From Edaphobacter dinghuensis (GTDB lineage: Bacteria > Acidobacteriota > Terriglobia > Terriglobales > Acidobacteriaceae), in NCBI RefSeq assembly GCF_014640335.1, contig NZ_BMGT01000003.1, forward strand, positions 1 through 64,000: a stretch of 64,000 nucleotides of DNA, given 5' to 3'. The notes beneath the pieces were generated by a model. That model made no database searches. It had not been told where the DNA came from and worked only from the letters and a program-made list of their open reading frames with translations. This document shows, piece by piece, positions 1-64,000 of the stretch (position 1 is the stretch's first letter; every line of letters starts with the position of its first letter). Made by a program: the position numbers and the translations under genes.

Positions 1-127
<127 letters not shown>

Positions 128-135
128 TTGGCAAC

Positions 136-168
136 ATGGCCGGAGGCAGCAAGTCTGTCTCCGGCCAT
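136..168 (+). terminator. Hairpin after tuf
   Basis: A perfect 10-bp inverted repeat (ATGGCCGGAG at 136-145, CTCCGGCCAT at 159-168) with a 13-nt loop begins 8 bases after the tuf stop. It is followed by only a weakly T-rich stretch, so it may be a leaky terminator or an RNA 3' end stabiliser. Confidence 0.6.
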
Positions 169-241
169 GCCTTGCTATTCAAAAATAAAGGGATTTTGCA
201 GCGGAAGCATGTTTTTCAGCAAAATCGGTTAGGATAGAAAG

Positions 242-391
242 ATGCGCGAAATTATCACATTGCAATGCCCCGAGTGCAAGAACAGGAATTACTCGACGAC
301 GAAGAACAAGAAGACGACCACTGGCCGTCTGGAGTTCTCGAAGTTCTGCAATACCTGCCGCAAGCACACGGACCACAAAGAGACGAAGTAA
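242..391 (+). CDS. rpmG: 50S ribosomal protein L33
   Basis: A 49-residue protein beginning [17 protein letters not shown], a clear L33. It keeps both cysteine pairs (CPEC and CNTC), so it is the zinc-binding form of L33. L33 sits near the E site of the large subunit. The start is fixed by the length and N-terminus typical of the family. Upstream at 192-226 is an 8-bp inverted repeat (GATTTTGC / GCAAAATC) that could be part of the leader. The gene lies between tuf and tRNA-Trp, as in many bacteria. Confidence 0.96.
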
Positions 392-455
392 GCAGTTTGG
401 CCGGCGGCTCATGGCTTTTTAGCCAGGGGCTCGCAGCCCGGCTGAAGGTTTGACC

Positions 456-531
456 GGGGGAGTAAGCTCAACGGTTAAACTGTCGGTCTCCAAAACCGAA
501 CTTCTCGGTTCGAATCCGAGCTCCCCCGCCA
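456..531 (+). tRNA. tRNA-Trp (anticodon CCA)
   Basis: A 76-nt cloverleaf. The acceptor stem pairs GGGGGAG (456-462) with CTCCCCC (521-527), followed by discriminator G and an encoded CCA at 529-531. The anticodon stem TCGGT/ACCGA (from 483) closes the loop CTCCAAA with anticodon CCA at 490-492. The T arm contains GGTTCGAATCC. Its place between rpmG and secE is conserved in many bacterial genomes. Confidence 0.97.
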
Positions 532-597
532 GTATCTCCGGCCGCAGAGTCCGGATGCAGCACAAGAATTTAGCAGCACGAAGATTGAGGCAGCACT

Positions 598-858
598 ATG
601 GCCAAGACGGTAGCAGTAGCAGAACAGACAACGCCCGGAGTGCAACAGCTTAAGAACCAGCCGGAACGCCTGCGAGAGTTCCTCAAGGAAGTGCGCAGCG
701 AGATGCGCAAGGTCTGGTGGCCGGGATGGCCCGAAGTTCAGTCCACGACGGTCGTGGTCATCATTACCGTCTTTATCTTCGCGGGCTACTTCTGGCTGGT
801 CGATAACATCATCGGCCGCGCGATTGAGGCGCTCCTGCATGCGCTGACCGCAAGCTAG
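598..858 (+). CDS. secE: Preprotein translocase subunit SecE
   Basis: An 86-residue protein of the short, single-membrane-helix SecE type. The central part REFLKEVRSEMRKVWWPGWPE is the conserved amphipathic helix plus cytoplasmic hinge. One transmembrane helix follows (about residues 50-72, TTVVVIITVFIFAGYFWLV). SecE clamps the two halves of SecY in the inner membrane translocon. It lies just before nusG, the near-universal arrangement. Confidence 0.95.
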   Translation: MAKTVAVAEQTTPGVQQLKNQPERLREFLKEVRSEMRKVWWPGWPEVQSTTVVVIITVFIFAGYFWLVDNIIGRAIEALLHALTAS

Positions 859-902
859 GCAGATTTTGGAAGTCCGGTAGCATAAGTAGAGAGAAGTAAA
901 CG

Positions 903-1565
903 ATGCGCGAAGAAGGCACAACGATGGCGGCAGAAGAACAGAATCCGGAAGAGCAGACCCTCGCGGCGAACGCCGGCGAGCAGGCATCCACTGAGAATTC
1001 GGAGGAACAGCTCGCTCCGCCGGTGAATGAAAACTTCAAGTGGTACATCATCCACGCCTACTCCGGCTTTGAGCGTAAGGTGCGCGAATCGCTGGAGAGC
1101 CGCATCGCGGCCTTCGGTCTGCAGAACAAGATCGGCCGCATCATGATTCCGACCGAGCCGGTCACCGAACTTCGCAACGGCAAGAAGTACACCATCGAGC
1201 GTGTCTTTCTTCCCGGCTATGTGCTGGTCGAGATGGATCTCGACAACGACCTCTGGCACGTCATCAAGAACACGCCTCGGGTCACGGGCTTCCTTGGCAC
1301 CGGCGATAACCCGGTGGCGCTCTCCGAGCAGGAGGTCAGCTCCATCCTCTTCCGCTCCGACGTGTCTAAGGACAAGCCTGCGCTGAAGATCAAGTTCGAC
1401 AAGGGCGAGCAGGTCCGCATCAACGAAGGACCATTCGCCAACTTCACCGGAGCCGTCGACGAGGTCAACGAAGACAAGCAGACGCTCAAGGTCATGGTCA
1501 GCATCTTTGGCCGTTCCACCCCGGTCGAGATCGAGTTCTCGAAGGTGGACAAGGTTACGGAATAA
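903..1565 (+). CDS. nusG: Transcription termination/antitermination protein NusG
   Basis: A 220-residue NusG. An acidic, poorly conserved N-terminal tail of about 40 residues precedes the NGN domain, which starts at KWYIIHAYSGFERKV. The C-terminal KOW domain includes KGEQVRINEGPFANFTGAVDEV. NusG binds the RNA polymerase clamp and couples transcription to Rho or the ribosome. An alternative start is the ATG at 924, which would remove seven residues (MREEGTT). The N-terminal extension is longer than in E. coli (181 aa). Confidence 0.96.
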   Translation: MREEGTTMAAEEQNPEEQTLAANAGEQASTENSEEQLAPPVNENFKWYIIHAYSGFERKVRESLESRIAAFGLQNKIGRIMIPTEPVTELRNGKKYTIERVFLPGYVLVEMDLDNDLWHVIKNTPRVTGFLGTGDNPVALSEQEVSSILFRSDVSKDKPALKIKFDKGEQVRINEGPFANFTGAVDEVNEDKQTLKVMVSIFGRSTPVEIEFSKVDKVTE

Positions 1566-1667
1566 GCAGTGCTTCCGCCGAACAGCGGAAGAAGAGTTTG
1601 GAATTACCTATCTTATTTCAGCCCAGGCTATGGCCCCGGCTGGGAAGCATAAAGAGGATTTACCGCA

Positions 1668-2102
1668 ATGGCACCGAAGAAGATTACTGGATACGTCAAG
1701 CTTCAGATCATGGCCGGCAAGGCCACCCCGGCACCCCCGGTCGGTCCCGCGCTCGGTCAGGCGCAGGTCAACATCATGGAGTTCTGCAAGCAGTTCAACG
1801 ACCGCACCAAGGCTCCCGATCTGGCTGGCCTCACGATCCCCGTGGTCATCAGCGTCTACGCCGATCGCACTTTCAGCTTCATCACCAAGACGCCTCCGGC
1901 GCCGGTGCTGCTGTTGAAGGCTGCTGGAATCGAGAAGGGCTCGGGCACTCCGAACAAGGAGAAGAAGGGCAAGGTCACCGAGAAGCAGATCATCGCAATC
2001 GCCACCCAGAAGATGCCGGACATGAACGCCGCCACGGTTGAGGCAGCCGCCAAGACCATCCGCGGAACCGCTCGCTCGATGGGCATTGAAGTCATCGGCT
2101 AA
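1668..2102 (+). CDS. rplK: 50S ribosomal protein L11
   Basis: A 144-residue L11 with the N-terminal [21 protein letters not shown] signature and the C-terminal rRNA-binding domain. A Shine-Dalgarno AGAGGA lies just upstream of the ATG. L11 forms the GTPase-associated centre with 23S rRNA. Normally rplA follows directly; here a strong terminator and about 7.7 kb of other genes intervene before rplA. Confidence 0.97.
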
Positions 2103-2133
2103 TCGCAGCAAGCTATCGTTCCAATCAAGAGAG

Positions 2134-2188
2134 ACACCGGAAGACCGTTGATGGCAGTTGCCAGCGGCTCTCCGGTGTTTTCTTTTAA
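2134..2188 (+). terminator. Rho-independent terminator after rplK
   Basis: The 8-bp arms ACACCGGA (2134-2141) and TCCGGTGT (2171-2178) enclose a loop with further pairing. They are followed by TTTCTTTTAATT. The element lies between convergent genes, so it may also stop transcription of the minus-strand radical SAM gene. Confidence 0.8.
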
Positions 2189-2208
2189 TTCGTACAACCG
2201 ATACCGCC

Positions 2209-3252
2209 TCAGGCAAAAAGTCTCTGCTGAACGGCAACACCCACGCTCTCCGGAGGTTTGCGGGTAGCATCCACTGGTTGCGGCATCACATCCAGCGGAC
2301 GTTGCCCAAGGCCATGCAGCTGACGCGCCTGCTCGACCATCAGAGCCAGCTTTCGACGATAGTCCGGCGCGGCGAAGTCGGCGTGGTCGAAGCGCTTGGC
2401 GTAGTCAGCCTGTAGCGAAGGGAAGTGCTCACGAACGAAGCTCAGGTAAGTAGGACGTGAGCACGGCTTGAGGAAGAGGGGATTGGCAGCCAGAAAGTTG
2501 GCGCCAACCTCCGCCGCTCGACGAGCCATCTCATTGAGGGCTTCCTGTGTATCGGTAATTCCTGGCAACAGCGGACAGCAGAGGATGCCGGTGCGTAGCC
2601 CCGCCTCGCGCAGCCGTTTGACCGCCCGGAAGCGCAGATCAGGGCGCGGCGCACGTGGCTCCAGCAACCGCGCCAGCTCCGTGTCCGGTGTAGTGATGGT
2701 GATGTGGAGCACAAGCTTGTTGTGCTTTGCGATCTCCGTGAGCAGATCGATGTCGCGTTCAATCAGACGCGACTTGGTGACGATACCGAGACGATGGCCC
2801 TGGCGACGAGCAAAAACCTCGAGCAGGCTACGTGTGATCCGCGCACGTCGCTCGATAGGCTGGTAGGGATCGGTCGCTGTGCCGAGGGCGATCTCGTCGG
2901 CAGGGTCGATCCTGCGCAGCTCCTGCTCCAGCAGCCATGCTGCATTTTGCTTGAGGAAGATAATGCGCTCAAAGTCGAGCGGATCGCGCAGCTCCATGAA
3001 CTCGTGCGTGTAGCGGGCGTAACAATATTTGCAGCCAAACTCGCAGCCGCGATAAGGGTTGATGCTCCAGGCAAGCCAGCGCAGACGCTTCGAGGTGGAT
3101 TTGTTGAGAATGCTGCGGACTTCGAGAGACTTGAACTCGACCAGATGGCCATCGTCAGCATGTTCGGCGTGACAGGCGAGTCGCGCAATGCCGGTCAGCT
3201 GCGGCAGGATGGGGAAGAGCGCTTCATTGTTCGACCCGATTATTTTCGCCAT
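2209..3252 (-). CDS. Radical SAM protein of the PA0069/SplB-like family
   Basis: 347 residues. The radical SAM cluster motif is visible as CEFGCKYCYARYTHEF (C-x3-C-x2-C), preceded by INPYRG as in the PA0069/Rv2578c group. This group resembles spore photoproduct lyase in its N-terminal half, but the substrate is unknown. Further family features include ALGTATDPYQPIE and an ITTPDTELARLLEPRAP segment. The enzyme would bind a 4Fe-4S cluster and S-adenosylmethionine and generate a deoxyadenosyl radical. The ATG at 3252 has only a weak ribosome binding site. The gene is convergent with rplK and lies in the block that separates rplK from rplA. Confidence 0.85.
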   Translation of the reverse strand: MAKIIGSNNEALFPILPQLTGIARLACHAEHADDGHLVEFKSLEVRSILNKSTSKRLRWLAWSINPYRGCEFGCKYCYARYTHEFMELRDPLDFERIIFLKQNAAWLLEQELRRIDPADEIALGTATDPYQPIERRARITRSLLEVFARRQGHRLGIVTKSRLIERDIDLLTEIAKHNKLVLHITITTPDTELARLLEPRAPRPDLRFRAVKRLREAGLRTGILCCPLLPGITDTQEALNEMARRAAEVGANFLAANPLFLKPCSRPTYLSFVREHFPSLQADYAKRFDHADFAAPDYRRKLALMVEQARQLHGLGQRPLDVMPQPVDATRKPPESVGVAVQQRLFA

Positions 3253-3350
3253 ATGTTCGCCTTATTGTGACGACATTAGCTCCGTCCGACGACCGTGTCA
3301 AGAGACGATTTCCACGCTGATTTCAATGCAGTTTCGGCCAAAATCAAAGC

Positions 3351-4790
3351 TCAGCCGACCGTAGGTTGATACTCCTTGAATCCGGCCTTGGTCATTCCGT
3401 GCTGTGCCTCCGGGTTCTTCATGAAGGTCTCCCATATAAACGCGCTGCGGGCGTTCTCGGCCATCAGTAGCGTGATTCCGGTGTCGATGCCGACAACGTC
3501 GGTGTCGTACCACTTCTTCAGGGGATTGAAGGCATCGACGAAGCCGTAGCGGCACCACGCCTGCGGATAGTTCTTTCTGATGTTTCGGATGACGCGCATG
3601 GTCGCGTCGGGCAGAAACGGCAGCGAGCCACCCGCCGCGGCGGGCACGACAGTGCCGTCGATCGGTCCCATCGCCGGTGGTCCGCCCCAGATGACATAGC
3701 CTTTTTCGGAGTCCGAGGCAGTGATGCCCCACAGATCGTTGCTGTAATCGGGAAATATCTTGTTCAGTTCGATGCAGAAACGGCGGTGCACATCGGTGGC
3801 GATGGCCGAGTTCTGGAAGTAGTCGGCGTAGTTGTCCTTCTTGCGGCGAAAATCGAACCAGGCCTGCGAATACTGATGCACAAACAGCGGAGCGAACGAG
3901 CCGATGTAGCGCAGACCGTCGTACTCAAAGGTGGTGCGCTTCCACGCCGTCCACGCCTGCGGATTCAGCGGATGCGCCGACGACCCCATCCCCAGCAGAT
4001 AGATCATCATCAGCTCGCTGTAGTAGTCCCACTTGTAGGGCAGAAAGCCGATCTCTGGCGTCCAACCCATCGGCAGCAGCGTCGTGTCTTCCGAGAGCCA
4101 CGTCCAGTCGACACGATTGAATATGGCGTCCGACAGGCCGTTCACCCCACGGTCGTTGAAGTGTTGACGACAAGTGAGAATGCCGCAGAGCAGGATGGCC
4201 GTATCGACCGACGAGACCTCCGAGTCCCAGATCCTCTCGCCCGTATTGATGTTGGCGAAGTGATAGAAGAAGCCCCGATGCGTCGGCAGCTTCTTCCAGA
4301 TGAAGAGCAGCGTATTGACCACGCGCAGGCGGGCCTCGTTATGCGGAATGAAGCCGCGCTGGTCCGCGATGCAGATGGCGGTAAGGCCAAAGCCGGTGGC
4401 TGCCATGCTGGCCACGATGCTTGTGTCTTTGGTGCGCGTGTTGGCGCGGTCTTTGATCAGGCCGGTCTGCGGGTTGGCCTGCTCCCAGAAGTAGAGAAAG
4501 CTGGCGCGCTCGATCTCGTCGAGAAGCTGGTCGTCCTCAGGAGAAAGCGCGCTCGGCGCGGGTGGAGGCGCCGGAGTCTTATGCGGTCCGGAGACCTTTT
4601 GTGGGGCGGCCTGTTGGGCTTGCTGCTGGGCCGCCTGCTGTCCCAGCAGAGGGAGTGCGTGCGCGAGCGGCAATCCAAGCGAAACCCCCGCCATCTGGCG
4701 GAGCAGGCTGCGCCGCGAGCTCTTATTCCCGTATTGCCCGATCATCCGGCGAATCTGCCGGTCTCTTTCTTCGTTATCATCCACACGCAT
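3351..4790 (-). CDS. Exported glucoamylase-family protein (PF10091, GH144-like)
   Basis: 479 residues. The N-terminus has SRRSLLRQMAGVSLGLPL, a twin-arginine-like signal, followed by a Q/A/P-rich linker. The catalytic part begins near DQLLDEIERASFLYFWEQANPQTGLIKDRA, the hallmark of the glucoamylase-like (alpha/alpha)6-barrel family. Characterised members of this family include endo-beta-1,2-glucanases (GH144). True starch glucoamylase activity is not implied. The protein is probably exported to the periplasm and may act on cyclic or linear beta-1,2-glucans. The substrate is inference from the family only. Confidence 0.8.
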   Translation of the reverse strand: MRVDDNEERDRQIRRMIGQYGNKSSRRSLLRQMAGVSLGLPLAHALPLLGQQAAQQQAQQAAPQKVSGPHKTPAPPPAPSALSPEDDQLLDEIERASFLYFWEQANPQTGLIKDRANTRTKDTSIVASMAATGFGLTAICIADQRGFIPHNEARLRVVNTLLFIWKKLPTHRGFFYHFANINTGERIWDSEVSSVDTAILLCGILTCRQHFNDRGVNGLSDAIFNRVDWTWLSEDTTLLPMGWTPEIGFLPYKWDYYSELMMIYLLGMGSSAHPLNPQAWTAWKRTTFEYDGLRYIGSFAPLFVHQYSQAWFDFRRKKDNYADYFQNSAIATDVHRRFCIELNKIFPDYSNDLWGITASDSEKGYVIWGGPPAMGPIDGTVVPAAAGGSLPFLPDATMRVIRNIRKNYPQAWCRYGFVDAFNPLKKWYDTDVVGIDTGITLLMAENARSAFIWETFMKNPEAQHGMTKAGFKEYQPTVG

Positions 4791-4884
4791 TCATCTCTTC
4801 CGTATTCGCTCAGAGGTTTGATGCTGCCGGAGGTTCGACTCTGAACAATACCATCAGCAGATTAGATGCGCTGCGGAGGCAATC

Positions 4885-5949
4885 ATGAGCATGGGGCAGC
4901 GTATCGCGCCGATCAAACGTCCAATAACAGAGCAAATGAAGGGTAAAACTCTTGCCTGGACGATGATCGCAGTGGTGGTGGCCCTTGCGGCTATGTTTTT
5001 GGTGCGCCTGCATGTGCATCGCCCGCCCTCGATCCGCAGATCGATTCCGATCGAAGGCGCGGTGATACGCCGTGACGCCGACACCAGAAAAGAGCTGCCG
5101 ATCGAGAACGTCACCGTCACCGCATCCGATGGCGTGGTCAGCGCAACGACGCAGTCCGATGCGGCAGGCTACTTCAAGCTCGACCTGCAGCGGCAGGTGT
5201 GGTCCGGACAGCCCATCGTCGTCCACTTCCGCCACCCGGACTACGAGCCATACGATCTGAACCTGCAGGCAGGCAGGCTGGTGATCGACGAGAGCCTGCA
5301 TGTCGTCGCCATGGTTCCACTGCCCGAGTCGCCCAAAGGTGCCCCCGGTGCCAAGGAGTCCGTAGTCTCGAATATCCGCGTGCGATACACCATCAACTCG
5401 CGCACGCAGTCCAACGTCGGCAGCGCGGTCAAAACCTTCCAGGTCGTCAACCAGGGAAACGTCCCTTGCGTGAAGCACCAGCTCTGCTCGCCCGACAAGA
5501 AGTGGAAGGCGTCACGCGGCTCAGCAACCCTCGATGCCGGACAGGACAATACCTTCGGCAACGTTCGTGCCTCGTGCATCGCCGGGCCATGCCCCTTTAC
5601 CAAAATTGACGACAGCGGCTTCAAGAACGGCGGTCGCTACATCACCGTCTCCGCAATCGACTGGTCGAACACGGCGACGTTTCTTCTTGAGGCCGAGGTC
5701 TTTCACACCGCCATCAGCTCCAACGTGCGCGAGTCCTACCCCGTCATCTTCGGTCGCGCGCTCAACTTTACACTGCCGCCTACGCAAGAGGGCGTAAGCC
5801 TCGAGGGCGAGATCGACGGCGCTCCCATGGTCTTCCCCCTCGGGCCTGACCTCTATCTGAGCTGGGCCACCTGCACGGCGCGCACCAGCCAGGGAAGCGA
5901 CCAGACCACGGTCTACCGCTGCGAACTCAAACCCGGCTACCGCTTCTAA
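4885..5949 (+). CDS. Membrane-anchored protein with carboxypeptidase-regulatory-like domain, unknown function
   Basis: 354 residues. One N-terminal transmembrane segment (about residues 23-42, LAWTMIAVVVALAAMFLV) is followed by a beta-sandwich resembling the carboxypeptidase regulatory domain (PIEGAVIRRDADTRKELP... DAAGYFKLDL, about residues 55-145). The remaining 200 residues contain paired cysteines (CVKHQLC, CIAGPC) suggesting disulphides in the periplasm. I do not recognise the C-terminal part. A good Shine-Dalgarno (GGAGG at 4875-4879) supports the ATG at 4885. Proteins with this domain are very abundant in Acidobacteriota. Confidence 0.7.
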   Translation: MSMGQRIAPIKRPITEQMKGKTLAWTMIAVVVALAAMFLVRLHVHRPPSIRRSIPIEGAVIRRDADTRKELPIENVTVTASDGVVSATTQSDAAGYFKLDLQRQVWSGQPIVVHFRHPDYEPYDLNLQAGRLVIDESLHVVAMVPLPESPKGAPGAKESVVSNIRVRYTINSRTQSNVGSAVKTFQVVNQGNVPCVKHQLCSPDKKWKASRGSATLDAGQDNTFGNVRASCIAGPCPFTKIDDSGFKNGGRYITVSAIDWSNTATFLLEAEVFHTAISSNVRESYPVIFGRALNFTLPPTQEGVSLEGEIDGAPMVFPLGPDLYLSWATCTARTSQGSDQTTVYRCELKPGYRF

Positions 5950-5993
5950 AAATATCGTGAGAGGCGTTGTCTGTTCCTCTCAATGAAACCACT

Positions 5994-6058
5994 CACGTCA
6001 TCTCGACCGAAGGCGTGCAGCTTCATCGCACGCCGCAGTGGAGAGACCCCTGTATTTC
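5994..6058. repeat. Dispersed intergenic repeat, copy A
   Basis: Begins CACGTCATCTCGACCGAAGG and ends GCAGTGGAGAGACCCCTGTA-TTT. The same two ends recur at 7102-7188 with a longer, palindromic centre. It lies in the short gap before the GTG-start reductase gene. Confidence 0.75.
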
Positions 6059-6103
6059 GCCGTCCCTCCAAAGAGGTTCTAAGATCACAACGGAGGATGT
6101 AGA

Positions 6104-6982
6104 GTGGCTCGAATAGCGATCATCGGAGTAGGGGCAATCGGTGCGATCATTGCCTCGTTGCTGCAGCAGGCAGGACACGAGCTGGTGCTGTGCGTGCGCC
6201 GTCCGCTGGCAGAGTTGACGGTAGAGACACCTGACGGCCCGGTAGCTGTGCGCGCAACGATAGTCACCGATCCCGCAAAAATAGCCGCTGTCGACTGGGT
6301 CATCGTTGCCACCAAAGCCTACGACGCAGCTAGCGCAGCAAAGTGGCTGAAGCAGCTTCGTGCAGACGGCGCTCCGGTAGCAGTTCTGCAGAACGGCGTG
6401 GAGCATCGCGAGCGGTTCGCCCCCTACGTGCCGATGGACTCAATTCTGCCCGTCATTGTGGATTGCCCAGCCGAGCGTCAGTCTCCGGAGCGCGTTCGTC
6501 AGCGCGGCATAATGCACCTCAAGGCTCCCGAGGGCGAGTTAGGTCGAGCCTTCATCCATCTGTTTGCCGGAACCGCGGCAGACGCCGTCGAGGTATCGGA
6601 CTTCATCACGGTCGCATGGCGCAAGCTGTGCCACAACGCCGCCGGTGTGCTGCCCGCGCTGCTGTTGCAGCCATCGGGAGTCCTGCACGACGAGGCCATC
6701 GGCGAAACCGCACTACAGATCGTCCGTGAGTGCATCGCCGTAGGCCGCGCCGAAGGAGCAACATTGGACAATGATGTCGCCGAAGCAGTGCTGCAAGCCT
6801 ATCGCGCTGCTCCCGCCGACGGCATCAACTCCCTGCACGCCGACCGCCTCGCACACAGGCCGATGGAGATCGACGCCCGCAACGGCGTGATCGTGCGCTT
6901 AGGCAAAAAACACGGAATCGCCACTCCCTGCAACCAGATGGCAGTTGCGCTATTGGAGCGGATGGCCAAAGCAAAGGACTAG
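6104..6982 (+). CDS. Ketopantoate reductase family protein (PanE/ApbA-like)
   Basis: 292 residues starting with GTG at 6104, supported by CGGAGG at 6091-6096. The N-terminus IAIIGVGAIGAIIASLLQQAGHEL is a Rossmann fold (GxGAIG) for NADPH. The C-terminal helical domain contains the family pattern W-R-K-L-x-H-N-A (AWRKLCHNA) where PanE has a catalytic Lys and Asn. The family reduces 2-dehydropantoate to pantoate in coenzyme A synthesis, but paralogues with other 2-oxo acid substrates are common, so the exact substrate is open. The gene is flanked on both sides by copies of the dispersed repeat. Confidence 0.82.
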   Translation: MARIAIIGVGAIGAIIASLLQQAGHELVLCVRRPLAELTVETPDGPVAVRATIVTDPAKIAAVDWVIVATKAYDAASAAKWLKQLRADGAPVAVLQNGVEHRERFAPYVPMDSILPVIVDCPAERQSPERVRQRGIMHLKAPEGELGRAFIHLFAGTAADAVEVSDFITVAWRKLCHNAAGVLPALLLQPSGVLHDEAIGETALQIVRECIAVGRAEGATLDNDVAEAVLQAYRAAPADGINSLHADRLAHRPMEIDARNGVIVRLGKKHGIATPCNQMAVALLERMAKAKD

Positions 6983-7010
6983 AGATTTCCTCTTACGTGT
7001 AGTTTCCTTT

Positions 7011-7042
7011 GTTTGTCATTCCCGAAGGGAATCTGCGTTTTG
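7011..7042. repeat. Short palindromic intergenic repeat
   Basis: Contains ATTCCCGAAGGGAAT (7018-7032), a 6-bp inverted repeat with a GAA loop, in the context GTCATTCCCGAAGGGAATCT. It resembles the short palindromic repeats scattered between genes in acidobacterial genomes. Only one copy is seen in this window, so its repeat nature rests on general knowledge. Confidence 0.4.
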
Positions 7043-7101
7043 TTCGAATCGCCAAAACTACACCTGGAAAAGAATCGCGCTAAATCGAAGAATCTCAAAC
7101 G

Positions 7102-7188
7102 CACGTCATCTCGACCAGAAGTGCGGGGCTCCCGACGAGCTTGCTCGTTGGGGTGCAAGCGCAGCGTAGTGGAGAGACCCCTGTATTT
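7102..7188. repeat. Dispersed intergenic repeat, copy B
   Basis: Shares CACGTCATCTCGACC and GTGGAGAGACCCCTGTATTT with copy A at 5994-6058. The centre holds a palindrome around CGACGAGCTTGCTCGT. It is placed immediately downstream of the TetR-type gene (minus strand). Confidence 0.75.
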
Positions 7189-7205
7189 AGCTTTTGCCTG
7201 TGAAA

Positions 7206-7823
7206 TCAGGCATGGGCCGTAATCGCTGCATCAGGTGGCTCCACCATACGGTCAGCCTCCAGAATCGGCATCACAAGCTGCAAAATACGGCCGACGATCT
7301 CTTCGGCAGCCACATGGTCGGGGGTATAAAACCATTGCTTGACCGCGCCATAGATCGCCCAGCTCGCAGTCGTCGCAATCATCTCTGCTGAGGCGCCGGA
7401 CCTGCCATTCTTATTCATCCCGTTGATGACAACCCGGCGAATGGCCGCAGTCATAGCCGACTCCATCAGCGGCTCAAAGGCATTTTGTTTCGTACACGCC
7501 CGGTCGCCGTGCGATTGGGTCAGATAGTCGCACGTGGCCAGAATGATTGAAGCCGCGGCGCTGGGGCATGTGCCGTCGAAGCTGATGTTGCGCTCATGCA
7601 GCAGCTTGTGGAACCCACCCCCCACCATCGCGTCGAGCAGAGCGAACTTGTCGGTGTAGTGGTCGTAGAAGGTGGCGCGGTTTACCGTCGCCGTATCGGT
7701 AATGTCCTGGACCGAAATTTCGTCGAAGCTGTGTGTCAGCATCAGCTCGCGCAGCGCTCCCTGAAGGAGCTGCCGGGTGCGGCGGATGCGGGGATCGCGA
7801 ACTTCACAGTCTGAAATCGGCAT
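7206..7823 (-). CDS. TetR/AcrR-family transcriptional regulator
   Basis: 205 residues from the ATG at 7823 (MPISDCEVRDPRIRRTR). An upstream in-frame start would add 44 residues unlike any TetR protein and would cover the operator region, so I reject it. The helix-turn-helix lies at about residues 12-58 (FDEISVQDITDTATVNRATFYDHYTDKFALLD). The C-terminal ligand domain ends with a segment typical of TetR_C. It is divergent from an azoreductase gene. Two palindromes lie in the gap between them, so it most likely represses both itself and the quinone/azo detoxification genes. Confidence 0.88.
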   Translation of the reverse strand: MPISDCEVRDPRIRRTRQLLQGALRELMLTHSFDEISVQDITDTATVNRATFYDHYTDKFALLDAMVGGGFHKLLHERNISFDGTCPSAAASIILATCDYLTQSHGDRACTKQNAFEPLMESAMTAAIRRVVINGMNKNGRSGASAEMIATTASWAIYGAVKQWFYTPDHVAAEEIVGRILQLVMPILEADRMVEPPDAAITAHA

Positions 7824-7870
7824 AAGGATCTGTTGATTAGAGCGTATCAAACAGAAAAAGAATCTTAGCA

Positions 7871-7904
7871 ACGACACGTGTCGTCTATAACGACATATGT
7901 TGTT
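7871..7904. promoter_or_regulatory. Paired TetR-type operators
   Basis: A perfect 14-bp palindrome ACGACACGTGTCGT (7871-7884) is followed by a near-perfect copy ACGACATATGTTGT (7890-7903). Their centres are 19 bp apart, placing both on the same DNA face. They sit between the divergent TetR gene (start 7823) and azoR (start 7938). Confidence 0.75.
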
Positions 7905-7937
7905 TATGCGGCTAGTGTCGCCAAGGAGAACTTCGAT

Positions 7938-8558
7938 ATGCCCACTCTTCTGCATCTGGATTCAAGTCCGCTGGAAAGCTCTATCAGCCGCGAATTGACG
8001 CGCGAGTTCGTCAAGACCTGGAAGGCCGCCCACCCCGATGGTGCTGTGATCGAGCGCGATCTGGCAGCAAACCCGGCAGCGCCGATCAATGCCGCGTGGG
8101 TTGGCAGCGCCTTTACCCCCGAAGCTGCCCGAACCCCGGAGCAGGCTGCAGCCCTCGCGACCTCCGAGCAGTTGATCGCCGAACTCGAAGTTGCCGACGA
8201 GTACGTCATTGGCGTGGCCATGCATAACTTCAGCGTTCCCTCCGTGTTGAAGCTCTGGATCGACCAGGTAGCCCGTCTCGGACGCACCTTTTCTTACGGC
8301 GAAACCGGCCCACAGGGACTGCTTAAGGGCAAGAAGGCAACCATCATCGTTGCAAGCGGAGGGTTCTACGAGGTAGGAACGCCAGCCGGAGCCATGAACT
8401 TCGTCGAGCCTTATCTGAAGGCCGTTCTGGGCTTTCTCGGAATTACCGATGTGAAGTTCGTGACCGCCAGCGGTGCATCCCAGCTCATGCGCGGAACCGT
8501 GGATCGTGCAACCTTCCTGCAACCAGTCCTCGAACAAGTAAGAACGGTAGCGGCATAA
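7938..8558 (+). CDS. azoR: FMN-dependent NADH:quinone oxidoreductase / azoreductase
   Basis: 206 residues from the ATG at 7938, which has AAGGAG 10 bases upstream. The N-terminal flavodoxin-like HLDSSPLESSISRELTREF matches the phosphate-binding loop of AzoR. Later family segments are visible in MHNFSVPSVLKLWIDQVARL and FSYGETGPQGLLKGKKA. The enzyme reduces quinones and azo compounds with NADH by an obligate two-electron route, protecting against redox cycling. It is the first gene after the operators, followed by a DoxX-type gene 24 bases on. Confidence 0.92.
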   Translation: MPTLLHLDSSPLESSISRELTREFVKTWKAAHPDGAVIERDLAANPAAPINAAWVGSAFTPEAARTPEQAAALATSEQLIAELEVADEYVIGVAMHNFSVPSVLKLWIDQVARLGRTFSYGETGPQGLLKGKKATIIVASGGFYEVGTPAGAMNFVEPYLKAVLGFLGITDVKFVTASGASQLMRGTVDRATFLQPVLEQVRTVAA

Positions 8559-8582
8559 GCCGAAAGGAGAAAACAGAAAATC

Positions 8583-8969
8583 ATGAAGATTGCTGCCTTA
8601 ATCTCTCGCAATTTATTAGGACTGTTGTTCCTGGTCTTCGGCCTCAACGGATTTCTCCACTTCATCCCCTTGCCTCCACCAACCGGCCTGGCCGGGCAGT
8701 ACATGGGAGCCCTGTTCATCTCGCACTATCTCACCGTGGTCTTCCTTATCCAGATCATCGGTGGCGCGCTCCTGCTGTCTAACCGCTTCGTGCCGCTGGC
8801 GCTCACTCTGCTGGGACCGGTGCTGGTAAACATCCTGCTCTTCCACTCGTTTCTGGCCCCGGCGGGCCTTCCCCTCGCTCTGATGACGACTCTCCTCTGG
8901 CTGATCGTCTTCAGCAGCGTTCGCCGGGCATTTGCAGGCATATTCGCGCAGCGGGTCACAGCGCAGTAA
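8583..8969 (+). CDS. DoxX-family membrane protein
   Basis: 128 residues with four predicted transmembrane helices, starting MKIAALISRNLLGLLFLVFGLNGFLHF. The FGLNGFLHF pattern is typical of small DoxX-like proteins. Function is not established; such genes often accompany redox or quinone-stress enzymes. An RBS-like AAGGAGAA precedes the ATG, and the close spacing to azoR points to co-transcription under the TetR regulator. Confidence 0.8.
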   Translation: MKIAALISRNLLGLLFLVFGLNGFLHFIPLPPPTGLAGQYMGALFISHYLTVVFLIQIIGGALLLSNRFVPLALTLLGPVLVNILLFHSFLAPAGLPLALMTTLLWLIVFSSVRRAFAGIFAQRVTAQ

Positions 8970-9049
8970 GCAGGCCAAAGGCCAAGGGATGCCCATCTGG
9001 CTTTGCCGCACAGTCGAAGCGGCTGGGCATCCCCGAGTTCCAGTTCGTA

Positions 9050-9607
9050 TCAGTCACCAATCGAACGAATGACCCGTGCCGGATTTCCTCCGACCAGGGT
9101 ATTCGGAGGAACGTCCCTGGTGACGACCGAACCTGCCGCCACAACCGAGTTTTCTCCTACCGTCACTCCGCCGATAATCGTTGCACCGGCTGCGATCCAG
9201 ACGTTTCTCTCAATCACAATCGGCCTTCCAATGGTGACAGCGCGCCGCTCCGAAGGTTCCAGCGGATGGCTCGCCGTGATGAGGCTCACGTTCGGCCCGA
9301 TCATCACATCGTCCCCGATGTCGAGCCCGCCAAGGTCATAGAAGGTGCAGTTCTGATTGACAAAGACATTCCGCCCAACGCGGATCTCGTCCCCTCCGGC
9401 GGTGTAAAACGGCGGAATCAGCAAAAAGCTCTCATCCACTTTTTTGCCAATAAGTTCGCTGAACAACGCCCGAACCTCGTCCGCATCGTTGAAGGTCAGG
9501 CGGTTCAGCGCGGCAGTGATGGACATCGCTCGCTTGACATTCGCCAGCATAGCCGCTGACTCCGGCGTCCTTCTGTGAATAGTCCTGACGCCGCCCTCAT
9601 TCGACAT
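9050..9607 (-). CDS. Maltose/galactoside O-acetyltransferase-type hexapeptide transferase
   Basis: 185 residues. The N-terminal helical cap (about residues 8-58) matches the Mac domain of sugar acetyltransferases. The left-handed beta-helix follows with hexapeptide repeats. The LITASHPLEPSERR segment contains the catalytic His, and GNPARVIRSI is the usual C-terminal end. It would transfer acetyl from acetyl-CoA to a sugar hydroxyl. AAGGAAA upstream supports the ATG at 9607. It is convergent with the DoxX gene. Confidence 0.88.
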   Translation of the reverse strand: MSNEGGVRTIHRRTPESAAMLANVKRAMSITAALNRLTFNDADEVRALFSELIGKKVDESFLLIPPFYTAGGDEIRVGRNVFVNQNCTFYDLGGLDIGDDVMIGPNVSLITASHPLEPSERRAVTIGRPIVIERNVWIAAGATIIGGVTVGENSVVAAGSVVTRDVPPNTLVGGNPARVIRSIGD

Positions 9608-9704
9608 TCGCTATTTCCTTGGCCTTGGTATTGAGCGTGGGTTCCGGCACACAAACATGGCACCGGGTTCGCCAAGTATAACTACTCCCCGATCGTCAAA
9701 TAGA

Positions 9705-9733
9705 TTGACCTTTTTCCACCCATCCTGCATACT
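9705..9733 (+). promoter_or_regulatory. Candidate sigma-70 promoter for rplA
   Basis: TTGACC (9705-9710), a 17-bp spacer, then CATACT (9728-9733). It lies about 85 bases upstream of rplA. It supports a promoter for rplA that is independent of the rplK unit. Confidence 0.5.
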
Positions 9734-9818
9734 TATAAGAGTGTCTCAACACCTAGTTGAGACCAGTCGATAACCACGCCCGGAAGAACATCTCCAGAGG
9801 GGTGGGAGACGAGGGAAA

Positions 9819-10529
9819 ATGGCAAGGAAGATCTCTAAGAATTTGGCGAAGGCGCGCGCGCTCGTTGAGCCCCGTCCTTACGTTCTGGCGGACGCAGTTC
9901 CGCTCCTGCAAAAGGCAAAGTATGCGAAGTTCGACGAGACCGTCGATCTGACGATGCGTCTCGGCGTCGATCCCCGGCACGCCGACCAGATGGTTCGCGG
10001 CACAGTGGTTCTGCCGCACGGCCTCGGAACGACCAAGGTTGTCGCCGTTATCGCCTCGGGCGATAAGGTTCGCGATGCGGAGGCTGCCGGTGCCGAGTTC
10101 TTCGGCGGCGAAGAGCTGGTCGAGAAGATTCAGAAAGAAGGCTGGACGGCCTTCGATGCCCTGATCGCCACGCCGGACATGATGAAGTCCGTTGGCCGTC
10201 TCGGTAAGGTGCTCGGTCCCAAGGGCCTGATGCCGAACCCGAAGACCGGAACGGTCACCACCGACGTTGCGGCTGCGGTCAAAGAGATCAAGGCCGGTAA
10301 GGTCGAGTTCCGCACCGACAAGACTGCTCTGGTTCACGTTCCCGTGGGCAAGCTTTCGTTCGATTCGCAGAAGCTGGTCGACAACGCAATGACGGTCATC
10401 TCGAGCGTGGTCAAGGCCAAGCCTTCGGCTGCCAAGGGCAAGTACATCAAGGGTGTCACGCTCAGCTCGACGATGGGCCCTGGCATTCAGCTCGACTTCG
10501 CCGCTGCTGAGGCAGCCGGCAAGGCCTAG
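9819..10529 (+). CDS. rplA: 50S ribosomal protein L1
   Basis: 236 residues, full length. It begins [23 protein letters not shown] and contains the L1 signature around [10 protein letters not shown] ([18 protein letters not shown]). L1 forms the mobile stalk at the ribosomal E site and commonly represses its own operon by binding mRNA. It starts a second ribosomal-protein/RNA-polymerase unit, separated from rplK by 7.7 kb. Confidence 0.97.
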
Positions 10530-10609
10530 TTCACATTTTTTAGACAGCATGAGGCCCTCTCTGGCCGCGTAAGCGAGGAGCCGGGCAGTGAAACGAAGAG
10601 GATTCAGTC

Positions 10610-11326
10610 ATGGCATTGACCAGAGCAGTAAAGACGGACAAGGTTAAGAAGCTGGCGAGCGAGCTCGAAAGCTCTACCTCCGCAATTATCGGCACATTTA
10701 CAGGCCTCACCGCGTCGAAGGACTTCGAGCTGCGCAAGGCAGTTCGAGGCGCAGGCGGAAGCTATCACGTCGTCAAGAACAAGCTGGCCGCACGCGCAGC
10801 TGAAGGAACCAAGATTGAGGCCGCGTTGAAGGGCCTTAAGGGCGTCTCCTCGGTGGCTTACACCTCGGGCGATCCTGTGGCGCTGGCGAAGGCCCTCTCC
10901 ACATGGGTCAAAGACAACGCCGAGTTCACCTTCAAGCTGGGCATCATCGACGGCAAGGTGATCGACGTTCGCGAGATTGGCGAACTGGCGACCATGCCGG
11001 GCAAGGAGGAGCTCTTCTCGAAGCTACTCTTCCTCATTCAGTCCCCCGCGCAGCGTTTGGCCACGGTCATCAACGCCACCGGCCGCGATCTGGCTGTCGT
11101 CATCAACCAGGGCGTCGAGAAGGGCAAGTTTGCCGGATCGGCAGCTCCCGCGGCAGAAGCGCCGAAGGCTGAAGCTCCCGCAACAGAGCCCGAGGCCGAG
11201 AAGGTCGCCGAGGCGCACGTAGTTGAGTCGGCGGCGGGCGAGCAGCCCTCCGGCGCAGAGCAGCCCGAGAACTCCACCGCATCGCAGGGTGGGGAAGCGG
11301 CGAGCACGGACCCCGTCGAAGGATAA
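10610..11326 (+). CDS. rplJ: 50S ribosomal protein L10 with long C-terminal extension
   Basis: 238 residues. The first 170 match L10 (MALTRAVKTDKVKKLASELE; FRGAGGSYHVVKNKLAARA-like region), which anchors L7/L12 dimers to the ribosome stalk base. The last 65 residues are low-complexity and rich in Ala, Glu and Pro (AAPAAEAPKAEAPATEPEAE...), well beyond the usual 165-180 aa. The 80-base gap after rplA is where the autoregulatory L10 leader is usually found. I could not fold it convincingly. Confidence 0.95.
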   Translation: MALTRAVKTDKVKKLASELESSTSAIIGTFTGLTASKDFELRKAVRGAGGSYHVVKNKLAARAAEGTKIEAALKGLKGVSSVAYTSGDPVALAKALSTWVKDNAEFTFKLGIIDGKVIDVREIGELATMPGKEELFSKLLFLIQSPAQRLATVINATGRDLAVVINQGVEKGKFAGSAAPAAEAPKAEAPATEPEAEKVAEAHVVESAAGEQPSGAEQPENSTASQGGEAASTDPVEG

Positions 11327-11480
11327 GCGGGACAACAATTTTCGCCTGGTTCTTTTGGGTGCGCTGGTCTGGGCGCAACGGAAACCCAAGAGGGCATAGG
11401 CAACCGAGGCGCAGTAGGGTTTCGGAGAAGTAATCGGCAACAGGCATCACAAAAGTTCAGACTTATATTGGAGAAATAAA

Positions 11481-11855
11481 ATGGCAGACATCCAGCAGTT
11501 GGAAGATTCAATCGTTAGCCTCAGCCTTCTCGAGGCTTCGGCCCTGGTCAAGAAGCTCGAAGAGCGCCTTGGCGTCTCGGCAGCAGCAGCAGTTGCAGCC
11601 CCGGCAGCAGGCGGCGGCGCAGCAGCAGCGGCACCGGCCGAAGAGAAGACCGAGTTCACCGTTATCCTGAAGGATGCCGGCGCGAACAAGATCAACACCA
11701 TCAAGGCTGTACGCGAAGTCACCGCTCTTGGCCTCAAGGAAGCCAAGGATCTGGTCGACGGCGCTCCCAAGCCCTTGAAGGAGAACGTTTCGAAGGAAGA
11801 TGCAGCCGCCATCGCGAAGAAGTTTGAAGGCGTTGCAACCGTCGAAATCAAGTAA
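11481..11855 (+). CDS. rplL: 50S ribosomal protein L7/L12
   Basis: 124 residues. The N-terminal dimerisation domain is [28 protein letters not shown]. An Ala-rich hinge ([18 protein letters not shown]) follows, then the conserved C-terminal factor-binding domain ([21 protein letters not shown]). AGAAATAAAATG provides the start context. L7/L12 recruits translational GTPases. A strong hairpin 15 bases after the stop separates it from rpoB. Confidence 0.97.
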
Positions 11856-11869
11856 TTGGCCATAAACTT

Positions 11870-11931
11870 GCACGCTGAGGCAGAATGAGATATTCTTTTC
11901 TTTAGAAAAGATTCGTTCCGCCTCAGCGTGC
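11870..11931 (+). promoter_or_regulatory. Large hairpin in the rplL-rpoB intergenic region
   Basis: The arms GCACGCTGAGGC (11870-11881) and GCCTCAGCGTGC (11920-11931) are a perfect 12-bp inverted repeat. The 38-nt loop itself folds (TCTTTTC TTTA GAAAAGA). There is no T-run after it, so it looks more like an RNase III-type processing site or attenuator than a simple terminator. Confidence 0.65.
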
Positions 11932-12147
11932 TGTTTGGCGGACAGCAAAAACCGGCAGACTTTAGGCAGCAAATCCGGCTCATCCTGTAGAAAAACAGGC
12001 TAGGGAGTCGGCCATTATGTATTTCGAGCGGCAGAAATGCATAGTGTCATGGGACAAGCGAGCGCAGCAACTTTGGGGCACGGCGAGCCTCAAACGGCGG
12101 CAGGCATCTACACCACAACGAAAGAAACAGTGCACAAGTCGATCTTT

Positions 12148-12179
12148 GCGCTCATGGGACAAGCTGTCCCTTCGAGCGC
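12148..12179 (+). other. Second structured element upstream of rpoB
   Basis: GCGCTC (12148-12153) pairs with GAGCGC (12174-12179), and inside them GGGACA pairs with TGTCCC across a 3-nt loop. The preceding sequence TCATGGGACAAGC at 12152-12164 is a direct repeat of 12047-12059. The 11856-12504 gap otherwise holds no convincing gene; short open frames there have no family resemblance or good ribosome binding site. Confidence 0.45.
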
Positions 12180-12504
12180 TTTGCCGTGTTTATCGGCATT
12201 TCCGCGTTAAGCGGGCGCTCGGAACATTCGTACGCGTTCTTTATAGCAGTTCTCAGTATCGGCGAACAGTAAAAGTTTCATGAGTTACGAGTTTGATTGA
12301 TTGCCGGGGGTTGTATACGGCAAGACATTTTGCGCACGGGGCCTGCGGCATCGAGGGCAGCAGGACCCGAAAACATCTGTAACTGCGCAAGCAGAACCAA
12401 ACCCGGAGGGCCATACCCAACCCTCCCCTTGTTCGTGTTGACGGGCCTTTCGGTGGGCAGTCAAAACAAACGAGGACCTCGAAGGTAAGTATTCAGGAGA
12501 GAGC

Positions 12505-16992
<4,488 letters not shown>

Positions 16993-17003
16993 CGCAACAA
17001 AGA

Positions 17004-17052
17004 CCCGGGGAGGTTCATGCGTAAACTCTCCGGGCCGCCACCTCAAGGTGGC
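17004..17052 (+). other. Tandem hairpins between rpoB and rpoC
   Basis: Stem CCCGGGGAG (17004-17012) pairs with CTCTCCGGG (17026-17034), with one G-T. A second stem GCCACC/GGTGGC (17037-17042, 17047-17052) has a TCAA loop. Neither is followed by a T-run, so they may tune processing or stability rather than end transcription. Confidence 0.5.
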
Positions 17053-17184
17053 ACCACAATTGAAAGAAGAGCAACAGCTTTAGAACCACGGCAACGCGAT
17101 GCGCCCTGAGTCATCGCAAACAGATTTCGTAACCGCAGCACATGCTGCAACCTGCAAGCGCAGGAAATAAGGGAGACGCCCAAT

Positions 17185-21375
<4,191 letters not shown>

Positions 21376-21412
21376 GCATCACACACAGCAACGCGCTCAC
21401 GCGCAAAACACC

Positions 21413-21447
21413 AAGGGCGGACTCGAAAGAGTCCGCCCTTTTGTTTT
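21413..21447 (+). terminator. Rho-independent terminator after rpoC
   Basis: AAGGGCGGACTC (21413-21424), loop GAAA, GAGTCCGCCCTT (21429-21440), then TTGTTTT. A perfect 12-bp stem with a GAAA tetraloop. Confidence 0.95.
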
Positions 21448-21448
21448 G

Positions 21449-22009
21449 CTAAGGCTTAGAAGCTGCCAGATAATCCGCCTCAATACGAGAAGCTTTCGCC
21501 TTTCTAAGCAAATGTTGAGCGAAGACTAAAAGTTCTAATGCTACTTCTTGGTCGTCGATCCAATTGAATTCATGAGTGACTGGATTACGAATGCCGAGCA
21601 TCGCGCCAGAATACAGTCGTTGATAACCCATTTGCTCATCCTGCTCCGACTTGCTCACCCGGTCTGTCCATGCAAGAAGTGGAGAATTTGGACTGAACGC
21701 ACGATCCATTAGTGATGTGCCAGTCAAGGATTGTTTGCACTTTTCACCAATAAACTTATCTACAGCTTTGTACGCTTCCTGTACTGATAAAGAATAGTGA
21801 CCTGAAGCAAATAGGTCGCGAGATACAGCTTCTATTTCAGGCTCGGTGACCGTAATTGCAAACACATTATTCGATCCAGAATCGTCACTTGTTGAAGACG
21901 GAAGTACCAACATTCTCGGCGCAGGTAACGCCAGAACTGATCTGGCCAGTCCCACCTCAATGATGTACTCCTGAAATCTCTTTAACGAATCAACTATTCG
22001 GCTTGTCAT
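21449..22009 (-). CDS. Ymh/TIGR02391-like protein with HEPN-type R-x4-H motif
   Basis: 186 residues. The C-terminal two thirds resemble the Hypoth_Ymh (TIGR02391) family: HYSLSVQEAYKAVDKFIGEK, then LMDRAFSPNSPLL, then GYQRLYSGAMLGIRNPVTHEF. The R141-N-P-V-T-H146 pattern fits the R-x4-6-H active site of HEPN ribonucleases. That mechanistic reading is inference. It overlaps the upstream gene by 20 bases, so the two are translated as a pair. Base composition is clearly more AT-rich than the flanking rpoC, which suggests acquisition by transfer. Its stop lies just past the rpoC terminator. Confidence 0.72.
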   Translation of the reverse strand: MTSRIVDSLKRFQEYIIEVGLARSVLALPAPRMLVLPSSTSDDSGSNNVFAITVTEPEIEAVSRDLFASGHYSLSVQEAYKAVDKFIGEKCKQSLTGTSLMDRAFSPNSPLLAWTDRVSKSEQDEQMGYQRLYSGAMLGIRNPVTHEFNWIDDQEVALELLVFAQHLLRKAKASRIEADYLAASKP

Positions 22010-22688
22010 ACAGGTAACGCCTCATCGCAGAAAAAATCGACTCAATCTGTTCTGTACTTGCATCAGCGCTAATGTGTATTTGCACATTCACGTTTAACGG
22101 AATCGTGTCTGGCATGCCCTTTCCGCGACTCGATGTTCTCGACAATTCGGTTGTGGATGGCAACTGATTGGCCTTCGTTTTTGGGACGAGTTTGGTGATG
22201 CGTTTCCTAGAGTCGGTTGCGGAAGATTCCTCGCTTGAATTACGCGTTGCTGATCCGCGAGAGGGCGGCGCTTCATTCGGATTACTTGTTCCTAACAGAA
22301 AATATGTAGCCGCTCTGTTTCTTGCTGAACCTTCTCCGAGCCCTTCCTGTTGAAACCAATTTACGGCTTTCTGACGATCACCTTCGCCATAAGGTGCCAC
22401 ATGACGAAGCCCCTCAGGGTACACAGCATCCATCAATTCACCTATAGCCGCGTTATAAGAGCTGTCGAGTCTCCATTTATTTGCAAGGGGAGTGGCTTTA
22501 TTGTCCTCGTTTAGAATACCGGCGGATTGGAGTTCAGATATATATTGCTTCGCAGCAACCTCCTGGACTCCAAGCTGAACACTCAAAAATCGCTCATTTA
22601 CGGTTGCATTCGGCGTCTTATTAAGAATGGCACGAACCCCCCACCAAACAGTGCCAGGTATTTGAGGAAATCGAACTTTCTCAGCCAT
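21990..22688 (-). CDS. DUF5343-like protein
   Basis: 232 residues. The N-terminal 110 residues look like DUF5343 (FLSVQLGVQEVAAKQYISEL, then AGILNEDNKATPLANKWR), probably a winged-helix-type fold. A low-complexity Ser/Thr/Lys linker follows (about 130-190). A short C-terminal module IPLNVNVQIHISADASTEQI plus ESIFSAMRRYLYDK is also seen in other DUF5343-type proteins. Function is not known. It forms an overlapping two-gene operon with the Ymh-like protein, in AT-rich DNA next to the rpoC terminator, an arrangement common for defence or toxin-type modules. Confidence 0.65.
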   Translation of the reverse strand: MAEKVRFPQIPGTVWWGVRAILNKTPNATVNERFLSVQLGVQEVAAKQYISELQSAGILNEDNKATPLANKWRLDSSYNAAIGELMDAVYPEGLRHVAPYGEGDRQKAVNWFQQEGLGEGSARNRAATYFLLGTSNPNEAPPSRGSATRNSSEESSATDSRKRITKLVPKTKANQLPSTTELSRTSSRGKGMPDTIPLNVNVQIHISADASTEQIESIFSAMRRYLYDKPNS

Positions 22689-22790
22689 TAGTAGCCTTTC
22701 GAAAAACTCTAATTTGAAGGAACAAAAGGATGTTAGCAGACAGCTGATCCCTTAGGTGGCAGGAGGATGGCATTCTCGTTTCGTGGCTGG

Positions 22791-22839
22791 TGGGTCACCC
22801 TCAATTGGGTGCCCAACCCTTCGCGCATTTGGGAAGGGT
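22791..22839. repeat. Tandem-hairpin intergenic element
   Basis: Two adjacent hairpins: TGGG-T-CACCC with GGGTG-CCCA around TCAATT (22791-22815), then ACCCTTC with GAAGGGT (22816-22839). The style matches dispersed intergenic palindromes of acidobacterial genomes. No gene is seen in 22689-22913. Confidence 0.4.
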
Positions 22840-22913
22840 GAGACTGTAATTATTTGTCCGCGAGCGCGCGATCCTACGTTGTCTTATCCCGATACTTCGC
22901 TCAGAGTGACAAG

Positions 22914-23414
22914 TCAGTGTCCCATTTCATCAGCAGACGCCAACAACGCCTTCAAATCCAGCGGTCGTGTAAACATCGCCAGTTCGCCATCTGCACTTCT
23001 CGGCCACTCTTCACGCGGACGATCCCAATACAACTCCACCCCATTCCCATCCGGATCGCGCAGATACAGCGCCTCGCTCACACCATGGTCCGCTGCGCCA
23101 TCGAGAGGGACGCCAGCCTTCATCAGCCGCTGCAAAGCATCCGCCAGCGCAGCCTGCGTCGGATACACAATTGCCAGATGATAAAGCCCCGTTGTACCCG
23201 GTGCCGGAGCAGCCCCGCCTGCGCTCTCCCATGTATTCAGTCCGATGTGATGGTGATATCCGCCTGCAGAGATAAACGCGGCAGAGTTGCCGAATCGCTG
23301 CGTCAGCTCAAACCCAAGCACACCGCAATAAAACTTCAGCGACCGTTCCAGATCGGCCACTTTCAGATGGACATGCCCAATCCGCGTTCCTGCATGAATA
23401 CTGGCTTCGCTCAT
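22914..23414 (-). CDS. VOC-family (glyoxalase/extradiol dioxygenase-type) protein
   Basis: 166 residues from the ATG at 23414 (MSEASIHAGTRIGHVHLKV); a start nine codons upstream has no family support. Two VOC beta-alpha-beta-beta-beta units are visible: IGHVHLKVADLERSLKFYCGVLGF and GLYHLAIVYPTQAALADALQ. The metal-ligand positions look intact (H in GHVHLKV, H in LYHLAI, E in NGVELYWD). The family includes dioxygenases, glyoxalase I and resistance proteins; the substrate cannot be read from sequence. The YLRDPDGNGVELYWDRP end is typical of catechol-2,3-dioxygenase-like proteins. Confidence 0.85.
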   Translation of the reverse strand: MSEASIHAGTRIGHVHLKVADLERSLKFYCGVLGFELTQRFGNSAAFISAGGYHHHIGLNTWESAGGAAPAPGTTGLYHLAIVYPTQAALADALQRLMKAGVPLDGAADHGVSEALYLRDPDGNGVELYWDRPREEWPRSADGELAMFTRPLDLKALLASADEMGH

Positions 23415-23486
23415 GTTCTTTAGATGATTGCTCCGTCGCAAGGAACCGAAGAATAGCTCGCAACTCCGCGCCGAAATCTACAGGGC

Positions 23487-24065
23487 CTATTCGCGCTGAC
23501 GAAACGCAGCTACCTTATTGCGCGTGCCGCACGTAGCCATGCTGCACCATCGGCGACTGTGAGCGCGAGTGCCGTCGTAGAACCAGAGAACGCAGTCGGT
23601 ACCCTCGCAGTGTTTAACCTTCTCCATATCTCCGTTTACCAGCAGCTCGGCGGCAGACTCCGACAGCGGTCCTAATACCTCCATAAGGCTCGCTGGATTC
23701 CATTGCCGTTCGAGACGAAGACTCCCATCGCTCTCGGAGAGCAGCTTCAGATGACTGTGAGCACTGGAGAGAAAGATATTCATGACGTCGCAGTTAGAGT
23801 TTCCTTCTTTGCGACTCGCTACTGAGTTGCGAATGGACAAGCGCAGAGCACGTGCAAGCTCTAATAGCTCATTCCGCTCATACTTCACGGTAATCTTTCT
23901 CGCAGGCCAGCCTGCGCGGGCGAGCCAGCGCAGAACAGCATCGTCGCTCTCAAGAAAATCAACGAGCTCGCCATTGATACGAGCCTCCGTATTGAGAAAA
24001 TCCAGCGCCGGGTGATCGGCCAGCATGAGAAATTCTTTCCCCTTGGGTTCAATATTCTTTGGCAT
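23487..24065 (-). CDS. CGNR zinc-finger / ABATE-domain transcriptional regulator
   Basis: 192 residues from the ATG at 24065; GAGGAG lies 11 bases upstream (a TTG three codons earlier is too close to it). The N-terminal ABATE domain begins ADHPALDFLNTEARINGELVDFL. The C-terminal zinc finger reads CEGTDCVLWFYD...RRWCSMATCGTR, with the four cysteines kept but T in place of N in the signature CGNR. Such proteins act as DNA-binding regulators, often next to the gene they control. Here the divergent neighbour is an epoxide-hydrolase-like gene, and a symmetric four-half-site array lies between them. Confidence 0.88.
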   Translation of the reverse strand: MPKNIEPKGKEFLMLADHPALDFLNTEARINGELVDFLESDDAVLRWLARAGWPARKITVKYERNELLELARALRLSIRNSVASRKEGNSNCDVMNIFLSSAHSHLKLLSESDGSLRLERQWNPASLMEVLGPLSESAAELLVNGDMEKVKHCEGTDCVLWFYDGTRAHSRRWCSMATCGTRNKVAAFRQRE

Positions 24066-24090
24066 GCTCGTCAAAACTCCTCAAATTTTT

Positions 24091-24168
24091 ATGTAACCAG
24101 TGTAACTTTGTTTTACCGGTTACATCATATTGAATGTAACCGGTAAAATGTCGTTTTAGTGGTTACAT
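24091..24168. promoter_or_regulatory. Four-half-site operator (TGTAACC) between CGNR regulator and hydrolase
   Basis: The centre is a perfect 15-bp inverted repeat: TTTTACCGGTTACAT (24111-24125), 8-nt spacer, ATGTAACCGGTAAAA (24134-24148). Outer half-sites ATGTAACC (24091-24098) and GGTTACAT (24161-24168) lie symmetrically. The array spans most of the gap between the divergent starts at 24065 and 24200. Confidence 0.8.
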
Positions 24169-24199
24169 GGGCCGATTATCCACCTCAAGGAGCGCCTTA

Positions 24200-25177
24200 A
24201 TGAACCGCCGCACCTTCCTCGCGCAAGCCGCTGCTTTTGCCACTGCAGCCCCCGCATCTTTTGCGCAATCTTACCCTCGTAAAACCATGAAAGGAAAAGA
24301 CATGAGCTCCAATATTCCCCTCACAACAATTCACCGTGTCCAAGCCGATGGCGTCAACGTCTTCTATCGCGAAGCAGGCCCCGCCGACGCCCCTATCGTA
24401 TTGTTATTACACGGCTTCCCCACATCTTCCTTCCAATATCGCGAGCTGATCCCGCGCCTCGCCGACAAGTACCGAGTCATCGCCCCCGACCTCCCCGGCT
24501 TCGGCTTCACCGAAATTCCCGCTAACCGCAACTATAAGTATAACTTCGACTCGCTCGCCAAGACAGTTGAAGCATTTACCGAAGCGCTCGGCCTGAAACG
24601 CTATGCGCTCTATATCTTTGATTATGGGGCACCTACCGGCCTTCGCCTTGCCATGGCGCACCCTGAACGAGTCACAGCGATCATCTCGCAGAACGGCAAC
24701 GCCTACGAAGATGGCCTGGGCGATGCGTGGGCTCCTATCCGGAGATACTGGAGCAGTCCTACCCCGGAAAATCGTGAGGCATTGCGCGAGGTTCTTAGCC
24801 TTGAAGGCATTCGCTTTCAGTACACGCACGGCACGCCCGATCCTGCGGCGATTGCGCCTGAGGGTTATACGCTCGATACGGCTTTGATAAGTCGTCCTGG
24901 CAACGCGGACATTCAACTGGACCTCTTTCTCGACTATGCAAATAATGTGAAGCTCTATCCGGCTTTTCAGGAGTACTTCCGCAAGTCGCAGCCGCCGCTG
25001 CTGGCGGTCTGGGGTAAGAACGATCCTTTCTTTATTCCGCCGGGGGCAGAGGCTTTCAAGCGTGATATTCCGAATGCGACGGTACAGTTTCTGGACACGG
25101 GCCACTTTGCTTTGGAGAGTCATGTTGAGGAGATCTCTGTAGCTATGCGGCAGTTTCTTGCTAAGGTTGCGGTTTAA
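24200..25177 (+). CDS. Exported alpha/beta hydrolase, epoxide hydrolase/haloalkane dehalogenase type
   Basis: 325 residues from the ATG at 24200 (CAAGGA upstream). MNRRTFLAQAAAFATAAPASFAQ is a Tat-like signal with a cleavage site. Oxyanion-hole HGFP follows (LLLHGFPTSSFQYREL). The nucleophile elbow is FDYGAP, so the nucleophile is Asp, not Ser, as in epoxide hydrolases and dehalogenases. The catalytic His lies in DTGHFALESH near the end. The natural substrate is unknown. Under divergent control with the CGNR regulator. Confidence 0.85.
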   Translation: MNRRTFLAQAAAFATAAPASFAQSYPRKTMKGKDMSSNIPLTTIHRVQADGVNVFYREAGPADAPIVLLLHGFPTSSFQYRELIPRLADKYRVIAPDLPGFGFTEIPANRNYKYNFDSLAKTVEAFTEALGLKRYALYIFDYGAPTGLRLAMAHPERVTAIISQNGNAYEDGLGDAWAPIRRYWSSPTPENREALREVLSLEGIRFQYTHGTPDPAAIAPEGYTLDTALISRPGNADIQLDLFLDYANNVKLYPAFQEYFRKSQPPLLAVWGKNDPFFIPPGAEAFKRDIPNATVQFLDTGHFALESHVEEISVAMRQFLAKVAV

Positions 25178-25211
25178 GTCGCAGCTTCCTTTAAGCGTGG
25201 TGCATTAGTGA

Positions 25212-25284
25212 CGATCAGATTTTGGAGTCTGATCGCATGAAGGGTGCGGCAATTGAAACCCATGTCCCAGAAACGGGACATGGG
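25212..25284. repeat. Two intergenic hairpins before the GH31 gene
   Basis: CGATCAGA/TCTGATCG (25212-25219, 25228-25235) is an 8-bp stem after the hydrolase stop. CCCATGTCCC/GGGACATGGG (25259-25268, 25275-25284) with an AGAAAC loop is a perfect 10-bp stem. The first may act as a weak terminator; the second resembles a dispersed acidobacterial palindrome. Confidence 0.45.
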
Positions 25285-25419
25285 ACACCCGCTTATTGTT
25301 TGATTGGGTTGATATGGATGGGTTTTTGTTGGGGTTCGAAGCTTGAGTTTGACATTGATTGCTCCATTCCACTAAAACGATTTATTCCCCGAATCGCAAT
25401 GGAAGGCTAAATTAAAACC

Positions 25420-27816
25420 ATGCAATTGCTGCCGAGCGCTTTGCGCACAAGAAAGACTCTTCCCATTTGGTGCACTGTTCTTTGTCTGCTGACGCTGGTT
25501 GGAGCCAGAACCGAAGCGCAGGAGAAGGTGGTGCTGAGTCGTGGCGACGCGACGGTGATGCTGGAGCCTTATGCGCCAAATATTGTGCGCGTCACTTTGA
25601 GCTTGAATAAAGCTGACGCTGTCAGCGCTCCGGGCTATGGCATTACGGCCAGCCCTTCTGCTGCGGGTTGGTCGCAGGAGAGCGGCACGAGCGGCGATGT
25701 CTTTAAGTCTGATCGCATGGTGGTGACGGTTGGTAAGAGCGGTCATTGGACTCCTACCGGGACGGCTGCCGATATTGCGAAGTTTTTTAATGGCTCGACG
25801 CCTGGGGTGGGGATTTCGTTCAAGACGCCGGATGGTAAGCCGATTTTGAGCATGCAGGGATGGCAGATGTCGGTGCCGAACCATAAGGATGGTAATGCGG
25901 ATATTCTTTACGATCGGCGACCGACGGACCATGAATTTTTTCAGGTAGGGGCTTCGTTCCATTCGCCCAAGGACGAGCATTACTACGGGCTGGGTCAGAA
26001 CCAGGAAGGATATATGGACCGGCGCGGGCACGTTGTTCGCTGTGCGCACGATTACAACGCGCCTGCGGGGCAGAGCGTTTGTGTTCCTTTTGTGGTTACA
26101 AATTATGGCTATGGGTTGATGTGGGACAATCCTTCGCGGACGACGGTGGCGTTCGGCTTCAACGACCAGACGCGCTGGACCTCGGATGTGGGGCAGCGGG
26201 TTTCGTTTTTTGTGATCGCGGGCAAGACGTATGACGAGATCTATGAGGGGTACAGGCTGCTGACGGGTTCGACGCCGATGCTGCCTAAGTCGGCCTATGG
26301 CTATATCCAGTGCAAGCAGCGGTACACGTCGCAGCAAGAGGTGCTGGATGTGGCGAAGGGATATCGCGAGCGGCATCTGCCTGCGGATGTGATGGTGATC
26401 GACTGGTTCTATTACACAAAGATGGGCCAGATGGATATGGACCCGGCGAAGTGGCCTGATCCGACGGCGATGAATCGTGAGCTACACCAGATGGGATTTC
26501 ACAGCATGATCAGCATATGGCCGCGTTTCGTTCCAGGGTCGCGATTCTACGACATGATTTTGAAGAACGGATGGTTCGAGCATCTGGCGGATGGAACGCC
26601 TACGAATGGATTGCCCTATGATCGTGCGGGGTCGGACATTGATACGACGAATCCGGATGCGGCGAAGTGGTATTGGGACACGGTTCGCGACAACTTTGTG
26701 AGCAAGGGCTTCGATGCGTTCTGGGCGGATGAGACGGAGCCGGACCTGCCGCCGAATGGAAGCTACTTCCATGTTGGGCCGGGAACGGAGTACTTCAACG
26801 TCTATCCGCTGTTTCATACGGCTGCGTTTTATAACGGGTTTCGTCAAGACCTGAAATCGCGGGCGTTGATTCTTTCGCGTGATGCTTATCTGGGAGCGCA
26901 GCATAATGGTGCGATCTTCTGGTCTTCGGATATCTCGCCGAACTGGGACACGTTGAAGCGGCAGGTACCTACGGGAATTAATTTTGTGGCTTCGGGTATG
27001 CCTTACTGGAGCACGGACATTGGTGGTTGGCAGTACCTGCCGGGTTCGCATACGCCGGAGCATCCTCCGCTGCTCGATCCTTCGGATGCGCGGGACAATG
27101 TGGGCCACTATGACGACTATCCTGAGCTTTATACGCGGTGGTTTGAGTATGGAGCGTTTCAGCCGAACTTCCGTAGCCATGGCAGCCGTAACCACAACGA
27201 GGTCTGGTCATATGGCAAGCAGGCGGAGCCGATACTGGAGAAGTATCTGCGGCTCCGCTATGAGCTGATGCCTTATATCTACTCGCTGGGTTATATGACG
27301 CATGAGACGGGCGCGCCGTTTATGCGCGGGTTGTTCATGGACTTTTCGAACGACGAGAAGGTCGCGAACATTGGCGATGAGTACATGTTTGGACCGGCGT
27401 TTCTGGTGGCTCCAGTGACGGAGCAGGGAGCGACGACGCGCTCGGTCTATCTGCCTGCGGGAACGGACTGGTATAACTTCTGGACCAATGAGCGGCTGCA
27501 TGGCGGACAGCGCGTGACGGTGGCTGCGCCGATCGATACGCTGCCGCTGTTTGTGCGGGCGGGCTCGATTGTGCCGCTGGGTGAAGCCGTGGAGAGCACG
27601 AACGAAGTGCAGAAGATCGCGAAGGTTCGTGTGTATCCGGGTGCGGATGGCGACTTCAACCTATACAGCGACGATGGAACGACCTATGACTATGAGAAGG
27701 GCAAGGATGAGATTGCTCATCTGCATTGGTCGGATGCTAGCAGCAAGCTGAGTTCGACGGGTGCGAAGGCGTGGACGAAACCGGATGCGGAGATTGTTGA
27801 GGTGGTAGGGAAGTAG
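25420..27816 (+). CDS. GH31-family glycosidase (alpha-glucosidase/alpha-xylosidase type), exported
   Basis: 798 residues with an N-terminal signal peptide ending near GARTEAQ. The GH31 barrel is evident. The nucleophile region is FWADETEPDLP with Asp437. The general acid is probably Asp504 in WSSDISPNWDTL, followed by GMPYWSTDIGGW. Substrate-binding NEVWSYG and a C-terminal beta domain (DUF5110-like, GADGDFNLYSDDGTTYDYEKG) complete the protein. It would remove terminal alpha-linked glucose or xylose from oligosaccharides in the periplasm. Glucose versus xylose preference is not decidable here. It stands alone, 18 bases from a convergent aminotransferase gene. Confidence 0.92.
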   Translation: MQLLPSALRTRKTLPIWCTVLCLLTLVGARTEAQEKVVLSRGDATVMLEPYAPNIVRVTLSLNKADAVSAPGYGITASPSAAGWSQESGTSGDVFKSDRMVVTVGKSGHWTPTGTAADIAKFFNGSTPGVGISFKTPDGKPILSMQGWQMSVPNHKDGNADILYDRRPTDHEFFQVGASFHSPKDEHYYGLGQNQEGYMDRRGHVVRCAHDYNAPAGQSVCVPFVVTNYGYGLMWDNPSRTTVAFGFNDQTRWTSDVGQRVSFFVIAGKTYDEIYEGYRLLTGSTPMLPKSAYGYIQCKQRYTSQQEVLDVAKGYRERHLPADVMVIDWFYYTKMGQMDMDPAKWPDPTAMNRELHQMGFHSMISIWPRFVPGSRFYDMILKNGWFEHLADGTPTNGLPYDRAGSDIDTTNPDAAKWYWDTVRDNFVSKGFDAFWADETEPDLPPNGSYFHVGPGTEYFNVYPLFHTAAFYNGFRQDLKSRALILSRDAYLGAQHNGAIFWSSDISPNWDTLKRQVPTGINFVASGMPYWSTDIGGWQYLPGSHTPEHPPLLDPSDARDNVGHYDDYPELYTRWFEYGAFQPNFRSHGSRNHNEVWSYGKQAEPILEKYLRLRYELMPYIYSLGYMTHETGAPFMRGLFMDFSNDEKVANIGDEYMFGPAFLVAPVTEQGATTRSVYLPAGTDWYNFWTNERLHGGQRVTVAAPIDTLPLFVRAGSIVPLGEAVESTNEVQKIAKVRVYPGADGDFNLYSDDGTTYDYEKGKDEIAHLHWSDASSKLSSTGAKAWTKPDAEIVEVVGK

Positions 27817-27834
27817 TTGGTTGCTGCTATTTCG

Positions 27835-29004
27835 TTACAGGCTTCTTAGTGCTTCGCAGGCGCGGTCGAGGGCTTCGGGTTTTTTGCCGAAGCAGAAGCG
27901 GAGAGTGTTTTCGCCTCGGCCTTCGGCGAAGAAAGCGGTTCCGGCTACGGCGGCTACACCGGTGGCGGCGAGCAGGTTGCGTGCTTTCTTCTGCGCGGTG
28001 TCGCCGGGAAGGCGGCTGACGTCGGCGAGGATGTAGTAGGCTCCGGCGGGGATGGATGGCGGGAGTCCGGCGTCGGTGAGTGCCTGGCAGAGCTGGTCGC
28101 GTTTTTGTTGGTACTCGGTGGAGAGGCTTTCGTAGAAGGATTCGGAGAGCTGGGTGAGTCCGGCGACGCTACCGTATTGCAGGGGCGCGGGGCTGCAGAC
28201 GTAGGTGAGGTCGTGAAAGTAACCGATGGAGGGTATCCACTTTGCGCTGGCGGTGAGGTAGCCGACGCGCCAGCCGGTGATGCTGAAGGTTTTGGAGAGA
28301 CCGGAGATGGTGATGGTGCGCTCGGCCATGCCCGGCAGGGTTGCGATGCTGATGTGACGAGCGCCGTCGAAGAGGAAGTACTCGTAGATCTCGTCGGTGA
28401 TGACGAAGAGATCGTGTTCGATGGCGAGATCGGCAACGGCTTGTAGTTCGGCTGCGCTGAAGACTTTGCCGGACGGGTTGGATGGCGTGTTGAGGATGAT
28501 GGCGCGAGTGCGCGGCGTGATGCTTTGGCGGAGGGTGTCGAGATTGAGCTGCCAGTCTGGCGGTGCGAGCGGGACGATGACGGGTTTCACGCGCATGGAG
28601 AGCAGGCCGCTGACGTGATAGCCGTAGAAGGGCTCGAAGAGGATGACCTCGTCGCCGGGATTGAGGAGAGCGAGGCTGGCGGCGTAGAGGGCTCCGGTTG
28701 CGCCGGAGGTGACGAGGATCTCGGAGTCGGGGTCGGCTGCGATTTTGTTATGGCGCAGGAGTTTTGCGGCGATGGCCTGGCGCAGAGGGGCGATGCCGTC
28801 GAGGCGCGTGTAGATGTTCTGGCCGGTACGAATGGCTTCGATGGCCTGATCGGCTACGGAGTCGGGAAGGTCGGTATCGCAGATGCCTTGCGCGAGGTTG
28901 ATGCCACCGACGCGGTCGCACTCGACGGACATGGAGCGGATTTCGGACTGGAAGATGAGAGGGGAGATCTGGCTGACGCGGAGATTGGATGTGGTCGATG
29001 GCAT
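27835..29004 (-). CDS. PLP-dependent class I/II aminotransferase
   Basis: 389 residues, fold type I. The PLP lysine lies in SGLSKTFSITGWRVGY. Other anchors are NTPSNPSGKVFS (Asn/Asp binding) and VITDEIYEYFLFDG (pyridine-N Asp). The C-terminal Arg that binds the alpha-carboxylate is in TLRFCFGKK. It is closest to the aspartate/kynurenine/methionine aminotransferase group, and the substrate is uncertain. It begins LRVSQISPLIFQSEIRSMS, normal for this group. Confidence 0.88.
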   Translation of the reverse strand: MPSTTSNLRVSQISPLIFQSEIRSMSVECDRVGGINLAQGICDTDLPDSVADQAIEAIRTGQNIYTRLDGIAPLRQAIAAKLLRHNKIAADPDSEILVTSGATGALYAASLALLNPGDEVILFEPFYGYHVSGLLSMRVKPVIVPLAPPDWQLNLDTLRQSITPRTRAIILNTPSNPSGKVFSAAELQAVADLAIEHDLFVITDEIYEYFLFDGARHISIATLPGMAERTITISGLSKTFSITGWRVGYLTASAKWIPSIGYFHDLTYVCSPAPLQYGSVAGLTQLSESFYESLSTEYQQKRDQLCQALTDAGLPPSIPAGAYYILADVSRLPGDTAQKKARNLLAATGVAAVAGTAFFAEGRGENTLRFCFGKKPEALDRACEALRSL

Positions 29005-29073
29005 GGACGTTTGCAGGATACTGCAAATGGCCGCTGGTGGGTATCTTCAAAATATTGTTGGTGAAAAGAGCAA

Positions 29074-29092
29074 GCCCAGCTTTTGGCTGGGC
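29074..29092 (-). terminator. Hairpin downstream of the TlpA-like gene
   Basis: GCCCAGC/GCTGGGC (29074-29080, 29086-29092), 10 bases past the TlpA stop on the minus strand. On the plus strand it is followed by CTGTTTTATT, so it could act in both directions. Confidence 0.6.
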
Positions 29093-29101
29093 CTGTTTTA
29101 T

Positions 29102-29632
29102 TTAGTAACGCTTCAGCAGTGGATCGGGTGCGGGCCCTTGGCGTCCGTGCAGAAGCCAGTCGAGACGGCTCTTGATGTCTTCATCTTTGGCTTCGCCCAT
29201 GATGCGGCCGATGATCTCGCCTTGCTGATCGATGATGAGTGTGGCAGGGAGCACGTTGCCTAGTCCGGCGCGCTCGAGCATGTCGAGGTCTCCGCCGACC
29301 CAGACATCCAGATCAATATTCTGGGCTTTGAGGAAGGGTTCGATCTTGGCTCTGTTCTTGGGCTCGTCGACTGAGATTGCTATAAAGCGAACGCTGTTGG
29401 CAGAGTATTCGTCTTTCAGCTTCGCGAGCCGCGGCATCTCTTCTCTGCAAGGGCCGCACCATGTAGCCCAGAAGTTGATGACGGCTATCGAGCCGCGTAG
29501 AGAGGCAATTTTTTCGGTTGTGCCTGAAAGATTTTTAGCTTCGAGGTTGGGAGCGCGTTTAGCGTATGCCGTAGCCACCAGGCAGCAGAGCATTATTGAG
29601 GCGATGGTTATGAGTTTATGTTTATGCATCAT
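29102..29632 (-). CDS. TlpA-like thioredoxin-fold protein, exported
   Basis: 176 residues with a signal peptide (MMHKHKLITIASIMLCCLVATAYA). The thioredoxin active site is WCGPC in INFWATWCGPCREEMPRL. A cis-Pro loop follows in VLPATLIIDQQGEIIG. TlpA/ResA proteins reduce disulphides in the periplasm, often during cytochrome c or CuA maturation. A Shine-Dalgarno AGAGAAG precedes the tandem ATG codons. It lies 63 bases after an outer-membrane protein gene on the same strand and may share its transcript. Confidence 0.9.
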   Translation of the reverse strand: MMHKHKLITIASIMLCCLVATAYAKRAPNLEAKNLSGTTEKIASLRGSIAVINFWATWCGPCREEMPRLAKLKDEYSANSVRFIAISVDEPKNRAKIEPFLKAQNIDLDVWVGGDLDMLERAGLGNVLPATLIIDQQGEIIGRIMGEAKDEDIKSRLDWLLHGRQGPAPDPLLKRY

Positions 29633-29695
29633 GTGGCTTCTCTTCGTGGTTGTCCCTGCCGCGTTGCGGCAGGGATTGATTGTGATTGAGAGCGT

Positions 29696-30823
29696 TTAGA
29701 AGCGATGGGTTACGCTGGCGAGCCAGACATACTGCGCAAAGGCCGCATCGCCGTGCGATCCATATACAGAATCGGGATAGCTGACGGTGCGATCGCGCCG
29801 TACGGCCTTATAGATACTTGCGGTGAGGATGTTTGAACCACGCACATACTGCGCGCCGGGGCCAAACGTCACGGCGTATCCCGGGCGGCGAAAGCCTGCG
29901 TTGCTATTGGGAAAGAGATTTTTTGCCGGGACGCCTTCATCGCGCGGCCCAAGCATAATGCCAAGTCCCTTTACGCGGCTCACGGGAAACAGGAGTCCCG
30001 CTTCCATCAGATATTGATCCGATATCGCAACGTAGTTGTTCAATGGGGTTGTTGTGCTGCTCGAACGCTGTACGCCGTTGGTTCCACCCTGCGTTGCGAT
30101 GTAGTCGCCGTCGGTGTAGAAGGTGAGCGAAGAGCCGATCTTTCTGTATCCCATCCATTGCATCACCATCCCCCAGCCGCCGCTGCCTGGCTGAATGGAG
30201 TAATCGACGGGCGCTGTAGTTTCGACGACTGGACCGACGCCGGTGGTATTACTGTTCACCGTATTTTGCACGTCGTCGTTGCCGGTTGGCATCATGACTC
30301 CGATGCCGCCGGAGAGATTGCCGCGATGCGGCGTGGTCGGCTTCCATATCCAGCCGTTGACACCGAGGATGGTGTCACCCAGTCCGGTTGCGGAGTACTT
30401 GATGGGCGAGCTTTGGCTCTTGCGCGTTGCGAACAGCCAGGGGGCATCGATCTCGACGCTGATGCGTGGGCTGATCTGGTAGGTCAGATTGGCTGTGACC
30501 AGATTGATCCTGTTCTCGACCTGTGTCTTTGCCTGTGCGCGATACTCCTGATACACATCGCCGACGTAGTGCTGGTAGGAGAACTGATGACGCTCGCCGA
30601 TGGTGATCTCGAAGTGGCCGGGTTGAAGAACGCCGCCTTCACCGGTCGGCAACCCCGACTGTTCCGGCGAGCGTGCGAGAATGCAACCCTGTGACCATGC
30701 ATGGGTTGTCAACAGCGGAGTGATGAGAATCGCAATTCCTAATGCTAAAGAGACTCTTAATGTCTTCTGTTTGGTTTTTCTGTCCTTGCGATCGCAGGTA
30801 TGCTTTTGCTTAGCTTGTTTCAA
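29696..30823 (-). CDS. Outer-membrane beta-barrel protein of the transporter/porin type
   Basis: 375 residues. A TTG start at 30823 is supported by GGAGG 9 bases upstream. The signal peptide (residues 23-45) ends near THAWSQG. The rest is Gly/aromatic-rich beta-barrel sequence (VLQPGHFEITIGERHQFSYQ...) ending with phenylalanine (VTHRF), the usual outer-membrane insertion signal. It resembles the phenol-degradation MetA-type barrels. Cys51 could be lipid-modified, but no clear lipobox is visible. Substrate unknown. Confidence 0.75.
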   Translation of the reverse strand: MKQAKQKHTCDRKDRKTKQKTLRVSLALGIAILITPLLTTHAWSQGCILARSPEQSGLPTGEGGVLQPGHFEITIGERHQFSYQHYVGDVYQEYRAQAKTQVENRINLVTANLTYQISPRISVEIDAPWLFATRKSQSSPIKYSATGLGDTILGVNGWIWKPTTPHRGNLSGGIGVMMPTGNDDVQNTVNSNTTGVGPVVETTAPVDYSIQPGSGGWGMVMQWMGYRKIGSSLTFYTDGDYIATQGGTNGVQRSSSTTTPLNNYVAISDQYLMEAGLLFPVSRVKGLGIMLGPRDEGVPAKNLFPNSNAGFRRPGYAVTFGPGAQYVRGSNILTASIYKAVRRDRTVSYPDSVYGSHGDAAFAQYVWLASVTHRF

Positions 30824-31026
30824 GGTGTTTCGCCTCCATCATCTTTCAAATCAGTTGCAACAACAGAGGGCGCCGATGACAGGTGCGATGGCACACCACA
30901 GCTCATGTTTTGGGACACGCTTGTTTTCTGTTGGAACTGTTCGGACGAGTATAGGAACTCTGTCGAGCAAACACATCGAGACAAAGTCGTACCTTTAACT
31001 CATCCTATGGATGGAGAGAGCAGGCT

Positions 31027-31066
31027 GCGCGGGCCTGTCTCCGCAGATGCGAAGGCGGGCCCGCGC
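31027..31066 (-). terminator. Hairpin after narK
   Basis: GCGCGGGCC/GGCCCGCGC arms (31027-31035, 31058-31066) beginning 9 bases after the narK stop. No good T-run follows on the minus strand, so termination is not certain. Nothing gene-like is seen in 30824-31074. Confidence 0.5.
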
Positions 31067-31074
31067 GAGGGTGA

Positions 31075-32310
31075 TTAATCGGCAGCCATCACGATGGCTT
31101 TGTTGTCTGGGAGTGCGCGACCGCCTGCGCCGACCCATGTCTTCATCCATTGGCGAGAGACGACACGCAACAGGATGAGGATAAGGAACGCCATTGTGGC
31201 ATAGGCGATGAAGCCAGTGGAGTAGGAGCCGGTGTGTTGTTTGGACTGACCGAGGAGGTTGGGCAGGATGCCGCCACCGAGCGCGCCGACCTCTCCGATC
31301 ATGCCTCCGGCAACTGCCGTGGTGAGTGGCCAGCGAAGAGGAACGAGTTGGAAGGTAGCTCCGTTGCCCGCGCCGAGAGCGGCGAAGCAGAGCATGAAGA
31401 GCAGCGTGGTGATGAGCAGCGAGGGCGACGCGATGAGGCCGAAGAGTCCGGCGATAACGATGAGGAAGACGACAGAGAGTGTGGTGATTCCGCCGATGCG
31501 GTCGGCGAACCAGCCGCCCAGGACGCGGGTTGCACTGCCTGTGAGCGTGGCGAGGACGGTGAGGCTTCCGGCCTGAATTTTAGTTACGTGAAATTGCTTG
31601 ACGAAGAATGATGGCAGGAATGTGGCGAGGCCGATGAAGCCGCCGAAGGTGATGATGTAGACGAGATTGAAGGCCCAGCCGTCTTTTTCCCAGAGGCACT
31701 TGAGATGGTCGCTGAGACTCTGGTGCTCGATGTCTGGTGGCTCTTTGGCGAAGACGATCATGACGATGAGGGGGAGCAGCATCATCGCCGCGGCGAAGCC
31801 GTAGACGTGCTGCCAGCCGTAGTGGGTGGCGAGGCGCGGAGCGAAGAGTGCGGCCACGGCGGTGCCGCTGTTGCCTGCTCCGGCGATGCCCATAGCGAGA
31901 CCTTTGTATTGCTTGGGGAACCAGCCTGAGCCCAGCGATAGCGCAACGCCGAAGCTGGCTCCGGCGATGCCGAGCAGGACGCCCATGGCGAGGACGTCGT
32001 GGAAGGTCTTGACGAAGAAGAAGCCGTAGAGAAGGGCGATGACGATGGCCGACATCTCGATGATGGCTGCGTTTTTTCTGCCGATGTATTGCGAGACGAC
32101 GCCGAGCGGAAAGCGCATGAAGGCTCCGGCGAGCGTGGGGACGGAGACCATGAGGCCGACCTGGCCCTGGGAGAGATGGAACTGCTCGGAGATGAAGGGG
32201 CCCATGGCTCCGTTGAGAACCCAGACGGCGAAGCTGAAGTCGAAGTAGAGGAAGGCCGCGAGGAGAGTTGGTGGATGTCCGGACTTCATGAATGTTTTTA
32301 GATTTGCCAT
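31075..32310 (-). CDS. narK: Nitrate/nitrite transporter of the major facilitator superfamily
   Basis: 411 residues with 12 predicted transmembrane helices. The N-terminal helix FDFSFAVWVLNGAMGPFI and MRFPLGVVSQYIGRKNAA are NarK/NasA-type motifs, including the Arg residue that binds nitrate. The second nitrate signature region is GNGATFQLVPLRWP. It imports nitrate (or exports nitrite) across the inner membrane. It is the last gene of the assimilation operon. GGGGAG precedes the ATG. Confidence 0.93.
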   Translation of the reverse strand: MANLKTFMKSGHPPTLLAAFLYFDFSFAVWVLNGAMGPFISEQFHLSQGQVGLMVSVPTLAGAFMRFPLGVVSQYIGRKNAAIIEMSAIVIALLYGFFFVKTFHDVLAMGVLLGIAGASFGVALSLGSGWFPKQYKGLAMGIAGAGNSGTAVAALFAPRLATHYGWQHVYGFAAAMMLLPLIVMIVFAKEPPDIEHQSLSDHLKCLWEKDGWAFNLVYIITFGGFIGLATFLPSFFVKQFHVTKIQAGSLTVLATLTGSATRVLGGWFADRIGGITTLSVVFLIVIAGLFGLIASPSLLITTLLFMLCFAALGAGNGATFQLVPLRWPLTTAVAGGMIGEVGALGGGILPNLLGQSKQHTGSYSTGFIAYATMAFLILILLRVVSRQWMKTWVGAGGRALPDNKAIVMAAD

Positions 32311-32425
32311 GGATAGCTCCCCTGAAGAGATGAGTGTGAGTGATTCAATTGGTCATCTGGTGCGAGGTGAACGTCGGGGTTCAACCGTGGTGTTGGTTTT
32401 GCATTCGGCGGCTTGGCCGAGATTT

Positions 32426-34603
32426 TTACTTCAGTGTTTTGAAAAACTTTTCTACCCGGACAGCGCACTGCTTAAAGTTGGGTTCGCGCGAGATGGGATC
32501 GAAGGCGCCGAGGGTAACGAGGTTGGAGTTGGACTCCGCGAAGTGGAAGGGCATGAAGACCTGGCCGGGTGCGACGATGCCGGTGATGCGCAGTTCAACG
32601 TTGCGGACAGTGCTGCGGCGCGAGACGACGTTGACGCGATCGTGTGGGCGGAGTTCAAGCTTGGCCGCGTCGACGGGGTTCATCTCAAGCCATGCGTTGG
32701 GAACCATGGTGTTGAGCATCTCTACTTCGGCGGTCTTGGTGCGGGTGTGCCAGTGTTCGACGGTGCGGCCGGTGTTGAAGATGAGGTTGTACTCTTCGTT
32801 GGGCTGCTCGACGAAGGGTAAGCAAGGAACGCTATAGAGTTGGGCTTTGCCGGTGGCGGTGGGGAAGATGCCGTCGGCGTAGAGGCGCTCGCCGCCCCAC
32901 TGTGCGCCGCCTTCGTCTTCTAACTGCTGCCATGTGAATTTGCTGTAGTCGCACATGCGGCCTTCGGAGACTCGCTGCCATTCTTTGAAGGCGTCGTGAG
33001 TTGATGTCCAGCCGGGGAAGAGCTCTTCTTTCACGCCGAGCTTTTCGGCGAGGGCTATGAAGATGTCGAAGTCGGTGCGGGCGAGGCCGGGAGGTGTGAC
33101 GACGGGATTGACTTTGCTGACGCGGCGTTCGGAGTTGGTGTAAGTGCCTTCTTTTTCTCCCCAGATGGCGGCAGGTAGAACGAGGTGTGCGAACTCGCTG
33201 GTGGGTGTGGGGTGGAAGCCGTCTTGCACGACGAGGAAGTCGACGCTCTCGAGGGCTTGCTTGAGGAGAGGATAGTTGGGAAAAGAGACGGCGGGGTTGG
33301 TGGCGATGAACCAGAGGGCTTTGACTTTTCCAGCGACGGCGGCTTCGATGATGTCAGGATAGGCAAGGCCGCGTGATGTGGGGATGCGGGTGGCGTCGAT
33401 GTTCCAGATGCCGGCGAGCTCTTCGCGGTCGTGTGCCTTCTCGAATTTGCGGTAGCCCGGAAGGGCCGAGGTGAAGCTGCTCTCGCGGCTGCCCATGGCG
33501 TTGCATTGGCCGGTGATGGAGAAGGGTGCGGCTCCGGCGCGACCGATGTTGCCTGTGATGAGCGCGAGGTTGTTGATGGCGGTGACGGTGGCTGCGCCTT
33601 GCGTGGAGTGGTTGACGCCCATGGTCCAGCCGATGAAGGCGGCTTTTGCTTTGCCGTAGAGGTGAGCGGTGCTGAGGATGCTTTCTTCGCTGAGGCCGGT
33701 GACTTCGGCGACGTGTTGCGGCGTGAAGTCGGCGACGAAGGCGGTGAGTTCTTCGAAGCCTGTGGTGTGCTGGTCGATGTAGTCGCGGTTGATGAGGCCG
33801 TCGCGGATGAGAATGTGTGCGATGCCGTTGAGGAGAGCGATGTCGCCGCGTGGCTTGATGGGGAGATGAATGTCGGCCATCATGGCGGTTTTTGTGACGC
33901 GTGGGTCGACGACGATGACGGTGGAGTTGGCGTTGCGTTGGCGATTGCGTTCGAGGCGCTGGCAGAGGATGGGGTGGTTGTCGGCGATGTTGGCGCCGAT
34001 GAGCAGGATGAGGTCGGCGGTCTCCATGTCGGCGTAGGAACCGGGTGGGCCGTCGCTGCCGAAGGTGAGCTTGTAACCGGAGACGGCGGAGGCCATGCAG
34101 AGTGTGGTGTTGCCATCGTAGTTGCGGCTGCCGAAGCCTAGCTGCACGAGCTTGCCGAGAGTGTAGAACTCTTCGGTGACGAGCTGGCCGGTGCTGATGA
34201 CGCCGAGGGAGTCGTTGCCGTATTTCTGCTGGACGGCGGAGATCTTTTCGATCATGACGGTGAGAGCTTCTTCCCAGGAGACGGGAACGAGCTTGCCGTC
34301 TTTGCGCAGGAGCGGCTGTTTGGCGCGGCCGGGGGCGTCGAGGATGTGGTGCTCGCTAAGGCCCTTGGGGCAGAGCTTGCCGCAGTTGACGGGGTGATCG
34401 GGATTGCCGCGGACGGTGACGGCTTTATTGTCGCGAACACCGACGACGATGCCGCAGCCGACAGAGCAGTAGCCGCAGGTGGTTTTGATCCACTTGTCGG
34501 CGACGCGACTGGAGGAGATGTGGCCGACGCGTGGGTCGCGCTGGAAGGTGTACTTGGATTGGAGGGTGTCGATGCCGAGGGCTCGGCGGATTCGCTTCAA
34601 CAT
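32426..34603 (-). CDS. Assimilatory nitrate reductase catalytic subunit (molybdopterin, NasC/NarB type)
   Basis: 725 residues. The N-terminal 4Fe-4S site is CGYCSVGCGIVVG with a fourth Cys in LCPKGLSEH. The Mo-bis-MGD oxidoreductase domain follows, with TGQCNAMGSRESS and the C-terminal dinucleotide-binding domain (GRTVEHWHTRTKTAEV). It reduces nitrate to nitrite. No flavin or [2Fe-2S] C-terminal domain is present, so electrons must come from a partner, most likely the DmsBC-like fusion whose stop overlaps this start by one base. Confidence 0.93.
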   Translation of the reverse strand: MLKRIRRALGIDTLQSKYTFQRDPRVGHISSSRVADKWIKTTCGYCSVGCGIVVGVRDNKAVTVRGNPDHPVNCGKLCPKGLSEHHILDAPGRAKQPLLRKDGKLVPVSWEEALTVMIEKISAVQQKYGNDSLGVISTGQLVTEEFYTLGKLVQLGFGSRNYDGNTTLCMASAVSGYKLTFGSDGPPGSYADMETADLILLIGANIADNHPILCQRLERNRQRNANSTVIVVDPRVTKTAMMADIHLPIKPRGDIALLNGIAHILIRDGLINRDYIDQHTTGFEELTAFVADFTPQHVAEVTGLSEESILSTAHLYGKAKAAFIGWTMGVNHSTQGAATVTAINNLALITGNIGRAGAAPFSITGQCNAMGSRESSFTSALPGYRKFEKAHDREELAGIWNIDATRIPTSRGLAYPDIIEAAVAGKVKALWFIATNPAVSFPNYPLLKQALESVDFLVVQDGFHPTPTSEFAHLVLPAAIWGEKEGTYTNSERRVSKVNPVVTPPGLARTDFDIFIALAEKLGVKEELFPGWTSTHDAFKEWQRVSEGRMCDYSKFTWQQLEDEGGAQWGGERLYADGIFPTATGKAQLYSVPCLPFVEQPNEEYNLIFNTGRTVEHWHTRTKTAEVEMLNTMVPNAWLEMNPVDAAKLELRPHDRVNVVSRRSTVRNVELRITGIVAPGQVFMPFHFAESNSNLVTLGAFDPISREPNFKQCAVRVEKFFKTLK

Positions 34604-36249
34604 TAGTGTGAGCCTCCGCGAGTGAAGGTGAGCGCCATGTTGAGCGGAACGACGGAGACGAAGAAGAGGTAGCGGGCGATGAGGACCGCGGCGAAGGTAG
34701 CGACGGTAGCGAAGACGAAGGCTCCGCAGAAGGAGAGAACGCTTGCGGCTGCGGCGAGAGCGAAGGTGACGATGACCGCAGAGCGAAAATTTTGCGTGCC
34801 GAGGAGTTCGGCGGTGGCTCGCTCCTCAAAGAGTCTGGAGCGGTTGAGGCGGATGAGGCGGATGGCGTGGTTGGTCATCCACGGAATCGCTGCGATAGCT
34901 GTGAGCCACGCGGGAAAGGTATTGATGGTTTGCAGGTGGAGTGGATGCAGTAGCGAAATGCGGTTGAGAGTTTTAATGATCCAGTTAAGTGTGACTGGAA
35001 GCGTTGTACCAATGAGCAGGCTGCTGAGGATAAAGTCGATGGGCGTATGAATCATGTTCCACGCGGGACGTGCGGGAACGAGATAGATGAAGGCACTGGC
35101 GATGGTGCCTGCGACGCCGAAGAGGACGGCTGTCCAGCCGATGGCTGTGAGTAATTGTGTGGCAAACAGGAACGTTTGTATGTGCTGCAACAATGAGCTG
35201 TGCAGGATCGCTGCGATGGATGGCGTGAACAGCCATGTGGTGAAGGTGAAGGTTGCAATCGCGCCGAAGAAGAGGCCGAAGAGGAGGACCTCGCGGCTGA
35301 GCCAGGAGCGGTGCCACATCTTTAGCGCTCGCCATGCGTAGGCGGGACGGCCGAGGTGGAAGACGGAGATGTTGAGCGCGATGCTGGTGATGGCGAGCAG
35401 GATGGTGAGCAGCATCGGTTGCGCTGCCCGGAAGAGCAGAGCAAAGATGAGCGAACCGGTGACGGACTGAATGAGCGTCGTCATAAAGACGAGCGAGAGA
35501 TGAGCGTGTTCAGGCTGGATGCGGCCAATGTCGACGCGCTCGAGCTTTGCTGTGGTGTCAGGTGGGAGCGTGATGCGCGTGGTGGAGATGGTGTGTCCGG
35601 CAGCGGGCATGCCGGGAGATTCGGCGGCAGCATAATCGATGCGCCATGCTGTGGTGTCGACGATCTCGATCTCGATGGCGGCTTCGGGGCAGGAGTTGAC
35701 GCAAGCTGGTTCGCGTCCGTCGGTGAGACGACCGTGGCACATGTCGCATTTGCCTACGACGCCACGCTCCGGATTGAACTGCGGCACGGAGTAAGGGCAG
35801 TTCCACACGCAGTATTGGCAGCCGATGCAGGCCGTCGCGGAGTGAAGGACGATGCCGGTGACGGGATCCTTCGTATAGGCCTCGACCGGGCAGCCTTTGA
35901 TGCACTCGGCGTTGAGGCAGTGGTTGCAGCCCATCGAGAGATAGTGGCGATGCGTGTCGGGGTAGGTGCCGCCCTCGATCTCGCCGATGCGGCGCCAGCG
36001 AATGTCGGCGGGGTTGCCGTTCTGCTCGTTGCAGGCGATCTCGCAGGAGCGGCAGCCGATGCACTTGGTCATGTCGAAGTGGAAGCGGTATTGTTCTCCG
36101 GCTTCGAGCGCGCGTGTGGGGATGAGCGATGTGACAACGGTTGCCGAGGAAGCCGCTGGTATGGAGGGCTGGCCGAGGTCGGCGAAGGTCATGCGCACGA
36201 TGGATTCGGCGGTGGCGGACTCTGCGAGTTCTTGTAGTGGTAGAGACAC
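34603..36249 (-). CDS. Fused DmsB-like ferredoxin and DmsC-like membrane anchor
   Basis: 548 residues from a GTG start with a strong AGGAGG. The N-terminal 220 residues contain four 4Fe-4S cysteine groups as in DmsB/NrfC (CIGCRSCEIAC, CNHCLNAECIKGC, CIGCQYCVWNC, CDMCHGR). The C-terminal 290 residues form eight or so transmembrane helices like the DmsC/NrfD anchor (VFHLGRPAYAWRALKMWHRSWLSREV). Such fusions pass quinol electrons to a molybdopterin partner. In the operon it sits between the nitrite reductase flavoprotein and the nitrate reductase. Confidence 0.88.
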   Translation of the reverse strand: MSLPLQELAESATAESIVRMTFADLGQPSIPAASSATVVTSLIPTRALEAGEQYRFHFDMTKCIGCRSCEIACNEQNGNPADIRWRRIGEIEGGTYPDTHRHYLSMGCNHCLNAECIKGCPVEAYTKDPVTGIVLHSATACIGCQYCVWNCPYSVPQFNPERGVVGKCDMCHGRLTDGREPACVNSCPEAAIEIEIVDTTAWRIDYAAAESPGMPAAGHTISTTRITLPPDTTAKLERVDIGRIQPEHAHLSLVFMTTLIQSVTGSLIFALLFRAAQPMLLTILLAITSIALNISVFHLGRPAYAWRALKMWHRSWLSREVLLFGLFFGAIATFTFTTWLFTPSIAAILHSSLLQHIQTFLFATQLLTAIGWTAVLFGVAGTIASAFIYLVPARPAWNMIHTPIDFILSSLLIGTTLPVTLNWIIKTLNRISLLHPLHLQTINTFPAWLTAIAAIPWMTNHAIRLIRLNRSRLFEERATAELLGTQNFRSAVIVTFALAAAASVLSFCGAFVFATVATFAAVLIARYLFFVSVVPLNMALTFTRGGSH

Positions 36250-36300
36250 GGATGCCCTCCTTTCATAAGGTGGTGATGGGGCGATTGCTGCCGCGAACGT

Positions 36301-38112
36301 TTAGTAGACGTCGCGGTGGTAGCGGTGATCGTCTTTCAATGTCTGCACATATTCGGCTGCGGCCTCTGCGTCGAGGTTGCCCTGTTTGGCGACGATGCTG
36401 TGAAGTGTGGCATCGACGTCTTTGGCCATGCGGGCTGCGTCACCGCAGACGTAGATGCTGGCTCCATCCTGCAGCCATGACCAGAAGCGAGGAGCTTGCT
36501 CGAGCATCTTGTCCTGTACGTAGACCTTGTGGTCTTGGTCGCGGGAGAAGGCGAGATCGAGGTGAGTGAGGTGTTTGTCGCTGAGCATGGACTCAAGCTC
36601 ATCGCGGTAGAGAAAGTCGGTAGCGGCGCTGCGCTCGCCGAAGAAGAGCCAGTTTTTTCCGGTGGCGGAGAGCGCGCGGCGCTGGTGCAGAAAAGCGCGG
36701 AACGGTGCGATTCCAGTGCCGGGGCCAATCATAATGATGGGCGCGTCGGACTGTTGAGGCAGGCGAAATTTTTTGTTTGGCTGTATGTAGATGGCGCGCC
36801 GTTCGCCTGTGTTGGTGCGGTCGGCGAGCAGGGTGGAGCAGACGCCGCCGCGCTCGCGATTGTGAGAGCGATAGCGAACGACGGCCACCGTGGTGTGGAT
36901 TTCACCAGCATGCGCATAGGGACTCGACGAGATGGAGTAGAGGCGTGGCGCGAGCTTGGGAAGCATAGCGACGAGGTCCGCGGGGTTGTGCAGGACGCCG
37001 GGGTAGTCGTGAAGAAGATCGATCAGGCCGCGGTCATAGGTATATTTTTCGAGGTGTGCCTGCTGCTCGGGAACGAGCAGGCCGAAGAGCGGCTTGCAGT
37101 TGCCGATGGTGGCGTAGGCCTCGATCATCTTGCGCGTGAGGCGAGTGATCTGGAGGTGATTGGTGAGTGCATCAATCAGTGTCGTGGTGCCGGACTTAGG
37201 AAGCTGTACCGGGGCCTGGGGGCTGAAGTTCAGCATGGTGATAATGTCATCGACGAGTTGATCATCATTTTGCGGAACGACGCCGCATGCATCTCCGGCC
37301 TCGTACTTGAGGTTTGAGTCGGCGATGGAGAAGGCCATGTGCATGGTGAGTTTGCTTGAGACTTCGCGAGTGAGCGGATGTTTGTCTACCAGAGGCGCGA
37401 GGAATGGGTTCTCGCGCGTGTAGGCGGAGGTGCTGGTTTCGCTCGAGATGGTCTTTGGTGTTGGTGCGATGATTTTTGCTGAAGGCGATGGCGTGTTTTT
37501 GGCCGGGCGTGTGGAGACGATGGATTCGAGGCGGGAGTAGAGTCCCTGCTTCCAGCTTGTGAAGGCATCATCGAGATCGACATCGCAATCGACACGGTCG
37601 TGAAGGCGGACGGCTCCGAGCGAGTCGAGTTTGTTGTCGAGGTCGATGCCGAATTTGCAGAAGTGCTCGTAGTGCGAATCGCCGAGGGCGAGCACAGCGT
37701 AGGAGAGATCCTGATAGCGAGGGAAGTGCTCGATGCAGAGGCTTTCGTAGAAAGGCTTGACTGCATCGGGCGCGTCGCCGTCGCCATAGGTGCTGGCGAT
37801 GAGGATGGCGTAGCGCTCTTCGGCGAGCGCGGCGGGCGTGTAGCCTTCGAGCGAGATGAGCGAGGCAATGTGACCTTTAGATTTGAGGTCTTTCGCGACT
37901 TTGCGTGCGAGGCCTTCGGCTGTGCCGGACTGCGAGGCATAGAGGACTGCGATCTTCAAGGACAGCGGCGCCTCTGTGGCGATGGCGGGCTGCGCTGAAG
38001 AGAAGATTCCAGCGAGGAAGCCGTTGAGCCATGCGCGCTGATCGTCATTGAAAGGCGCGTTGTCAGGGATATAGGGTACGAGGGTCAAGGGGCTGGCGGA
38101 TTGCGTTGTCAT
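36301..38112 (-). CDS. CysJ-like NADPH flavoprotein (sulfite/nitrite reductase alpha)
   Basis: 603 residues from the ATG at 38112, which overlaps the upstream stop in ATGA. The open frame runs further upstream but lies inside the reductase gene, so that extension is rejected. Domains in order: flavodoxin (AVLYASQSGTAEGLARKV, STYGDGDAPD), FAD-binding with RLYSISSSPY and GGVCSTLLA, and NADPH-binding (MIGPGTGIAPFRAFLHQR... YVCGDAARMAKDV), ending HRDVY as CysJ does. It would supply NADPH electrons to the siroheme protein. Confidence 0.92.
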   Translation of the reverse strand: MTTQSASPLTLVPYIPDNAPFNDDQRAWLNGFLAGIFSSAQPAIATEAPLSLKIAVLYASQSGTAEGLARKVAKDLKSKGHIASLISLEGYTPAALAEERYAILIASTYGDGDAPDAVKPFYESLCIEHFPRYQDLSYAVLALGDSHYEHFCKFGIDLDNKLDSLGAVRLHDRVDCDVDLDDAFTSWKQGLYSRLESIVSTRPAKNTPSPSAKIIAPTPKTISSETSTSAYTRENPFLAPLVDKHPLTREVSSKLTMHMAFSIADSNLKYEAGDACGVVPQNDDQLVDDIITMLNFSPQAPVQLPKSGTTTLIDALTNHLQITRLTRKMIEAYATIGNCKPLFGLLVPEQQAHLEKYTYDRGLIDLLHDYPGVLHNPADLVAMLPKLAPRLYSISSSPYAHAGEIHTTVAVVRYRSHNRERGGVCSTLLADRTNTGERRAIYIQPNKKFRLPQQSDAPIIMIGPGTGIAPFRAFLHQRRALSATGKNWLFFGERSAATDFLYRDELESMLSDKHLTHLDLAFSRDQDHKVYVQDKMLEQAPRFWSWLQDGASIYVCGDAARMAKDVDATLHSIVAKQGNLDAEAAAEYVQTLKDDHRYHRDVY

Positions 38113-39902
38113 ACGAGCTCCTGGGTTGCGCAGAACGATTGCAGTTCGGTGATGGAATGACGGCGCGTGAAGTCGAGGAAGGATTCTTCCGGGTTGCGTT
38201 GCGTGGTGTAGGAGTGGAAGAGCTGCTCCATGACTGGCGGCAGGTCGCTGAACTTGATAGCAGAGATGAGCTCGCGGCCGATGCCTTGGTCTTGATCGGA
38301 GCCGCCGCCGATGACGACCTGGTAGCCTTCTTCGCCGCCAACTTTGACACCCATGAGACCGATGTCGCCGATGTAGTGTTGGGCGCAGGAGTGAGGGCAG
38401 CCGGTGACGTGCAGATTGACGGGCTGCATGATGTTGAAGCGGCTGTCGAGCATCGTGGCGAGTGCGACGGCGTGCGACTTGGTATCGCTGGCGGCGAAGC
38501 GGCATCCTTTGTTGCCGGTGCAGGCTACAGTTCCGCTGAGGACGGTGCCTGCTTCGAAGGCGAGGCCTGCTGCGAGGATTGCTGTCTTTGCGGCTTCGAG
38601 CTTTGCCGTGGGGATGTTGGGGATGATGAGGTTCTGCCAGACGGTGAGGCGAAGATCGCCGGTGCCATAGGTCTCTGCGATGTTTGCCAAGGCGAGCATT
38701 TGATCGACGGGTAGGCGACCGACGGGAACAGCGACGCCAATGTAGTTGAGGTCGGGCTGCGATTGCGCGTGCACGCCGATGTGTCCGGCGCGGTCGATGG
38801 GTTTGCGCGGTTCGGAGGCAGACGCGGGAACGCGGATAAGAGGGAAGGCGAGAAGCTTCTCGGTCTTGCCGATGAATTTTTCGACGCCCCATTTGTCGAT
38901 GAGGTACTTGAGGCGCGCTTTCTTGCGGTCGGTGCGGTCGCCGTGCTCGGCGAAGACGCGGATCATGGCTGCGGCAACGGCGACGGTTTGGTCGGGGCGA
39001 AGGAGCAGGCCGCAGTCGGTGGCGAATTGCTTGTGGCCGGTGATGCCGCAGAGCAGCACGCGGAAGTAGATGCCGGCGGGGATACCGTGGCCTTCTTTGA
39101 TCTCGACGGCGACGAAGCCGATGTCGTTGGTGTCGGCGACGACGCTGATGGCGCCACCGTTGTCGAAGGCAACGTTGAACTTGCGTGGCAGGCCGTACAT
39201 ATCGCGCGAGTTGAGGATGTAGCGGTTGAGCGCGTCGGCGAGCGGCGCTACGTCATAGAGCTCGTGCGGGTCGATGCCGGTGATGGGGGATGCGGTGATG
39301 TTGCGAATATTGTCTGCGCCCGATCCGCGCGAGGTCATGCCGAGGTCCTGAATCTTCGAGAGGACGCGGACGATGTTTTTGGGCTGCAACTCGCGTATCT
39401 GGAGGTTGCTGCGCGTGGTGAGATCGGCGCGTCCTGAGCCCCAGTCGGCGGCCATCTGCGCGAGGCCGCGAAGCTGGTGCGAGCTGAGGATGCCGCCAGG
39501 AACGCGCATGCGGAGCATGAAGGAGTCCTGCGCGGGAGCGACGTAGAAGAGGCCGTGGAATTTGAAGCGGAAGAGATCATCCGGCGCAGGGGCCTTGTCT
39601 TCGTTGGCGTGTGCGACGAGCTTGTCCCAGATATCGAGCGCGTTCTCTTCCTGCTTCCAATGTTCTTCTTTGCAGAGGTCGGAGAGAGGCGTGCCGAACC
39701 ATGTGGGCTCGGCCTCTTCGGCAGCCTGGTTGACGAGGCCGGAGGCGGGATTGTTGGTGATCTGTCCGCCGATGGTGTGCCCGACGAAGGGCATGACGAC
39801 ACCGCGTTGCGCTACGCCGGCGAAGAAGCCTTGTAGATACTGCTGCTGCGCGAGGGAGAAGCCCGGCGTGTCGATCAAAGTGGTGGTGACTTGCGATTCC
39901 AT
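38109..39902 (-). CDS. Siroheme/4Fe-4S nitrite (or sulfite) reductase
   Basis: 597 residues. The siroheme/4Fe-4S ligands are C461 and C467 (CTGNKGC) and C502 and C506 (CPHSC). Two ferrite-reductase-like half domains are present, the first near GGILSSHQLRGLAQMA and RSNLQIRELQP. The RTTRSNLQ region keeps the substrate arginines. It reduces nitrite to ammonia with six electrons. Operon context favours nitrite over sulfite, but the CysJ-type partner leaves both possible. AAGGAG precedes the ATG. First gene of the operon, with a 600 bp structured region upstream. Confidence 0.9.
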   Translation of the reverse strand: MESQVTTTLIDTPGFSLAQQQYLQGFFAGVAQRGVVMPFVGHTIGGQITNNPASGLVNQAAEEAEPTWFGTPLSDLCKEEHWKQEENALDIWDKLVAHANEDKAPAPDDLFRFKFHGLFYVAPAQDSFMLRMRVPGGILSSHQLRGLAQMAADWGSGRADLTTRSNLQIRELQPKNIVRVLSKIQDLGMTSRGSGADNIRNITASPITGIDPHELYDVAPLADALNRYILNSRDMYGLPRKFNVAFDNGGAISVVADTNDIGFVAVEIKEGHGIPAGIYFRVLLCGITGHKQFATDCGLLLRPDQTVAVAAAMIRVFAEHGDRTDRKKARLKYLIDKWGVEKFIGKTEKLLAFPLIRVPASASEPRKPIDRAGHIGVHAQSQPDLNYIGVAVPVGRLPVDQMLALANIAETYGTGDLRLTVWQNLIIPNIPTAKLEAAKTAILAAGLAFEAGTVLSGTVACTGNKGCRFAASDTKSHAVALATMLDSRFNIMQPVNLHVTGCPHSCAQHYIGDIGLMGVKVGGEEGYQVVIGGGSDQDQGIGRELISAIKFSDLPPVMEQLFHSYTTQRNPEESFLDFTRRHSITELQSFCATQELV

Positions 39903-39990
39903 GCTGAATCTCCTTTACGGTCTTGCGACTGGTGCATGCCGGAAGATCCTGAAGCGCAATCTGGATTGGGTGCAGCCAGATGCGGGCCAG

Positions 39991-40025
39991 ATAAACATCG
40001 CGGTGAGATAACTCACAGTGCGATG
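39991..40025 (-). terminator. Terminator-like stem in the nitrite reductase leader
   Basis: Read on the minus strand: CATCGC, then GTGAG, loop TTAT, CTCAC, GCGATG, then TTTAT. A 6+5 bp stem about 90 bases before the reductase ATG. The trailing T-run is short. It could be the attenuator controlled by the upstream hexaloop hairpins. Confidence 0.45.
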
Positions 40026-40069
40026 GATTCAAGGCTCGTCAAGGAGCATGAAACGATGAATAAGAGGGG

Positions 40070-40131
40070 AGCCGGGACACAGCATGGTGCCGGGCTGAAC
40101 TTCTTCGGCCATCCAGGTCGGGCTGAATGGC
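40070..40131 (-). promoter_or_regulatory. Tandem hexaloop hairpins, candidate ANTAR RNA target
   Basis: Minus strand. Hairpin 1 (40131-40108): stem GCCATTCAG/CTGGATGGC, 9 bp with one G-U, loop CCCGAC. An 11-nt linker follows. Hairpin 2 (40096-40070): stem AGCC..GGCAC/GTGTC..GGCT with an internal loop, loop CATGCT. Both loops have six bases with G at position 4, as in ANTAR targets. Position 1 is C, not the usual A. Confidence 0.5.
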
Positions 40132-40148
40132 ATTCGATGAAATTGATA

Positions 40149-40224
40149 CTACTGCGAGCTTTGCGTGAGTGCAAGAGAAGTAACAGTGAATTACAAGCTG
40201 CAAACAAAGTTTGATGTGCAGTAG
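40149..40224 (-). other. Possible branched RNA structure at the start of the leader
   Basis: Closing stem CTACTGC/GCAGTAG (40149-40155 with 40218-40224) encloses three short hairpins: CAAAC AAA GTTTG (40201-40213), GTAA/TTAC (40180-40194) and TTGC/GCAA (40161-40174). It lies upstream of the hexaloop pair on the same transcript, if transcription starts beyond 40224. Confidence 0.35.
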
Positions 40225-40272
40225 AAGTTTTTGTTATACGGCCGCTCGTTTATTGTTCCGCCAGAGCTGCGA

Positions 40273-40291
40273 TGTTACAAAACTGGTAACA
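40273..40291. promoter_or_regulatory. Dyad TGTTAC-N7-GTAACA in the divergent nitrate promoter region
   Basis: A perfect 6-bp dyad in the gap between the minus-strand nitrate operon and the plus-strand barrel gene. It has the size of a site for a dimeric regulator such as a Crp/Fnr-type protein. The rest of 40292-40508 shows no gene. Confidence 0.4.
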
Positions 40292-40508
40292 GCTCCCACA
40301 GCTCTAATCGCTCCGTGACACCTTGATGTGTCGATTATCCCGATTCGGTGGGACACTTCTGCTCTACGCCTGAGCAAACAACACTAAATTCCCGCGTCAA
40401 GCCACGACTATCGAGCCGGACGCATTTCTGTCTCTATGGCCGCGAGCCTCGACGAGGGCCACTCTTCATTCGAAGTACCCAACTGTGGCACTTACAAGGG
40501 GGAGCTCC

Positions 40509-41348
40509 ATGAAACGTGTTCTTTTAGCCGTTCTATTTTCCGTACAAGCGTTGTCTGGAGCACTGGCTGTTGCGCAGGATAGCTTCTTCACGAAGTGGCA
40601 GGATCGCGTGCGGAAGACGTCATCGCAGCAGCCGGGCTGGGCCGTGCCTGTTGTAACTCCGACGTCGGGCATTGTGCAACTGGCGCGTATCGATGTGCTG
40701 CATCAATGGACCTCGACCCACACTTCGACGTGGAACTATGGCAATAGCAAGGGTTTTAACTTCATTCCGTATTACAAGACAGAGGTGGATGTGAACCTGC
40801 CGCCATATATTGAGCACAACACTCCAAAGGCAATTGATGGGGCCGGGGACTTCTCGATGGTGGTGAAGTATCGTCCGTTTGCGGGAGGAGCGGAGCGAGG
40901 AAACTACTCGACTGCATTTCAGGTGGCAGCTACGGGCGCGACTGGAAGCTATAAAAACGGGACTGCGAGAACGACGATCAATCCGACATTGATTCTAGGT
41001 AAAGGGTTTGGACGGTTCGACGTGCAATCGAGCCTGGGAGGGACTTTGCCGGTAGGCTCGATTCACACGATTGGAAGGACGATTGTGTGGAACACGGTCG
41101 CGCAGTACCAGGTGGCGAAGATCTTCTGGCCTGAAGTGGAGGTGAATTCGAGCTTCTTCCATCTCGGGCCGAATAATGGGAAGAACCAGACATTTGTAAC
41201 TCCTGGACTGATGGTGAGCAAGATCAAGTTGGGTAAAGATCCCAGAAGCAGGCTGGGTTTGGTGCTTGGAGGAGGTATGCAGATTGCGACTTCTACTTAC
41301 CATTCCTATGACCACGGGCTTGTGCTTACCGGGCGAGTAACTTTCTAG
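40509..41348 (+). CDS. Outer-membrane protein, probable beta-barrel, unknown function
   Basis: 279 residues from the ATG at 40509 with a strong GGGGGAG upstream. The signal peptide MKRVLLAVLFSVQALSGALAVAQ is followed by alternating hydrophobic/aromatic strands (FNFIPYYKTEVDVNLPPYIE) and ends LVLTGRVTF, a C-terminal Phe typical of outer-membrane barrels. The family is not recognised. Placed between the nitrate operon and the HemD-GAF-ANTAR regulator, it could be a nitrate porin, but that is only context. Confidence 0.68.
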   Translation: MKRVLLAVLFSVQALSGALAVAQDSFFTKWQDRVRKTSSQQPGWAVPVVTPTSGIVQLARIDVLHQWTSTHTSTWNYGNSKGFNFIPYYKTEVDVNLPPYIEHNTPKAIDGAGDFSMVVKYRPFAGGAERGNYSTAFQVAATGATGSYKNGTARTTINPTLILGKGFGRFDVQSSLGGTLPVGSIHTIGRTIVWNTVAQYQVAKIFWPEVEVNSSFFHLGPNNGKNQTFVTPGLMVSKIKLGKDPRSRLGLVLGGGMQIATSTYHSYDHGLVLTGRVTF

Positions 41349-41468
41349 AACGGTCAGGGCGATTTTGTTGGCGGCTCTGTGATTGTTGATGCGGAGCCGC
41401 TAGAATTGTGTATAACAGGTGGCCAGCTCGAAGTAATTTTGTAATTGGAGACTGGCTGGGGGAGATGG

Positions 41469-43133
41469 ATGACTCACGCGAGCTTTGATGGATTGCGGGT
41501 TCTGTCGCTGGAATCGCGACGCGCAAAAGAGGTCGCGAAGCTGATACGCACCTATGGCGGCGAACCTTTTGTTGTGCCCGCGATGCGTGAAGCGCCGCTG
41601 GAATCGAACAAGCAGGCGCTGGAGTTTGCGGATGGGTTGCTGCAGGGGAAGTTCGATCTTGTTGTCTTTCTAACTGGCCTGGGGCTGCGCGCTCTGCTTG
41701 ACATTGCGCAGACGAAGTACAACCGTGAAGAGTTGGTTGAAGCGCTGCGATCGGTAAAGATCGGCGCGCGCGGACCGAAGCCTGCGGCTGCGTTGCGTGA
41801 GTTAAAAATTCCTGTGACGGTGACCGCGCCTGAGCCTAATACATGGCGCGAGATGATGCACGGGATGGAAGCGGAGTTTGGCGACAAGCTGGGCGAGATG
41901 CGGGTCGCGGTGCAGGAGTATGGTGCATCGAATCCTGAGTTTCTCTCTGAGCTTACGGTCAAGTGCGGTGAGGTGACCAAGGTTCCGGTGTATCAGTGGA
42001 CTCTGCCTGAAGATGTAGGGCCGCTGCGAGAGTCGGTTCTTGGCATTGCGAACGGCAGCGTGGACGTTGTGTTGTTTATGACGGCTGTACAGGTGATTCA
42101 TCTCTTTCAGGTAGCCGAAGAGATGGGCATGCGCGAAGAGCTGCGTGCAGGGCTGATATCGATGGTGGTGGTTTCGATTGGGCCAACGACATCGGAGGAG
42201 CTGACGCATTATGGAATCACTCCCGACTTTGAGCCGTCGCACCCGAAGATGGGATTTCTGGTGAACGAGGCGGCGCAGTACTCCGGCAAGATTCTGGAGC
42301 GGAAGCGCAGCGCGGGCAGTGCGATTGTGACGCCACATAAGAGCGACGACAAGCCGGCGGAGAAATCGAAGTCCGGCGTGCGTCGCGTTGCCGTTTCGAC
42401 GCCCACTATGGCGGGGTTTCGCGACGGACTTACCTCGATTGATTTTCTGCACGAGGTCAGCAGCAGGCTGGCATCGGCGGACTCGTTTCATGTGGTGCTG
42501 GGCAGCATCGTCGATTTTGTGACGACGGTGATTCCGTGCGACTCATGCTTCATCTATGTGATGGAGCACGAGAAGCTGGTGCTACGCGCATCGAAGAATC
42601 CTCATGCCGACCTTGTCGATCATCTGGGTATGTCGTTGGGGCAGGGAATCACGGGCTGGGTGGCGGAGCATCGCGAGCCGGTCGCGATTGCTTCGGGAGC
42701 ATCGAACGATCCGCGGTTCATCATGTTCCGCAATCTACCGGAAGACCACTTCGAAGCGATCTTGTGTACACCGATTCTTTGCGCGAGCAAGGTTGTCGGC
42801 GTCATCACGCTGCAGCACCAGATGAGCTATCAACATACGGCGAATGAGATCAGGCTGCTCTCGATGCTTGGTTTTCTAGTGGGCGCCGAGATTGAGCGCA
42901 CGCGCCTGGAGACGGAGAATCTGCAACTGGCCGGGCGGCTTGAGACGCGCAAGGCCGTCGATCGCGCGAAGGGCATTTTGCAGCGCGATCTGGGGATGAG
43001 CGAGGACGAGGCTTATCGGACGATGCAGAGGGAGAGCCGCCAGCGGCGCATCTCGATGCGTGAGATTGCAGATGCCATTGTGCTGGGCGATGATCTCAAA
43101 AAGGCACAGGCGGCTGACGGGGCTCGTGCTTAG
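41469..43133 (+). CDS. HemD-GAF-ANTAR fusion regulator
   Basis: 554 residues from the ATG at 41469 (GGGGGAG four bases upstream). Residues 1-265 match uroporphyrinogen-III synthase: FDGLRVLSLESRRAKEVAKL, VVFLTGLGLRALLD, SVDVVLFMTAVQVIHLF, SIGPTTSEELTHYGI. About 325-470 is a GAF domain (LGMSLGQGITGWVAEHREPV). About 487-540 is ANTAR (LETRKAVDRAKGILQRDLGM, SEDEAYRTMQRESR), an RNA-binding antiterminator domain. Known ANTAR proteins such as NasR act on nitrate operon leaders. Siroheme for nitrite reductase is made from uroporphyrinogen III, so the HemD part may sense or make this precursor. Catalytic competence is uncertain. Confidence 0.9.
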   Translation: MTHASFDGLRVLSLESRRAKEVAKLIRTYGGEPFVVPAMREAPLESNKQALEFADGLLQGKFDLVVFLTGLGLRALLDIAQTKYNREELVEALRSVKIGARGPKPAAALRELKIPVTVTAPEPNTWREMMHGMEAEFGDKLGEMRVAVQEYGASNPEFLSELTVKCGEVTKVPVYQWTLPEDVGPLRESVLGIANGSVDVVLFMTAVQVIHLFQVAEEMGMREELRAGLISMVVVSIGPTTSEELTHYGITPDFEPSHPKMGFLVNEAAQYSGKILERKRSAGSAIVTPHKSDDKPAEKSKSGVRRVAVSTPTMAGFRDGLTSIDFLHEVSSRLASADSFHVVLGSIVDFVTTVIPCDSCFIYVMEHEKLVLRASKNPHADLVDHLGMSLGQGITGWVAEHREPVAIASGASNDPRFIMFRNLPEDHFEAILCTPILCASKVVGVITLQHQMSYQHTANEIRLLSMLGFLVGAEIERTRLETENLQLAGRLETRKAVDRAKGILQRDLGMSEDEAYRTMQRESRQRRISMREIADAIVLGDDLKKAQAADGARA

Positions 43134-43224
43134 TGTCTGCCTGAAGTGTGCGCAAGCAAGGCAACGCGGCTCCGGTTGCGATGATGTGCTGTTTTCGTCG
43201 CCGCGATAGGCTCGGAACAGATTT

Positions 43225-44010
43225 TTAGACGATGATCATGTGAATGTGCTGGCTGCGAAACTGCTCGGCCAGTTCTGGGTCGATGTTGTTGTCGGTGATG
43301 ATGGTGTGGATCTGAGACGGTTCGCAGACCTTGTTGGTGCTGATCATGCCGAGCTTGCTGGCATCGACGACAGCGACGACCTGGCGTGAGTGTCGCGCCA
43401 TCTCGGCGAGGATGAGTGCCTCGTCGGACTCAATCACAGTCAGACCGTATTGCGGGTGGATGCCGGTGGCGCCCATGAAGACCTTATCGAAGTAGAGCTT
43501 TTGGATGGAATGGAATGCTGTAGCTCCGACCATGGAGAAGGAGCCGGGCCAGCGGATCGACCCACCGGTAAGGGTGACCTTGGCGTTGGGTTGGCTGGAG
43601 AGTTCCATGCCGATGTTCACCGCACTGGTTACGAGATGAATGCCTTCGCGATGGCGCAGGCTGCGGGCGACCTGGGTCGTGGTGGTGCCGGGTGAGAGAG
43701 CAATGGTGTCGCCCTCGGCGACCATCGCGGCGGCGGCGATGGCGATGCGACGCTTCTCGTCGGCGAAGCGCTCTTCGCGGAGGGGGAAGGCGGCATCGAA
43801 GCGGAAGGGCTCGTAGGTCAGCTTGCCGGCGAGCTCGACGCCGCCATGCGTGCGATGGACGAGGCCCCGCTGTTCGAGCTTGATGAGATCGCGACGGACA
43901 CTAGCTGAGGAGGCGTTAACGGTAACGGCGAGGTCTTCGACGCTGCTGGTGCCCTTCTGTAGAAGCAGATGAAGGATCTGATTTGCACGATCGTGTGTCT
44001 TTGCAGCCAC
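43225..44010 (-). CDS. DeoR-family transcriptional regulator
   Basis: 261 residues from a GTG at 44010, chosen because AAGGAAG lies 7 bases upstream; a TTG six codons earlier is less likely. The N-terminal winged helix is RANQILHLLLQKGTSSVEDL, then SSASVRRDLIKLEQRGLVHRTHGG, the DeoR signature. The C-terminal DeoRC sugar-phosphate sensor has ISPGTTTTQVA-like IALSPGTTTTQVARSL and FMGATGIHP. It would repress a sugar-catabolism gene. Its target is not obvious; the divergent neighbour is cutC and the glycan operon is 8 kb away. Confidence 0.9.
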   Translation of the reverse strand: MAAKTHDRANQILHLLLQKGTSSVEDLAVTVNASSASVRRDLIKLEQRGLVHRTHGGVELAGKLTYEPFRFDAAFPLREERFADEKRRIAIAAAAMVAEGDTIALSPGTTTTQVARSLRHREGIHLVTSAVNIGMELSSQPNAKVTLTGGSIRWPGSFSMVGATAFHSIQKLYFDKVFMGATGIHPQYGLTVIESDEALILAEMARHSRQVVAVVDASKLGMISTNKVCEPSQIHTIITDNNIDPELAEQFRSQHIHMIIV

Positions 44011-44021
44011 TTGAATGCTTC

Positions 44022-44119
44022 CTTTCAAAGAAAAAAGCTAGCCGTAATGAGGGTACTGGAAATCCTTGTCTGACGGAATGAATCATTTAATTGATTATTT
44101 AAATGTTTTACTTTCAAAG
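44022..44119. promoter_or_regulatory. Repeated CTTTCAAAG words upstream of the DeoR gene
   Basis: The identical 9-mer CTTTCAAAG occurs at 44022-44030 and 44111-44119 in an AT-rich gap (44029-44310). CTTTC-type half-sites are typical for AgaR-like DeoR proteins. They may be autoregulatory sites. Confidence 0.3.
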
Positions 44120-44310
44120 TATTGAAATTATTTATTAATATTTCACCATTCGGCTTTCTATGCTCAATGTCATTGATGCTGGTAGCAGGTTTCAAAAAAA
44201 GACAGCAAACGATTGGAAATGAATGAGATTGCCTGATTCCCTTTCTTTTTTGTACTTTACGGGTTCCATCAGGAAGCGTTGGATATCTCTATGTCTGGAT
44301 TGGTGTATTT

Positions 44311-45054
44311 GTGATGCGTGAGATCGTCTTTGAATTATGTGCCGAGAATATCGATGCGTGCCTCGTTGCGCGAGATGGTGGAGCAGATCGGATTGAGCTT
44401 TGTAGCGCTCTGAGCGAAGGTGGACTGACGCCGAGCCATGGCTTGGTTCGTGAAGCCGTAAATCGCAGCGGCCTGCCAGTGCATGTGCTGCTGCGTCCTC
44501 GTGGCGGCGACTTTGTCTATAGCGATGCGGAGCTCGATGTGATGCGGGAGGACCTGAAGCATCTGCGTCTGCTGGGCGCGAGCGGTGTGGTGCTGGGCGT
44601 GTTGCGCGAAGATTGTTCGGTGGATGTGAAGCGCACGCGCGAGTTGGTGGAGATGGCCGACACGCTTGAAGTGACCTTCAATCGTGCCTTTGACCATACT
44701 GCTTCGCTTGAAGATGCTTTGGAGGACGTTATTGCGACAGGTTGTCAACGAGTGCTGACCTCGGGCGGCGAACGCGACGTAGTGAGCGGAGGTAAAGCAC
44801 TCGCGCGATTGATCGAGCAGGCCGCTGGGAGGATAGAGATTGCAGCCGGTGGAGGGCTGCGGCTGAAGAACGCGGCGGCAGTGGCGCGAATAACGGGCGC
44901 GAGGCACTTCCATGGCTCGATCCGCAAGATCGTTACCGGACCTTGTCGTTCTAGTCGGGATGTGCACGATGAGAGCGACCCTTCCGCTCATTCGCGGTTT
45001 GTCGTTGAGAGCGACGATGTACGCGCGATGATCGAGAACCTGACGAACGCTTAG
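44311..45054 (+). CDS. cutC: Copper homeostasis protein CutC family
   Basis: 247 residues. TIM-barrel CutC signature: FELCAENIDACLVARDGGADRIELCSAL, then EGGLTPSHGLV and the conserved VHVLLRPRGGDFVYSDAE. The late motif TSGGERDVVSGG is also typical. The start is either GTG at 44311 or ATG at 44314; neither has a strong ribosome binding site. The family is linked to copper tolerance, but its biochemical role is unsettled and many members have no copper phenotype. It is divergent from the DeoR gene. Confidence 0.92.
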   Translation: MMREIVFELCAENIDACLVARDGGADRIELCSALSEGGLTPSHGLVREAVNRSGLPVHVLLRPRGGDFVYSDAELDVMREDLKHLRLLGASGVVLGVLREDCSVDVKRTRELVEMADTLEVTFNRAFDHTASLEDALEDVIATGCQRVLTSGGERDVVSGGKALARLIEQAAGRIEIAAGGGLRLKNAAAVARITGARHFHGSIRKIVTGPCRSSRDVHDESDPSAHSRFVVESDDVRAMIENLTNA

Positions 45055-45087
45055 GCCGCGCTATTTATAAAAGCAGTTGAATGCGTA

Positions 45088-46128
45088 TCAGTTGGAGGCG
45101 CGGTCTGGAAGCACACTCCAGATTGCAGGATCTTCTTCGCCGAGAACCCAGGCGCAGATTCCCTGAAGGTGCTGTTCTTTGGCGAGGTTGTAGCGATCGG
45201 CGAAGCCGCGCTTTTCGGTGTAGAAGATCCACTCACGCATCTGGTCGCGGTAGAAGTAGAACCATGCGGTGTGGTCCACGGGGTCCCACTGCTCTTGTCC
45301 GTTGTAGGTGTCGCGAAGGAATTGGGCATTGGTAGCGCTGATGTATTCAGCGGTGATGTTAGGCTTCTGAACTTTTTCGTTGATGCCGGGATCGCCGGTG
45401 AACCAGTGGTATCCGTAGAGCGCGATGCCGAGGGAGAGTTTGTCCTTCGGTACGGACTTCAGAGCGTAGTCGAGATTTTCGTTGGTCCAGATCCAGCCGC
45501 CGACGGGGCCGGGAGTCGTCCAGCGGGTGTGCTGGTCGTAGGTCATGAGGCAGAGAAGATCGACGGATTGGGAGAGAGCTTTGAGGTCGAAGGCTCCGCG
45601 CCAGTCGGAGAAGATCCATTTGCTGAAGGGTGTGTGACCGGGATAGCCGGGGGCGTTGGGGACGACTGCAATCTGTAGCTGAAGATGCTGCTGGTGGAAG
45701 GCGTCGGCGATTCGTTTGACGGTGGCGGAGAGCAGGTCGCGATCGTTCCAACTGATGTTCTCGAAGTCGAGCTGGAAGCCGTCGTAGCCATTTTTCTTGC
45801 AGGCGGCGATGAGGGAGTCGATCATCGCTGTTTGAGCCTTGTCATCGGTCATTAGAGTGTGAATCTTCACCTTGTCGAAGAGCGCGACGATGGGGAAGAG
45901 AGCGATGTGGCGTTGTTTGGCGACGCGCAGGACGGAGGGATCGGGTTCGCCGTAGACGAGGCCGGTCTCATCGACGCTGTACCAAGTGGGGACGATGATG
46001 TCGATCTTGGATTGATGCTCCATGAAGTCGCGGACCGACTGTGGCTGATCTGTCATGTAGAAGAGAGTCTTGGTCTGGGCAAAGACTGCGCTTGCTGCAA
46101 ACAGAAGGCAGAAGATCACGGACTTCAT
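45088..46128 (-). CDS. GH18-family glycoside hydrolase, exported
   Basis: 346 residues with signal peptide MKSVIFCLLFAASAVFAQ. The catalytic motif DGFQLDFE places Asp116, Asp121 and the acid/base Glu123 as in GH18 (DxxDxDxE-type). Other barrel features are LCLMTYDQHT and the C-terminal ICAWVLGEEDPAIW. The family contains chitinases and endo-beta-N-acetylglucosaminidases. With alpha-mannosidase, fucosidase and hexosaminidase genes upstream in the same operon, an N-glycan endo-enzyme is a reasonable guess. It follows GH92 by 21 bases. Confidence 0.88.
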   Translation of the reverse strand: MKSVIFCLLFAASAVFAQTKTLFYMTDQPQSVRDFMEHQSKIDIIVPTWYSVDETGLVYGEPDPSVLRVAKQRHIALFPIVALFDKVKIHTLMTDDKAQTAMIDSLIAACKKNGYDGFQLDFENISWNDRDLLSATVKRIADAFHQQHLQLQIAVVPNAPGYPGHTPFSKWIFSDWRGAFDLKALSQSVDLLCLMTYDQHTRWTTPGPVGGWIWTNENLDYALKSVPKDKLSLGIALYGYHWFTGDPGINEKVQKPNITAEYISATNAQFLRDTYNGQEQWDPVDHTAWFYFYRDQMREWIFYTEKRGFADRYNLAKEQHLQGICAWVLGEEDPAIWSVLPDRASN

Positions 46129-46149
46129 GGAGCCTCATCTTTCTTTCGC

Positions 46150-48486
46150 TTATGCGGTTTCGAGTTTGAAGGACGGTGGAATGTCCTCAGTCTTGGTGCC
46201 GAATTCGAGGTTAGGCTGGCTGCCCAGCGTGAACTCGATCTTCGCTCCGTCGACGATCTCGCGATGGTTGAACCACGAGCGCGTGTATGGCTTGCCGTTG
46301 AAGGTGACGGACTGGATGTATTGGTCCGAGGGTGCGCTGCGGTGAGCAACGATCTCAAGCTGCTTGCCCTTGCCGAGTTCCAACTTGACGCGATCGAACA
46401 GCGGTGTGCCGAAGATGTAATTTCCACTGACAGGATCGACGGGGTAGAAGCCCATAGAGCTCATGATGTACCAGGAGGACATCTGGCCTACGTCTTCATT
46501 GCCTTGCAGACCGTCGGGAAGCGCGGCGTACATCGTTTCCATCAACATGCGAATACGCTGCTGGGTCTTGTGCGGCTGGCCAGCGTACACGTAGAGATAG
46601 GCGATGTGGTGCGACGGCTCGTTGCCCTGAGCGTACTGACCGACGAGGCCCGCGATGTCGGGTGGTGCATCGGGTGGCAGTGTGGAGGGTTGGTCGAACA
46701 GCTCGTCGAGCTTGGCGAGAAAGGCCTTGTGTCCGCCGAGCGTTTCGATGAGGCCCGCGGCGTCGTGCTGAATGCCGAAGGTGGTCTGCCAGGAGTTGGA
46801 CTCGGTGAAGTCACGCCACTTCTTTGAAGTCCCCATCTCAAGCGGATTGAAGTTGGGAGCCCATTCGCCGTTTGCAAGCTTAGGCCGCGCGAAGTTGGTC
46901 TGCTTGTCGTAGTAGTTGCGATAGTTGAGCGAGCGGTCGGCAAGCATCTTGGCATCGTCTTCGTGGCCGAGCTTCCTGGCGACGTGCGCGATGGACCAAT
47001 CGTCGTAACAGTATTCAAAGGTTTTGCTGACAGACTCTTCTTCGAGGTCGCAGGGGATGTAGTGCATCTTACGGTAGTAGCCGAGGCCGCGATAGTCGTC
47101 GACCATGGCGCGCTTCATCATGCACTTGTAGGCGCGCTCGTAGTCGATGCCAGTGAAGCCCTTGTTGCAGGCTTCGGCCATGACAGCGGCGGAGTGGTAG
47201 CCGGTCATGGTGCCGGTCTCCGTGCCTTGAAGCGGCCAGACGGGCATTCCAGCGGGGCTTTGCTCGGCCATCAGGATGAGGGCGTTGACGAAGTCGGGCA
47301 CATGCTCCGCGTTGATGAGCGTGTACAGCGGATGGGTGGCGCGGTAGGTGTCCCACAGCGAGAACGTGGTGTAGTTGCGTTGTCCGGGATTGAGCTTGTG
47401 CACCTGCTTGTCCATGCCGCGATAGCTGCCGTCGGCGTCATCGAAGAGCGCAGGGCCGATGGAGGCGTGGTAGAGCGCGGCGTAGAAGATACGGCGATGC
47501 TTCTCGTTGTCCGTGGTGATGCTGATGCGCGAGAGCTGATTGTTCCACTTCTCGCGAGCACTGCGGCGAACGCGCTCGAAGTCCCAGCCGGGCAGCTCGG
47601 CCTTCAGGTTGTTGGCGGCGGATTCTGCGCTGACGCCGGAGATGCCGGTCTTTACGAAGATGACTGGATTGTGGGTCAGGTCGAAGAAGGCCACGCACTT
47701 GAGGTTCTTACCGGTCAGAGGCTCGGTGCCGGCGGGGACCTCTGCGTCGTCGCTGTAGTAGACGATGCGCGTGGGCTTCTGCGAGAACTGCATGGTGAAG
47801 TAGGCTTCGCGGCCATCGCCCCAGGACTTGGTGACACGGCCTCCGGCGAGCGCGTCGGGTGCGGGGCTGTGCAGCGACGCGGAGATGACGTTCGACTGAC
47901 CATAGCTGTGCTGAAGATCGACGATGATGTGTGCGGTCTTTGCCTTGGCATCGCGGGGAAAGGTGTAGCGATGCAGGCCGGTGCGCTCGGTGGCGGTCAG
48001 CTCGGCGTGGATGCCGTAGTCCTTGAGAAGAACAGAGTAGTAGCCGGGCTCGGCGTGCTCCTCGCTATGGTCGAAGCGTGAGCGGTAGCCTTCGTCGGGG
48101 TTTTCGCGTGAGCCGGGAACGATCTTTGATTCGCCGGTGCCGGGCATGACGAGAAAGTCGAGCAGGTCGCCGCAGCCGGTTCCGCTGAGATGGGTGTGGC
48201 TGAAGCCCATGATAGAAGTGTCGGAGATGTGGTAACCGGAGCACCAGTCCCAGCCGTCGGTGAAGGTGTCGGGGCTGAGCTGGATAGCGCCGAAGGGAAC
48301 GACTGCGCCGGGGAAGCAATGGCCATGACCGCCTGTTCCGATGGTGATGTCGACGAGGGAGGCGGGATCGTTGGCGCCATGGGACGATTTGGGATGTGGG
48401 ATGACCCTTGCGAAGGCAGTGGTTCTGATAGCGCTAACAGTACAGGCGGCAGAAGCTCCGCCTAGAAAAGATCTTCTTGATATCAC
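46150..48486 (-). CDS. GH92-family alpha-mannosidase, exported
   Basis: 778 residues. MISRRSFLGGASAACTVSA is a Tat-type signal. The GH92 fold is evident: IGTGGHGHCFPGAVVPFGAI, then DGWDWCSGYH, FSHTHLSGTGC, and the C-terminal NEDVGQMSSWYIMSSMGFYP containing the substrate-binding Glu/Asp region. GH92 enzymes are calcium-dependent exo-alpha-mannosidases (mostly 1,2-linked) that invert configuration. It would trim high-mannose N-glycans. Confidence 0.95.
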   Translation of the reverse strand: MISRRSFLGGASAACTVSAIRTTAFARVIPHPKSSHGANDPASLVDITIGTGGHGHCFPGAVVPFGAIQLSPDTFTDGWDWCSGYHISDTSIMGFSHTHLSGTGCGDLLDFLVMPGTGESKIVPGSRENPDEGYRSRFDHSEEHAEPGYYSVLLKDYGIHAELTATERTGLHRYTFPRDAKAKTAHIIVDLQHSYGQSNVISASLHSPAPDALAGGRVTKSWGDGREAYFTMQFSQKPTRIVYYSDDAEVPAGTEPLTGKNLKCVAFFDLTHNPVIFVKTGISGVSAESAANNLKAELPGWDFERVRRSAREKWNNQLSRISITTDNEKHRRIFYAALYHASIGPALFDDADGSYRGMDKQVHKLNPGQRNYTTFSLWDTYRATHPLYTLINAEHVPDFVNALILMAEQSPAGMPVWPLQGTETGTMTGYHSAAVMAEACNKGFTGIDYERAYKCMMKRAMVDDYRGLGYYRKMHYIPCDLEEESVSKTFEYCYDDWSIAHVARKLGHEDDAKMLADRSLNYRNYYDKQTNFARPKLANGEWAPNFNPLEMGTSKKWRDFTESNSWQTTFGIQHDAAGLIETLGGHKAFLAKLDELFDQPSTLPPDAPPDIAGLVGQYAQGNEPSHHIAYLYVYAGQPHKTQQRIRMLMETMYAALPDGLQGNEDVGQMSSWYIMSSMGFYPVDPVSGNYIFGTPLFDRVKLELGKGKQLEIVAHRSAPSDQYIQSVTFNGKPYTRSWFNHREIVDGAKIEFTLGSQPNLEFGTKTEDIPPSFKLETA

Positions 48487-48599
48487 GCGAACTCCAACGA
48501 TTGAGATTTAACACTTTACGAAACCGTAGATAGGACGAATCTACGAAGGAATAGGTAGGGAAGCACTCACGATGGAGTTGAACTCCGATACCTCTGGCA

Positions 48600-48672
48600 G
48601 ACTCGTACGTTATCGGTTACGAGTCTACCCGGAGGCACCTTGCTCTGTCATTCCTTTGAAAGAGCAAGGTGC
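48600..48672 (-). other. Tandem hairpins between GH29 and GH92 genes
   Basis: GACTCGTA/TACGAGTC (48600-48607, 48618-48625) and a perfect 12-bp stem GCACCTTGCTCT/AGAGCAAGGTGC (48635-48646, 48661-48672). The operon has a 200-base gap only here, so these may set relative expression or stabilise the mRNA end. Confidence 0.6.
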
Positions 48673-48686
48673 GGCATTTTATTACG

Positions 48687-50114
48687 TTATTGCTGGGAAG
48701 TTGTTCTGCCGTCAAAGAGTTGGAACTCGCGGATCGCGGCGGTTCCAGAGGTAGAGATGAGATTGAGACGGACCCGCTGCGTGGTGCAGGCGGGAAAGAT
48801 GTCGATCTTTTTGTGGCCGATGGCCTGTGCGCGAGCGAGAGTTTTCCACGAGCCGTTCTGCCAGGCTTCGATGGAATACTCCTCGACGTGCTGGCCGTCG
48901 TTGAGCCTCTCCATGGTGACGGCGCGGTCGAAGGTGACCGGCTTGTCGAAGCGGACTTCAAGGGTGCCATGTAGCGGCGGCGCTACCCAGAAGGTGTCTG
49001 GATTATTGTCGAGTGCGTCATGCTCGGCAGTGGCTTCTGTGCCGGTGGCGTGGCCTTGCTCGGAGACGAGGTTGTGGCCGTAGATGCGGTGGAGGGCTTC
49101 GCCGAACTCGTGCAGGCGCGCGACGTCAGCAGCAGGAAGCTGGCCGGTGTTGTCGGGTGCGAGGCCGAGCATGAGTTGAGCGCCGCGGCCTACGGTGTTG
49201 GTGTAGATATCGAGCAGATCGTCCACTGAGCGAAGCGTTGCTTCATCATTGGGGTGCCAAAACCAATGTCCGCGATGCAGTGGCGTGTCCGACTCGACCG
49301 GGCGCCAGCGCAGATAGCCGGCGCGGTCAATGACGTTCCAATTTTCGAAGAGGACCTTGCCATCTTCGTTGCCGACCCAGCGGAGGTCAGCGTTCTTGAA
49401 GAGGCCTACGTCGGCGAAGACCATGGTGTTGGGCTGATAGGTGCGCAGCTCGGTAATGATGCTTTGGAAGTCGTAGGTACGTCCGGTGCTGCCTGCGCCA
49501 TCGAGCCAGAACTCGGTGAGTGGGCCGTAGTGCGTGGCGAGTTCATCGAGCTGCGCGAGGTAGTACTTGTCGTAGGCTTTGGGGTCGGGATAGCGCTTGT
49601 CGTGGCGGTCCCACGGAGAGAGATAGACGCCGAAGCCGAGGCCAGCTTTGTGGGCGGAGTCGGAGGCCATGCGGACGAGGTCTCCCTTGCCATTGAGCCA
49701 GGGGCTGTTCTTAACGCTGTAGTCGGTCTGCTCGGTGGGCCAGAGAGCAAAGCCGTCGTGGTGCTTCGATACCAGGACAGCGTACTTGGCACTGCCTGCT
49801 TTGGCGGCCTCCATCCACTGATCGGTATCGACGTGCGTGGGGTTGAAGACCGAAGGCGAGGCGGTGCCGTCACCCCACTCGCGATTGAGGAAGGTATTAG
49901 TGCCGAAGTGAATGATGACGCCGATCTCGAGATCCTGCCAATGAACCTGCGCCGGGCTTGGCTTGATATCGACGAAGTTCTGCGCGATGGCTGATAGCGG
50001 CGCGAGGCAGGCTAAGACTGCCATCGCGTGGCAGAGGATGGATTGTCTGCCACGCGATTTGCTGTGTTGCATGAAAGAGGCTTTGCCTCGCGTTGATTGA
50101 AAGACCTCGGACAT
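48687..50114 (-). CDS. GH29-family alpha-L-fucosidase with C-terminal carbohydrate-binding-like domain
   Basis: 475 residues. A signal peptide follows a charged N-terminus and ends near LAPLSAIAQ; GAGGT supports the ATG at 50114. The GH29 barrel shows VSKHHDGFALWPTEQTDYSV and the nucleophile Asp205 in TEFWLDGAG. The last 130 residues (HDALDNNPDTFWVAPPLHGT...) resemble an F5/8-type (CBM32) beta-sandwich. It releases alpha-linked fucose, for example from core or antennary positions of N-glycans. 21 bases after GH20. Confidence 0.93.
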   Translation of the reverse strand: MSEVFQSTRGKASFMQHSKSRGRQSILCHAMAVLACLAPLSAIAQNFVDIKPSPAQVHWQDLEIGVIIHFGTNTFLNREWGDGTASPSVFNPTHVDTDQWMEAAKAGSAKYAVLVSKHHDGFALWPTEQTDYSVKNSPWLNGKGDLVRMASDSAHKAGLGFGVYLSPWDRHDKRYPDPKAYDKYYLAQLDELATHYGPLTEFWLDGAGSTGRTYDFQSIITELRTYQPNTMVFADVGLFKNADLRWVGNEDGKVLFENWNVIDRAGYLRWRPVESDTPLHRGHWFWHPNDEATLRSVDDLLDIYTNTVGRGAQLMLGLAPDNTGQLPAADVARLHEFGEALHRIYGHNLVSEQGHATGTEATAEHDALDNNPDTFWVAPPLHGTLEVRFDKPVTFDRAVTMERLNDGQHVEEYSIEAWQNGSWKTLARAQAIGHKKIDIFPACTTQRVRLNLISTSGTAAIREFQLFDGRTTSQQ

Positions 50115-50135
50115 TGATACCTCTATTTCTTACTG

Positions 50136-52199
50136 CTATTCCTGTACGGCATTGACCAATGATGTAAGAGAGTCGATGAAGACGAAGCGCACTACAGCCG
50201 ATGGCTTTTTCGCTGCCTCGATCTGCGCTGTCGTGCTTGCCTTCCATCCTGCCGGTGCCTTTGTTCCGGAGGAAAGGAAGTGAATCGCATCCGTCGCTGC
50301 CTTTGCAAGTCCGGGGAGCTGCTGTGCGCGCTCCTGAGCTTCGGCCAGCCGGGGCGAGTGCTGCATCTGATTCTCTACGGTTGGGACAGAGTTGGAGACG
50401 GCCTCAAACCATTGAGTCAGAGCAGCCGCATCGGCAGTGTCGGACTGTGGTGATTTGAGGAAGTTCTCGGTGAGATGGGCGACTTCGTAACGCGATGGCG
50501 GATCGGGACGAACTGCATCGACGAAGCGGTCGAGGACGGTGAGCTGCGAGGTCTTCTGCTGGTGATAGCGCTCGCCAAAGCTGACGGGCTCAAACGCGGA
50601 GGCGAAGATGCGAAGCTGATCGATGTCCTGGGTTCCGGCGAGATCACGCAGGTAGGCGTCTTCCTGGGTGATGTGCTGGAGGCCGAGGCCTTCGAGCTGG
50701 ATGGAGACGACGTTCAAACGACGGTACATGTCGTCGACATTGGTGACATCTTCGGGAGACCAGAAACGTTCGGCGATGGCTGCTGTTCGCGGCCAGTTGC
50801 GGGAATCGATGGTGCCTGCGTCGATTTGCTCGCCCCACATGCAGATCTCTCCGCCGAGCACGAGCTTGCGTTGCTCCGGTGTGAGCGAAGAGCTCGATGG
50901 CAATGGATCGGCGAGGTAGTGGGTGCCTGCGGACTTCATTCCATCAAGATAGTAGGGTGCCGAGAGAATGCCTTGATAACCTTGCTGCGCTCCCTGGGTC
51001 AGCGAGGCTTCGCCGCGCCACGACTGAATCACGATATCTTTTGGAAGCGCGGGGTTGAGGATCTCGTCCCAGCCGACCATGTGTTTGTGGAGACCGGTGA
51101 GGATCTTCAACACGCGTGTATTGAAGTACGCCTGAAGTGCTCCGTTGTCTTTGAGGTTGTGCGCCTTCATGAAGGCGATGATGCGTGGGTTGGTCTTCCA
51201 GTCGGGGGCGGGGGTCTCGTCGCCGCCGATGTGCATGTAGGGATCGGGGAAGATGGTCGCCATCTCGCCGAGGAAGCGCGCGATGAACTGGTAGGTCTCT
51301 TCGCGCGTGGGGTCGAGGGCATAGTCAGAGACGCCGAAGTCGCGGCGGACAGCGGGCGGAGGGGTGCCGCTGGAGAGTTTGGGATAGGCGTACTGCCAGG
51401 CGGTGCTGTGGCCGGGCATCTCAAACTCGGGTACAACACGGATGCCGCGGGCACGAGCGTAGGCGACGAGGTCGCGGGCATCCTGCTGGGTGTAAAAGAG
51501 GCCATCGGAGCCGACGCCAGTGAGGCGGGGATAGAGCTTGCTCTCGATGCGGAAGCCCTGGTCTTCGGTGAGGTGCCAGTGGAAGACATTGAGCTTGACG
51601 GCCGCCATTCCGTCGATGGTGCGCTTGAGGACGTCCATCGGCTCGAAGTGGCGTCCGCAATCGATCATCAGGCCGCGCCAGGGAAAGCGCGGTGAGTCAT
51701 GGATGGAGACGATGGGCAGGATATAGTCGCTGCCTGAGGGCTGGACGAGTTGAACCAGGGTCTCGAGGCCGTGCATGGCTCCGACTACTGTTGCCGCTTC
51801 GATGTGCGCGCCTGCAGGAGTGACGGAGAGCGTGTAGGCTTCGTTTTCGTCCACAGATTGGACTGCTTCACCCGCGCCCTGGACATCGATGGTCAGAGGA
51901 GCTTCGGTTCCAGCAGCGACCGGCTCTACAGATAGAGGAAGAGCCGTCTTCTGCCTCAATTGGAGGATGGCGCGATGGATGGCGTCGTCGAGGCGAGGAT
52001 CGTTGAAGTGGGTGGTGACGGCATGGAACTGCGCGTTGAGCACAAAGCCGCCGGAGGATGCCTGCAGGCTGGCCGGCTGCGGCATCAGGTTATTGACGAA
52101 AGTCTCGCTGGAGGGTGCCATTTGGCTGAATGAGATGGAAGAAGTCAGGATGAGAGTGGCGATAGGCAGGAGAGACTTTGCCCAGGAGCAGATCTTCAT
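50136..52199 (-). CDS. GH20-family beta-N-acetylhexosaminidase, exported
   Basis: 687 residues. Signal peptide MKICSWAKSLLPIATLILTSSISFSQ. An N-terminal GH20b domain (about residues 35-150) precedes the barrel. HIGGDETP gives the catalytic pair Asp327-Glu328. FHWHLTEDQGFRIESKLYP and IVIQSWRGEASL are further GH20 anchors. It removes terminal beta-GlcNAc or beta-GalNAc by substrate-assisted catalysis. First gene of the four-gene glycan operon; two tandem 20-bp direct repeats lie 20 bases upstream. Confidence 0.95.
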   Translation of the reverse strand: MKICSWAKSLLPIATLILTSSISFSQMAPSSETFVNNLMPQPASLQASSGGFVLNAQFHAVTTHFNDPRLDDAIHRAILQLRQKTALPLSVEPVAAGTEAPLTIDVQGAGEAVQSVDENEAYTLSVTPAGAHIEAATVVGAMHGLETLVQLVQPSGSDYILPIVSIHDSPRFPWRGLMIDCGRHFEPMDVLKRTIDGMAAVKLNVFHWHLTEDQGFRIESKLYPRLTGVGSDGLFYTQQDARDLVAYARARGIRVVPEFEMPGHSTAWQYAYPKLSSGTPPPAVRRDFGVSDYALDPTREETYQFIARFLGEMATIFPDPYMHIGGDETPAPDWKTNPRIIAFMKAHNLKDNGALQAYFNTRVLKILTGLHKHMVGWDEILNPALPKDIVIQSWRGEASLTQGAQQGYQGILSAPYYLDGMKSAGTHYLADPLPSSSSLTPEQRKLVLGGEICMWGEQIDAGTIDSRNWPRTAAIAERFWSPEDVTNVDDMYRRLNVVSIQLEGLGLQHITQEDAYLRDLAGTQDIDQLRIFASAFEPVSFGERYHQQKTSQLTVLDRFVDAVRPDPPSRYEVAHLTENFLKSPQSDTADAAALTQWFEAVSNSVPTVENQMQHSPRLAEAQERAQQLPGLAKAATDAIHFLSSGTKAPAGWKASTTAQIEAAKKPSAVVRFVFIDSLTSLVNAVQE

Positions 52200-52219
52200 G
52201 ATTACCTCGTGCAGTCAAG

Positions 52220-52259
52220 CTTAATCTATCTTTTTAGAACTTAACCTATCTTTTTAGAA
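52220..52259 (-). promoter_or_regulatory. Tandem 20-bp direct repeat upstream of the GH20-GH29-GH92-GH18 operon
   Basis: CTTAATCTATCTTTTTAGAA (52220-52239) and CTTAACCTATCTTTTTAGAA (52240-52259) differ at one position and follow each other exactly. A 20-bp period is about two helical turns, as expected for two adjacent regulator sites. Confidence 0.6.
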
Positions 52260-52619
52260 AATAATGTTGTGTATAGGGTTATCTTTTCATCCTCGAGGGC
52301 GGGCTCTCGGGTCCCTGATGCGGTATGCCGGTGGGCGATAATAAAGTGGATTTTATCCGTCGAAGAAGTGCAGAGTAGGGAGAGAATCTTGGTAGAGAAA
52401 CATCGATCAAAATGGAGGATCTGTCTTTAGAGATGCTGTGTTTTGACACTTGATCGTCATCTGGCCGTATTGGAAGTCGTATTCGACCGATATTCGACAG
52501 ATGTTTGCTTCATCAGTTTCTTCTAGAGTATCTTGGGTTTGAGTAAGCTTTAAAAGCGATTTTTTCCCGTCAACTTAGGACGCACGCAGTTGAGTTAGTT
52601 GCGTCGTGCCGCAGCGTAG
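52260..52619. other. Intergenic region between glycan operon and oxidase operon
   Basis: No gene is visible. It holds a perfect TTGACA at 52443-52448, a possible -35 element for the oxidase operon without a convincing -10, and a short direct repeat TATTCGAC at 52490 and 52501. Confidence 0.4.
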
Positions 52620-53738
52620 ATGAGAGGTCAGGACCGCGTGGGTCGCAGAGCACTACAAATCGGCTTTCTAGTAAGTAATGGTCTTTTTATGCTGGTTCCT
52701 TCTGCGTTCGGGTCATCTCCTGCAGGCGTCGATTCTCACCGGGTTGCCGGGGTTGGAATGTTTATACATTCTCCGTCCTATTTTGCGCAAAGCTCGACCA
52801 GCATTTTTTCTCCCGCGGGAACACCGTCGCACTGGATCTTTACGCTCTCGATGTTCGTGTTGAGCATCACGGCCGTGATCTTCGTGATCGTGGCCGGCTT
52901 GCTGACTTATGCGCTGATCCGCTATCGGCATCGCAATCTGCTGACTTATAACGAGCCGACACAGATCTACGGCAGCAATCAGATTGAGCTTGCCTGGACC
53001 GTCATTCCGGCACTGATCGTCGTCATGCTCTTTCTTACCGCCTCGCGTGTAATTCTGGCCACGCAGGATGCCAAGAAGCCGACCGACGCGGTCGATGTAG
53101 TGGTTGTGGGCCATCAGTTCTGGTGGGAGTACCGCTACCCCAAGCTGGGCATCGTTACGGCCAATGAGCTGCATGTACCGGTAAGCGATCCTGCGCACCC
53201 GACGCCGACCTATCTTGAGATGTCGTCCGCTGACCTTGACCACAGCTTCTGGGTGCCGCGTCTTGCGGGCAAGATGGACCTGATTCCAAACCGCGTCAAT
53301 ACGATGTGGATTGACCCTGAGGCTCCGGGCCTGTATCTGGGGCAGTGCGCGCAGTATTGCGGCGTGCAGCACGCCAAGATGCTGCTGCGGGTTTACGCGG
53401 ATTCGCCGAAGGAGTTTGCGGCCTGGGTAGCACAGCAGCAGAAGCCCGCTGTGGAAGATCCGGCTGTGGCTGAGGGGCGTGCGGCTTTTCTGCGCAACGC
53501 CTGCGTCAACTGCCATACCATCTCCGGCACGCCGGCCAATGGACGTTTCGGCCCTGACCTGACGCATCTGGCCAGCCGTGACACGATTGCTTCGGGTGCG
53601 GTTGAGAATAATCCTACTAATTTGAAGCAGTGGATCGATAATCCGGACTCGCTGAAGCCCGGCTCGTTGATGCCTGCTATGCATTTGAATGATCACGATC
53701 TGAATGCGATCACGGCGTACCTGACGACGCTTCATTAA
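52620..53738 (+). CDS. ctaC: Cytochrome c oxidase subunit II with fused cytochrome c (caa3 type)
   Basis: 372 residues. A signal peptide, then two transmembrane helices (about 72-100 and 130-150), then the CuA cupredoxin domain with C243, C247, H251 and M254 (CAQYCGVQHAKM) and QFWWEYRYP. A class I cytochrome c follows with C295-x2-C298-H299 and a distal Met near SLMPAMH. Subunit II accepts electrons from cytochrome c and passes them to heme a. The fused cytochrome makes this a caa3-type oxidase. First gene of an eight-gene respiratory operon. Confidence 0.95.
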   Translation: MRGQDRVGRRALQIGFLVSNGLFMLVPSAFGSSPAGVDSHRVAGVGMFIHSPSYFAQSSTSIFSPAGTPSHWIFTLSMFVLSITAVIFVIVAGLLTYALIRYRHRNLLTYNEPTQIYGSNQIELAWTVIPALIVVMLFLTASRVILATQDAKKPTDAVDVVVVGHQFWWEYRYPKLGIVTANELHVPVSDPAHPTPTYLEMSSADLDHSFWVPRLAGKMDLIPNRVNTMWIDPEAPGLYLGQCAQYCGVQHAKMLLRVYADSPKEFAAWVAQQQKPAVEDPAVAEGRAAFLRNACVNCHTISGTPANGRFGPDLTHLASRDTIASGAVENNPTNLKQWIDNPDSLKPGSLMPAMHLNDHDLNAITAYLTTLH

Positions 53739-53802
53739 TCGGCAGATCACCCAGGCAGCCGGATGGAAGCTTGCTGGCCTGATGGACTGAAGAAAGGAAA
53801 CG

Positions 53803-55500
53803 ATGGCTGATTCCGTGTCTGGCCTCTCATCGGTGGAAGCAATTGACCTGACGCCGGTTGAAAAACCGCGGCAATTATTCCTTGAGGTGCTTTACGACTG
53901 GGTGACTACGGTCGATCACAAAAAGATCGGCCTGATGTACATTGCCTACTCGCTGATATTCCTGGTGATCGGTGGAATCGAAGCGATCGTCATGCGAATT
54001 CAGCTTGCTGTGCCGCATAACACCTTCGTCTCGCCACAGGTCTTCAACCGGATGTTCACGCTGCATGGAACCACGATGGTCTTCTTCGTGGGCATGCCCA
54101 TTTTGTTTGGATTTGGAAACTACCTTGTCCCGCTGATGATTGGCGCGCGCGACATGGCGTTTCCGCGATTGAACGCCTTTAGCTTCTGGATTTCAGCATT
54201 TGGCGGCTTTCTGCTGTACTACAGCTTCATCGGCGGATCGGGGCTTTATGGAGCCGGTAGCGCCCCCGACGTTGGGTGGTTCGCGTACGCTCCGCTGACG
54301 GCGAGGGTCTTCTCCCCCGGACACAGCACGGACTACTGGACGTTGAGTATTTTGCTGAGCGGCATCGGCAGCATCGGTACGGCGCTCAACATTGTTGCGA
54401 CGGTCATCTGCATGCGCTGCCCTGGCATGAAGCTAAACCGGATGCCCTTGTTGGCATGGCTCTATCTTGTGACGTCGAGCATGGTTTTTATCGCGGTCAG
54501 CCCATTGACGGCGGCGCAGATCATGCTGATGCTCGACCGGTATGTCGGCTCGCATTTCTTCGATGCCCAGGCTGGCGGCTCGGCCATTCTCTGGATGCAC
54601 TTCTTCTGGATCTTCGGACATCCCGAGGTCTATATTCTGGTGCTTCCCGCCTTTGCTTTTGCCAATGAGATCATTCCGGTGTTCTCGCGAAAGGCGATCT
54701 TCGGCTATCCGGCCATGGTGGCTGCTTCCGTAGGTATCGGCTTTATCAGCTTGAGCGTATGGGCGCACCACATGTTTGCTGTCGGTATGGGAGCTGGTGC
54801 CAACGTCTTCTTTGTCTTCTCGACGATGATTATCTCGGTGCCGACCGGCATCAAGATCTTCAACTGGCTGGCCACGATCTGGGGCGGCAAGATACGCTTT
54901 GCCTCTCCGATGCTGTTCAGCGTTGGCTTTCTCTTCCAGTTCCTCGTCGCGGGATTGACTGGCATTATGCTCTCGGTCGCTCCGTTCGACTGGCAGCTTA
55001 CCGGCTCCTATTTTGTGGTGGCCCACTTCCATTACGTTCTGGTCGGCGCAATTCTGTTTATGATCTTCGCCGCCTTCTACTATTGGTTCCCGAAGGCGAC
55101 GGGCCGCATGATGAGCGAGCGCCTGGGCAAGTGGCACTTCTGGTTGATGGTCATCGGATTCCACCTGACGTTCGACTTCATGCACATCCCCGGACTGCTG
55201 GGCATGCCGCGCCGCATTTACACCTACGAGCCGGGCCGTGGATGGGAGATCTGGAACCTGCTCGTCAGCATTGGCGCTGTCATTCAGGCCATCGCGACTC
55301 TGATCTTCGTCTACAACCTGGTTCACTCCTATTACAAGGGAGAGAAGGCCGGCAACGATCCCTGGGATGCATGGACGCTCGAGTGGTCCACTGCTTCGCC
55401 GCCGCCGTCCTATAACTTTGCTACGACACCGATCGTCCATAGCCGCCGTCCATTGTGGGACATCAAGCATCCGGAAGATCCCGACTGGAACTACGAATGA
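53803..55500 (+). CDS. ctaD: Cytochrome c oxidase subunit I
   Basis: 565 residues, 12 transmembrane helices. Heme a ligand region FTLHGTTMVFFVG; CuB/Tyr site WIFGHPEVYILVLP; HH pair in VWAHHMFAVGMG; heme a3/a ligands in VVAHFHYVLVG. K-channel residues appear conserved, so it is an A-type heme-copper oxidase. AAAGGAAAC precedes the ATG. It reduces oxygen to water and pumps protons. Confidence 0.97.
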   Translation: MADSVSGLSSVEAIDLTPVEKPRQLFLEVLYDWVTTVDHKKIGLMYIAYSLIFLVIGGIEAIVMRIQLAVPHNTFVSPQVFNRMFTLHGTTMVFFVGMPILFGFGNYLVPLMIGARDMAFPRLNAFSFWISAFGGFLLYYSFIGGSGLYGAGSAPDVGWFAYAPLTARVFSPGHSTDYWTLSILLSGIGSIGTALNIVATVICMRCPGMKLNRMPLLAWLYLVTSSMVFIAVSPLTAAQIMLMLDRYVGSHFFDAQAGGSAILWMHFFWIFGHPEVYILVLPAFAFANEIIPVFSRKAIFGYPAMVAASVGIGFISLSVWAHHMFAVGMGAGANVFFVFSTMIISVPTGIKIFNWLATIWGGKIRFASPMLFSVGFLFQFLVAGLTGIMLSVAPFDWQLTGSYFVVAHFHYVLVGAILFMIFAAFYYWFPKATGRMMSERLGKWHFWLMVIGFHLTFDFMHIPGLLGMPRRIYTYEPGRGWEIWNLLVSIGAVIQAIATLIFVYNLVHSYYKGEKAGNDPWDAWTLEWSTASPPPSYNFATTPIVHSRRPLWDIKHPEDPDWNYE

Positions 55501-55510
55501 GAGATTATCG

Positions 55511-56107
55511 ATGAGCACGATTCCTATCACTCCCGACCCAGCCGACGAGCCTTGGGTATTACCTGACCGCGGAACGATCGGCATGGCCTGCCTGATCATT
55601 GCGGAGTCGGCGATCTTCGTCATCTTCGTGGTCGCGTACATCTTCTACATGGGGCAGGGCCTCGGTGGTCCCACGCCGAAGCAGGTGCTTGAGCTTCCTA
55701 TCTTCACTACGATCTGCCTGCTTTCGAGCAGCTTGACGTTGCACTGGGCGGTGGTGGGGCTACGAAAGAGCAAGATTGGCGCATTCAATGCGTGGCTTGC
55801 GGCCACGGTAGTTCTTGGCGCTATCTTCCTTATCGGAACCGGCATGGAGTGGTATCACCTGATCTATGTCGATGGTCTGACGATCCAGACCAATCTCTTC
55901 GGCACGACGTTCTATTCGCTGGTTGGGCTGCATGCCACCCACGTCATCGTCGGCCTGCTGATGCTGATTGCCGCTTTGATCTTCGGACTGACCGGTCATG
56001 TCGATGAGAAGCATGCGCACCGTATGGACGTGCTTTCGCTCTATTGGCACTTCGTCGACGCGGTATGGGTCATTGTGTTCACAGTTGTGTATGTTCTCGG
56101 ACGGTAA
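55511..56107 (+). CDS. ctaE: Cytochrome c oxidase subunit III
   Basis: 198 residues from the ATG at 55511, ten bases after ctaD; the frame is open further upstream but that part overlaps ctaD. Five transmembrane helices, with the family features EWYHLIYVDGLTIQTNLFGTTFYSLVGLHATHVIVGL and the C-terminal YWHFVDAVWVIVFTVVYVL. It stabilises the catalytic core. The five-helix short form is usual for caa3 oxidases. Confidence 0.94.
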   Translation: MSTIPITPDPADEPWVLPDRGTIGMACLIIAESAIFVIFVVAYIFYMGQGLGGPTPKQVLELPIFTTICLLSSSLTLHWAVVGLRKSKIGAFNAWLAATVVLGAIFLIGTGMEWYHLIYVDGLTIQTNLFGTTFYSLVGLHATHVIVGLLMLIAALIFGLTGHVDEKHAHRMDVLSLYWHFVDAVWVIVFTVVYVLGR

Positions 56108-56146
56108 AGGTTTTGCATATCTTCAATAACGCTGGAAAGGCACTCG

Positions 56147-56998
56147 ATGTCAGTCGCTGAATCGGAACACGGACAAGACCATAAGGGAGTGGTGAATCTA
56201 CCTACGCCTACCTCGTGGCCCATCGTTCTCTCGCTCGGCATTACGCTGCTGCTGTCTGGACTTGTGACCAACTGGGTCATCAGCCTGCTCGGCGTTGTGT
56301 TGATGCTGATGTCGACGGTTGGCTGGTTCCGCCAGGTATTGCCGCACGAGCAGCACGTAGGCGTGCCTGTCACCACACGGGTCGAAACCATCACCTCACG
56401 CCGCACCAATGTCATCCGTATCCCTATCAGTGAAGACCATCGCCAGGTTCTGCCATATGAGACGTACACCATGATGGCCGGGGTAAAGGGCGGCATCGCT
56501 GGTGGTCTCGCCATGATTGTGCCGGCAACGCTTTACGGTCTCGTTCGCTATCACAGCATCTGGTACTCGATGAACCTGCTGGCGGCTGGCGGCTTTGTGA
56601 GTTGGGCCAATGCGAGCAACGCATTTCTAGCCGCCTTTCACCCAGAAGGACTCCTCGCAGCTCTGGCCATTCATATTGTGACCTCGCTGCTGGTAGGTCT
56701 GCTCTACGGCGCGATGCTTCCTATGTTTCCCTGGAAGCCGATCTTCACAGCAGGCTTCGCGGCTCCGTTTCTGTGGACGGGAATTCTCTACAGCGCCCTC
56801 GGGGTCATCAGCCCGATTCTCGATCAGCGTATCGATTGGCTCTGGTTCGTGGTCTCTCAGATTACGTTCGGTCTGGTGTGCGGCTTTGTCGTCAACCTTC
56901 AGGTACAGGTAAGAACCGAGCAGTTCCGCTCGCTACCGTTTACTCTCCGCGCGGGGCTCGAAGGTGCTCACAAGAGAGAAGGAGAGGACGAAGAATGA
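56147..56998 (+). CDS. Integral membrane protein of the oxidase/bc complex locus, unknown
   Basis: 283 residues with seven or so predicted helices. The first 70 residues (TPTSWPIVLSLGITLLLSGL, VVLMLMSTVGWFRQVLPHE) resemble a bacterial oxidase subunit IV-like hairpin. The remainder (MMAGVKGGIAGGLAMIVPATLYGL, HIVTSLLVGLLYGAMLPMFP) is a separate multi-helix domain with glycine zippers that I cannot assign. GGAAAGG precedes the ATG. Its stop overlaps the next start (ATGA), so it is probably a complex subunit or assembly factor. Confidence 0.6.
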   Translation: MSVAESEHGQDHKGVVNLPTPTSWPIVLSLGITLLLSGLVTNWVISLLGVVLMLMSTVGWFRQVLPHEQHVGVPVTTRVETITSRRTNVIRIPISEDHRQVLPYETYTMMAGVKGGIAGGLAMIVPATLYGLVRYHSIWYSMNLLAAGGFVSWANASNAFLAAFHPEGLLAALAIHIVTSLLVGLLYGAMLPMFPWKPIFTAGFAAPFLWTGILYSALGVISPILDQRIDWLWFVVSQITFGLVCGFVVNLQVQVRTEQFRSLPFTLRAGLEGAHKREGEDEE

Positions 56999-57759
56999 AA
57001 GTACAGACTCTCCTTTCCTGCGTAGTTGTTTCACTATTGACCTTTGCCAGCTTTGGCTGCAATAGCGCTCCGGGGCGTCCTAAGGCCGAGCCGGAGGTGC
57101 CGCGGCCCGAAGAGATTCACGACTTCGCTACGCTCTACAAGCAGAATTGCGCGGCCTGCCATGGCGAGAACGGTAAGCAGGGTATTGCTACCTCTCTGGC
57201 CAATCCCGAGTATTTGGCGCTTGCAGGTGAAGACACATTAATTCGCATTACGGCAAAGGGTATTCCCGGTACGCTGATGCCGCCGTTCGCTCAGAGCGCC
57301 GGAGGCATGTTGACCGACCAGCAGGTTCACGATCTGGTGGATGGCATGATACGTCAGTGGGGTAATTCTCAGGCGCTTGCGGGACAGTCTGCTCCGTCAT
57401 ATGCCGCAACCGGAACTGGCGATGTCCAACAGGGACAGCAGTCCTTTACTACCTATTGTGCAAGCTGCCATGGCCCTGATGGAACTGGATTGAAGGGAAA
57501 AAACGTCGGCGCGAACGCCAGCCGAGGTTCTATTGTCGATCCTTCTTATCTTGCGCTTGTGAGCGATCAAAATTTGCGCACGACCGCGATTGTGGGGCTA
57601 CCGGGGCAGGGAATGCCTGATTGGCGCGGTGATGTTCTTTCCCATGCGATGACCGACAAGGATGTGACCGACATTGTGGCGTGGCTGGCTTCGCACCGGA
57701 CGCAGTTTCCCGGTCAACAATATCCGGCGACAGCGCCTACAGCACAGCAACCGCAGTAA
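56995..57759 (+). CDS. Diheme cytochrome c lipoprotein
   Basis: 254 residues from the ATG at 56995, overlapping the previous gene by four bases. The lipobox FASFGC at about residue 18-20 gives a membrane-anchored lipoprotein. Two heme sites: C52-x2-C55-H56 (CAACH) and C155-x2-C158-H159 (CASCH), each with a later Met (TLMPPF, QGMPDW). It probably carries electrons between the Rieske/cytochrome b complex and the caa3 oxidase. Confidence 0.9.
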   Translation: MKVQTLLSCVVVSLLTFASFGCNSAPGRPKAEPEVPRPEEIHDFATLYKQNCAACHGENGKQGIATSLANPEYLALAGEDTLIRITAKGIPGTLMPPFAQSAGGMLTDQQVHDLVDGMIRQWGNSQALAGQSAPSYAATGTGDVQQGQQSFTTYCASCHGPDGTGLKGKNVGANASRGSIVDPSYLALVSDQNLRTTAIVGLPGQGMPDWRGDVLSHAMTDKDVTDIVAWLASHRTQFPGQQYPATAPTAQQPQ

Positions 57760-57779
57760 CTGGCAATACGGAGACACAG

Positions 57780-58421
57780 ATGAGCGAACAACATAGCGAC
57801 CACGTTAGCGGTGGTTTGAGCCCGCAAGAGAATAAATTGCAGAGCGAGCCGAAGAACGGACTGAAAGACCACTCCCGTCGGGTCTTCCTCTTCAAGTTGT
57901 CTCTGCTGGTAAACGGCGCCGTCGGTGTCGTGCTTGCTGTGCCCATCGTGCGTTATCTGCTGGGGCCGGTGATTCAGAAGAAGAGCTCGTACCATTCCTG
58001 GATCACGTTGGGGAACGTTGACGATTTTCCTGAAGGTGAGACCAGGCTGGCTGACTACCGTAATCCATCGACCACGGAGTGGGATGGCGATACGGGTAAG
58101 GTAGCCTGCTGGGTGCGCAGGAAGTCGGGCAATGATTTTCAGGTCTTTGCGATTAATTGTGCTCATCTCGGATGCCCGGTGCGCTGGTTTTCAGAGTCGA
58201 AGCTCTTCCTCTGTCCCTGCCACGGTGGCGCTTACTACGAGGATGGATCGCGCGCTGCAGGACCGCCGGAGCGTGGCCTGTTCGAATACAAATACAGAAT
58301 AGCCGGAGCCAAACTCATGATTAATGCGGGCGAATTGCCGACGCTTTCCACACCGGCCAGCGCGCAGAATGCCAACTTTGTTCCACTGGATAAAATCGGG
58401 CGTGCGACATGGCAGAGCTAA
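57780..58421 (+). CDS. Rieske iron-sulfur protein
   Basis: 213 residues from the ATG at 57780. One N-terminal transmembrane helix (FKLSLLVNGAVGVVLAVPIV) and the Rieske motifs CAHLGC and CPCHGG, which hold the 2Fe-2S cluster with two Cys and two His. A GPPERGLFEYKYRI segment follows as in bc1/b6f proteins. It is the quinol-oxidising subunit partner of cytochrome b, which begins 13 bases before its stop. Confidence 0.94.
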   Translation: MSEQHSDHVSGGLSPQENKLQSEPKNGLKDHSRRVFLFKLSLLVNGAVGVVLAVPIVRYLLGPVIQKKSSYHSWITLGNVDDFPEGETRLADYRNPSTTEWDGDTGKVACWVRRKSGNDFQVFAINCAHLGCPVRWFSESKLFLCPCHGGAYYEDGSRAAGPPERGLFEYKYRIAGAKLMINAGELPTLSTPASAQNANFVPLDKIGRATWQS

Positions 58422-59974
58422 ATAAAAAAGGTCTGCAAAAGGCCGGCATCGAAGTCTACGAGTGGTTCGAGCATCGTCTCGGCATTGTTAAGCCAGCCGT
58501 CGAAGCGGCAGTGCATCCGGTTCCAGCAAGTGCCGCGAGCTGGTGGTATGTCTTTGGCAGCGCCGCTACGGTGCTGTTCGTATTGCAGATCATGACCGGC
58601 ATCATGCTGGCGCTGGTTTATACGCCGTCGGCAAATCACGCTTGGAGCAGCCTCCAGTTCCTTAACAACAATGTTGAGCTGGGCTGGTTTTTGCGCGCGC
58701 TGCATGGATGGGGCTCCGACTTCATGATCGCCATTGTGCTCATTCACATGGTGCAGGTCTTCATGTTCGGAGCATACAAATTTCCGCGTGAGCTAACGTG
58801 GATCATCGGCGTGTTTCTTCTGCTGCTGACCCTGGGCATGGCCTTCACCGGACAGGTGCTGCGCTTCGATCAGGACGCCTACTGGGGTCTCGGTATCGGC
58901 GCTTCGATCATGAGCCGGGTGCCTGTGATCGGCCCCTCTCTCGTGCACTTTCTGCTCGGCGCTCCTATTATCGGCAGCGCTACGCTCTCCCGCTTCTTTA
59001 CCTTGCACGTCTTCGTTATCCCCGGCCTTCTACTGGCCGGTGTTGCCCTTCACCTGCTGATGGTGCTGCGACTTGGAATTAACGAGTGGCCGATGCCTGG
59101 CCGCATCGTTCGCAAAGCCACCTATGAGGCGGAGTACCACGAGCTCAACAAACGAGAGGGCATCGCTTTTGTACCCGATGGCGCATGGAAAGATGCTATC
59201 TTTGCCGCTGCGATCATTCTTTCAGTGATGGCATGCGCCTTCTTCTTCGGCCCGTTCGGTCCTACCGGTCAGCCCGATCCCACCATCATCCAGACAGCGC
59301 CTAAGCCGGATGGTCCGTTCCTCTGGCTCTTTGCTGTGCTCTCCTTGTTGCCGCCTGAGATGGAGACGCCGATCATCTTGGTCGCACCTGTGATCATTAT
59401 CGGAGCGATGCTGTTACTGCCTCTCGTAGCAGGCGAAGGCGAAAAGCACTGGAGCCGTCGTCCGGTCGCCGTGCTAATGGTCTCGGTGATTGCTGTATCG
59501 CTCGGCGTCTTTACCCGTCTGGGCGTTACGACTCCATGGAGTCCCGTTATGAACGCCTGGAGCAGCGACATCGTTCCGCAAAAGTATATTCATGATCGAA
59601 CTCCGCTGGAGCGCCAAGGTGCGTTGGTGTTTCAGGACAAGCAGTGCCGCAACTGCCATGAGGTTGGTGGTCAGGGCGGACAGCGTGGCCCGGAACTCGA
59701 CTCAGTTGCCACTCGCCTGACGGAAGATCAACTGGTACGTCAGGTATTGCAGGGCGGTGGCAACATGCCTGCTTACGGCAACGCGCTTAGCCCAGCTGAG
59801 ACTGCTGCTCTGGTTTCTTTTCTGGAGACGCTGAGAGGAAATAACCTGCAGCCCGCGCAAGATGCCTCTCGCGCTTTGACCGGGGAGAATCCTCCCAAGG
59901 CAACTGTTCCCGGCGAAGAGAGACCGTCCGGACAATCGCACCTGTCTAAAGAAGCGCCTACACAGGAGAAGTAA
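58409..59974 (+). CDS. Cytochrome b fused to a C-terminal cytochrome c
   Basis: 521 residues. The N-terminal cytochrome b part contains HGWGSDFMIAIVLIHMVQVF and LHVFVIPGLLLAGVALHLL (heme b ligands) and the C-terminal part has the quinol-site LLPPEME (PEWY-type region replaced by PPEM). Then a class I cytochrome c with C413-x2-C416-H417 (CRNCHEVGGQGG) and a Met near GGNMPAYG. The fusion puts a cytochrome c directly on the bc-type complex. Overlaps the Rieske gene by 13 bases. Confidence 0.93.
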   Translation: MAELNKKGLQKAGIEVYEWFEHRLGIVKPAVEAAVHPVPASAASWWYVFGSAATVLFVLQIMTGIMLALVYTPSANHAWSSLQFLNNNVELGWFLRALHGWGSDFMIAIVLIHMVQVFMFGAYKFPRELTWIIGVFLLLLTLGMAFTGQVLRFDQDAYWGLGIGASIMSRVPVIGPSLVHFLLGAPIIGSATLSRFFTLHVFVIPGLLLAGVALHLLMVLRLGINEWPMPGRIVRKATYEAEYHELNKREGIAFVPDGAWKDAIFAAAIILSVMACAFFFGPFGPTGQPDPTIIQTAPKPDGPFLWLFAVLSLLPPEMETPIILVAPVIIIGAMLLLPLVAGEGEKHWSRRPVAVLMVSVIAVSLGVFTRLGVTTPWSPVMNAWSSDIVPQKYIHDRTPLERQGALVFQDKQCRNCHEVGGQGGQRGPELDSVATRLTEDQLVRQVLQGGGNMPAYGNALSPAETAALVSFLETLRGNNLQPAQDASRALTGENPPKATVPGEERPSGQSHLSKEAPTQEK

Positions 59975-59989
59975 TAGAGATGCCGTTGC

Positions 59990-60838
59990 ATGGCCGCTGA
60001 TATACAGTCGACCTTCGATTCATGGGAGCCGTCCTGGTTCCTCTCCACGATGGTAGTGCTTACTGCCATCGTGTACTTTCGAGGATGGCTGGCAATTCGC
60101 CGGACAAGGCCAACGCAATTTCCAACGTGGAGACTGTGGAGCTTTCTGTTTTCCATGGCGACGCTGTGGTTCGCTATCGGGTCGCCGATGGATGCGTTCG
60201 CCGATGCGATGCTTAGCGCGCATATGATCGAACATCTGTTGCTGATGTCGGTTGTGCCTCCGCTTGCGCTGCTAGGTAATCCGGTTGTGCCTCTGCTGCG
60301 AGGTCTGCCGCGACCGGTACTGCGCTATGTCGTTGGCCCCTTGCTGCGAAATCGTCCATTGCGAAGATTCACTCATTGGCTCACTCGACTCCGCGTTGCA
60401 TGGCTTGTGATGAATCTGATCTTTCTGGCATGGCACGTGCCAGGCGCTTACGACTATGCGCTCGAACATGAGAACTGGCACATCTTCGAGCACATGTGCT
60501 TCCTATCCGCTTCGCTAATCTTTTGGTGGCCGATTGTTCGGCCGTGGCCTACCAGCAGCCGTTCCTATAGCTGGAAGATAATTCTCTATTTGTTGTCGGC
60601 GGATGTGGTTAACACCGGGCTCTCGGCATTCCTCGCTTTCTGCACGCGGCCTGTGTATCCGTACTATCTGGCGGAACCTAACCCATTCCATCTCACTGCG
60701 CTTGCCGATCAGGTGCTCGGTGCCGTGATTATGTGGGTCATGGGGTCGCTCTTTTTTCTGGTGCCTGCTATGTACATCACGCACAAGCTGATCAAGCCGG
60801 AACGTTCGCGCCCATCGTACAGCCAATACACCGCATAG
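59990..60838 (+). CDS. ctaG: Cytochrome c oxidase assembly factor CtaG (caa3 type)
   Basis: 282 residues with seven predicted helices. The family pattern HMIEHLLLMSVVPPLALLGNP, HVPGAYDYALEHENWHIFEHM and FWWPIV is clear; the His/Met-rich positions suggest copper handling. It is thought to help insert CuB or assemble the caa3 oxidase. Last gene of the respiratory operon, four bases from the convergent uvrC stop. Confidence 0.93.
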   Translation: MAADIQSTFDSWEPSWFLSTMVVLTAIVYFRGWLAIRRTRPTQFPTWRLWSFLFSMATLWFAIGSPMDAFADAMLSAHMIEHLLLMSVVPPLALLGNPVVPLLRGLPRPVLRYVVGPLLRNRPLRRFTHWLTRLRVAWLVMNLIFLAWHVPGAYDYALEHENWHIFEHMCFLSASLIFWWPIVRPWPTSSRSYSWKIILYLLSADVVNTGLSAFLAFCTRPVYPYYLAEPNPFHLTALADQVLGAVIMWVMGSLFFLVPAMYITHKLIKPERSRPSYSQYTA

Positions 60839-60842
60839 CCTT

Positions 60843-62837
60843 CTAGCTCAAGACCGGCAGCACAGTTTTGTTCGAGTCTTCCGGTTGCGATTCTTCAAAA
60901 TGTTTGCGAATTCGCTCAGCGGTGGCGGCGTTCACCACGGCAGCTAAGGCATCCGAACTTGCCTGCCTGATGCCGCGCACGCTACCAAAGTGTTCGAGCA
61001 ATCGTTGTCGCGTTCTCGGCCCGACTCCCGGAATTGCCAGGAGCTCGCTGTCGCGGTCGCGCATCTCTCGCCGCTTGCGATGGTAGGTGACGGCGAATCG
61101 GTGGCTCTCATCGCGGATCTTCTGCATCAGGTGCAACACAGGCGAGCGGCGATCCAGTACGACCGGATCATTCTCCTGTCCGTAGACATAGATGACCTCT
61201 TCACGCTTTGCAATCGATGCGAGTGGTTGCAGCGTAACGCCAATCTCCTCCAGCGCGGCATAGGCTGCATGAAGCTGTCCAAGTCCGCCGTCAATCAGGA
61301 TGAGCGATGGGAACGGCTTCTTATCTTCCTGCAGCCGCTTGTAGCGCCGCTGTATCACCTCGCGCATACTGGCAAAATCGTCGACGCCGCTCACCGTCTT
61401 CACTTGAAATTTGCGATAGTCGGACTTCTTCATGGCACCGTCTTCCCACACCACCATGGAAGCTACCGTCTCCGCGCCTTGAATGTGCGAGATATCGAAG
61501 CACTCGATCCGGTGCGGCAGTTCTTCAAGCGTCAGCGCGTCTTGCAATGCTTCCTGAATCGCCTTCATTCCCGGTTGCAATACGCGGAACCGCTGATCGT
61601 AGGATTGCTTCGCGTTTTGGCAGACCAGATCGACGAGCGACCGTTTTTCACCGCGTTGCGGTACCAGAATTTCGACGCGCTTTTTTGTGCGCTCCGACAA
61701 CATCTCGCCAAGCACTATGCGATCGGCAAACTCGACCGGCACAAGAACCGATCGCGGCACATAATTCTGATCGAGGTAGAGCTGTTTTAGCAGAGCAGAG
61801 AAGAACACCGACGGATTGAATGCAGCGCCCAGCTCGGACACTGCTGTATGTTGCACGATCTCCGCGCCCTCGCCAATCTCCGGTGCAGTGACTGCTGGAT
61901 CGGGTTCAATCCGCGGCAGCGTCTCGAGCTCATCCTTGTCCGTGTTGGGCTCATTTAAAGTCTCCGACAGAAACTCCGGCAGGTCTTCCCAGAAGAAATC
62001 ACGTCGGTCGACGATCTTGCCGCCGCGCATATGAAAGAGATTCACCGCGAGCATCTCGTTCTCGTAGTGATAACCGAAGACGTCCGCATCCTCATTGTCG
62101 GTCGTCGCTATCCGCTGCTTGTCGTTCATCTGATGAACGGTCACGATCTGATCGCGCAGCCTACCGGCCAGCTCAAACTGTTCCGCCTCGGCTGCTTCCT
62201 GCATGCGCCGCGTCAGTGACCGTTCCAGCTCATCAGTTCGCCCTTCGAGAAAGAGCTGCACATCGCGGATGGTCTCTTTGTAGATCTCCGGTGTGGTCAA
62301 GCCTTCGACGCACGGCCCAAGACAGCGCTTGATGTAGTACTGCAGGCAGGCTCGCGGATGATAACGTGACAGATCCACCTTGCAACTGGGGATAAGAAAG
62401 CTGCGATGAATCAAATCCACCAAACGATAGGCCAGGTTGCCGGGAAAGTAAGGTCCGAAGTAAGCTGAGCCGTCCTTCTTCAATCTCCGGGTCACAAAGA
62501 CCTTGGGATATCGCTCGTGGAGCGTCAGCTTGATGTAGGGATAGGTTTTGTCATCGCGCAGAAGAATATTGAATCGAGGCTTCTTCTGTTTGATGAGATT
62601 GTTTTCGAGCGCAAGTGCCTCGTGCTCGTTTGCGACAGTGATGTACTCCACGTCGACGGCTTCGCGCATCAGCGAGCCGGTCTTCGCATTTGCCTGGGTG
62701 GCCTCCAGAAAGTACGACCGTACCCGAGACCGCAGGTTCTTCGCCTTACCGACGTAGATCACATCGCCCTCGGCGTTCTTATAGAGGTAGCAGCCGGGCT
62801 GGGTGGGGATGGTCCGAATTTTCTGGTAGAGATCCAT
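60843..62837 (-). CDS. uvrC: Excinuclease ABC subunit C
   Basis: 664 residues. N-terminal GIY-YIG nuclease (QPGCYLYKNAEGDVIYVGKA), a UVR motif (DELERSLTRRMQEAAEAEQF region), the RNase H-like 5' nuclease domain (IECFDISHIQGAETVASMVV, LILIDGGLGQLHAAYAAL) and C-terminal helix-hairpin-helix (IPGVGPRTRQRLLEHFGSV). It makes both incisions in nucleotide excision repair with UvrB. No other uvr gene is in the window. Confidence 0.96.
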   Translation of the reverse strand: MDLYQKIRTIPTQPGCYLYKNAEGDVIYVGKAKNLRSRVRSYFLEATQANAKTGSLMREAVDVEYITVANEHEALALENNLIKQKKPRFNILLRDDKTYPYIKLTLHERYPKVFVTRRLKKDGSAYFGPYFPGNLAYRLVDLIHRSFLIPSCKVDLSRYHPRACLQYYIKRCLGPCVEGLTTPEIYKETIRDVQLFLEGRTDELERSLTRRMQEAAEAEQFELAGRLRDQIVTVHQMNDKQRIATTDNEDADVFGYHYENEMLAVNLFHMRGGKIVDRRDFFWEDLPEFLSETLNEPNTDKDELETLPRIEPDPAVTAPEIGEGAEIVQHTAVSELGAAFNPSVFFSALLKQLYLDQNYVPRSVLVPVEFADRIVLGEMLSERTKKRVEILVPQRGEKRSLVDLVCQNAKQSYDQRFRVLQPGMKAIQEALQDALTLEELPHRIECFDISHIQGAETVASMVVWEDGAMKKSDYRKFQVKTVSGVDDFASMREVIQRRYKRLQEDKKPFPSLILIDGGLGQLHAAYAALEEIGVTLQPLASIAKREEVIYVYGQENDPVVLDRRSPVLHLMQKIRDESHRFAVTYHRKRREMRDRDSELLAIPGVGPRTRQRLLEHFGSVRGIRQASSDALAAVVNAATAERIRKHFEESQPEDSNKTVLPVLS

Positions 62838-63085
62838 GGAATTTCAGCTTCGCGTCTCAGTGTAGACGCTCAAAGCCACGACGGCTTCCACACAGATCAA
62901 CTCAGTAGATTTGACGCATCTTTGAATCAAAAGTTCCCGATTATGAATCTGCAACTTCATGCAGACACGCGAGTGGTTCTTGTAAGTAGTTGATCTATAG
63001 ATATTTATAACTGCCCCGATTTGGCAGGTGAATTGCTTTGGTAACAGTGTTGAAGATTGTCATCAACATACAGGAGATGAAACCA

Positions 63086-63862
63086 ATGAGCTCCAATATC
63101 AGATTAGATAGCACCGAAATGAAAATCAGATCTGCCTGCACCGTTTTTCTCGCCAGCGCATTCGTTGTTGCCTGCACCGTCGGGTGCTCCAGCAAGAACT
63201 ATGTTCGCTCTCAAGCAGCCCCGATCATTCAACAGACCAACGAGCTCGACGCCAAGACCGCTGCGGATCATCGCAACATCGTCGATACCGATGAGCGCGC
63301 CCAAAAGGGTATTGCCGGAGCCCAGAGCGCTGCTGACACAGCCAACCAGCATGCGCTTGCTGCAGGTCAGGCTGCTGACACAGCAAATCAATCCGCACAG
63401 GAAGCCTATAACCACGTCGACAGTCTCACCGGTGTAGTTGCCAACCTCGATAACTACAAGTCGCTGTCGGACCTGGATGTCACCTTCCGCTTCGACAAGG
63501 CTACGCTGACCTCGTCGGACAAGAAGAAGCTCGACGACTTTGCTGCGAACCTCACCAGTGCACGCAGCTATATCCTTGCCGTCACCGGAGGCACCGACTC
63601 GACCGGGGATGCAAACTATAACTATCAGCTCAGTCAGCGTCGTGCAGACGCGGTTGTCAGCTACCTTGCTGCGAAGTACAACATTCCTCCGCACAAGTTC
63701 TACCTGATCGGTATCGGTAAAGATCAGGCAGTTGCCAGCAACCGGACTGCTGCAGGTCGTGCACAAAACCGTCGTGTCAACATCAAGCTGATGTCTAACA
63801 TGAGCAATCAGCAGCCCGCCACAAGCGCGGCAGCAACTACGAATCCTAACGGTCAGTTGTAA
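63086..63862 (+). CDS. OmpA-family peptidoglycan-associated lipoprotein
   Basis: 258 residues from the ATG at 63086 (AGGAG 9 bases upstream). The signal ends in a lipobox-like TVGC at about residue 31-34. A helical Ala/Gln-rich region (about 55-125, AQSAADTANQHALAAGQAAD) forms a probable coiled coil. The OmpA_C domain begins DVTFRFDKATLTSSDKKKLD and contains NYQLSQRRADAVVSYL and GRAQNRRVNIKL, the peptidoglycan-binding core. It tethers the outer membrane to the cell wall. Confidence 0.9.
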   Translation: MSSNIRLDSTEMKIRSACTVFLASAFVVACTVGCSSKNYVRSQAAPIIQQTNELDAKTAADHRNIVDTDERAQKGIAGAQSAADTANQHALAAGQAADTANQSAQEAYNHVDSLTGVVANLDNYKSLSDLDVTFRFDKATLTSSDKKKLDDFAANLTSARSYILAVTGGTDSTGDANYNYQLSQRRADAVVSYLAAKYNIPPHKFYLIGIGKDQAVASNRTAAGRAQNRRVNIKLMSNMSNQQPATSAAATTNPNGQL

Positions 63863-63890
63863 TAACAAGCGATTCGAAGCTAAAACTACC

Positions 63891-63937
63891 AACGGCGATG
63901 CGCTTGCACTCAAGCAGGCGCGTCGCCGTTTCTCCTT
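63891..63937 (+). terminator. Strong hairpin terminator after the OmpA-type gene
   Basis: AACGGCGATGCGC (63891-63903) pairs with GCGCGTCGCCGTT (63918-63930) over 13 bp with one T-G, with a further CTTG/CAAG inside. TCTCCTT follows. Confidence 0.85.
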
Positions 63938-64000
63938 CATCGCCAAGGCATAAAGCATATGCCTGCGGCCGAGAAATTACCGGGAAATCGGGTAAAGTGA

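Follow-up and report, generated by a model that had tools for sequence, protein, structure and literature searches.

Among ANTAR regulators, NasT has a REC-ANTAR architecture, the loop base A1 is important in the targets of EutV and NasR, and the substitution M172A abolishes binding by EutV. The loop base G4 is reported to be held in EutV by residues R142, K149, E160 and Y164 (PMC8934654), NasR is reported as proven to act by antitermination (PMC7496416), and an antitermination role is also ascribed to NasT (PMC6759348). Streptomyces NnaR reportedly has a HemD domain without synthase activity (PMC6277429, PMC11162112, citing Amin et al. 2012), and one of these accounts calls the domain's role unclear and suggests that it senses hydroxymethylbilane or uroporphyrinogen III (PMC11162112). 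A search of open-licence PMC for HemD or uroporphyrinogen combined with ANTAR found no related paper.

The 64,000-nucleotide stretch of DNA analyzed here (the window) encodes a protein that the original prediction had read as a fusion of HemD, GAF and ANTAR domains placed beside a nitrate assimilation operon. Both observations are confirmed, since HEM4, GAF and ANTAR each exceed the Pfam cut-off and a divergent nirA-cysJ-like-nasB-nasC-narK operon lies nearby:

41469..43133, + strand: HemD-GAF-ANTAR fusion coding sequence, 554 aa (open reading frame and domain profiles)
41529..42263, + strand: HEM4 (uroporphyrinogen-III synthase-like) domain (Pfam, tree, fold comparison)
42489..42893, + strand: GAF domain, residues 341-475 (Pfam)
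42924..43082, + strand: ANTAR domain (Pfam, EutV alignment)
38109..39902, - strand: nirA, siroheme-type nitrite reductase, the presumed target (profile matches)
36301..38112, - strand: CysJ-like flavodoxin reductase (open reading frame with approximate start, profiles)
34603..36249, - strand: Fe-S electron-transfer/membrane subunit, here named NasB (profile matches)
32426..34603, - strand: molybdopterin oxidoreductase resembling assimilatory nitrate reductases (here named NasC; its best NCBIfam models fall below cut-off)
31075..32310, - strand: MFS transporter, NarK-like from context (Pfam MFS_1)

The ANTAR homology is borne out by profile search (PF03861, 66.2 bits against a cut-off of 27.3). 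At E<=0.1, Pfam gave HEM4, GAF models and ANTAR only, so the fusion has no NIT domain; the winged-helix domain Trans_reg_C, present in the NnaR-type protein L203, is likewise absent. The NCBIfam model PRK07239 scores 130.3 bits, below a cut-off of 273 that is set for the whole protein. A search of the window's own genome, which the original prediction had called for, found one further hemD elsewhere and no second ANTAR gene. A 287-aa open reading frame (40485-41348, + strand), which has no Pfam or NCBIfam match above cut-off and by reading is perhaps an outer-membrane protein, is retained in several relatives, again placed between the fusion and nirA.

The named genome contigs of the best 80 of 128 relatives comprise 79 loci, nearly all titled Acidobacteriota, from each of which up to 10 kb on either side was fetched (some contigs are short). 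Among these best 80 of 128, nirA was divergent and upstream in 34 of 72 initial candidates and on the same strand and downstream in 12. The 72 became 68 intact in-frame fusions (68/79 loci) because L151 was rejected as two adjacent genes, HemD and GAF-ANTAR, and L136, L140 and L142 as broken by stops or a shift. The predicted linkage of this domain order to nirA and nas genes holds for most of them, in that 51/68 intact fusions from the best 80 of 128 relatives lie near nirA, nirB, nas or a CysJ-like fragment, L132 being the sole locus so classed through the CysJ-like fragment alone. The other 17/68 have no nitrate or nitrite genes nearby, which counts against the explanation favored below. 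Fusions away from nitrate genes include L084, L095, L097-L101, L103, L104, L106, L109 and L139; some are second copies beside a nitrate-linked one (KBS 146: L089, L139), and the conserved neighbors gave no hint of a function in the 19 candidate loci where the fusion has no nitrate genes nearby. Two acidobacterial-type fusion genes (L105, L107) stand on contigs titled Rhodanobacteraceae, which are probably misbinned.

A survey of 200 genomes of the family, in which kinship was ignored, found fusion and NirA together in 24, the fusion without NirA in 10, NirA without the fusion in none, and neither in 166. These counts rest on 34 genomes with a fusion and 24 with a high-scoring NirA (fragmented in G040), matches at 31-38% identity having been classed as sulfite reductases on identity alone. 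Two of the 24 fusion copies in NirA genomes are interrupted, one in two pieces (G101) and one with its ANTAR part in another frame (G017). NirB occurs in 8/200 genomes, where the HemD type is fused in three and a separate gene in five. Therefore, with kinship again ignored, all 32 NirA- or NirB-containing genomes of the 200 carry the HemD type (24/24 fused with NirA, 8/8 fused or separate with NirB); it also occurs in 17 further genomes without either enzyme. Where relatives encode the halves separately, the two genes span about 280 and 230 residues. In L042 a HEM4 gene lies behind a NIR_SIR-domain gene that is truncated at the contig end and a gene for a formate/nitrite transporter; a GAF-ANTAR gene stands directly behind nirB and a transporter in L239; and the adjacent unfused genes of L151 follow nasB-nasC-nirB. 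It follows from this gene order that each unfused half can accompany a nitrite reductase. The GAF-ANTAR half appears to have wider uses, since it is also encoded separately in many genomes that have neither NirA nor NirB.

In a midpoint-rooted tree of 53 HemD sequences (the human row is very long and L151 is labelled as fused), a branch with 100/100 support separates 18 housekeeping HemD proteins from a group comprising the fused and separate HemD type, NnaR, the Thermus synthase 3D8N and Deinococcus. The likeness to actinobacterial HemD-winged-helix proteins drawn in the original prediction is thus supported at the level of the HemD domain, NnaR being represented by three actinobacterial sequences whose winged helix was found by Pfam (L203) or by reading the translation (L204, L206). 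An NnaR encoded on a mycobacterial plasmid has a nitrate transporter on one side and a SirB-like gene on the other. Both Deinococcus regions examined have the gene order nirB-nirD-hemD, and nirD lies beneath the match in 7/7 Deinococcus records listed; on Deinococcus plasmids (L200, L207) the stand-alone NnaR-type HemD gene overlaps or follows nirD in nirBD operons. HemD genes from a Bacillus velezensis plasmid record (L201) and from Paenibacillus (L205) branch with the Thermus synthase; the annotated stretch of the former is without nitrite reductase and the latter carries no annotation.

Across 36 family-conserved HemD columns, 21 are identical in Thermus 3D8N, 17 in all three NnaR sequences and 8 in the housekeeping consensus, and the conserved motifs include TGxG, RGxK and one Tyr. 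The ligand cleft of the domain may be retained. The predicted structure has a HemD fold, with Thermus synthase entries as the best fold matches. Its GAF matches (to bilin, heme and PtsP domains) score equally and do not discriminate a ligand, and no ANTAR entry is among the 50 VIA-align matches listed. Based on the HemD type, the siroheme of the adjacent enzyme and the NnaR precedent, the domain is probably a sensor of a tetrapyrrole, for example uroporphyrinogen III or hydroxymethylbilane, and not a housekeeping enzyme.

A gapless alignment with EutV places the four G4-holding residues R142, K149, E160 and Y164 at R494, K501, E512 and Y516 of the fusion. EutV K143 and R175 are also kept and K147 is replaced by R, whereas R168, M172, N173 and R177 are replaced by Q, R, Q and S; the three loop contacts M172, N173 and R177 are therefore R524, Q525 and S529, and this SRQ form occurs in 12/15 C-termini compared. 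The retention of the G4-holding residues and the change of the other four fit a target with G4 kept and position 1 altered. As read from this alignment, loss of the plug residue M172 counts against a simple transfer of the EutV model.

Beyond the original prediction, a conserved hexaloop RNA element precedes nirA, nirB and nasB genes. An alignment of 16 nirA upstream regions contains a promoter-like TTGC...TAnnnT followed by a long leader, which in the window is ~240 nt and holds three hexaloop hairpins (P1-P3), each with G4:

40146..40174, - strand: TTGCAC-17 nt-TAGTAT, a promoter-like sequence preceding the nirA leader (by eye; TTGC and the T-rich hexamer are conserved in the alignment)
40108..40131, - strand: P1, 9-bp stem, hexaloop CCCGAC (G4)
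40076..40091, - strand: P2, stem GGCAC/GTGTC, hexaloop CATGCT (C1, G4)
40034..40047, - strand: P3, stem GCTC/GAGC, hexaloop CTTGAC (C1, G4)
40041..40050, - strand: anti-ribosome-site arm CATGCTCCTT, overlapping the 5' arm of P3 (complementarity)
39900..39915, - strand: nirA start region with Shine-Dalgarno AAGGAG and ATG start codon, partner of the CATGCTCCTT arm

A consensus promoter scan did not list the promoter-like sequence at 40146..40174, and Rfam matched only a tRNA in the window and nothing in 39850-41480 at E<=5. A strict scan for A1-G4 hexaloops in the 16 nirA upstream regions gave single sites, never two close together, and this pattern was abandoned once the alignment revealed C/U1-G4 loops. 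The 47 nirA leaders reduce to 44 non-redundant ones, 40 of which have a hexaloop hairpin of at least 5 pairs. When the most stable hexaloop of each was taken with the loop unconstrained, G4 occurred in 33/40, compared with a mean fraction of 0.24 (maximum 0.45) in shuffled leaders and 0.33 (maximum 0.55) in random windows of the same loci; the strongest bias at any position in loops of other sizes (5, 7 and 8 bases) was 13/24. The leaders thus contain the serial six-base G4 loops of ANTAR targets. Position 1, however, is C in 16, T in 16, A in 4 and G in 4 of the 40 leaders, so the A1 of known ANTAR targets is seldom found, and this counts against the favored explanation. In nasB leaders (L129, L138, L131), a second hairpin with a seven-base TCNGNAT-like loop and G4 was seen by eye upstream of P3.

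In an alignment (A2) of 21/47 nirA leaders, picked by eye since P2 and P3 were visible in them, P2 is paired in 85.7% of cells with two-sided changes in 4/5 pairs; P3 is 100% paired and its stem is nearly invariant, so it is without support from covariation. The covariation score over both helices is 0.165, against 0.090 for shuffled alignments and 0.130 for a one-column slide, a small margin over the latter. The P3 pattern is present in 37/47 nirA and 16/17 usable nasB leaders; the 10/47 nirA leaders that lack it in the pattern search count against the favored explanation. As a genome probe the P3 pattern alone is unspecific (4 matches, against 9 for a reversed-pattern control), and a P2-P3 model was therefore adopted in the form of a covariance model (R1) built from the 21 hand-chosen leaders, the window's included.

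In the window's own genome, R1 scores the nirA leader at 60.2 bits and the next site at 19.0. In the 200 genomes, some of which had supplied training rows, the 19 best matches (E<=4.7e-4) fall in nirA leaders in 16 cases and in nirB leaders in two (G138, G058), the remaining one being a site in G151 directly after a fusion that is followed only by a CysJ-like fragment; the next-ranked match (G090) is not at nitrate genes. R1 also picks nirB leaders in the NirA-less genomes G138, G058 and G067. On 51 non-training loci, R1 gave 26 matches at E<=0.02: 19 nirA, three nirB and two nasB leaders, one after nasC in L127, and one in L122 that is assigned by position only, with nirA presumed past the contig end. 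All came from nitrate loci (26/39), and none from the 12 fusion loci without nitrate genes, one of which (L142) carries a stop; one such locus (L097) has a match at E 0.45. The silence of R1 at this threshold in 13/39 nitrate loci counts against the favored explanation. In genomes with separate halves, a G4-hexaloop search found the P2 form with other stems, for example GGATAC[CRGGCC]GTATCC in L237 and L240. Two fusion-less genomes have R1 matches of 26-27 bits among transporter-like genes (G090:C178 and G163:C220; L181, L183), which are chance or another target. In L172 (G138), a possible short open reading frame with its own ribosome site was seen by eye between the RNA element and nirB.

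The arm that overlaps P3 is complementary to the ribosome site of its own leader more strongly than to those of other leaders. Pairing energies for own versus swapped partners are -10.89 vs -9.38 kcal/mol in 35 nirA leaders (3/20000 permutations as low) and -15.62 vs -14.43 kcal/mol in 16 nasB leaders (162/20000 as low); the test left out L113 and L114, which are near-copies of L111, and 29 thinned nirA leaders gave 2/20000. In a 10-nt scan, P3 is the only window with a ribosome-site match in nasB leaders. In nirA leaders the P2-P3 linker, 30 nt upstream, equals P3, and a window overlapping P3 also matches; P3 is therefore not a unique match there, which counts against the favored explanation. 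Ensemble folding predicts the arm on the ribosome site in 19/35 nirA and 14/16 nasB leaders, against 11% and 8% for control windows, and the mean probability of a closed P3 is 0.14. The window's leader is near balance, its preferred predicted fold depending on the stretch folded.

The reading that accounts best for these observations, and that is held to be somewhat probable, is that the fusion controls the operons for siroheme nitrite reductase and for nitrate reductase as a one-component ANTAR regulator, working as a translation switch under a HemD sensor. The ANTAR domain would bind the hexaloop hairpins P1-P3 in nirA, nirB or nasB leaders. Without bound protein, an anti-Shine-Dalgarno formed by the 5' arm of P3 would tend to pair with the ribosome-binding site; binding to the loops would hold P3 closed, leave the ribosome site free and turn translation on. 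This proposal is derived from the arm complementarity and the ensemble folds, which suggest that the regulator probably acts on translation. The NnaR-type HemD domain would be the sensor of a tetrapyrrole, with uroporphyrinogen III and hydroxymethylbilane as candidates, so that reductase would be made when the cofactor precursor is available, and the GAF domain may contribute a second input.

Alternatives exist for both the output and the input of this system. For the output, hairpin binding might instead prevent premature termination in the nirA leader, at Rho-dependent ends or at a terminator missed by the scan, as would be expected from the precedents of NasR and NasT, the length of the leaders and their several hexaloops. 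Such classical antitermination is considered rather unlikely, because terminator-like sites occur in 8/47 nirA leaders, while mononucleotide shuffling yields 6.2 on average, and none was found on the minus strand of 39850-41500, although the scan would miss Rho-dependent ends. The leaders thus show no sign of the intrinsic-terminator overlap of the firmicute/proteobacterial type of ANTAR target. The literal RNA antiterminator of the original prediction is therefore unsupported; the regulatory side of that prediction is strengthened, and its mode shifts from antitermination towards translation control. It is also conceivable that another protein, a small RNA or a small molecule binds the element and that the fusion is merely nearby, since loop position 1 deviates from the ANTAR rule. 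This is quite improbable, given that serial six-base G4 loops are an ANTAR signature, that the element precedes nirA, nirB and nasB alike, that no Rfam family fits the leader region, and that the genome search turned up no second ANTAR gene.

For the input, the HemD domain could have uroporphyrinogen-III synthase activity and add to the supply of siroheme precursor, which would make the protein a bifunctional enzyme and regulator. The resemblance to the Thermus enzyme (21/36 conserved columns and the best fold matches) is in keeping with this, as are the stand-alone members in the Deinococcus nirB-nirD-hemD order and behind the NIR and nitrite-transporter genes of L042, but the other hemD in the genome and the reported inactivity of the Streptomyces NnaR domain (PMC6277429, PMC11162112) make an active synthase doubtful. 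The real switch could also be the GAF domain, responding to nitrate, nitrite, the redox state or some other ligand, with HemD as a passive scaffold, as the place of GAF immediately before ANTAR and the existence of stand-alone GAF-ANTAR proteins, one right after the nirB and transporter genes of L239, would allow. A mere scaffold would leave unexplained why the HemD type is kept in 32/32 NirA/NirB genomes and why TGxG, RGxK and the Tyr are conserved, so a GAF switch of this kind is unlikely.

If translation control by the fusion is extended into a more specific proposal, these proteins would form a tetrapyrrole-sensing ANTAR family in which folding of C/U1-G4 hairpins unmasks the ribosome site as a translational ON switch, an RNA-level use of the NnaR-type HemD sensor; this version is put forward tentatively. 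An NnaR-type HemD domain is here combined with another output, in a different phylum and at genes of the same kind as those of NnaR, and the fusion makes cofactor sensing testable in harmless soil bacteria. The RNA element has named bases and, if it is bound, extends ANTAR recognition beyond A1-G4; if the direction of control is as proposed, it may represent an ANTAR-driven translational ON switch. Tying reductase synthesis to a siroheme precursor would, if true, be a simple logic, and we know of no nitrate regulator for which it has been described.

Several known systems share parts of this arrangement. The nearest solved structure by sequence and fold is the uroporphyrinogen-III synthase of Thermus thermophilus (PDB 3D8N and related entries), which lies on the same side of the tree and shares conserved residues with the HemD domain of the fusion, but is without an ANTAR or GAF domain. 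NnaR, the actinobacterial nitrate/nitrite regulator that combines HemD with an OmpR-type winged helix, shares the HEM4 domain on that same tree side (PMC6277429, PMC11162112) and, like the fusion, is a one-component protein found at nitrate or nitrite genes in genomes with another hemD. The fusion differs in having an RNA-directed ANTAR output with a GAF domain between, where NnaR has a DNA-binding winged helix, and in occurring in Acidobacteria with an RNA element in place of the promoter sites of NnaR. NasR of Klebsiella oxytoca (NIT-ANTAR) is, like the fusion, a one-component regulator of nitrate assimilation with a hexaloop leader (PMC3369931, PMC7496416), whereas the fusion has no NIT domain, its loops are mostly C/U1-G4 and not A1-G4, terminators are not enriched in its leaders, and the ribosome site has a complementary arm. 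EutV and NasT (REC-ANTAR) share with it an ANTAR domain with the G4-holding residues and several hexaloops; unlike them, the fusion has no receiver domain, and M172 and N173 of EutV are replaced by R and Q. A coupling of an ANTAR RNA to translation is also known from Actinobacteria, where some such RNAs overlap the ribosome site (PMC8164766); binding there is proposed to repress by covering that site, whereas at this locus the folding of P3 would uncover it.
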